DNA of 29,451 nucleotides from a virus, in IMG/VR virus record IMGVR_UViG_3300047357_000286, positions 1 through 29,451 of that record. One strand, 5' to 3'. Shown one piece after another: positions 1-29,451 of the stretch. How positions within the stretch are numbered: the stretch's first letter is position 1; each line of letters opens with the position of its first letter. The notes beneath the pieces were generated by a model. The model was not told the origin of the DNA, made no database searches, and saw only the letters and a list, made by a program, of their open reading frames with translations. A program made the position numbers and the translations under genes.

Positions 1-10
1 TAAAATATCA

Positions 11-1048
11 GTGGAAAAAACAAATATATCCGTCACGGATTTTGCTCAAAAGCGAATTGGTGATCTTACTCCTGGGACTGAACAGCCCCAAGAGCAGGAA
101 GCCGAAGAAGTTATTGAGCAGGAAACTAAAGAGGTTATTGAAGAATCGGTAGATACCGAGGAAGCAGAAGCCACCGAGGAATCCCCAGAATCCGAAGATG
201 TTCTTTCACAGTTAGACCTGGACGAAATGTCCGAGGACGATTTGCGCGAACTGGCTGACAAGCTTGGTAGCCGTGCTGTAGCTCGATTCGGTGAATTGAC
301 TGCAAAACGAAAGGCTGCAGAAGAAAAGCTTACTCAACTTGAGGCACGACTCAAAGAAAAACCTAACCCACTAGAAACGAAAAAGGTCGAGAACAACCCA
401 TACGGGAATCTTGATACTGTCGAAAAGTTACAACAGAAAGCCGCTGAGGTTGACCAAGTAATTGAATGGGCTGAGGATTTGATCTTTGAAAGTGATGGCT
501 ATGGTGCAGATGATGTAGTAACAGAAGTTGAAGGTAAGGAGTGGACAAAGAAGGATGTGCGGCAGTCTCTACTAAGAGCACGTAAAGCGCAGAAGACTTT
601 TCTACCTGACCAACTATCTAAGGTTCAGCTACGTGCGGAGGGAGAAGTGCTAACAAAGCAGTTCGACACCCAAGCGAAGCAAGAACTATCTTGGCTAGAA
701 GGTGAGGACAACGACTTACGCAGACAGTTTGAAGCTACAGTAGGAGACGAACGATTCAAGAAACTAAAAAGTGTTTTGAAACGTGAGACCCCTGACATCG
801 CCGCCCAACTAGATTATTGGTTTGCCCATGCTACAAATAGCATACATGGCCGTAAACTAGTAGGGAGTACCAAAAAAGCTCCTACGTTAAATCCTCCACG
901 AACAGGTAATCCAGTCTCTGCCCAATCCGAAAAAGGAATGGGAAGAACTGCCAAGGCTCTAAAAGAATTAGAAGCCAGGTTTAAACAAACGGGTAATGCT
1001 AGAGACTTTGCTGCTCTTCGAAAACTCAAAATGAGCAACCGCTCATAA
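11..1048 (+). CDS. Putative capsid scaffolding / head-assembly protein (possibly 5'-partial)
   Basis: This acidic, strongly helical protein of 345 residues lies directly upstream of the major capsid gene, the usual place of a phage scaffolding protein. The first 80 residues are a run of Glu/Asp/Thr/Ser. The middle is rich in Lys, Glu, Gln and Arg and likely forms coiled coils. The C-terminus is basic (KELEARFKQTGNARDFAALRKLK), as expected of the capsid-binding end of a scaffold. No enzyme motif is visible. The start used is a GTG at 11 without a visible ribosome binding site; the frame stays open to the window edge, so the true start may lie upstream. The role is inferred from position and composition. 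Confidence 0.6.
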   Translation: MEKTNISVTDFAQKRIGDLTPGTEQPQEQEAEEVIEQETKEVIEESVDTEEAEATEESPESEDVLSQLDLDEMSEDDLRELADKLGSRAVARFGELTAKRKAAEEKLTQLEARLKEKPNPLETKKVENNPYGNLDTVEKLQQKAAEVDQVIEWAEDLIFESDGYGADDVVTEVEGKEWTKKDVRQSLLRARKAQKTFLPDQLSKVQLRAEGEVLTKQFDTQAKQELSWLEGEDNDLRRQFEATVGDERFKKLKSVLKRETPDIAAQLDYWFAHATNSIHGRKLVGSTKKAPTLNPPRTGNPVSAQSEKGMGRTAKALKELEARFKQTGNARDFAALRKLKMSNRS

Positions 1049-1080
1049 CACAATAACTCATTAAATAATCATTAAATACA

Positions 1081-2076
1081 ATGTCATTCTCAAATACATT
1101 CGATACCACTAATCCAGGTTCGGGCGTTTCTAACCGCGAAGACTTGACCGATGTCTTGACTATCCTCGCTCCAGAAGAAACTCCTATCCTTTCATCTGCT
1201 AATAAAGAACGTGCATCCGCAACAAATGTTGAGTGGACTGTTGATAGCCTTTCGGCTCCACAGACCGCTGGCATCGCTGAAGGTGCTGACGTTACTGCAT
1301 TCACTGACCAGTTCGCTGGCCGCGCTCGCCTCGGCAATCGTGTTCAAAAGTTCCGCCGTGACTACATGGTATCCGACCTGCAAGAAGCAGTCGATTCTGT
1401 TGGTCCTGCTAAGATTGCTCAGGCTGAAGCCAAAGCTATCCGCGAACTAAAACGCGACGTTGAAGCTACACTTGCTGGTACGCAAGACAAGGCCGTTGAA
1501 GACGGTGCTGGTACTGCTAACGCCCTTCGTGGTCTTGGTGACTGGATCGACTCTGCTGGTCCTTCTGACGTTCCTGCTGCATTCCGCACACCTGCTGCTA
1601 GCATCGTGGATGTAACTGACGACGTTTTCGCTGAATCAGAACTTAACGGTCTTATCTCCTCTATCTTCAAGGTAACTGGAACAAGCGACAATCTTATGCT
1701 TGTTGCTGACACTGCTCTTCGCACCGACATCAGCGACTTCGCTCGCATCGGTGGTGTAAGTGGTGACTCAGTCCGAAATGTTAACTACGACGGTAACAGC
1801 GGTAGCATCAAGCTATCTGTTGACCTCTATCAGTCCGATCACGGCATCGTTTCTGTTGTAAACGCTAACCCTGACTGTATGCCCACACAAGCTGGTCAAG
1901 CAGGAATGTCTGGTTATGTTGTAAACCCAGAATACTACGGTATTCACGAGCTTATCCCAATGGGAAGCACTCGCCTACCTAATCTTGGTGGTGGTGAGCG
2001 TGGTTTTGTTGATTGCGCCCTAACACTTGGTGTATACCACCCTGGTGCCCACGGCAAGATCACAGCATCTGCTTAA
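1081..2076 (+). CDS. Major capsid protein (SU10/DUF5309-like, HK97 fold)
   Basis: This protein of 331 residues resembles the SU10-type major capsid family (DUF5309). The N-terminal pattern is typical: EDLTDVLTILAPEETPILSS, then a Trp-containing strand (NVEWTVDSL), a GADVT loop, RLGNRVQKFRRDYMVS and a helix AKAIRELKRDVEATLA. The length fits the family. It would form the icosahedral shell after scaffold-assisted assembly. Codon choice is markedly more uniform (GCT, GGT, ACT, GAC) than in neighbouring genes, consistent with very high late expression. A strong terminator follows immediately. The leader is A-rich with no Shine-Dalgarno sequence (cattaaatacaATG). Confidence 0.88.
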   Translation: MSFSNTFDTTNPGSGVSNREDLTDVLTILAPEETPILSSANKERASATNVEWTVDSLSAPQTAGIAEGADVTAFTDQFAGRARLGNRVQKFRRDYMVSDLQEAVDSVGPAKIAQAEAKAIRELKRDVEATLAGTQDKAVEDGAGTANALRGLGDWIDSAGPSDVPAAFRTPAASIVDVTDDVFAESELNGLISSIFKVTGTSDNLMLVADTALRTDISDFARIGGVSGDSVRNVNYDGNSGSIKLSVDLYQSDHGIVSVVNANPDCMPTQAGQAGMSGYVVNPEYYGIHELIPMGSTRLPNLGGGERGFVDCALTLGVYHPGAHGKITASA

Positions 2077-2089
2077 TTAAAATCTGGTT

Positions 2090-2116
2090 GGGGGGCGCAA
2101 GCCCCCCGCCTTTTTT
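2090..2116 (+). terminator. Rho-independent terminator after the capsid gene
   Basis: A 7-bp G/C stem (GGGGGGC at 2090-2096 with GCCCCCC at 2101-2107) closes on a GCAA tetraloop and is followed after GCC by six T residues (2111-2116). It lies 13 nt after the capsid stop. It probably lets most transcripts end after the capsid gene, so capsid protein exceeds the downstream structural proteins. The next start codon (2120) lies just 3 nt past the T-run. Confidence 0.9.
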
Positions 2117-2119
2117 AAT

Positions 2120-2428
2120 ATGGATATAATCATTCCTAATCTAAAACGATACTCCGATGGCGAGATTGATCGCGCCTTTATGAAGGAGATTCAAAACGGC
2201 TTTAAACTAGAAAAGCAAACAGAAGAAAAGAGGGTTGCACAAGCAGCCAAAGAAGCCCAACACCTAAAGGGGACTACACACCCAACGCTTGGCAAACCAG
2301 TTGCAACTATTCCCGCAAGAGAATTTTTCCGACTCACACAGAAGTACGGTCAAGAGACTGTGCATTCTAAAGAATTTTTAAAGTATTACAATAAGAAGTT
2401 TCCTGAACTTACCCCAAATAAAATATAA
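2120..2428 (+). CDS. Small charged protein of the head module, function unknown
   Basis: This 102-residue Lys/Glu/Gln-rich protein sits between the capsid gene and the connector candidate. The first half is a predicted amphipathic helix (residues 13-45) and the second half is basic (PAREFFRLTQKYGQETV..YYNKKFP). No family is recognised. The start lies just behind the terminator T-run and has no ribosome binding site, so expression depends on read-through RNA. The stop overlaps the next start as TAATG, implying translational coupling. A head-completion or minor virion role is a guess from context. Confidence 0.7.
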   Translation: MDIIIPNLKRYSDGEIDRAFMKEIQNGFKLEKQTEEKRVAQAAKEAQHLKGTTHPTLGKPVATIPAREFFRLTQKYGQETVHSKEFLKYYNKKFPELTPNKI

Positions 2429-3438
2429 TGCAGACCAGAACCTACGGCGACCTATTTAAGATAACATCAGCTCTAATAGGAACTGGTGGTCAACTTGATG
2501 TAACTGAACAGGATCAGTTAAGTCACTTCATTAACCGTAGGTTTCAACAGGCATTTGACGAGAGTCCAGTGTGGCCTAGGTATCTTGTTAGCTCAGAAGC
2601 CCGTAATATTATTTCTTTGACTATTAGTGGTCTAGCTACAGGTAGTTCATCGGATAAGTCAGGTGTAACTAATGGAAATTACATTTTGATTGGGCAGGCT
2701 ACTGGAGACGGTGTTGCAGTTGCTGGAACTAATATTTATTATAATCCTGCCGTGGGAGCTAGAGCTTTTGATGAGGTTTCTGATTCTACCGTAATATATA
2801 AAAAATCAAGTACGAGTAGATGGGAAATCCACGACGAGGAAACCATCACTATAGGTGCAGATGGTTCATTCGTGGTTCAAGGAGGAGGTAGTGCACTTTT
2901 AGTTGAGGCTGATAGTACAAAAAAGGATAATCCATCCGAAGTTGTTACTTGGACCTTAACTGCCGCCCAGGTATCTGGAACTCCATTGGTTGTAGATGAA
3001 CAACTTATTCCCTATGCACAAACAAGTAAGGATACTATTGGTGACTTCAACCGCATTCACCGCAAGAGAGCATTCCAAAACAACTCCTCTATGGAGTATG
3101 ATTTCTTTGTGGATTTCAATGGTGCTAACATCTTAAACATTGCTAACTCCACTGACAATGAGGCATTTGTTTCCTACAAGAAGCAGTTCACACCTTTTAC
3201 CGTCACCTCGGATTACTACAACTCAACGGCAGAGGTTCCAGGTGAGTTCTTTAATTACATTGCTCACGCTGTGTATGCTGACTTCCTGCGGGTTCAGAAC
3301 AGACAGGAGCAAGCCTTAGCCGAAGAGCAGGTGGCTCAGACCTACCTAGCCTTGGAGCTAGAGAAGATTGACATTCGATCCAACAATAACACAATTAACA
3401 AGAGATTTTCCACATACGTAAATCGGCAATCCCGATAG
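2428..3438 (+). CDS. Putative head-tail connector / tail tubular-like structural protein
   Basis: This 336-residue protein follows the capsid genes. The N-terminus (TYGDLFKITSALIGTGG..) and a short FINRRFQQAFDESPVWPRY helix resemble adaptor proteins that line the neck of short-tailed phages. The centre is a beta-rich, Gly/Ser/Thr-rich insert (about residues 70-190). The C-terminus is helical (EFFNYIAHAVYADFLRVQNRQ, then a long EEQVAQTYLALELEKIDIR helix), a pattern common in connector/gatekeeper proteins. It is coupled to the preceding gene by TAATG. The assignment rests on position and general architecture; a minor head protein is the alternative. Confidence 0.55.
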   Translation: MQTRTYGDLFKITSALIGTGGQLDVTEQDQLSHFINRRFQQAFDESPVWPRYLVSSEARNIISLTISGLATGSSSDKSGVTNGNYILIGQATGDGVAVAGTNIYYNPAVGARAFDEVSDSTVIYKKSSTSRWEIHDEETITIGADGSFVVQGGGSALLVEADSTKKDNPSEVVTWTLTAAQVSGTPLVVDEQLIPYAQTSKDTIGDFNRIHRKRAFQNNSSMEYDFFVDFNGANILNIANSTDNEAFVSYKKQFTPFTVTSDYYNSTAEVPGEFFNYIAHAVYADFLRVQNRQEQALAEEQVAQTYLALELEKIDIRSNNNTINKRFSTYVNRQSR

Positions 3439-3460
3439 TAACCCCCTGTGATATAATACA
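3439..3460 (+). promoter_or_regulatory. Extended -10 promoter, copy 1 (near-leaderless)
   Basis: TGATATAAT (3449-3457) is a perfect extended -10 element (TGn + TATAAT). With TAACCC upstream and ACA downstream it aligns to 3439-3460, matching the copy at 9761-9782 in 19 of 22 positions. No good -35 hexamer is present. The predicted start of transcription (6-8 nt after the -10) falls within 0-2 nt of the ATG at 3466, so the mRNA would be leaderless or nearly so. Confidence 0.6.
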
Positions 3461-3465
3461 CAATT

Positions 3466-3720
3466 ATGGCAAGTTCACGAAATAACGCACTGGAGTTCAG
3501 CTCCGCAGGTTCAATAGTAATCAATGCAGCCGACGGTGCAACCGCAGGTTCGTTTGGAGCTATCCAGTTTCTTAAGGATTCAACTCTTTCGGCATTGACT
3601 GCTACTAATGTAACTAACTCCGCAGACCTCCTTACAACTCTAGGAGCAGGAACAATTGTTTATGGCAACTTTACCTCCGTTACTATTAGCGGTGGACTAG
3701 TGCAACTACACAAGGTCTAG
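3466..3720 (+). CDS. Small beta-rich virion protein (decoration-like)
   Basis: This 84-residue protein is rich in Ala, Gly, Ser and Thr with alternating hydrophobic strands (GSIVINAADGATAGSFGAIQ, then a TIVYGNFTSVTISGGLVQLHK C-terminal hairpin). The pattern 'FGAIQFLKD..LSALTATNVTN..LTTLGAGTIVYGNFTSVTISGG' is of a kind seen in small phage surface or fibre-associated proteins. It has no catalytic motif. A promoter-like element sits directly before its start. A capsid decoration or fibre-base role is inferred. Confidence 0.68.
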   Translation: MASSRNNALEFSSAGSIVINAADGATAGSFGAIQFLKDSTLSALTATNVTNSADLLTTLGAGTIVYGNFTSVTISGGLVQLHKV

Positions 3721-3721
3721 T

Positions 3722-4552
3722 ATGCACGTTAGCCTTGATTCAGCCCTGGGTCGCCAGCGTCGGCTGAACTCAGTGGGCGAGAGCGTCCTACAGATTGCTC
3801 CTAACGCTGCGGCGGCATACAGCCTCCGTAGTTTAACTGGTGGTGATCCTGACGTTGTGCGTGTGCGTATAGGAGGAACAACTACAGAAAAAACTTTTAC
3901 TGCTTCTGGTGTATCTTCTGGGGCGTTAGTTGACTTTGTTGGTTCAGGCAATGATGGCTTTGTTACAATCTGGTATGACCAGTCAGGTAACGGCAATGAT
4001 GCGGAACAACCAACTGCTTCCAACCAGCCTAAGATTGTTATTTCTGGGTCGTTAATTGGTAATGGGATACATTTTGATGGAAGTGGCGATTTACTTAATT
4101 TACCTCATCCGCTTATATCTAATGTTAATTCAGCATCATTGTTTGTTGTAGCAACAAACGAAGCTACAGGATTTAAATTTATTCCGTTGGTTGGAGTAAC
4201 CCTATCCACAACAGGCGGATCAACTTTTCAAATGCCTTTCTACTTTCTTGCTAGTATATTCGTTGCCTATAGTTCAACATCAATTACTTTAAGCACAGCT
4301 GATACTAATAAGCATTTATTTACAGCCGTAGCGGGTTCTTCCAATGTGGAAGGATTTCAAGATGGCACATCCAAGGGAACATTGGATGCAGTATCTGGCT
4401 ATAACGAACCTCCTCCTGGGGGTTTAGGAGGAGATGCGACTGGCACTTGGAATGGAAAACTTGAAGAGATTATTATTTATGCCTCTGACCAATCAGATAA
4501 CCGTGTAGCCCTTGAAGCCAACATTCAAGCCGCTTATCCAACCTTACCATAA
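3722..4552 (+). CDS. Lectin/ConA-like carbohydrate-binding virion protein
   Basis: This 276-residue protein has the pattern of the arabinofuranosidase-B-like/LamG-type fold found in phage fibres. AAAAYSLRSLTGGDPDVVRVR (approximately residues 33-53) is followed by FVGSGNDGFVTIWYDQSGNGNDAEQPTASNQPKIV (about 89-123) and NGIHFDGSGDLLNLP, then a C-terminal strand set ending NGKLEEIIIYASDQSDNRVALEANI. WYDQSGNGND and the HFDG motif are the strongest cues. It probably binds a surface glycan, as a receptor-binding or fibre component; catalysis is not expected. The start lies 1 nt after the previous stop, with AAGG about 6 nt upstream. Confidence 0.72.
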   Translation: MHVSLDSALGRQRRLNSVGESVLQIAPNAAAAYSLRSLTGGDPDVVRVRIGGTTTEKTFTASGVSSGALVDFVGSGNDGFVTIWYDQSGNGNDAEQPTASNQPKIVISGSLIGNGIHFDGSGDLLNLPHPLISNVNSASLFVVATNEATGFKFIPLVGVTLSTTGGSTFQMPFYFLASIFVAYSSTSITLSTADTNKHLFTAVAGSSNVEGFQDGTSKGTLDAVSGYNEPPPGGLGGDATGTWNGKLEEIIIYASDQSDNRVALEANIQAAYPTLP

Positions 4553-4806
4553 TGCTTTACTTAATATACGCAAGCAAAGAAGCCGCCATTGAACGTGCCG
4601 ACGAAGAAGGCAAGGAGATTGGCTACGGCTATTGGGTCGATGGTCAAGGCACACGTTGGCTTACCTATCCTAACGAAACCGCTGACCATATGTGGGCATT
4701 GGACGTAACTGACTACGACTTGGACGAGTCCGAGGAGTCATCAACCGTTGATCACTATACGCCACTACCCGTTGATCACCATACACCCCTACCCGAAGAA
4801 GACTAA
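4552..4806 (+). CDS. Small acidic protein with C-terminal tandem repeat
   Basis: This 84-residue acidic protein is coupled to the lectin gene by TAATG. The N-terminal 50 residues are aromatic-rich (IGYGYWVDGQGTRWLTYPNETADHMWALDV) and probably form a small beta domain. The tail carries two copies of VDHYTPLP/VDHHTPLP. No known family is named with confidence. Linkage to the lectin-like protein suggests an accessory of the same virion structure or a chaperone for it. Confidence 0.65.
   Translation: MLYLIYASKEAAIERADEEGKEIGYGYWVDGQGTRWLTYPNETADHMWALDVTDYDLDESEESSTVDHYTPLPVDHHTPLPEED
4747..4794 (+). repeat. 24-nt direct repeat, two copies, in-frame
   Basis: GTTGATCACnATAC units at 4747-4770 and 4771-4794 agree at 21 of 24 positions and encode VDH(Y/H)TPLP twice. 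This is a recent in-frame duplication inside the acidic tail, and copy number may vary between relatives. Confidence 0.85.
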
Positions 4807-4811
4807 ATGCT

Positions 4812-4976
4812 ATGGAAGACATTATATACAGATCAGCAATTGGAACAGGAGGCTTTATAGCTACCCTTGAACTATCTCCCGTCAACGAACTGCTTGGTTT
4901 CTGCGTAGGTCTAGCGACCTTTATTTATATGTCAGCATCCGCAATCAAGGTAATCAAAGAACTTAGAAAGAAATAA
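4812..4976 (+). CDS. Small single-pass membrane protein (holin-module candidate)
   Basis: This 54-residue protein starts MEDIIYRSAIGTGGFIATLE and has one hydrophobic segment (about residues 26-45, NELLGFCVGLATFIYMSASAI) followed by a basic tail (KVIKELRKK). The frame runs from the ATG at 4812 to TAA at 4976, and the next gene starts 1 nt later. It heads a group of three membrane proteins (4812-5945) without an adjacent endolysin. A pinholin/antiholin-like or spanin-related role is possible from topology alone. Confidence 0.62.
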   Translation: MEDIIYRSAIGTGGFIATLELSPVNELLGFCVGLATFIYMSASAIKVIKELRKK

Positions 4977-4977
4977 T

Positions 4978-5376
4978 ATGACACCAGAACTAATAGCAAT
5001 GCTCGGAGGAGGACTAAGTGGCTTCGTAATGAAGCTCATTGGGACACAGATGGACAACCAGGCTCGACAGTTTGAGCGTATGATTACGTCCCAGCAGACA
5101 GCAGATGCTTCGGCTGATGCCGCTTCTAAACGTGATGGTGGTGTATTAGTTCGTCGGTTCCTAGTTGTATCCACCGTCTTTGCCATTGTAATAGCCCCAT
5201 TCGTCTTTGCGTGGACTGACGTAGGGGTAAGTATAGGTAGAGAGACAAACGGCTTTCTAGGGCTATTCAAGACCCTTAAATGGGATACTGTGCAAGGCTT
5301 CGTCATTTTACCAGAAATTAGGCAAACTGCCTTAGCCATCGTAGGGTTCTACTTTGGTTCCTCTCAAATTAAATAA
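4978..5376 (+). CDS. Putative holin (three-TM, GTA-holin-like)
   Basis: This 132-residue protein has a hydrophobic N-terminus (LIAMLGGGLSGFVMKLIG, residues 5-22), a charged amphipathic linker (about 25-60) followed by VRRFLVVSTVFAIVIAPFVF (a strong membrane segment at about 58-78), and a third segment at the C-terminus (TALAIVGFYFGSSQ, about 116-130). The order of a Gly-rich N-terminal segment, an RRF-preceded second segment and a terminal FYFGSS resembles the three-TM holin type (GTA_holin_3TM). It would make inner-membrane lesions for lysis. The partner enzyme is likely the SleB-type hydrolase at 26560-26979. Confidence 0.55.
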   Translation: MTPELIAMLGGGLSGFVMKLIGTQMDNQARQFERMITSQQTADASADAASKRDGGVLVRRFLVVSTVFAIVIAPFVFAWTDVGVSIGRETNGFLGLFKTLKWDTVQGFVILPEIRQTALAIVGFYFGSSQIK

Positions 5377-5390
5377 AGAAAGATAATATT

Positions 5391-5789
5391 ATGCCAGACC
5401 CAGTTGGAAGAAAATTAATAGAAGATATGCGACAATCTCAAAGGAGTATGGGAATGAACACTTCAGGGGGTCGTGCTCAAGGCAGGGCTATAGAGCAAAC
5501 CGCAAAGAAACTAAGCAAGCAAGCCGCTTCATCTTATGTTAAAGCTAACAATGCCGCAAGGGCTGCAAAAGCCGCAAAGACTGCCGCTAATGTTGCAAAA
5601 CTAGCAAGGGTTTCACCGGTAGGGATTGTTGCGGGAGTTGCTTTGGAGAAGGGTTCGGAATTTGCTCGAAAGAAGTTTGTTGAATCCGATATGAAAAAGT
5701 TGTCCGACATTAAAAAACGTGACCAAGCTCTTGATCGGCAAATGGAAAGCCTTCGTAAAAAAACAAAAGGGCGAGTTAACGTCGATTAA
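5391..5789 (+). CDS. Ala/Lys-rich helical protein, unknown
   Basis: This 132-residue, very basic helical protein contains a run of Ala/Lys/Asn (about residues 40-75: AASSYVKANNAARAAKAAKT) followed by a short hydrophobic patch (VSPVGIVAGVALEKG) and a long charged helix. It resembles neither a known enzyme nor a known structural family. AAGAAAGA upstream of the ATG could act as a weak ribosome binding site. Position between membrane proteins suggests a late virion or lysis-associated role, but this is not demonstrable here. Confidence 0.62.
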   Translation: MPDPVGRKLIEDMRQSQRSMGMNTSGGRAQGRAIEQTAKKLSKQAASSYVKANNAARAAKAAKTAANVAKLARVSPVGIVAGVALEKGSEFARKKFVESDMKKLSDIKKRDQALDRQMESLRKKTKGRVNVD

Positions 5790-5945
5790 ATGAATGAAAT
5801 CTTGCAAATCATTGCATCCCTGTGGCCAGTGTCAATCGGTGTCATTACGCTCATTATCGTGCTGTCCAGGATGCACTACAACCTAGAAGCTCTAACAGAG
5901 AAAGTGAAAGTCCTGTTTGACTTCCATAACAAAAGAAACAAATAA
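5790..5945 (+). CDS. Small membrane-anchored protein (spanin/holin-like topology)
   Basis: This 51-residue protein begins immediately after the previous stop (TAA-ATG). Residues 5-26 (LQIIASLWPVSIGVITLIIVL) form one membrane segment, followed by a charged helical C-terminus (MHYNLEALTEKVKVLFDFHNKRNK). This N-anchored helix layout is shared by small i-spanin-like and type III holin-like proteins; it is too short to decide. It is the third membrane protein of the 4812-5945 group. Confidence 0.62.
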   Translation: MNEILQIIASLWPVSIGVITLIIVLSRMHYNLEALTEKVKVLFDFHNKRNK

Positions 5946-5947
5946 TT

Positions 5948-6040
5948 ATGAATACAACACGAAAACCAGTAGGTAAAGGCGGTAAAGGCTCTTGCGGCGA
6001 AAAGGGCGGAATGAAAAACAAAGGCGGACGTTCTTACTAG
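5948..6040 (+). CDS. 30-residue Gly/Lys-rich basic peptide
   Basis: The short frame MNTTRKPVGKGGKGSCGEKG... (30 residues) is almost entirely Gly, Lys and Arg with one Cys. It is supported by its place between tightly packed genes and by the TAGTG overlap of its stop with the GTG start of the next gene. It is the first of four consecutive small basic, Cys-containing proteins. Nucleic-acid binding is a plausible inference from composition only. Confidence 0.55.
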   Translation: MNTTRKPVGKGGKGSCGEKGGMKNKGGRSY

Positions 6041-6210
6041 TGGCTAAGAAAGCAAAGAGTGGAGGTAAGATATGCTCGGCTGGTAAAGCCTGGGCTAGAC
6101 GTACGTTTGACACGTATCCATCTGCTTATGCTAATATGGCTGCATCTAAGTATTGCAAGGACCCTAACTACGCTAAGAAATCTAAGAGTGCCAAACGTAA
6201 AAGAACATAA
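6040..6210 (+). CDS. Small basic Cys-containing protein, phage-conserved type
   Basis: This 56-residue protein starts at the GTG at 6040, which shares its first base with the previous stop codon (TAGTG). The family-like pattern KSGGKICSAGKAWARRTFDT..PSAYANMAASKYCKDPNYAKK begins only there, so longer upstream starts are rejected. Two Cys residues and the strong basic charge recall small phage proteins seen in clusters of this kind. The stop overlaps the next start as TAATG. Function unknown; a role in packaged DNA or virion maturation is speculative. Confidence 0.68.
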   Translation: MAKKAKSGGKICSAGKAWARRTFDTYPSAYANMAASKYCKDPNYAKKSKSAKRKRT

Positions 6211-6452
6211 TGTCACAACTAGCACAATGGAGAAAGCAGAACTGGGTAAGGATTGGAACTGATGGATCAATCAAAGGACCTTGCGGAACGTCGAAGGATA
6301 AGAAAAACCCTGACCGTTGCTTGCCTAAAAGAAAGGCTCTCAGCCTGTCGAAAGCGGAGAGAGCAAGCACAGCTAGAAAAAAGAAAGCAGCAGGAGCAAG
6401 AGGACAAACTGTAGTATCAAATACACCAAAAGCAAAAGTAAAAACTAAATAA
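6210..6452 (+). CDS. Small basic protein (DUF6321-like)
   Basis: This 80-residue protein has the pattern QWRKQNWVRIGTDGSIKGPCGTSKDKKNPDRCLP, followed by a Lys/Ala-rich tail (SKAERASTARKKKAAGARG). I recognise this layout as a recurring small phage protein, probably the one listed as DUF6321, but could not check it. Two Cys residues flank a KKNPDR loop. It is coupled to its neighbours on both sides. Function is unknown. Confidence 0.68.
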   Translation: MSQLAQWRKQNWVRIGTDGSIKGPCGTSKDKKNPDRCLPKRKALSLSKAERASTARKKKAAGARGQTVVSNTPKAKVKTK

Positions 6453-6454
6453 CA

Positions 6455-6700
6455 ATGGCAGACAAATCAAAGATGAAGTGCAACGTGCCACGCCGTGAAG
6501 TTCAGGGCGGGAAGAAGTTTGTTGTGAAAGCCTGCGAAGGTGGCAAGGAAAAGTTAATACGATTTGGTGATGCTAATATGAGTATTAAGAAGAATCAACC
6601 AGCCCGTAAGAAAAGCTACTGCGCCCGTAGTGCTGGTATCAAGGGAGGCAAGGGCAAGATGTCCGCCAACTATTGGAGCCGCAAGGCTTGGGACTGCTAA
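6455..6700 (+). CDS. Small basic Cys-containing protein
   Basis: This 81-residue protein begins MADKSKMKCNVPRREVQGGK and contains VVKACEGGKEKLIRFGDANM, a Lys/Arg-rich middle and GKMSANYWSRKAWDC at the end. The KMKCN..KACEGGKEKLIRFG..GKMSA.YW pattern recurs in marine phages to my memory. It is the last of the four-gene cluster 5948-6700; its stop overlaps the next start as TAATG. Four Cys residues could bind a metal. Function is unknown. Confidence 0.68.
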   Translation: MADKSKMKCNVPRREVQGGKKFVVKACEGGKEKLIRFGDANMSIKKNQPARKKSYCARSAGIKGGKGKMSANYWSRKAWDC

Positions 6701-7299
6701 TGGCTGTATCGACAAACTATAATAACGGAACACCCTGCTACGCAATTAGCGGGGTGACTGCGTATGAACTGCCTAGTTGCAAAGGTTCAGAGCCACGCTA
6801 CGTTCGTAACAATGGACCAGACATCTTAGTGGTTTCTCCAGTTGCAGGTCAGACTATAGACTCTGGTGCGTCGATTAGCTTATCGCCCGATGACTGTATG
6901 TTGATTAACCCAATCGGAACTGACTGGGTGCTTATTATGCAACCTACCGATACACTAGCAATTAGCCAAATTGGCTACGCAGTGGGAACAGGCGGTTCCG
7001 TCACACAAACATCAAGTGTAAATACCGAAGTAACTTTAAACAAACCGTGCGGCAAGATTACTATGTTTGCTCACGACTTCAGTAATAATGATGTTCAATC
7101 ATTTCAGTTCAATAATAGCTTTATCAAGGAGGATGATGTTATTGTAACAAACATACGTTCAGGCAGTAACAAACTCAATAGTCAGATTGATGAAGTAGCA
7201 AATGGTAATTGCAACATTACGATTGCTGACCTTCACAATCAATCTACTGGAGTAATAAACGTCGTAGTAAATTACGCAGTAATCAAAGGAGACAGCTAA
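6700..7299 (+). CDS. Virion-associated beta-rich protein, unknown
   Basis: The protein is 199 residues from the ATG at 6700 (MAVSTNYNNGTPCYAISGVT), chosen because it overlaps the previous stop as TAATG; a longer TTG start would add nine out-of-context residues. The composition is rich in Gly, Thr, Asn, Ser and Val, with alternating strands (VRNNGPDILVVSPVAGQTID; CNITIADLHNQSTGVINVVV). No enzyme motif is visible. It is the first of four coupled structural-type genes. Tail or head surface protein is inferred from context. Confidence 0.62.
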   Translation: MAVSTNYNNGTPCYAISGVTAYELPSCKGSEPRYVRNNGPDILVVSPVAGQTIDSGASISLSPDDCMLINPIGTDWVLIMQPTDTLAISQIGYAVGTGGSVTQTSSVNTEVTLNKPCGKITMFAHDFSNNDVQSFQFNNSFIKEDDVIVTNIRSGSNKLNSQIDEVANGNCNITIADLHNQSTGVINVVVNYAVIKGDS

Positions 7300-8618
7300 T
7301 GGCAATATCTCACAGAACCAATAGGCTGAAGCTAGTTGGGACTCCAGCGGTTGAGCAATTACAGAATGGTCGGTATCAACTGACCGTTAATTGCACTACT
7401 ATGAACAGTCGTGAGGACTGGTATAGTTCTAACAAGGCTCGCATCTTCCCTGACTTCGGATCGTTGGAATCCGCAGAGATGTCTATTGATGGTCTGGCTC
7501 CACGAACAGGGGAAGCATATACAGATATGCGTCTTGTATCTGTAGAGTCTAGCACGCAGAGAGATCAATACATTGTTACGCTCATTTATCAAACTCTAGG
7601 GGCTAGCTTTGTCCAGGTAAAAGACGACACTATTGACTTGGAGTTAAACGGTCTTAGAAGGGTAACAAGAACTAGCATTGCTCAAGCTGGAACAGATATT
7701 CCCGATGACGATAAAGACGTTGGGGTTGACTTCATTGACCACCAGATTGATGCAGAAACAGCCGTTCGTTGCTTCTTGGCTTCCTATAAGGTTGACGATA
7801 CTGACAGCTACAGAGAGTTCGAACGAACTTACATACAGGCAGGAACACTAAGTGTTTCTACTAAAAACCTATCTGAAGGTGTAAAGCAAGTAACAACAGT
7901 ATTCCTTGTAACAGAGGGAACTACGGTTGGTCCCGTGACATCACGTAGCACTAATAACTTTCAAGGTCTAAAGACCATTACTGTTACGACAATGCAGGAC
8001 AAGGACGGCAATCCATTAGGAACGGCTGGCACTACACCTGTTCACAGCTTTGATACATTTTCTAACTTCTCTTACCCTGGTTTATTTGTACCCTCAGCTA
8101 CTGTAAGTGGGCAAACTGGAAATCTTGTGATTAACCTTACAAAAGCTCCTTCTCAATCAAAGGTTCAGTCCAAGGTTTATGTATTTTTTACAACAACTAG
8201 CACCATTTCATCTAGTGATTACAAATATGATTCTGCAAGTGGATTGTGGTCACCAAATGATTGGGGATCAGTAACGGTAAGTGCTGGAAGCGGTAGCTCG
8301 CTGTTTAATACATCAAAAGCCCTTAGGGGATACAGGACTAACTCTGACAGTTTTAGTGGGACTATAACCGCCTCATTTGGTAATCTTGCTGAGTTTTATT
8401 TCCAAGGAAGTTTAAAAGCATCGGGTACGCCTTCTGTTGGTTTTACTGCAACTGTAAATAAAGGACCTTCTGATCCCGTAGGGTCAAAGTGGGTTCTGGA
8501 CGTAAAAATAACATCTGCCTTTGATGACGTGGACGGAACAACTTACTACAAGAAAACTATTATTGTTACAGACACTATACCCGCACAGGTTAGTGAAGTT
8601 GGAGGTCCATACAATTAA
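7299..8618 (+). CDS. Structural (tail/fibre-type) protein
   Basis: This 439-residue protein has an ordered N-terminal half (IDGLAPRTGEAYTDMRLVSVES..QYIVTLIYQTLG; DIDDDKDVGVDF..VRCFLASYKVDD) and a beta-rich, Ser/Thr/Gly-rich C-terminal half (from about residue 240) that looks like a fibre or immunoglobulin-like region. Start and stop both overlap neighbours as TAATG. No hydrolase motif is seen. Likely a component of the tail or its appendages, inferred from composition and position. Confidence 0.62.
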   Translation: MAISHRTNRLKLVGTPAVEQLQNGRYQLTVNCTTMNSREDWYSSNKARIFPDFGSLESAEMSIDGLAPRTGEAYTDMRLVSVESSTQRDQYIVTLIYQTLGASFVQVKDDTIDLELNGLRRVTRTSIAQAGTDIPDDDKDVGVDFIDHQIDAETAVRCFLASYKVDDTDSYREFERTYIQAGTLSVSTKNLSEGVKQVTTVFLVTEGTTVGPVTSRSTNNFQGLKTITVTTMQDKDGNPLGTAGTTPVHSFDTFSNFSYPGLFVPSATVSGQTGNLVINLTKAPSQSKVQSKVYVFFTTTSTISSSDYKYDSASGLWSPNDWGSVTVSAGSGSSLFNTSKALRGYRTNSDSFSGTITASFGNLAEFYFQGSLKASGTPSVGFTATVNKGPSDPVGSKWVLDVKITSAFDDVDGTTYYKKTIIVTDTIPAQVSEVGGPYN

Positions 8619-8986
8619 TGGAAGAAATGACCAAGGCAGAACAGGCTCGTGAAGAACGTCGTAAACAGGCTGCGCAGAGAGCAGCTGATAAAAAAAGTCG
8701 GTTACAAGAATCCAATAGACGGCAACGTGCCGCTGATACAGAAACGTATGGGGAGGGTTCTCAATTACTTGAATCCCAAGAAGGCAACATCTACGACGTA
8801 GAGACGGGTCAATATGACCCTGCTTTTAACAAAGAAGGGACGGATGAAACTATATCAAATGACGGGATTGACCAGTTTGGATCAGATGAAGAAGAAACGG
8901 CTGGTTCATTTGATGCAATTATATGCGTAAATGGAACACCGTTCAATGCTACTATAAATGGGTCAATAGGTAGCGAAATAACGTAA
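8618..8986 (+). CDS. Acidic protein with N-terminal basic coiled coil
   Basis: This 122-residue protein has a Lys/Arg/Glu/Gln-rich helix at residues 1-46 (MTKAEQAREERRKQAAQRAA), an acidic linker (ESQEGNIYDVETGQYDP..DGIDQFGSDEEE) and a short hydrophobic end (FDAIICVNGTPFNATING). It is coupled on both sides. No known family. It may bridge the neighbouring structural proteins. Confidence 0.6.
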   Translation: MEEMTKAEQAREERRKQAAQRAADKKSRLQESNRRQRAADTETYGEGSQLLESQEGNIYDVETGQYDPAFNKEGTDETISNDGIDQFGSDEEETAGSFDAIICVNGTPFNATINGSIGSEIT

Positions 8987-9759
8987 TGCCAACCGCAACT
9001 TCATTTACAGCACTAGGAAGGGGCAATGGGTTTCCGTTGTGTTTGGAAAAGGTTGATGTGTCTGGATATGACCGATGGACTACGCTAGGCGGTGTATCAA
9101 AGGAAAGTCCAAGTCCAACAGATGCTAAGATATCAACATCTTTAGTTAATGCAATGAAGTTATATTGGAACTTGTATTCAGTAAAAGGTACTTGTTCTGT
9201 TAGTGGAAGTAATAATGTAGAAACTATAAGTGCTTCGGTCGATGAAGTGGTTGCTAATTTTAATACAGTTGATAGTTTAAAGCCAAACGAAAGAGTTTGC
9301 GTTTCTGGTGTTCCTGGTACCGAAGACCTTGAAACAGATGAAGACCTAGGCTCTCTAGGTAATCTACATATAGCAAAAGCGCAACTATCTATAGGAATTG
9401 AATTTGAGTTTATGCGATTTTACGATGGCGAAACAACAGATGAAGATAATTTTATTGGTTATGGATTTGAAAGTTTTAATGGTGACCCATTTGTTCCAGG
9501 AGGTGGTGAAAGCGCAGCTTTTATGAATTTTACTGCAAGCGCAAGATATGGAGACACAGATGACAGTATTGGAAATGATGCTGGAGCTTATGACTGCATT
9601 GGCTCTGTGGTTGAAGAAGAGGACACCGATTGGACTTATAGTTATGTAACTATTTCTGGAATTTCCTTTGTTCGTGCAACCTTTAACTATTTCCAGGGTT
9701 CTCCGCCTGAGCCTACCAGAGAGGCTACCATAGACTCAATAGAATTTTACACTTACTAA
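8986..9759 (+). CDS. Virion protein, unknown
   Basis: This 257-residue acidic protein is rich in aromatic and Gly residues, starting MPTATSFTALGRGNGFPLCL. Segments such as DVSGYDRWTTLGGVSKES, AQLSIGIEFEFMRFYDGET and DWTYSYVTISGISFVRATFNYFQG suggest a beta-sandwich. It ends the coupled group 6700-9759 and is followed by the second extended -10 element. No catalytic motif. A tail or capsid surface role is likely but unproven. Confidence 0.62.
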   Translation: MPTATSFTALGRGNGFPLCLEKVDVSGYDRWTTLGGVSKESPSPTDAKISTSLVNAMKLYWNLYSVKGTCSVSGSNNVETISASVDEVVANFNTVDSLKPNERVCVSGVPGTEDLETDEDLGSLGNLHIAKAQLSIGIEFEFMRFYDGETTDEDNFIGYGFESFNGDPFVPGGGESAAFMNFTASARYGDTDDSIGNDAGAYDCIGSVVEEEDTDWTYSYVTISGISFVRATFNYFQGSPPEPTREATIDSIEFYTY

Positions 9760-9760
9760 C

Positions 9761-9782
9761 TAACCCTTTATGATATAATACA
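9761..9782 (+). promoter_or_regulatory. Extended -10 promoter, copy 2 (near-leaderless)
   Basis: TGATATAAT (9771-9779), with TAACCC at 9761 and ACA after the -10, repeats the element at 3439-3460. The ATG at 9786 lies 6 nt after the -10, so transcription is expected to start at about the start codon itself. No -35 of useful quality is visible. Confidence 0.6.
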
Positions 9783-9785
9783 GCT

Positions 9786-11705
9786 ATGGCAACAGGAGAT
9801 AAACCAAACCAAAACCTTTTCGGAACAAATTACAACGCCGAAGAAGAGGAGAGAAAGAAAGCAGAACTTGCGGCACTAAACGCAAGGATAGGGGCTGGAG
9901 GCGTTCCTGCCTTGGATTCTAATATAGTTTCACTAGTTCCTGGTATTAAAAACATTAGAAACCCTGGTGCGTTTGATCCAACAAACATAGAGCCAGTTGA
10001 ACAAGTGGGTCCGCCCACTACAGTTGGAGAATCCATAAGCCAAACTTACAATGAGTCTGTTTTGGCTGATTTAATTAACAGGGGTTTTGGTCAAGAAGCG
10101 TTTCAATCTCAAGCACTTGACGGAACGCCGACGTATTCAATTTACAATAAACGCTTTGGAACTTTGGGTTCTCAAGTCCCTTACTCAGAAGCAAGTCCAG
10201 AGGCTAAAGCGCAAGCCATGAAGTTTATGCTAGGGACAGGTGGACAAGAACGTCCTCTTCCAGAAACTCCTACATCTCCAGTTCGTACTCCTGAGCAAGT
10301 GCAAAGCATTTTAGACGAACAGAAAGCCGCACAAGCTGCTTCAGCCCTTGAGGCAACCTCAAGTGTCACCCCACCCGTCGAAAGACCTACAGTGGGCGCA
10401 CAGGAGCAACCAGGGGCAGTTGTAAGCTCTTTCCTCCAGTCTCCCGATACACCCTCTGGTTTAGGTGGCCCACTCCTTCGTGGGTTTGAGATGGTTAATG
10501 ACGCAGCACGAGGACCAAATGCACCTATGGGTCAAGATGCGACACGTGCCGCCCTTGGTGGTATGACGCTCAATGAATACCTAAATGCTCCTGCTGGAAC
10601 TGAAGGTGTCTCTGGACTACGCACAGACCCACAGGGACGCATGATTTCAAGCCCTGCTCCTGCCGTTGCAAATAATTTTGCACCTCAAGCATCTGGTAGT
10701 CAAGTTGGCCCTGCAAAAGTTTCTGATGAAATAATGTCCCAAGTATCTAGACCTGCGAGGCAGACAGCGGAGTTTAGGGATGGAAACAGAGACGGAATAG
10801 AGGACAGAGAACAAGGTATATTTAGACCAGGTGAACTTCTAGGATATGACGCTCAAGGAAATGAAGTAAGATCACCAGGAACACAACAACCTGTTAATCG
10901 AATCCCTGCTAGTTCACAGACTCCCGTTGATGCCTTATCATCCTTTGAACAAGACAGTTTATCTAGACAACAAAGAATCGGCGGAACGGGAAGTTTCGAG
11001 GGTGACAGCGAGGCGCGTGAGGCTAGACTTAGAGAAATGGACAGGCGACCAGGCGAAAGCCAAGCGGACAGGGACACTCGTGTAGCACAAAGTAGAACTA
11101 CTGGTGGACAAACGGGGGGTATGTCCTTCGATGACGCAAGGCGCAGAGCAGAGGGTCAACTAGCAGCACGAGGTGTAAAGAAGCCAACTCCATCTCAGGT
11201 TAATGCTTTAGCTAGATCAATACAAGCAGGAGAGCCAGAACGCCTAGCAGAGCTAGAAACTAAGAGGGCTATTAATGAAGCTAGACTTAAAACGGCACAA
11301 GCAACTTTAGATAGACCAGAGTTTGAAGGTAGGGTTTACACTGTAAATGGAGTGACCTTTGCACAAACTAGCCGTGGTGGAGCGCAAGTTATTGATACAG
11401 GAACTAAAACCCCCCAAGAGTCTACCGCACAAATGAAAGACTTTGTGTTTACACTAGAGCAAATAGATAAAGCCCGTGAGGCTTTTGCGGCAGGTGATGT
11501 AGATAAGGCTAATGATATTATTACTGCTGCTGGGATTCAAAAAAATGGATTTGATGTAACAGCAAGTGAATATTTTGGTGGGTTGACAGAACAACAAGAA
11601 GCTAATATAACTAGACAAGCGTTTGATACTATGGAAGAAGCAGAAGCTGCAAACCTTCCTGAAGGAACTAAAATTACAATTGGTGGTAGAAATGCAACTG
11701 TATAA
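9786..11705 (+). CDS. Large Gln/Ala/Pro-rich virion protein
   Basis: This 639-residue protein is dominated by disordered, Pro/Thr/Gln/Ser-rich stretches (about residues 140-330) with several helical regions rich in Ala, Glu and Arg (about 390-510: EAREARLREMDRRPGESQAD; ARRRAEGQLAARGVKKPTPS). A short YTVNGVTFAQTSRGGAQVID strand set lies near residue 515. It sits directly before the very large internal protein, as small core proteins do in T7-like phages. Role as an internal or ejection protein is inferred from this order. The start is placed at 9786 behind the promoter-like repeat. Confidence 0.62.
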   Translation: MATGDKPNQNLFGTNYNAEEEERKKAELAALNARIGAGGVPALDSNIVSLVPGIKNIRNPGAFDPTNIEPVEQVGPPTTVGESISQTYNESVLADLINRGFGQEAFQSQALDGTPTYSIYNKRFGTLGSQVPYSEASPEAKAQAMKFMLGTGGQERPLPETPTSPVRTPEQVQSILDEQKAAQAASALEATSSVTPPVERPTVGAQEQPGAVVSSFLQSPDTPSGLGGPLLRGFEMVNDAARGPNAPMGQDATRAALGGMTLNEYLNAPAGTEGVSGLRTDPQGRMISSPAPAVANNFAPQASGSQVGPAKVSDEIMSQVSRPARQTAEFRDGNRDGIEDREQGIFRPGELLGYDAQGNEVRSPGTQQPVNRIPASSQTPVDALSSFEQDSLSRQQRIGGTGSFEGDSEAREARLREMDRRPGESQADRDTRVAQSRTTGGQTGGMSFDDARRRAEGQLAARGVKKPTPSQVNALARSIQAGEPERLAELETKRAINEARLKTAQATLDRPEFEGRVYTVNGVTFAQTSRGGAQVIDTGTKTPQESTAQMKDFVFTLEQIDKAREAFAAGDVDKANDIITAAGIQKNGFDVTASEYFGGLTEQQEANITRQAFDTMEEAEAANLPEGTKITIGGRNATV

Positions 11706-11707
11706 TT

Positions 11708-14700
11708 ATGGCCATAACATTCGACGACGAAGATATTACTCCAACATCAACAATCACTTTTGACGACGAGATTGCCGACCAACCCAAAGCGACTAGTTCG
11801 ATTACATTTGATGATGAGGTTGAAAAAAAATCTACTATAACATTTGACGACGAAAAAGAAGAACCTACCACTGGTGAAATTGTTGCTGGTGTTGGAACTG
11901 AAATTGGAGCAAGTGTTGCTGGTTCTGTTCTTGGTGGTATCATTGGGGCTGGATTTTTTGGTATAGGAGCAGTTCCAGGAGCTGCCATAGGAGCTGCTTT
12001 GGGTGGATTTGCTGGCGGCTTTTTTGGTTCTGCAATAGCACAGGACATTGAAGATCAACCAGACTTTAGTCTTGGTCGAGCTTTAGGTGCTGGTGTAGTT
12101 AGTGCTATTCCATTAGGTGGAGCGGCGGTTAAGGGGCTTAGGGGTGGAGCTAAGATTACTAGCAGCATGGTTGCTGGTGCGGCTGCTCGTGAAGCCGTTA
12201 AGGGTTCAGCATTAGGCGGCACAGAAGTTACAATTAAAACTGCTGTTGACGAGGGGCGTATGCCTACCAAAAAAGAGTTTGCTACTTATGCGGGTGCTGG
12301 TGCTTTATTTGGTGGCGGTATAGGTGCTGTTACCCCGAAGGTTAGCAAGTCATTAGATAAGTTTTTGGGTAAAACTTTTAATGAAATTGATGACGAAGTA
12401 GCAAGTGGAGTTATAACTTACAAAGATTTTAAGCCCCTTACCCAAGTAGAGGGTGCAGATGGCGAAAGGATACTACGTGGTCAGGTTGAAAAAGTTAAAG
12501 CTAGGGTTCAAGCTGACATAGCTTCAGACTTTATAGAAAATCCTAGAAATATATCTGGTTTTAAAAACCGAATGCTGTCTATCCTTGCTCCATCTAAGGT
12601 TGTAGGTAAAGAAGCCAGGAATGAAATCTTACGTTTTCGCAAACGCATAACATCTGTCGAAGAACTTGGTGGCAAAATGGACAAACGCATTTCGGCTGCT
12701 ACTGCTCAAAACCCAAGTGTTGCCGCAAGGGTAGACAAGTATTTAGCTGGAGGAGATTTAGACCCGTCACTTGGAAGTTTAAATGACGATTTAGTTGTTT
12801 ATCGAAACAGGTTAGACGAACTGCAAGGAGACGTAATTAAGTATTTGGACGCTGACTACATGGCAAAGATGGGGCCAGAAAAGCTAGCTAGAGTTACTAA
12901 TCAAATTTTAAGATTACGAGAGGAAGCAGGGCGAGCGGTCAACGCCAAGGCAAAGAAGAAACTTAAAAAACAAATTAAAAAAGCAACGAAGGAACAGAAA
13001 GCCCTTCAAGAAACGCCTAAGTTAATTGCTAAGATTAAAAAGTCTAGGGAGTTAGGCAACTTTACAAGCCGCGAGTATCGTATGTTTGTAGATAGTGACT
13101 TTGTTCCAGATGTAAAACTCCGAGCTAAAGCACAAGAAGAGATTGCTAACAAAAAGTTACAAGCTGGTAGGTTTAAAAACATGGAGCCAGAAGCTGCCAA
13201 AGCCAAGGCAATGGACGAGGCAAACGAGCAACTTAACAAATTAGAAGCTAAGTCTGCTGCCGCACGTAAACTTGATCCGCGCTCTGGTGTTGGGGGTAAA
13301 ATTGATTCTCCTTTAATGAAACGAAAGGAGCCAGGAGAGTTTGAAAAAGCTTGGCTGGGTGAAATTACCGAAACAGGCGAACGAGTTCGTGGCACACTTA
13401 CTAGAGTTGGGCGCATGGTTGCTAGAGAAAAAACCGACCGCAACATAATTAATATTTTACAAAGGAATGGGCTTGCCGTTCGTAGCGATCTTGCCCCGCA
13501 GGGGACCGCTCCGTTAAAGTTAAAGGCTGGTGTGGAAACGGGTTACAATGTATCACCAGAAGTTCAGGCATCAATTAATAGTCTATACATTAACAGCGGG
13601 ACAGAGCGTTCTAACAATGCTATCCTAGCTGGCTTACAAGACCTTTACTCTACCGCCGTTGGACTATCTAAGGCTACTAAGGTCCTACTGAACCCGCCAT
13701 CCTATGCCGTCCAAGTGTATGGTAATGCAATTACTTTAGCAGGTATGGGTGTTAATCCATTTGCTGGTGCTGGTCGTGGAGCGCGTGTAGCGTTGGCAGA
13801 ATTTGGTGGACTAGAAAAATTGCTTAGTCCATCTGGAGGTAAAGAGCGCAGGGCATTTCTCAAGGAGGCCAATGATATGGCTCGTTACGGAATCAAGGGA
13901 GAAAACATCATAGAGTCTGACATGAGAGATTCCTTTGAGCGTGGCATATTCTCTAATGCAATGGAAAAGCCAGTTGGCTTCTTCGGTAAAGCCTATTCTA
14001 TCCCTGATACTGTAGGGCGTTATGTAGGTTGGAAGTCTCAACAGAATATGTTAAAGAAGGTTTACCCAGAATTAGGTGACGAGCAGGTTAAAAAACTAGC
14101 AGCAGAAATAATAAATGACACGTATCAAAACTACGACCGATTGTCTTCTGTTGTTAAACGTCTGTCTCGTATGGGTATCATGCCACAGTTTGCTTCCTTC
14201 ACGGCTGAGTTCATGCGTAATCAATACAACCAAGGAAAGATTATTAAGCAAATGCTTCAGGGTAACTTTGGTGCTGATCTAGGGCTAGACATTAGTAAGG
14301 CTAGTAAGTCTGCTATGAGAATAGAGGGTGCTAAAAGACTAACTGCTTTAGCCACAGTTTATGGTGGAACATACGCGGCAATCGAAGCATTGAATAGTGA
14401 TGGTGGTGTAACCGACGAAAACAAGCAAGCTATTAAAAACTCATTGCCTAGTTGGGATCAAAATAAAACGCTAGCAATGCGAGTTTCGGACGACGGCAAA
14501 ACTGTCAGTTATGCTAACATATCTTACATTTCTCCTCACGCACTTGGACTTGCCGCATTTGAGGCTGCCATGCAGGACAAGCCAATCGACAGCCTAGCCT
14601 CCGTGCTAGTAGAAGAGTTTGTGGGTGAAGGTTCATTTATTAACCGAGGGTTGATGGAAGCTGTAAACAATCGCAATAATAGGGGTAATCAAATTAGCTA

Positions 14701-15484
14701 CTCTGAGAATGATTTGGAAAACGCCAAGGAGCGACTTGTTTATTTCGTCAAAGAATCTTTCCGTCCAGGTATTGTTCGTGAGGCAGGAAAATTAGATGAA
14801 GCGTTGCGCGGAGTTGGAGACTTAAGTGTAGCTCAAGTCTTGAAAAGACAAGTGGGCTATCGGGTTAACACAATAGACATCGCCGAAAGCGTAAAATATG
14901 CCATGATGGAAAACAAAGGTAACGCTGATGGTTCAAGCAGAAGTTACAAAAGAGCCAAAGAAGATGGAGAGTTTAGTCCCGCAGACCTAGAAGTTATCTA
15001 CCAACAGGCTAATGATGGCCGAAGGCAAAGTATGATGGCTATTGCTCAAAGAAATGATGATCTTGCAAAGCAGGGGTTTACGGAATCCGAACGCATAGGG
15101 GTAATGAAAGACGCTGGCATTTCCTCTAAAGACATACTTGCTACATTGGATGGAGATTATAACGACCTGAAGAGAACTTCAAAGCCATCGACATCTGAAA
15201 TCTACAACGAAATGGGTGAGACGATGCAACAGAAACGCAGCAACATACTAAAGTATATGCGAACTGACCCACGAACTGGCAAGAGGCTGATGAGTATGTG
15301 GGTTCGCGAGAAGAGGAATGCTGACAAGGGCTTAAACCAGAGGGATACGCTGATGCGTAACATGGATACAGATGAGAAGGTAGATTACCTCTCCAAGAAC
15401 CCTGGTATGATAAATGAGTTTAAAAGCAAGAATCTGCTGTCCAATGACGTGCTTCGTGCGCTGAGGATCAAGGGATCGTTGTAA
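11708..15484 (+). CDS. Large internal virion / DNA-ejection protein candidate
   Basis: This is the largest gene (1258 residues) and the last of the rightward block. Four ITFDDE repeats lie at residues 3-8, 16-21, 32-37 and 44-49. They are followed by Gly/Ala-rich hydrophobic segments (about 60-115: GASVAGSVLGGIIGAGFFG, GAAIGAALGGFAGGFFGSAI), which could insert in a membrane. The remainder is long, mostly helical and basic (e.g. EEAGRAVNAKAKKKLKKQIK). No lysozyme or transglycosylase motif was recognised. The size, position and membrane-like N-terminus match podovirus core proteins that form the ejection channel. That function is inferred. Confidence 0.68.
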   Translation: MAITFDDEDITPTSTITFDDEIADQPKATSSITFDDEVEKKSTITFDDEKEEPTTGEIVAGVGTEIGASVAGSVLGGIIGAGFFGIGAVPGAAIGAALGGFAGGFFGSAIAQDIEDQPDFSLGRALGAGVVSAIPLGGAAVKGLRGGAKITSSMVAGAAAREAVKGSALGGTEVTIKTAVDEGRMPTKKEFATYAGAGALFGGGIGAVTPKVSKSLDKFLGKTFNEIDDEVASGVITYKDFKPLTQVEGADGERILRGQVEKVKARVQADIASDFIENPRNISGFKNRMLSILAPSKVVGKEARNEILRFRKRITSVEELGGKMDKRISAATAQNPSVAARVDKYLAGGDLDPSLGSLNDDLVVYRNRLDELQGDVIKYLDADYMAKMGPEKLARVTNQILRLREEAGRAVNAKAKKKLKKQIKKATKEQKALQETPKLIAKIKKSRELGNFTSREYRMFVDSDFVPDVKLRAKAQEEIANKKLQAGRFKNMEPEAAKAKAMDEANEQLNKLEAKSAAARKLDPRSGVGGKIDSPLMKRKEPGEFEKAWLGEITETGERVRGTLTRVGRMVAREKTDRNIINILQRNGLAVRSDLAPQGTAPLKLKAGVETGYNVSPEVQASINSLYINSGTERSNNAILAGLQDLYSTAVGLSKATKVLLNPPSYAVQVYGNAITLAGMGVNPFAGAGRGARVALAEFGGLEKLLSPSGGKERRAFLKEANDMARYGIKGENIIESDMRDSFERGIFSNAMEKPVGFFGKAYSIPDTVGRYVGWKSQQNMLKKVYPELGDEQVKKLAAEIINDTYQNYDRLSSVVKRLSRMGIMPQFASFTAEFMRNQYNQGKIIKQMLQGNFGADLGLDISKASKSAMRIEGAKRLTALATVYGGTYAAIEALNSDGGVTDENKQAIKNSLPSWDQNKTLAMRVSDDGKTVSYANISYISPHALGLAAFEAAMQDKPIDSLASVLVEEFVGEGSFINRGLMEAVNNRNNRGNQISYSENDLENAKERLVYFVKESFRPGIVREAGKLDEALRGVGDLSVAQVLKRQVGYRVNTIDIAESVKYAMMENKGNADGSSRSYKRAKEDGEFSPADLEVIYQQANDGRRQSMMAIAQRNDDLAKQGFTESERIGVMKDAGISSKDILATLDGDYNDLKRTSKPSTSEIYNEMGETMQQKRSNILKYMRTDPRTGKRLMSMWVREKRNADKGLNQRDTLMRNMDTDEKVDYLSKNPGMINEFKSKNLLSNDVLRALRIKGSL
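11714..11854 (+). repeat. Four ITFDDE-encoding repeats at the N-terminus of the internal protein
   Basis: ITFDDE occurs four times with spacings of 13, 16 and 12 residues. Codons vary between copies (GACGACGAA, GACGACGAG, GATGATGAG, GACGACGAA), so the peptide and not the DNA appears to be under selection. This suggests a repeated short binding peptide, for example a docking site on another virion protein. Confidence 0.85.
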
Positions 15485-15626
15485 GATAGAGTGACCCAGG
15501 AATCAGTCCTGAAGCCCCCTAGAAGGGCTTACTATCCCAGACCCTACCCCTACCCCTCGGAACAAAAGAAAAGCCCCTCAGGGGCATCTGAGAGGCTTGC
15601 TACGTAGTAAAAACTAGGGGTATTTA
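15485..15626. other. Convergent intergenic region between late and early blocks
   Basis: These 142 nt hold no gene. They contain a small hairpin AAGCCC/GGGCTT (15512-15530, not followed by T in either direction), a C-rich tandem ACCCCT repeat (15542-15558), the leftward terminator at 15562-15585, and a larger imperfect stem AAGCCCCTCAG/CTGAGAGGCTT (15571-15597). Rightward and leftward transcription meet here, and the stems may stop both. Confidence 0.6.
15562..15585 (-). terminator. Leftward rho-independent terminator
   Basis: Read leftward, the palindrome GCCCCTGAGGGGC (15585-15573) is followed by TTTTCTTTTGTT. It closes the leftward operon whose last recognisable gene ends at 15627, and stands opposite the end of the rightward block. 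Confidence 0.75.
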
Positions 15627-15704
15627 CTAGGATACTGCTACGAAGAAGAAGATAACTGCCATTGTGAAGATGGCTACAACGTGTGGCTCTGGTAGGTATT
15701 CCAT
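15627..15704 (-). CDS. 25-residue membrane peptide
   Basis: The frame MEYLPEPHVVAIFTMAVIFF... (25 residues) ends in a 16-residue hydrophobic stretch and stops at 15627. Its ATG follows directly on the previous stop codon (TAA-ATG). It is the last gene before the leftward terminator. Such a short hydrophobic peptide may modulate the membrane or a membrane protein of the host. Support is coupling and composition only. Confidence 0.45.
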   Translation of the reverse strand: MEYLPEPHVVAIFTMAVIFFFVAVS

Positions 15705-15899
15705 TTATTCGTCCCTGTAGGCTGATTTATGTGGGTTAATCATGTATTCGTCGATAGACTCTGGTTCAAACCCAGCGCAGTAGGCTAACCCACGACAAGC
15801 CTCCGTGAAGTTTGCCATGTGTGGTAATTGAAACTCAATCTCTGCGTGTTCAATGGTGTCGAGGGTTGGCATTGTGTTGGTGTATGTAAGTTTAATCAT
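15705..15899 (-). CDS. Small unknown protein
   Basis: This 64-residue acidic protein (MIKLTYTNTMPTLDTIEHAE...) begins 2 nt after the phosphoesterase stop and is directly followed by the 25-residue membrane peptide. No family is recognised. It has two Cys and several His residues but no clear metal motif. Confidence 0.55.
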   Translation of the reverse strand: MIKLTYTNTMPTLDTIEHAEIEFQLPHMANFTEACRGLAYCAGFEPESIDEYMINPHKSAYRDE

Positions 15900-15901
15900 A
15901 T

Positions 15902-16585
15902 CTATAGGAACATTGGTTCAAAGAAGGCAACCTTAGAACTGTAGACAACACCACAGCCAACGATTGGTTTGGCGGCATACACTCTTCCGTAGTTCATGGA
16001 CGGGTGGTCGTGTTCTACGCCACATCCTACTTGCATACCGAAGACACAGTCGTGTTGGTTAGCGTGATATACGAGGCCAGCCTGGGCGTGTAGGTGTCCT
16101 TGGACAAGAGAGTTGAACTCAGCCACGGCATTCTTATACGCTGCCTGTTGTCCACCCTTACCCTTGTCTCCGTGTCGGTAGATGACATCCTCAATAATAA
16201 GATCGTGGTAGCGAGGGTGGATTGTCCAACCGTCTAGTTGCCACAGGGACTTGAAGTCTTTCATCAAATGCTCTGGTATGCCTATGGTCTTAGCCTTACG
16301 GGACGGTAGGTCACTATGGTTACCCTTTAGGTAGTCTACCTCTGGGAAGGCTTTGTGTAGCTTTCTGACCTGCTTAAATGCCTCTGCAAACTCATCCTCT
16401 GCACTTGGCATGGATGGGTCTTTCTCGTGGTAAGAGATGGAGTTCCAATCTACTAAGTCACCAATGTGAACAACCCTGTTACACTTGTGCTTCTTCTCTA
16501 TCTTCTTTAAGAACTTGATGTAGTCTTTGTGCATCGCTGGGCAATGCGTGTCACCGATAATAAGGACTGTGTTTTTCTTAGGCAT
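15902..16585 (-). CDS. Calcineurin-like metallophosphoesterase
   Basis: This 227-residue protein carries the classic dimetal motifs in order: GDTHCP (residues 11-16), GDLVDWNS (about 42-49), GNHSD (about 88-92), a His within YRHGDKG and GHLHAQ (about 158-163). It would hydrolyse phosphomono- or diesters in the cytoplasm; some phage members act on nucleic-acid ends or nucleotides, but the substrate cannot be read from sequence. Length is normal for single-domain members. The leader is A/C-rich (ACAAACCAAAACCAATACTACTAAT) with no Shine-Dalgarno sequence. Confidence 0.85.
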   Translation of the reverse strand: MPKKNTVLIIGDTHCPAMHKDYIKFLKKIEKKHKCNRVVHIGDLVDWNSISYHEKDPSMPSAEDEFAEAFKQVRKLHKAFPEVDYLKGNHSDLPSRKAKTIGIPEHLMKDFKSLWQLDGWTIHPRYHDLIIEDVIYRHGDKGKGGQQAAYKNAVAEFNSLVQGHLHAQAGLVYHANQHDCVFGMQVGCGVEHDHPSMNYGRVYAAKPIVGCGVVYSSKVAFFEPMFL

Positions 16586-16613
16586 ATTAGTAGTATTGGT
16601 TTTGGTTTGTGAG

Positions 16614-16844
16614 CTACATGCGCTCGCGGTTTGTGTGGCTAAAGGTTCCCATAGGCTCCCATCGCTCCCTGCCCTGTATCACCCACTCTTCTAGGTAGGC
16701 TAGGTCATCGGAGTATAGGGGTGGCTCAGAGACGATGGAGGTAAACCCATCAAACTCTAATGAATCATTGGTAGTAAACTTGACGATGACATCACAAGAC
16801 TCAGCCTTGTCATTGTCCATGTTGAGCATATAGGTGTAGTTCAT
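16614..16844 (-). CDS. Small acidic protein, unknown
   Basis: The protein is 76 residues from the ATG at 16844 (MNYTYMLNMDNDKAESCDVI). That start overlaps the upstream gene's stop as ATGA, which is why a longer upstream start is rejected. The pattern of two beta strands followed by an acidic EEWVIQGRERWEPMGTF helix is unassigned. It lies in the leftward replication operon. Confidence 0.55.
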   Translation of the reverse strand: MNYTYMLNMDNDKAESCDVIVKFTTNDSLEFDGFTSIVSEPPLYSDDLAYLEEWVIQGRERWEPMGTFSHTNRERM

Positions 16845-17098
16845 AGTGTTGGGTGGGTTGGAACGTAGTCTGTGGCTGGTTCGATTAAACCTTTCTTGGT
16901 GCATTTGTAGACGGTGCGGCAGCACTCGTCTTGAAAGTCTTTGATGACTTGCCAGTCACTCTCTGATCTTCTGGCCTTGTTGTCATTGATAAGGGTCTGA
17001 GCTTCGTCTTCTAGTAGCTCTTTGTCTTGGTGGCGTTCGATGAACCTGGTGCAAGCTCCTGTCACCTGTCGGTATTTAGTTAGTGCTTTGTCGTTCAT
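16841..17098 (-). CDS. Small helical protein, unknown
   Basis: This 85-residue helical protein (MNDKALTKYRQVTGACTRFI...) is rich in Lys, Glu, Gln and Asp and has four Cys residues. It starts 2 nt after the end of the pyrophosphohydrolase gene and overlaps the next gene by 4 nt. No family is recognised. Confidence 0.55.
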   Translation of the reverse strand: MNDKALTKYRQVTGACTRFIERHQDKELLEDEAQTLINDNKARRSESDWQVIKDFQDECCRTVYKCTKKGLIEPATDYVPTHPTL

Positions 17099-17100
17099 AG

Positions 17101-17493
17101 TTATTTAGATTTATCAATCATTGCGGAGGCACGATTGTTCATATCTTGCATCCATCCTGGTTTATGTGAGTTTGGTCTGTCATCAACGCAGTTACCAAAC
17201 ATTTGAGAGTCACGAAGAACTGCTAGCCCTGTCATGGCGTGAGCTATGTGATGCTCTCCAGAGTCTGGGTCTAAGTCTTCGCCCTCATACCAAGCGGTCA
17301 AGTGCCGCCATACAGCGTCGTAATAAACTGATGCCCTAACACCAGCGTCACGCCAGTTGTAAGCACCATACTTCAAGTCTCCGTGTAACTTAACCAAACC
17401 ACATTCCATAAGAACTGGTGCTGGTAGACCAGACATTGGAGCCTTGCGTATGCCAACTCTGTCTTTTGGATTAGTGTCTTTGATCTCTGTCAT
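17101..17493 (-). CDS. dATP/dGTP pyrophosphohydrolase-like protein (DUF5664/PF18909 type)
   Basis: This protein of 130 residues (from the ATG at 17493) has the family pattern NPKDRVGIRKAP near the start, LKYGAYNWRDAGVRASVYYD in the middle and RHLTAWYEGEDLDPDSGEHHIAHAM, the acidic/His helix expected to bind divalent metal. The family hydrolyses deoxypurine triphosphates and includes MazZ of 2-aminoadenine phages. No PurZ or DatZ homologue is visible here, so base substitution is not implied. An ATG at 17535 would add 14 unconserved residues and would include a GGGGAGA/TCTCCCC hairpin, so the inner start is preferred. Confidence 0.72.
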   Translation of the reverse strand: MTEIKDTNPKDRVGIRKAPMSGLPAPVLMECGLVKLHGDLKYGAYNWRDAGVRASVYYDAVWRHLTAWYEGEDLDPDSGEHHIAHAMTGLAVLRDSQMFGNCVDDRPNSHKPGWMQDMNNRASAMIDKSK

Positions 17494-17570
17494 ATCATTG
17501 TGGCAAGCAGGGGAGAGTTGCGTCTCCCCCGCCATGCGTCTTGGGGTTTAGTTAGGACAAGGGTTGGCAG

Positions 17571-18293
17571 TTAAAACGGGGCTTCAACTAACTCTGGCTC
17601 TGGTGCAACTGCTTCAGATGCGAAGTCATCCGCACCGCTGTTACCAGCTTCCGTTGGGTCTGGCTCTTTGGCATAGCCAAGGTAATCGTCGAGGTAATCC
17701 TGTAGGATGTTGTCGTAGTAGTCTGCACGGGCGGCAGCTTCGTTGGACAGGGAGTTACTAACCACAGCGAAGAGAGGTTTCTTGAACTTCACAGCACCCT
17801 TCTTCTCGTTGGTTGCTTCCTTGATGGCAACAACTGTGTCGTTGTATAGACCGCTGTCACCATTGACGCTATCGACGAACTCAATCCAGGCTGTAAGAGC
17901 AGCACCCTTAACTTGGAAGTTGATTAGCTCGTAGTCCTCTGAGCCTGTCTTAGCCATAGCGTAGATAGACTTGGTGAACTTGGCTCCTTGTGTAACCTTA
18001 ACGTCTGACCATGTGCCAGTGGCAACCATGCCGTCCTTGTTACGAACGGTTAGCTTGTCACTGATACCACGAACTTCGTTAGACCATAGACCAGTTTGCT
18101 TGGCTTCAGAGAAACCTTTAACTGTGTTGAGTTGATCCAAGACAATGAAAGCTGTCGAGATGGGCAGGTGCTTCTCTGTGCTTGCTTCTTTGTCCCAGTA
18201 TTTCCAGTCGCCAGACTGCGTGTCCCACTCTAAGAATTTAGTGGCAGGGTTGGACGAGCCACCCCCAGTTGATGTGTTTCTTGTTCTACTCAT
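17571..18293 (-). CDS. ssDNA-binding-like phage protein with acidic C-tail
   Basis: This protein of 240 residues from the ATG at 18293 (MSRTRNTSTGGGSSNPATKF) contains FLEWDTQSGDWKYWDKEA (about 20-37), a LPISTAFIVLDQLNTVKGF region, SNEVRGISDKLTVRNKDG, INFQVKGAALTAWIEFVD and a helix LSNEAAARADYYDNILQDYL. The last 30 residues are acidic and end in a hydrophobic aromatic residue (EPELVEAPF), like the tail of bacterial SSB. The pattern recurs in phage replication modules to my memory. It likely coats single-stranded DNA and recruits partners through its tail. A start at 18404 would overlap the HNH gene and is rejected. Confidence 0.68.
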   Translation of the reverse strand: MSRTRNTSTGGGSSNPATKFLEWDTQSGDWKYWDKEASTEKHLPISTAFIVLDQLNTVKGFSEAKQTGLWSNEVRGISDKLTVRNKDGMVATGTWSDVKVTQGAKFTKSIYAMAKTGSEDYELINFQVKGAALTAWIEFVDSVNGDSGLYNDTVVAIKEATNEKKGAVKFKKPLFAVVSNSLSNEAAARADYYDNILQDYLDDYLGYAKEPDPTEAGNSGADDFASEAVAPEPELVEAPF

Positions 18294-18321
18294 AATATTG
18301 TATTGGTTGATGTTAGTTAAG

Positions 18322-18350
18322 GTTTTATGGATGTTGGTTAGGTGTGTCAA
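18322..18350 (-). promoter_or_regulatory. Leftward sigma70-like promoter for the SSB-like gene
   Basis: TTGACA (18350-18345) is separated by 17 nt from TAAAAC (18327-18322), giving a 5' leader of about 22 nt before the ATG at 18293. The block CTTCTTGAC and a downstream CCTTAAC are shared with the region before the exonuclease gene (23781-23809). It overlaps the 3' end of the HNH gene. Confidence 0.5.
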
Positions 18351-18775
18351 GAAGATTTTTTCTTTCTTTGATTGGCTGTTCGAACCTTGTGACAGGCCAC
18401 ACACACAACTTCTTGTTTGCCGTAGATCATATCCCTGAAGTGTGGGGTTAAAGTCTCTAGGGTTTGAACATCGGTGAAGGGTGTGATACCATCTACGTGG
18501 TCAATCTCATACACACTCTTGGCTCGCTTCTCCAGGGTTCCGTCAATCTTTGTGCGCCTCTCCTTCTCTGACATCCCCATCTCCTTGCCACAGTCCACAC
18601 AGACCACGACGAATCGTTCTCTACCTGTAGCTGGGTTGATGCCACGCTGACGAACGGACTGGATGAAGGTCTTGCGGGACGAGTTGCGCCAGCAGGGTCT
18701 GAGGGCAGACTTAATCATGGTTCGGAACTTACCTTCCGTCATGCCTAAGACTGAATTGATTTCACCCCTAGCCAT
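18347..18775 (-). CDS. HNH endonuclease
   Basis: This 142-residue protein has a Zn-binding CVDCGKEM pair (about residues 59-66), the HNH-core sequence YEIDHVDGITPF (about 89-100) with its DH pair, and CVACHKVRTANQR (about 124-136), which completes the metal site. The N-terminal 55 residues are basic and helical. HNH proteins of this kind nick or cut DNA and act as free-standing homing endonucleases or in packaging. Here it lies between methyltransferase and SSB genes, away from any terminase, so a homing or recombination role is likely. It overlaps the upstream gene by 8 nt. Confidence 0.82.
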   Translation of the reverse strand: MARGEINSVLGMTEGKFRTMIKSALRPCWRNSSRKTFIQSVRQRGINPATGRERFVVVCVDCGKEMGMSEKERRTKIDGTLEKRAKSVYEIDHVDGITPFTDVQTLETLTPHFRDMIYGKQEVVCVACHKVRTANQRKKKSS

Positions 18776-19013
18776 GTTGTGATAACTCTTCTTCAGTTGG
18801 ATCGTAAGGAAGGTCTGGCTCGTCTATCTGTGCTAGAAAGTGGGTGGTGTCCTTACCCATGCGTTCGTGCGCTCCGATGAGAAGCTTGCGGTGTGCTTTG
18901 AACTCTGAAGAGTTGGGATGGTTTAAGCAAAAATACATTGCTCTGCCCATTACGTCCAGGGCTTCAAGCATTGTGTCTGCATATTGTCGTGCTTCGTCTA
19001 GGTCTATTGTCAT
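18768..19013 (-). CDS. Small unknown protein of the methyltransferase/HNH segment
   Basis: This 81-residue helical acidic protein (MTIDLDEARQYADTMLEALD...) starts 14 nt after the methyltransferase stop and overlaps the HNH gene by 8 nt. It contains LNHPNSSEFKAHRKLLIGAHERMG. No family is recognised; linkage suggests co-expression with the methyltransferase. Confidence 0.6.
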   Translation of the reverse strand: MTIDLDEARQYADTMLEALDVMGRAMYFCLNHPNSSEFKAHRKLLIGAHERMGKDTTHFLAQIDEPDLPYDPTEEELSQHG

Positions 19014-19027
19014 ATTTCTGTTAGTGA

Positions 19028-20233
19028 TTAGATTAGTCTTTGTGATAGGGTCGTAAATGCTTTGGCTGCAGTTTGAGGAACTACTCCGTTTCCCAAGAGC
19101 CTAAGTCTGTCCACCCTACTGGAAGACCCATTAGATGTTCGACCCAGCTTGGGTTGAGCCGACCCGTCTGGGTCGAAGTCTTTAGCGGTGGGTATCCCAT
19201 CTTGATTCTCACATTCGACTCCAAGTCTGGGGTTCTCCTCTCCCTCTCGCTCTGATAGTCTGGATGGATTCCTGTCGATGCTTTCGGAGTTGCCCACGAC
19301 TCTTGGCTCTTCCCATTCGTATTGGGGTTCGCTTGGTCTTGAAGGCCAACGTGTGCTACCCGCTGACCAAGTGTCTGCTTGGATGGGTTCGCCCTGCTTG
19401 GAGGAACTGTGGAGTTGGTGTCCTTCCAGTCCCTCGTGGTTGCTGTTGACCAGTTCTTCACTTCTTGACACAGTGGTGGCTTCTGCCCCCCCGATGGATT
19501 CTTCTTTCTGGGTTTCTGAATGTTTGCTGTGTCCATCACCGTTGGGGTTGACCAGTTCTTCTGCTCCTCGTGAGTCTCCACTGCATCCTTCAGCTTCGCC
19601 CCATACCAAGGGCTGTTCGGTTCTTGGCTGTGCTTGCTTCGGTAGACTCCATCCACCATCTCTGTTGGGTAACTGCCCCCCGTCGTGTCGAACACTGTTG
19701 CGGTAAGCCATGATGAAGACTCGCTTTCTCTGATGAGGCGCGCCGACTTCTTCCGCTGAGAATATTCCTGCCGTTGCTCGGTAACCCAAGTCTTCCAGCT
19801 CTCGGAGGACATATTGGAGAACTGGTTCTCCGTCGGCTGTCTTGCAACTGAGGATCCCTTGTACGTTTTCAAGGAAAACAATTCTAGGTTGGCACTCTCT
19901 GATTCCGTCTGCGATGTAGGGGAAGAGGTGCCTGGGGTCTTCAGTAGCTTGACGCTTTCCAGCAGCTGAGAATGGCTGACACGGGAATCCTCCAGAGAGG
20001 ATGTCCACGCATCCACGAAACTTTCCGTATGGGAAGGTCTTAACGTCCGTGAAGACAGGTGCTGCATCCAGCTTTCCCTCTTCCATCTTTGCAACCAGGT
20101 TCGCGACAGGGAATCCTTCCCTCTCCACGTAAGCGACTTCTCGCAGGTTTGGCAGAACGCTTCTAAGTCCAAGCCCGATTCCTTCGTATCCAGAACATAG
20201 GCTGAGGTGTGTAATTGTTTTGGTAGTATCCAC
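19028..20233 (-). CDS. DNA cytosine-5 methyltransferase (GTG start, dual-coded)
   Basis: The 401-residue enzyme transfers a methyl group from S-adenosylmethionine to cytosine. Motif I is LSLCSGYEGIGLGL (10-23), motif IV PCQPFS with the catalytic Cys (84-89), motif VI ENV (122-124), motif VIII GAPHQRKRVFIMA (164-176), and motif X LLGNGVVPQTAAKAF (379-393). Residues 180-360 are hydrophilic and carry degenerate repeats: EELVNPNGDG, EELVNSNHEG and RVVGNSESID. Motif I lies so close to the start that initiation must be at the GTG at 20233, which overlaps the ATG of the other frame as ATGTG. It probably shields phage DNA from restriction; recognition site unknown. Confidence 0.93.
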   Translation of the reverse strand: MDTTKTITHLSLCSGYEGIGLGLRSVLPNLREVAYVEREGFPVANLVAKMEEGKLDAAPVFTDVKTFPYGKFRGCVDILSGGFPCQPFSAAGKRQATEDPRHLFPYIADGIRECQPRIVFLENVQGILSCKTADGEPVLQYVLRELEDLGYRATAGIFSAEEVGAPHQRKRVFIMAYRNSVRHDGGQLPNRDGGWSLPKQAQPRTEQPLVWGEAEGCSGDSRGAEELVNPNGDGHSKHSETQKEESIGGAEATTVSRSEELVNSNHEGLEGHQLHSSSKQGEPIQADTWSAGSTRWPSRPSEPQYEWEEPRVVGNSESIDRNPSRLSEREGEENPRLGVECENQDGIPTAKDFDPDGSAQPKLGRTSNGSSSRVDRLRLLGNGVVPQTAAKAFTTLSQRLI

Positions 20234-20235
20234 AT
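19081..20235 (-). CDS. Overlapping second-frame protein, Trp-motif type
   Basis: A 384-codon open frame lies on the same strand inside the methyltransferase gene. It starts at the ATG at 20235, 2 nt before that gene's GTG. It is an organised protein: CEKSLTWRGKDSLSRTWLQR (31-50) and a Trp-rich basic helix, SESWKTWVTEQRQEYSQRKK (144-163), four repeats SSWLTATVFD (174), KNWSTPTVMDT (226), KNWSTATTRDWKDT (260) and ESWATPKAST (312), then LNPSWVEHLMGLPVGWTDL (360-378). I recall W-TP-x-x-RD and LNP-WVE-LMG-P-GWT proteins as recurring in phages beside methyltransferases. Some conservation could come passively from the methyltransferase frame, so reality is likely but unproven. Function unknown. Confidence 0.6.
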   Translation of the reverse strand: MWILPKQLHTSAYVLDTKESGLDLEAFCQTCEKSLTWRGKDSLSRTWLQRWKRESWMQHLSSRTLRPSHTESFVDAWTSSLEDSRVSHSQLLESVKLLKTPGTSSPTSQTESESANLELFSLKTYKGSSVARQPTENQFSNMSSESWKTWVTEQRQEYSQRKKSARLIRESESSSWLTATVFDTTGGSYPTEMVDGVYRSKHSQEPNSPWYGAKLKDAVETHEEQKNWSTPTVMDTANIQKPRKKNPSGGQKPPLCQEVKNWSTATTRDWKDTNSTVPPSRANPSKQTLGQRVAHVGLQDQANPNTNGKSQESWATPKASTGIHPDYQSERERRTPDLESNVRIKMGYPPLKTSTQTGRLNPSWVEHLMGLPVGWTDLGSWETE

Positions 20236-20259
20236 TGTATCTTTCTTTTAGTTTTAGTT

Positions 20260-20442
20260 TTAGTTTAGTTCAGTTATATTAGTAATTGTGATGGGAACAT
20301 TCGTCTTCTTTAGTTTGTATCCTTTGCTCTTGCTACCAGTAGTCAAGCATTTAATTGCTTCCTCCTCGGTGTGTGCTGTTTTAATTGCACCACAGGGTGA
20401 GGGCATGTCGAGACGGGTGTATGTAAGTCTGTAGCAAGGCAT
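20260..20442 (-). CDS. Small protein coupled to the helicase
   Basis: This 60-residue basic protein begins at the ATG at 20442, overlapping the helicase stop as TGATG, which decides this start. Its sequence (MPCYRLTYTRLDMPSPCGAI...TEEEAIKCL..SKSKGYKLKK) looks like a small alpha/beta domain. No family recognised. A direct ACTAAA-type repeat follows in the leader of the methyltransferase pair (20236-20270). Confidence 0.55.
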   Translation of the reverse strand: MPCYRLTYTRLDMPSPCGAIKTAHTEEEAIKCLTTGSKSKGYKLKKTNVPITITNITELN

Positions 20443-21779
20443 CAATGGAAACGTCCTATGTGGTTCTTAAAGATGAACTTACCCTTCACATCACGCGCAC
20501 CTTCACGCTGCTTGGCTATGTTATACTTCAATGAAACGTAAGCCCCATGCTCTGCGTCTACTCGACGAGCCTCATCCACATCCTTGCCGTCAGGCCACAG
20601 AAGTAAGATGATGTCGGAGTCATTTTCAATGTCACCAGAATCCTTGAGGTCATACAAGGTAAGACCAGACTCACGCTTGGCTCCCTCACGATTGACTTGT
20701 GCTAGCAGGAAGACAGGAACGTCCAACTCCATAGCCATCAGTTTCACTTGGTGTGATACCTCAGCTATGCCATCGTTCTTTTTCATGTTGCGATCCCAAG
20801 GCACAAGCTGAAGGTAGTCTATGACAATCCATTCAATCTTGTGCTTGCGCTTATACATACGAGCCTTGGCACGTAACTCATCCACACTCTTTACGTAATG
20901 GTTAGTAAAGATAGGAGCCTCTGCCATCTTGTCGGTTGCTTCCCATACACGCTTCTGGTATTCTGGTTTCATCATCCCATCGTGCAAGCGGTTGAGTGGT
21001 GTGGCAGCACAGGTTTGAATCATGCGGTTAGCCAGAGACTTGGCTTGCATCTCAAAAGAGAAGTAGAGGCCAGGTATGTTGTGTGTAACTGCGTTCTGTA
21101 AGACGATGTTCAGAGCAAGGGCAGTCTTACCACAGGACGTAGGTGCGGCAATCACCATCACCTCTCCTTTGGCTACACCACCACAGCTAAGTTTCTCATC
21201 TACTTGTGCAATGCGAGTGGGCATGGCAGACACCTCATAGGTTCCGTTCACCATAGCCTTGTAGTCCTCTCTGAGGGCTTCGGCAGCAGTTCTGATACTC
21301 CCGTCCCCCTTACCATCATCAACGTCTTGTAGGGACTGTAACGAGGCTTCTAGCCTAGACGTAACAGAGTCGGCTTCTTCCTCTCCTTCCTCTGCTTCCT
21401 CAATGGCGAGCCTACAATGACGGATGGTCTGGCGAAGCTTAGACTTCTCCTTAACTATGTTGGCGGCATACTTGGCGTGGGTGGCGGTCTCACAGGCTTC
21501 TTGAATTGTATAGATGGTGCTGATACCACCAATCTCCTTCTCGTTGCCATCGGAGCGTAGCTGCTCCAGTAGTGTGATGTCTGATAACTCCAAGCCCTTC
21601 CCTACAATCTGCCCCATAGTGGAGAAGATTGTAGAGTTGCGAGCTACATAGAAGTCAGAGGGTTGAACAACCTGTGACACCTCGTCGTAAATGGAACCAT
21701 CTTCGGACAGAAGACAGGACGCAAGAACAACGGTCTCCGACTCTAGTGAGTGCGGATGCGTGTTTTTAGATTTGGGCAT
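20442..21779 (-). CDS. dnaB: Replicative DNA helicase, DnaB type
   Basis: The protein is 445 residues from the ATG at 21779 (MPKSKNTHPHSLESETVVLA), chosen because it lies 1 nt after the upstream stop with GGAG about 9 nt before it. The N-terminal domain (about 10-110) matches DnaB: SETVVLASCLLSEDGSIYDE, PSDFYVARNSTIF. The RecA-like domain has Walker A APTSCGKTALALN (about 212-224), LYFSFEMQ, Walker B WIVIDYLQLV, a LLAQVNREGAKR arginine-finger/H4 region and DSGDIENDSDIILLL. It unwinds DNA as a hexamer at the replication fork. No primase domain is fused, so primase comes from elsewhere. It is coupled to the 60-residue protein downstream. Confidence 0.93.
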   Translation of the reverse strand: MPKSKNTHPHSLESETVVLASCLLSEDGSIYDEVSQVVQPSDFYVARNSTIFSTMGQIVGKGLELSDITLLEQLRSDGNEKEIGGISTIYTIQEACETATHAKYAANIVKEKSKLRQTIRHCRLAIEEAEEGEEEADSVTSRLEASLQSLQDVDDGKGDGSIRTAAEALREDYKAMVNGTYEVSAMPTRIAQVDEKLSCGGVAKGEVMVIAAPTSCGKTALALNIVLQNAVTHNIPGLYFSFEMQAKSLANRMIQTCAATPLNRLHDGMMKPEYQKRVWEATDKMAEAPIFTNHYVKSVDELRAKARMYKRKHKIEWIVIDYLQLVPWDRNMKKNDGIAEVSHQVKLMAMELDVPVFLLAQVNREGAKRESGLTLYDLKDSGDIENDSDIILLLWPDGKDVDEARRVDAEHGAYVSLKYNIAKQREGARDVKGKFIFKNHIGRFH

Positions 21780-21780
21780 A

Positions 21781-22161
21781 CTAGCTGTCTCCGCGTCCCT
21801 CTTGATCCATAACAAACTCACAAGCTTCACGTAGGCAACCAGTTCCGTAAGGATAGGTAACCAGGGATTGACCTTGCTTGCTGTATAAGATGACAGACTC
21901 TGGGCGCATATCTACGTCATACTGAAACTCTGGATCAATTCCACTTTCCTCTAGCCAAGTAAGGATTTGATCCCCTGTTCGCTTCTTAGGTTTGTCTGGG
22001 ACTCGCTCTGAAATCCAGTATTCATCTCCGTCACATAGTGCGCCAACGTAGTCATCGACGAAGCGTTGCTGTCCTGCGACAACTTGTAGGCGTTGGACAA
22101 GTGTGTCCGCGTCCAAGTGTTTGGCTGGCCCGTAAGGGTAGGTTGCTGTTTTAATAATCAT
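21781..22161 (-). CDS. Unknown protein upstream of the helicase
   Basis: This 126-residue protein starts MIIKTATYPYGPAKHLDADT and contains RFVDDYVGALCDGDEYWISE and TWLEESGIDPEFQYDVDMRP. It is probably a compact alpha/beta protein. It ends 1 nt before the helicase start. A replication accessory role is inferred from linkage; no family is recognised. Confidence 0.6.
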   Translation of the reverse strand: MIIKTATYPYGPAKHLDADTLVQRLQVVAGQQRFVDDYVGALCDGDEYWISERVPDKPKKRTGDQILTWLEESGIDPEFQYDVDMRPESVILYSKQGQSLVTYPYGTGCLREACEFVMDQEGRGDS

Positions 22162-22184
22162 GTTCTGTTTGGTTTATGGTTTGG

Positions 22185-22400
22185 TTATAGTGCGTTATTA
22201 GCATGGCTAGATTCAAGTGACTTTAGTTCATCGACTAACTCATTGAGGTCTTCGATAGATTTTGAATCGTTGTCCATTGCGTATTTTATAATTTCAGCGA
22301 AGAATAAAGAGGTTGAAGTTTTCAATTTACTTCCCGCGTCATTTTCGCAGAAATAGGTGATAGCCCTAGCTGCTTGATCTGCTAATTGTGTTTTGCTCAT
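22185..22400 (-). CDS. Small helical protein, unknown
   Basis: This 71-residue protein (MSKTQLADQAARAITYFCEN...) has a long acidic C-terminal helix (SIEDLNELVDELKSLESSHA). The start is preceded by an A/C-rich leader (TTTACCATAACCAAAC) with no Shine-Dalgarno sequence. No family is recognised. Confidence 0.55.
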   Translation of the reverse strand: MSKTQLADQAARAITYFCENDAGSKLKTSTSLFFAEIIKYAMDNDSKSIEDLNELVDELKSLESSHANNAL

Positions 22401-22406
22401 GTTTGG

Positions 22407-22727
22407 TTATGGTAAATCTTTGCTGATCTCTTCAAGGGCTTCATAGCCACGCATCACTCTGCTGAAGTAGCTTTCTTCCTTTGTCTCTGATACAATGTCG
22501 TAATGCTCCTTGGTCATTTCTTGCAGGAAGCCATAGCGGTGTGAGGTGCGAACGCTAATTGCCGCGTATTTGTTGGCTATATACTGACCATAGTATAGAG
22601 CTTCAGTGTAAGTATCATCACACTTCCTGGAGGTGCGGAAGTGGTTTGCAGCTTTGTCTCTGAAGCCTTGCTCCAGTTGTGTGCGTTCGTGCTTTGGTGT
22701 TCTGTGTGTGTCTTTTTGTAGTTTCAT
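22407..22727 (-). CDS. Unknown helical protein
   Basis: This 106-residue helical protein (MKLQKDTHRTPKHERTQLEQ...) has a Tyr-rich middle, YTEALYYGQYIANKYAAISV, and an acidic end. Its leader contains AAACCATAAACCAAACATAAAC, one of the repeated A/C-rich elements. No family is recognised; it lies between exonuclease and helicase genes. Confidence 0.57.
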   Translation of the reverse strand: MKLQKDTHRTPKHERTQLEQGFRDKAANHFRTSRKCDDTYTEALYYGQYIANKYAAISVRTSHRYGFLQEMTKEHYDIVSETKEESYFSRVMRGYEALEEISKDLP

Positions 22728-22753
22728 GTTTATGTTTGGTTTATGGTTTATTA

Positions 22754-22978
22754 TTAAATGCCACGCATTTTCATGATGGCAGCAACGGCTTTGTTTTTAG
22801 CCTTCTCTCTCTTCTTCTTCTGACGGTTAAGAAAACTGTAAGCCCTGTAAACCTCTGGGTCAACTGGTCTATTCCAAAAATCCTTGCATTTAACTTTCTC
22901 ATCAAATGTTAGGTCTTTAAACTTCTTTCGTGAAGCCTTGCCTCTTGATGCGCTATCTTTTTGTTTTTCTGATCTCAT
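22754..22978 (-). CDS. Small very basic protein
   Basis: This 74-residue protein is about one third Lys and Arg (MRSEKQKDSASRGKASRKKF...NRQKKKREKAKNKAVAAIMK). It could bind nucleic acid, but no domain is recognised. It begins 12 nt downstream of the exonuclease stop, with an ACCAAACAAAAT leader. Confidence 0.55.
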   Translation of the reverse strand: MRSEKQKDSASRGKASRKKFKDLTFDEKVKCKDFWNRPVDPEVYRAYSFLNRQKKKREKAKNKAVAAIMKMRGI

Positions 22979-22990
22979 ATTTTGTTTGGT

Positions 22991-23752
22991 TTATAAACTT
23001 GGAATGGTCTTTGCCACCTCCATGATAAGTTCGTTTTCTAAAAGCTCTGGTGGCATTGGTGACCTCCAGATAGAGATCAGCATGAGGCACTTTGTATATG
23101 CGTCAAGGGTAAAACCTTCTGCTTCGTAAATTTCTTTTGCGGCAGGGATAGGTGATGGTGGTGTTCCCATCCTTTCGCAATAGGCAGAGGCTAACTTCTG
23201 AGCCTTGGCAATGCCAATCCCCTTCATCCCCTCAATGTTGTCGGTTGAATCTCCCATGAGAAGTTGAACCAACCAATGGTAGTCTGCTTCCGCTTGTGTC
23301 ACTTGACGAGGCCAGTCATCCTTGTTCCAGTTGTAGTGCCACCCTGGGACACCAAGTAAGTCCTTGTCTATGCTACAAAGGATTGGGTTTTTAACCCTTC
23401 CGTTGGTCAGCATGATACCAAGTAAGTCATCTGCTTCTAACTGGTCGTGCTTGCACCACCTGTGGTTATTTAATTCCTCAAGCTTGTCCATCAATGGAAC
23501 GTAGAGAGGTGGCTTCTCGCGCCTCCCTGCTTTGTAGTCTGGATACAATACCTTACGGAAGTTGTTGCGTCCAGATACCACGAGGTAATGCTCCTGTGCG
23601 CGACAAGCAGAGACTACACTTTGTATAGTAAACTCTACCATCTCGACCAGGCTTTTTAAACCTGTGCCAGTTGACTCAGCCTTAGCTGCATGAGAGTAAG
23701 AGATCAGTTCAAGATCAATGAGAGCGGTTTTAGTATTTGTTTTTAGGTTCAT
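22991..23752 (-). CDS. 5'-3' exonuclease (FEN/T5-T7 gp6 type)
   Basis: The protein is 253 residues from the ATG at 23752 (MNLKTNTKTALIDLELISYS). The N-terminal PIN-like core begins TALIDLELISYSHAAK; metal-binding acidic residues follow in QLEADDLLGIML and ILCSIDKDLLGVPG. The helix-three-turn-helix DNA-binding motif is LLMGDSTDNIEGMKGIGIAK (about 183-202). It would remove RNA primers and degrade host DNA in the 5' to 3' direction. The family usually also has a flexible arch, partly visible here. A start at 23902 would add 50 low-complexity residues of the promoter leader and is rejected. Confidence 0.9.
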   Translation of the reverse strand: MNLKTNTKTALIDLELISYSHAAKAESTGTGLKSLVEMVEFTIQSVVSACRAQEHYLVVSGRNNFRKVLYPDYKAGRREKPPLYVPLMDKLEELNNHRWCKHDQLEADDLLGIMLTNGRVKNPILCSIDKDLLGVPGWHYNWNKDDWPRQVTQAEADYHWLVQLLMGDSTDNIEGMKGIGIAKAQKLASAYCERMGTPPSPIPAAKEIYEAEGFTLDAYTKCLMLISIWRSPMPPELLENELIMEVAKTIPSL

Positions 23753-23780
23753 AGTTTTGTTTTGGTTACGGTATTGGTAA

Positions 23781-23809
23781 GGTGTAGGGAAAGGTATTTG
23801 GATGGTCAA
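23781..23809 (-). promoter_or_regulatory. Possible leftward promoter for the exonuclease operon
   Basis: TTGACC (23809-23804), a 17-nt spacer and TACACC (23786-23781). The -10 is weak, but CTTCTTGAC and the downstream CCTTAC repeat the layout before the SSB-like gene (18322-18350), which suggests a shared class of leftward promoters. Confidence 0.35.
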
Positions 23810-23890
23810 GAAGAATCGTCCTTGTTTTTTTAAAAAAAACTTTGGTTCCTTGGTCTCAATCAAATCGGTGTAGCTCTTGGCGTTTGGACA

Positions 23891-24161
23891 TGGTTCACCC
23901 ATTACGAATGAACCACGTCCTGCTGTCTTGTCTCAAATCGTATGAGTCTGACGCTCTTTCATGTCGCCCCGCTTGGCTGTGGTAAGTGCTGTATAAGCTA
24001 CGGGACGGTGTTCACGCTCCGCTAGGAGCCACCTGTTACGCTAGGTCGGTATCTCTGTCAAACCTAGCAACCACTAGAACCGAGAAGCTACGCTCCAGGT
24101 TCCGTTGTGCAGACTTGGGTTAACCTGTGAGGCCACTTGCTCCGCTAGACTGTATGGGCAT
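23891..24161. other. Noncoding segment with several inverted repeats
   Basis: No gene is seen between the ncRNA terminator and the exonuclease leader. Hairpin candidates follow each other: TGGTTCA/TGAACCA (23891-23915), GGTG...GCTCC-GCTA-GGAGC-CACC (24007-24033), a perfect GCTAGGT/ACCTAGC (24040-24068) and GAACC/GGTTC (24077-24102). Variants of GCTCCGCTAG recur three times (24016, 24089, 24139). I found no tRNA cloverleaf. It may be part of an origin, a structured RNA or a scar; this is undecided. Confidence 0.45.
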
Positions 24162-24200
24162 AAAAAAACCCCTCCTACATGTCAAGCTGTAGGAAGGGTT
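24162..24200 (-). terminator. Leftward rho-independent terminator of the ncRNA
   Basis: A 13-bp stem with one G.U pair (24200-24188 with 24179-24167), an 8-nt loop and seven T residues (24168-24162) when read leftward. It separates the small-gene block from the replication block. Confidence 0.85.
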
Positions 24201-24304
24201 TAAAGTTGCTTGAGAACAAGCGGGGAAAGTTAAACTGATCCGTCTTGACACGGTAGCATTTCTGCTATGATTGAATTTAGTAAACAAGTTTTGGCAACTT
24301 GTCA
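24162..24304 (-). ncRNA. Putative structured phage small RNA, about 140 nt
   Basis: The stretch between an extended -10 promoter (24309-24321) and a strong terminator (24162-24200) has no credible gene but, read leftward, folds into consecutive hairpins: ACAAGTT/AACTTGT (24284-24302), TAGCA-GAAA-TGCTA with a GNRA loop (24254-24267), CCGT/ACGG (24240-24253), GCTTG-TTCT-CAAGC (24208-24221) and the terminator. The promoter overlaps the stop codon of the upstream gene. I recognise no known RNA family. Function unknown: it could be a regulator of host or phage transcription or mRNA. A short TTG-started frame across it is judged spurious. Confidence 0.58.
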
Positions 24305-24308
24305 AGCG

Positions 24309-24321
24309 GTATTATATCACA
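24309..24321 (-). promoter_or_regulatory. Extended -10 promoter, copy 3 (leftward)
   Basis: TGTGATATAATAC matches the copy at 3447-3459 over 13 nt. The TAA inside TATAAT is the stop codon of the gene ending at 24312. GAGACA lies 18 nt upstream of the -10 as a weak -35. It should start an RNA near 24304. Confidence 0.55.
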
Positions 24322-24533
24322 GATGCTAACACCCTGTCTCCGTAGCTCTCCTTGAGCCGTAAAGGGGCTATATTGCCGTTTTCATGGATGGCGAGACACT
24401 TACCTGGGGCAATGAGTGTAAAGCCGCTCACGCTAAACTCAGGCGCGTCAATCTCTGTTATGTGATAGGCAGAGTGGACTTGCTCCTCTGACAATTGTGG
24501 GTGATCCTTTCGGTATTGTTGTATGGTTTTCAT
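24312..24533 (-). CDS. Small unknown protein
   Basis: This 73-residue protein starts MKTIQQYRKDHPQLSEEQVH and continues as a beta-rich domain (PEFSVSGFTLIAPGKCLAIH). Its last codons GTGATATAA form part of the promoter of the downstream ncRNA. No family is recognised. Confidence 0.58.
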   Translation of the reverse strand: MKTIQQYRKDHPQLSEEQVHSAYHITEIDAPEFSVSGFTLIAPGKCLAIHENGNIAPLRLKESYGDRVLASVI

Positions 24534-24541
24534 GTTTTGTT

Positions 24542-24850
24542 TTAGTTGGATGGCATTTGAATACCTGCATGGAAGCAGGCTTTTCGTAGTGCTTGGCAGT
24601 AGATTGTGCTTTCTTTATCGTCGGCCTTCCTGCGAGCCTTCACTCGCTGAATGGCATATGTAACGCTCGACGCGTTCCTGTTAACTAGCTTAGATATTTC
24701 TGTGTGCGTGTATTCGTGCAAGTGCATTATGTAGGCTATTGCTTCTCTGGCATGGCAAGCTCGCCTTGTGCGAGACTTCCCGCGAATGACACTTGGCGTG
24801 CTTCCAAACTCGTTGGCGGCAATTTCCATTAGTTGGCTTTCTGTTTTCAT
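24542..24850 (-). CDS. DnaA domain IV-like DNA-binding protein
   Basis: This protein of 102 residues from the ATG at 24850 (MKTESQLMEIAANEFGSTPS) overlaps the previous stop as ATGA, which fixes this start. Residues 20-75 resemble the C-terminal DNA-binding domain of DnaA: VIRGKSRTRRACHAREAIAY (a basic helix), IMHLHEYTHTEISKLVNRNA and SSVTYAIQRVKAR, corresponding to the HTH with its signature before the last helix. The ATPase domain is absent. It could bind DnaA-type boxes or an operator and act as regulator or competitor of host initiation. No TTATNCACA box was noticed in the window. Confidence 0.65.
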   Translation of the reverse strand: MKTESQLMEIAANEFGSTPSVIRGKSRTRRACHAREAIAYIMHLHEYTHTEISKLVNRNASSVTYAIQRVKARRKADDKESTIYCQALRKACFHAGIQMPSN

Positions 24851-25107
24851 TTGCTGTTTGTTATTCCTTTCTTCGTTTTGTAGTATTGTGACAGACTTAT
24901 GCCCACTTGTGGGCAAGCGTCCTTAACCATCACACCTTGCGCTTGTAACTTGCCTACGGCCTTGACTGCTTCATGCGGGTCAATGCCTAGCGTTCTCATG
25001 TGAGTAGTGCCAGACTTTACGATGATGTCATCCTCACCTTCTGGCGGCACTTTGTCTTTAATGCTTTCCATGTATCGGACTGCGCTTGCTATCATGCTTC
25101 CTGTCAT
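24847..25107 (-). CDS. Small protein with HTH-like C-terminus
   Basis: This 86-residue protein starts MTGSMIASAVRYMESIKDKV. Residues about 55-80, VMVKDACPQVGISLSQYYKT, resemble a resolvase/transposase-type helix-turn-helix. It overlaps neighbours by 1 and 4 nt and precedes the DnaA-like gene, so the two may form a small regulatory pair. This is an inference. Confidence 0.57.
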   Translation of the reverse strand: MTGSMIASAVRYMESIKDKVPPEGEDDIIVKSGTTHMRTLGIDPHEAVKAVGKLQAQGVMVKDACPQVGISLSQYYKTKKGITNSK

Positions 25108-25289
25108 TACTTCTTTACTTTCTCTTTTGTTGTTTTACTAAAAGGAGACTTGCGTTGCTCTCCCTTGCTCTCTCCTACCGTGCTTGCTGTTAAAAGCCTA
25201 CGGTATGCGTCTCGTGCCGCCCCAGAGGCCACGAAGCCCATGCAACTTGAAACTTTGCTTTGCGTTCCTGCTATGTCTAATGCTCTCAT
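25107..25289 (-). CDS. Small basic protein, HTH-operon member
   Basis: This 60-residue basic protein (MRALDIAGTQSKVSSCMGFV...KSPFSKTTKEKVKK) overlaps both neighbours, by ATGA upstream and TAATG downstream. No family is recognised. Confidence 0.5.
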   Translation of the reverse strand: MRALDIAGTQSKVSSCMGFVASGAARDAYRRLLTASTVGESKGEQRKSPFSKTTKEKVKK

Positions 25290-25456
25290 TTGTTTACTTG
25301 GTTTGCGTATTGGATTAGTGAGCTTGCAACGTCTTGCGGCAAGCCTAGTTGGTCAATGGCGTATCTTGTTGCCGCCTCTGGTGTTCCTTGATGGGAGCCA
25401 ATCATCTGATTGATCAAAATCTTGGCGTTTTCTAGTTTGTCCGTGATGTCTTCCAT
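25286..25456 (-). CDS. Small acidic-helical protein
   Basis: This 56-residue protein (MEDITDKLENAKILINQMIG...) runs from the ATG at 25456 to TGA at 25286 and overlaps the next start as ATGA. It is helical with the pattern TPEAATRYAIDQLGLPQDVA. Function is unknown. Confidence 0.55.
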   Translation of the reverse strand: MEDITDKLENAKILINQMIGSHQGTPEAATRYAIDQLGLPQDVASSLIQYANQVNK

Positions 25457-25460
25457 TGGT

Positions 25461-25652
25461 TTACATGTATGGCACGGTTAGGTCGTCGATCATTTGAAGC
25501 AAGACACCCCTGTGATCCTCTAAGGTGTCCGCGTGATGCACTAAGACCTCCGCAAGTGTCTCTATGTTGTCTTGTGCTTTGTTTACGGCGTGATTTAGCA
25601 AGCCCAGCGCGATGGCTGAAGCGATTATATAACTTATTATAATTTTATTCAT
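25461..25652 (-). CDS. Small membrane protein
   Basis: This 63-residue protein starts at the ATG at 25652, which overlaps the upstream stop as ATGA; a longer start is rejected. Residues 3-20 (KIIISYIIASAIALGLLN) form a membrane segment, followed by a helical region (KAQDNIETLAEVLVHHADTL) that could be a coiled coil. It may act on the host membrane or in lysis control; unproven. Confidence 0.55.
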   Translation of the reverse strand: MNKIIISYIIASAIALGLLNHAVNKAQDNIETLAEVLVHHADTLEDHRGVLLQMIDDLTVPYM

Positions 25653-25894
25653 TGTTCGTTTACGTATTTTTCGTATTGGATTTTCCATTGCTTATATTTG
25701 ATTGATATAATTTCTTCGATGGCGCAAGTGATTGAGTGCCAGTTAATTCCGACTTCGGAGTCGTGCTTTTGTTCTAGAAATCGCAAGGTTTTTCGTGCGT
25801 CCTCGACGGACAGGTCAATCCCCATGCCGTCTTTGGCGTGGTCAATGATATCTTGTGATGTCCATATGATGTTGAGTGTGTCTTCTGTTTTCAT
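25649..25894 (-). CDS. Small protein, unknown
   Basis: This 81-residue protein starts MKTEDTLNIIWTSQDIIDHA, with ISIKYKQWKIQYEKYVNEQ at the end. The leader is a tandem A/C-rich element (AACCATAAACTAACCATAAACAAACC). It overlaps the membrane-protein gene by 4 nt. No family recognised. Confidence 0.57.
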   Translation of the reverse strand: MKTEDTLNIIWTSQDIIDHAKDGMGIDLSVEDARKTLRFLEQKHDSEVGINWHSITCAIEEIISIKYKQWKIQYEKYVNEQ

Positions 25895-25924
25895 GGTTTG
25901 TTTATGGTTAGTTTATGGTTAGAG

Positions 25925-26023
25925 TTAAAGCGTGTGCAGGCCGTAGCAAACGCAAATGATTGCCGCTATAATGCAAGCAACCGTGCAGATTGCCAAGATT
26001 TGATTGTCTGTTAGTTTGTTCAT
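25925..26023 (-). CDS. 32-residue membrane peptide
   Basis: The frame MNKLTDNQILAICTVACIIA... (32 residues) is mainly one hydrophobic segment with four Cys residues. It starts at 26023, overlapping the upstream gene's stop as ATGA, and ends with TAA at 25925. Short leftward membrane peptides recur in this block. Support is coupling and composition. Confidence 0.42.
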   Translation of the reverse strand: MNKLTDNQILAICTVACIIAAIICVCYGLHTL

Positions 26024-26163
26024 GGTGTGTTTGTGTCGTTTTCTAATTTAGTTACTAAGTCCTGGATTTTAAGCAGGTCATCTTTTGTTACTTCGCTAGG
26101 TTCGTCCAGTAAACAAGCAATGTCGATGGACAAGGTGGCTATTGTTTCGTTTATGTTTTCCAT
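26020..26163 (-). CDS. 47-residue acidic protein
   Basis: The frame MENINETIATLSIDIACLLD... runs from the ATG at 26163 and stops with TGA at 26020 in ATGA overlap with the next gene. It is acidic and helical, with KDDLLKIQDLVTKLENDTN. No family recognised. Confidence 0.45.
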   Translation of the reverse strand: MENINETIATLSIDIACLLDEPSEVTKDDLLKIQDLVTKLENDTNTP

Positions 26164-26181
26164 AGTGTGTTGTGTGTGTGG

Positions 26182-26529
26182 TTAAAAGGTGGAGACAATG
26201 ATGCCACCATCAAAGCGCAGTAATGTTCCACGCTCTTCAATGTATTCAATAACTAAATCATCGCGCTCGTCATCATTCTTAGCTTCCGCTAAAGACTGGT
26301 CCAGGTCTGAGTTGCCATTAGTAAACTCTACTTGCCAGTCTTTAAGGCTCTTATACTCAGAGAAGTCACAACGGAGCATGACTATGTCTAACTCTAGCTC
26401 TTCTCCAATGTCTTGTTCGTAGTCTTCAAGATACTCGGCAAGTGCTAGTGCGCCGCCTGGCGTCCAGTTTGCGTGTTTGTCTTTAAATAGTGCAGTTGCG
26501 ACATCGTAGGTGCTTAGTGTTTTTTTCAT
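26182..26529 (-). CDS. Conserved-type small phage protein, unknown
   Basis: This 115-residue acidic protein (MKKTLSTYDVATALFKDKHA...) contains GGALALAEYLEDYEQDIGEE and LDIVMLRCDFSEYKSLKDWQ, which I recall as a recurring phage accessory family of unknown function. The end, EERGTLLRFDGGIIVSTF, is beta-rich. Its leader holds the best tandem of the A/C-rich elements (26530-26557). Confidence 0.62.
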   Translation of the reverse strand: MKKTLSTYDVATALFKDKHANWTPGGALALAEYLEDYEQDIGEELELDIVMLRCDFSEYKSLKDWQVEFTNGNSDLDQSLAEAKNDDERDDLVIEYIEERGTLLRFDGGIIVSTF

Positions 26530-26557
26530 GGTTTGTTTATGGTTTGTTTATGGTTTG
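26530..26557 (-). repeat. Tandem A/C-rich leader element (best copy)
   Basis: Read leftward, ATAAACAAACC is tandem before the ATG at 26529, and ACAAACC precedes it. Related ATAAAC(A/T)AACC, ACCATAAAC or ACCAAAC sequences lie just upstream of about fifteen leftward genes (e.g. 22161, 22400, 22727, 22978, 25894, 26979, 27391, 27681, 28167). They lie where a ribosome binding site would be but contain no AGGAG. Confidence 0.6.
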
Positions 26558-26559
26558 TG

Positions 26560-26979
26560 TTACTTATAAAAGAGATGCTTTCCGATAGTGCAAGTCTTTT
26601 TAAGCGAGCTTGCCCAGTATGGGTTGCAATAGTCTGCGTGGTAATGATCCGCACCGCCCGTATAATTCGTAGGCGATCCTTTAACAATGGCCATAGCTTC
26701 GTTAAAACGCGGGTGCCGCTTTGCTTTGGCAAGTAATTGGTCAATCCTTCCGCTATTCCAGCAACTGAACTGTTTACGCTGTAAGCACACTTGCCGGGTT
26801 GTAAGCTTGCGCTTTGCCGCCCGGTTCTGTATAACCTCGTTTACCGCTTCCATAGAGCCAGTTGAATACTCTCCCCCCGCTTCCAAGATAAGGGTTGCCG
26901 CGACGATCTCAGACGCATTGACGGATAGGTTTGATAGTAAGCCCATTGCAAGGGCAAATATAATTGTTTTCGTTTTCAT
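26560..26979 (-). CDS. Secreted SleB/CwlJ-type cell-wall hydrolase (endolysin candidate)
   Basis: This 139-residue protein has a signal peptide (MKTKTIIFALAMGLLSNLSV, with cleavage near NASE) followed by a Hydrolase_2-type domain: ASEIVAATLILEAGGEYSTG (catalytic Glu in LEAGGE), VNEVIQNRAAKRK, CLQRKQFSCWNSGR, YTGGADHYHADYCNPYWASS and a terminal IGKHLFYK. It would cleave peptidoglycan after export and is the likely lysin of this phage. It lies in the early-direction block, far from the late holin candidates. A structured leader (26980-27124) precedes it. It lacks a transmembrane anchor other than the cleavable signal. Confidence 0.83.
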   Translation of the reverse strand: MKTKTIIFALAMGLLSNLSVNASEIVAATLILEAGGEYSTGSMEAVNEVIQNRAAKRKLTTRQVCLQRKQFSCWNSGRIDQLLAKAKRHPRFNEAMAIVKGSPTNYTGGADHYHADYCNPYWASSLKKTCTIGKHLFYK

Positions 26980-27124
26980 GGTTTGTTTATTGGTTTGAAT
27001 GCCTTTTAATGGGACAGAATTGACCCTGTAAGGCGTTTTGTTTGTTTATAGGCGTCTTTGCCTACCCCGAAACCCCGCGCCCCGTATACGGGAACGCGGG
27101 GCGCAAGGTTGGAAGGGTTATACG
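26980..27124 (-). promoter_or_regulatory. Structured leader of the cell-wall hydrolase
   Basis: Two inverted repeats lie in this 145-nt gap. A GC-rich one has alternative pairings, GCGCCCCG/CGGGGCGC (27077-27104) or CCCCGCG/CGCGGGG (27073-27101), around CCCGTATACGGG. The second is GCCTT...AAGGC with inner ACAG/CTGT (27001-27034). Neither is followed by a T-run, so this is more likely an mRNA leader or attenuator than a terminator. An A/C-rich element precedes the ATG. Confidence 0.48.
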
Positions 27125-27391
27125 CTAGTCGCGGTAACAGCCTAAAGGGCTTTCTTGGCGCAACTCATCCCACCATTCAGTATCATCCGGGATAGCGTCT
27201 AGCTCGTGGCTAGGTGTCTTACCTGCACCACTCAGCTCATTAATGCCATCCTCTAGGACGCTTCTGGCCTCTCTTAGTATGGTGAATAAAACCATATTCT
27301 CAGACTCGTATGCGTCTGAAACTTTAAATGTCAGTAGCCTTTTGGCGTGTGCCAGTGCTAGAATGTTTCGTTTGATCTGTTTTTTATCCAT
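27125..27391 (-). CDS. Small protein, unknown
   Basis: This protein of 88 residues from the ATG at 27391 (MDKKQIKRNILALAHAKRLL...) is helical, with EARSVLEDGINELSGAGKTP and an acidic Trp-containing tail (DDTEWWDELRQE). The inner start is preferred because of its leader (CCAATACAAACT). No family is recognised. Confidence 0.55.
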   Translation of the reverse strand: MDKKQIKRNILALAHAKRLLTFKVSDAYESENMVLFTILREARSVLEDGINELSGAGKTPSHELDAIPDDTEWWDELRQESPLGCYRD

Positions 27392-27411
27392 AGTTTGTAT
27401 TGGTTTGATGG

Positions 27412-27681
27412 TTAAGCGTTGCAAGTAAAGAAGCTATCCCCTTCATCCATAGGAAACGAGTAGTTCCTTTCAGCGCGGTCGTTTATAATTTGAATGGCCC
27501 GGGTTGTATCCGCAATCACGATATGGGAAAGCGTAACACCTCCCTCTTTCAATTCATCTAATGTCTTTTGGGCGGCACCCCTACTATCAAAGCAAGCTAT
27601 CCCTGCTGACTCGCCATCAGTTCCGATGAAGTCGTAGTAAGTCTTATCTGTAGGTAGGTTGAGTTTGTTTTCGTTTTTCAT
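27412..27681 (-). CDS. Small protein, unknown
   Basis: This 89-residue protein starts MKNENKLNLPTDKTYYDFIG and is probably alpha/beta with two Cys residues. Segments GIACFDSRGAAQKTLDELKE and VTLSHIVIADTTRAIQIIND are clear. Function unknown; the leader contains ACCATAAACTT. Confidence 0.56.
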   Translation of the reverse strand: MKNENKLNLPTDKTYYDFIGTDGESAGIACFDSRGAAQKTLDELKEGGVTLSHIVIADTTRAIQIINDRAERNYSFPMDEGDSFFTCNA

Positions 27682-27723
27682 GTTTATATATTAAGTTTAT
27701 GGTTTGAATGGTATATATTTAGT

Positions 27724-27858
27724 TTAGTTGCTAGCCTTTGCGCTTTCATAAGCGGCCTTTGCTTCCGATTCGGTAGAGTAATTACCTAGGCACTTGCCAT
27801 TGATCCATGCGCTAAAGTAAGCTTTAGGTAACCAGTCATTCATATTTTCGATTTTCAT
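27724..27858 (-). CDS. 44-residue protein with AP2-like pattern
   Basis: The frame MKIENMNDWLPKAYFSAWIN... (44 residues) runs from the ATG at 27858 to TAA at 27724. FSAWINGKCLGNYSTESEAK-AAYESAK resembles the core of AP2-type DNA-binding domains (W-x-A-x-I, LG-x-F/Y, EEA-x-x-AY-x-x-A), which occur in phage homing endonucleases. The similarity is short and may be accidental. The leader has AAAGGAAAAC, an A/C-rich element with a partial ribosome binding site. Confidence 0.45.
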   Translation of the reverse strand: MKIENMNDWLPKAYFSAWINGKCLGNYSTESEAKAAYESAKASN

Positions 27859-27900
27859 TTGTTTTCCTTTGTTTATGGTTAGTTGAAAGATGCGGTAAGG

Positions 27901-28167
27901 TTAAAGAATTGATGCGATTTCCTCCGCTTCCTCAAATTTGCGGCGAACCTGTGATTCAAGCTTCGCCCATCTATTTAAGAACCCATCTAGGTTTTTCATG
28001 TCTGCCCATCCGTGATTTTTCATGTAGTCCTTTTGGGCATTAATCATGCAAGTCGAAGTGGCTTGCTCTGCGGTTACACGACCGACCGTAACCATGTCTT
28101 CAAAAGTGAAACCCTCAAAGATGGATGGTGTATTTAGAATTGCTTTAACTGTAGGTAATTTATTCAT
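27901..28167 (-). CDS. Small helical protein, unknown
   Basis: This 88-residue protein (MNKLPTVKAILNTPSIFEGF...) has a MVTVGRVTAEQATSTCMINA segment and an acidic, basic C-terminal helix (SQVRRKFEEAEEIASIL). It follows a structured leader at 28168-28286. No family is recognised. Confidence 0.57.
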   Translation of the reverse strand: MNKLPTVKAILNTPSIFEGFTFEDMVTVGRVTAEQATSTCMINAQKDYMKNHGWADMKNLDGFLNRWAKLESQVRRKFEEAEEIASIL

Positions 28168-28286
28168 GATGTATTTGTTTATCCTTTGTTTAGTTTATGG
28201 TTTATGGTTTCAGGCGATTCATTCGCCTACCTCAAAGGCCGCTCGACTCAATTGAGAAGGCGGCCAAAGGGTTTGAAGGGTTTCGA
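28168..28286 (-). promoter_or_regulatory. Leader with two hairpins between small genes
   Basis: GGCCGC/GCGGCC (28237-28265) encloses a CTCAATTGAG palindrome (28247-28256), and AGGCGA/TCGCCT (28212-28228) follows. The first is followed by only three T when read leftward, so it is a weak terminator or processing site; the second is close to an A/C-rich element before the ATG at 28167. Confidence 0.45.
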
Positions 28287-28592
28287 TTACTTACGAACCA
28301 AGGCATCAACTACCTTTTCGCAAGAGAACCTCAAAGTAGAAGCTTTCTCGGCTTTAAGGTGTAAAGACATAAGGTAAGCCGTCGAACCTTCTGGAGCTTT
28401 GGCACATCCCATGGTTTTCCAGTTACCATGAGTTTGACCGAAGAACTTGGAAAGCTTACGCTCTGAAGCGCGAACCTTGCGATACTCGGAGACAACCTCT
28501 GGGCTGTAAAGAGTAGCAATCTTGTCATCGATTGCGCACTCTGTTTCCCACGCTTGGTCACGTAGGCTGTTTATTTCTGATACCGTAGTCAT
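28287..28592 (-). CDS. First leftward gene: small helical protein
   Basis: This 101-residue protein (MTTVSEINSLRDQAWETECA...) has helical segments (EYRKVRASERKLSKFFGQTH) and an ending rich in Lys and Ala. It is the first gene of the leftward block behind a TTGACA promoter (28650-28679), as expected for an immediate-early product. The leader AACAAAGGATTAAACAA contains AAAGGA, a possible ribosome binding site. Function unknown. Confidence 0.6.
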   Translation of the reverse strand: MTTVSEINSLRDQAWETECAIDDKIATLYSPEVVSEYRKVRASERKLSKFFGQTHGNWKTMGCAKAPEGSTAYLMSLHLKAEKASTLRFSCEKVVDALVRK

Positions 28593-28649
28593 TTGTTTAA
28601 TCCTTTGTTTAGTTTAAGTTTCGCTTAGCAGTTTGCTTGCGATACAAAC

Positions 28650-28679
28650 ACATTACCTGAGTGCATTACTACATGTCAA
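28650..28679 (-). promoter_or_regulatory. Early leftward sigma70-like promoter
   Basis: TTGACA (28679-28674) is a perfect -35, with TAATGT (28655-28650) 18 nt away as a 3/6 -10. The mRNA would start near 28644, about 50 nt before the ATG at 28592. Confidence 0.5.
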
Positions 28680-29258
28680 CACCTTTTTTGAATAAATCTT
28701 AACTTTTTTTCTCTACCTAGGATAGACCATAGAATAAGCTTATCGAATACCGGTCGCAAGATGTATCCCTCCAACAAAGAATAAAAACAATCCCACACGC
28801 GCGAGCTGGCCAACAATCTGCCAAGCAAACCGCATGCGATCTATGCAAGCTCACATTTTTTCGACAGGGGTGGGGGCCGTCAGCAAACGACTGCTACTCA
28901 GATATGTATATACATCCACCACCCTATAAAAAAATATATTCCTGCGAGGCTTCTATATACGTTAGGTTCTGTTGCGTAGACACAGCTTCGCCCCATGGGC
29001 TAATATCAACGGTTTACGAAAGTAGCAATCAGAGATCACTAGGAGTGGAGGTAGTTAAGTCAATACACTATATCGTTGATAATATTTTATGGCTAGCTTG
29101 CGTGGCGTCATCAGGGCTATCCAACCTCTAAGCATTAGGGACACCCGTATTCCTACGACTATCTCGTTCCTCGATGCCTACCCGTATTTTTACAACTCAT
29201 AGTGGGGGACTACAGGACTTGGGCTTACACGCTTGCTCCGATGGTTGACTGAATAAGT

Positions 29259-29267
29259 ATTATAGCA
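29259..29267 (-). promoter_or_regulatory. Extended -10 element, leftward
   Basis: TGCTATAAT (29267-29259) followed by AC repeats the TGn-TATAATAC form of the other three copies. The nearest leftward gene starts 660 nt further on, so it would make a long untranslated RNA; it may regulate the operator region or be accidental. Confidence 0.35.
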
Positions 29268-29290
29268 AGAACCGTGCCAATTTGTATAAA

Positions 29291-29390
29291 TGGTCAAAAT
29301 TGACCAGTATGAGAGTTTTATCAACGACTTACAGAAGTGCCATAAAATGTAGTGGTCAAAAATGACCAGAGGTGTGGTCAAATTTGCTCA
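29291..29390. promoter_or_regulatory. Three operator-like inverted repeats TGGTCA-N4-TGACCA
   Basis: TGGTCAAAATTGACCA (29291-29306) and TGGTCAAAAATGACCA (29353-29368) are perfect dyads; TGGTCAAATTTGCTCA (29375-29390) is a degenerate copy. Starts are 62 and 22 nt apart, the latter about two helical turns. They probably bind a dimeric regulator beside the divergent early promoters, or are origin iterons. Confidence 0.6.
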
Positions 29391-29437
29391 TTTATGGGGG
29401 GTTGACAAATTATGGTAAGTATGATTGGCTTTGGATT

Positions 29438-29451
29438 ATGTCTACTAAAGG
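29438..29451 (+). CDS. Possible start of a rightward gene cut by the window end
   Basis: An ATG at 29438 opens a frame of four codons to the edge (MSTK-). TTGACA at 29402 and TATGAT at 29419 lie upstream with too short a spacing for a standard promoter. The operator-like repeats upstream support, but do not show, a regulated gene here. Confidence 0.2.

What the first reader, a model, noticed from the sequence alone, without database searches (positions are those of the whole stretch)
24162..24321. Candidate phage small RNA between its own promoter and terminator
A perfect extended -10 element, about 140 nt with four further hairpins (one with a GNRA loop) and a strong terminator, with no credible gene. 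The -10 is built into the stop codon of the upstream gene. It separates the small-gene block from the replication block.
Basis: partly seen in the sequence, partly recalled or inferred. Interest (0 to 1): 0.75.

Follow-up and report, generated by a model that had tools for sequence, protein, structure and literature searches.

The report
Phage small RNA with kissing loops
An uncultured marine phage carries a conserved, previously uncatalogued small RNA whose end (terminator) hairpin is complementary, loop to loop, to an earlier hairpin in the same RNA, a match kept in relatives even where both loops have changed sequence, so it is a real functional RNA although its job is unknown.

Summary
On the minus strand, between a small-gene block and the exonuclease/helicase block, lies a non-coding RNA gene. 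I recovered 21 distinct homologues from about 30 IMG/VR contigs, all in one phage group (exonuclease down to ~60% identity). The reading frame is not kept. Three hairpins and the terminator are conserved. The new fact: the loop of hairpin B and the loop of the terminator are complementary in every homologue (6-11 pairs) and change together: 99.2% of cells paired, 5 of 6 pairs with double changes; only 1 of 40,320 permutations of eight loop types does as well. No Rfam family matches. Directly downstream is a second, ~300-nt structured RNA, replaced by other sequences in some relatives. Function is inferred: most likely a free-standing riboregulator; a leaky-terminator gate for the second RNA, or RNA multimerisation, are not excluded.

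The parts
24311..24319 (-). Extended -10 (TGATATAAT), promoter P1
   Evidence: Sequence; TGNTATAAT kept in 17/21 homologues, starting 14 or 11 nt before TTGACA, absent in the 4 distant ones
24300..24305 (-). TTGACA, -35 of promoter P2
   Evidence: Present in 21/21 homologues; its -10 (TACTAA, 24277-24282, 17-nt spacer) is weak (3 of 6 consensus bases)
24284..24302 (-).
   Evidence: 0 pairs with compensatory change, 85.7% paired vs 84.1% shuffled
24254..24267 (-). Hairpin A, UAGCA-GAAA-UGCUA; loop GAAA, GCAA or GAGA (GNRA) in relatives
   Evidence: 98.1% cells paired, 2 pairs with double changes
24240..24253 (-). Hairpin B, CCGU-GUCAAG-ACGG; loop pairs with the terminator loop
   Evidence: Stem 96.4% paired; loop complementarity
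24222..24239 (-). Unpaired linker ending ACUUUCCCC(GC), among the most conserved unpaired sequence
   Evidence: Alignment A1; varies to UUUGCCGC in L015/L070 and UUUUUCCGC in L062
24208..24221 (-). Hairpin C, GCUUG-UUCU-CAAGC
   Evidence: 99.0% paired, one pair with a double change
24162..24201 (-). Terminator hairpin D (14 pairs, loop GCUUGACA) with T-run 24168-24162
   Evidence: 11 of 14 pairs with double changes
24181..24186 (-). Terminator loop segment CUUGAC, pairs with GUCAAG 24249-24244 of hairpin B
   Evidence: 99.2% cells paired, 5/6 pairs with double changes; permutation 1/40,320
23853..24153 (-). Second structured RNA (type I), next to the sRNA terminator
   Evidence: 18 homologues aligned; 24 of 79 consensus pairs with compensatory change
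23781..23809 (-). TTGACC-17-TACACC, probable promoter of the exonuclease operon
   Evidence: Sequence; TTGAC(C/T) seen at this place in relatives; inference
22991..23752 (-). Exonuclease gene downstream (PHROG 107)
   Evidence: E = 5.8e-42
24312..24533 (-). Upstream 73-aa gene, no family
   Evidence: the upstream gene differs in the distant group

Best explanation
This is a free-standing small-RNA gene of the phage, about 105-110 nt (roughly 24270 to 24162, minus strand), probably transcribed by host RNA polymerase from promoter P2 (in near relatives also P1) and ended by its own intrinsic terminator. Shown by comparison: hairpins A (GNRA loop), B, C and terminator D, plus loop-loop pairing between B and D. 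Inferred: the pairing forms within one molecule, locks the RNA into a compact, protected 3' end and displays the conserved single strand ACUUUCCCC-GC next to hairpin C, which contacts a target (a host or phage RNA, or a protein). Action in trans is the most likely role but is not shown.
For: 21 distinct homologues; covariation for A, C, D and the loop-loop helix, with B's stem kept; loop types match only their own partner; reading frames broken by stops and indels; one strong copy, same place, in every record that has it; invariant TTGACA upstream and T-run downstream; kept when the upstream gene, and the RNA or gene downstream, change. The B-D pairing is free in sequence but bound in complementarity, as expected for a structural contact.
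Against: No transcript data. No target found: best pairing of the unpaired linker with phage gene starts is no better than shuffled linkers. The -10 of P2 is weak. The element always sits directly before another conserved RNA-like segment without a recognisable promoter, so it might be a leader rather than a separate gene.
Confidence: 0.5

Rival explanations
1. It is the leader and gate of the second structured RNA (and perhaps the exonuclease operon): transcripts from P1/P2 meet a leaky terminator whose loop is held by hairpin B, and loop pairing or its release sets the share that reads on.
For: The pairing involves the terminator loop itself; the second RNA begins about 8-14 nt after the T-run and I saw no promoter between them (sequence); in every locus with the sRNA and enough sequence the slot behind it holds such a segment (types I-IV); all genes of this arm run in one direction.
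Against: Terminator is strong in every homologue; no competing antiterminator found by eye; the downstream operon has its own probable promoter at 23809-23781.
Confidence: 0.27
2. The loops pair between molecules, so that the RNA forms dimers or rings, alone or on a protein, in the manner of phi29 pRNA or of ROOL/GOLLD.
For: Covariation cannot tell cis from trans; in ROOL and GOLLD conserved covarying contacts proved intermolecular (PMC12286853); loop types differ between near relatives, which would keep co-infecting phages' RNAs apart.
Against: Partners lie about 60 nt apart in one RNA with a flexible linker, so the intramolecular contact is favoured; the gene is not next to packaging genes; no membership in those families.
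Confidence: 0.13
3. Only an ordinary terminator between two operons plus a promoter for the next; the hairpins have no function.
For: Position between blocks; promoter and terminator counts of the region near chance.
Against: Upstream hairpins and a loop-loop helix are conserved with compensatory change.
Confidence: 0.04
4. The transcript is a primer or activator of phage DNA replication at an origin just upstream of the replication block.
For: Location before exonuclease and helicase; kissing RNAs control ColE1-type replication (general knowledge).
Against: No origin was sought with a dedicated method; the RNA ends at a strong terminator, unlike a primer; no GC-skew turn at this place.
Confidence: 0.06

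Closest known systems
Phage-encoded regulatory sRNAs (c4 RNA of P1/P7, AsxR, SprY; review PMC12197685)
   Same: Small non-coding phage RNA; c4 is thought to act through loops and AsxR binds a terminator stem-loop of its target
   Different: Those come from temperate phages or prophages and have known targets; no sequence similarity found in phage records; internal hairpin-to-terminator loop pairing is not described for them in what I read
phi29-type packaging RNA (pRNA)
   Same: Small phage RNA with two loops that must be complementary (general knowledge)
   Different: Different hairpin order, one partner is a terminator loop, 6-11 pairs instead of about 4, no packaging genes next to it, no Rfam match
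ROOL and GOLLD RNAs (PMC12286853)
   Same: Phage-encoded structured RNAs with conserved kissing loops
   Different: GOLLD often exceeds 800 nt and both are far larger than this ~110-nt RNA; neither it nor the downstream ~300-nt RNA matches them in Rfam
HK022 put RNA (PMC9378689)
   Same: Two adjacent hairpins near a phage promoter
   Different: put is ~70 nt and suppresses termination up to 10 kb downstream; here the RNA ends in its own strong terminator and the hairpins are short

Membership tests
Any Rfam 15 family | Score at or above gathering threshold | tested here: not met
   0 matches in the window; best sub-threshold matches isrJ 18 of 37 bits and anti-hemB 16.7 of 49.5 bits, i.e. chance
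Phage-encoded small RNA (general kind) | Non-coding, conserved structure, own promoter and terminator | tested here: met
   promoter by sequence conservation only
Phage-encoded small RNA (general kind) | Detected transcript | not testable with these tools
   No RNA-seq available
phi29-type pRNA | Rfam pRNA model match and proximity to the packaging ATPase | tested here: not met
   no match; flanked by a 73-aa gene and the exonuclease
phi29-type pRNA | Intermolecular loop pairing | not testable with these tools
   Covariation does not distinguish cis from trans
HK022 put antiterminator | Two stem-loops that let polymerase read through terminators | tested here: inconclusive
   Two adjacent hairpins A and B are present; activity untested and size differs
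Type III toxin-antitoxin RNA (ToxI-like) | Tandem repeats before a leaky terminator and a toxin gene | tested here: not met
   No repeat units seen in the element; next come a structured RNA and the exonuclease

The most novel reading that the evidence does not exclude
The locus is a two-RNA device: a small RNA whose terminator is latched by a kissing loop, and behind it a large structured RNA that can be exchanged as a whole for unrelated ones; the latch decides whether the large RNA is made, or the small RNA multimerises through the latch loops. Either would be a new kind of phage RNA machinery.
Probability: 0.2. Interest if true: 0.85.

Novelty: new variant of a known kind. Interest (0 to 1): 0.6.

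Why it matters
It defines a new RNA family in uncultured marine phages with a contact rarely documented, a terminator loop pairing with an upstream hairpin, supported by whole-loop compensatory replacement. It gives a clean mutational test of whether a terminator loop can do more than end transcription, and it points to a neighbouring slot where several large, uncatalogued RNA-like segments replace one another.

Tried and rejected
Protein-coding reading of the region: the 61-aa frame is broken in most homologues. First hairpin as RNA structure: no covariation. Known RNA families: none at gathering, only chance-level weak matches for this element. Phage targets of the C-rich linker: not better than shuffled linkers; a 9-nt match CAAGCGGGG in the second RNA (23975) is part of a conserved stem there and is lost in relatives. 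Homologues in isolate phages, plasmids, bacterial genomes (exact motif only) or more distant phages: none; Phage C75C1 (47% helicase identity) shows no such gap in its annotation. A weak second unit in L012/L062 (943-1039, 20.6 bits) and the replaced unit in L034 have promoter and terminator but no loop pairing that I could see. Host search by exonuclease in bacterial genomes gave no relative. A first attempt to count the first hairpin failed on string length and was repeated.

Full report
What was checked. The finding lies on the minus strand. The window is a 29.5-kb IMG/VR virus record with large, apparently structural genes on the plus strand and small genes plus a replication block on the minus strand. 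The upstream gene 24312-24533 has no family; the downstream gene 22991-23752 is an exonuclease of PHROG 107, followed by a DnaB-like helicase and a DNA methyltransferase.

The observation. TGATATAAT at 24319-24311, four predicted hairpins and a 14-pair terminator at 24201-24166 with a T-run are all present. On the single sequence the evidence is only fair: the fold has z = -5.67 with the terminator and -2.26 without, and the promoter-like site count is at chance. So comparison was needed.

Homologues. Searches with the exonuclease, the 73-aa protein, the helicase and a motif of the RNA gave 21 distinct homologous sequences in about 30 contigs, including four from a distant group with exonuclease identity near 60% (L033, L035, L036, L037). 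A covariance model finds one strong copy per record, at the same place. It finds none in 35 further, more distant phage loci, and blastn finds none in isolate phages or plasmids. An exact motif search of bacterial genomes gave nothing.

Structure. On alignment A1, hairpins A, B, C and terminator D plus a B-loop/D-loop helix have 94.7% of cells paired; shuffled controls give 80.9%, slid controls 33-44%. The covariation score is 0.423, against 0.165 shuffled and at most 0.118 slid. The loop-loop helix has 99.2% of cells paired and double changes in 5 of 6 pairs. Examples: UGUCAAG/CUUGACA (window), CAUGCGG/CCGCAUG (L004), UGUAGUG/CACUACA (L010), UUAUGCG/CGCAUAA (L062), UGUCGCG/CGCGACA (L015), GUCAGAG/CUCUGAC (L033), GAGUCGCAUUC/GAAUGCGACUC (L036). 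Among eight loop types, only the true pairing of B and D loops reaches the observed total of 59 pairs: 1 of 40,320 permutations. Loops were cut by hand for that test, and the sequences are related, so the number is a description rather than an exact probability. The weakest case is L007 (5 Watson-Crick pairs plus one G-U), which looks like a mix of two types. Loop types are scattered over the exonuclease tree, with the same type in separate clades and different types among near neighbours, which suggests exchange by recombination.

The first hairpin lies in the spacer between TTGACA (24305-24300) and a weak -10 and shows no compensatory change. TTGACA is in all 21 homologues; the extended -10 is in 17 and moves relative to TTGACA. 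The RNA therefore probably starts near 24270; P1 may add a longer form. The stop-codon overlap is particular to this phage and its twin L005. Hairpin A has a GNRA loop in all homologues (GAAA, GCAA, GAGA), though in L017 its closing pair is broken. The frame is not coding.

The neighbour. Next to the terminator, 24153-23853 is a second structured RNA (18 homologues, 24 of 79 consensus pairs compensated). One strand (GGUUCAU) can pair with a local GUGAACC or a distant GUGAAC; the duplicated 6-mer is identical in each of three sequence versions (GUGAAC, UGAAAC, GGAAAC), which suggests alternative conformations. In L012, L035 and L036, in L015, and in L033 the same slot holds other sequences that look structured and are not in Rfam as far as they were searched. 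I did not establish their structures.

Mechanism. Shown: a conserved non-coding RNA with loop-loop complementarity that involves the terminator loop. Inferred: within-molecule pairing, since the loops lie about 60 nt apart with flexible linkers. Inferred and uncertain: action in trans through the conserved linker ACUUUCCCCGC. The main rival is a gate for the second RNA; the second rival is multimerisation, a caution taken from ROOL and GOLLD, where conserved contacts were found to be between molecules (PMC12286853). I found no target in the phage, and the host is unknown.

Verdict. A real new RNA family of an uncultured phage group, of a known general kind, with an unusual covarying contact; function open.

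Noticed in passing
window 23853-24153, minus strand: Second conserved structured RNA of about 300 nt, with a conserved alternative pairing (GGUUCAU with either of two identical GUGAAC copies). No Rfam match.
   Followed up: partly
L012:1230-1600, L035:366-760, L036:4553-4950, L015:3104-3560, L033:4478-4950: The slot behind the small RNA holds other, apparently structured sequences unlike the window's; one type is shared by L012, L035 and L036 (a common 25-mer), and L015 and L033 each have their own.
   Followed up: partly
L037:270-328, L033:1051-1109, L036:190-248: Type-P1 twister ribozyme matches (46-51 bits, below the gathering score of 67.2 but E 8.5e-9 to 2e-7), about 3-4 kb upstream of the small RNA.
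   Followed up: no
L018:3832-3929: tRNA-like gene with an odd 4-base anticodon call (aaat) between the second RNA and the exonuclease; a similar sequence is in L019.
   Followed up: no
L062:943-1039 and L034:2634-2740: Other promoter-terminator units at the same place: a tandem extra unit in L062 and a replacement in L034, both with strong terminators but without the B hairpin.
   Followed up: partly
L001 and L002, upstream of the exonuclease: A DNA methyltransferase-like gene appears to be inserted between the second RNA and the exonuclease (judged from the sequence only).
   Followed up: no
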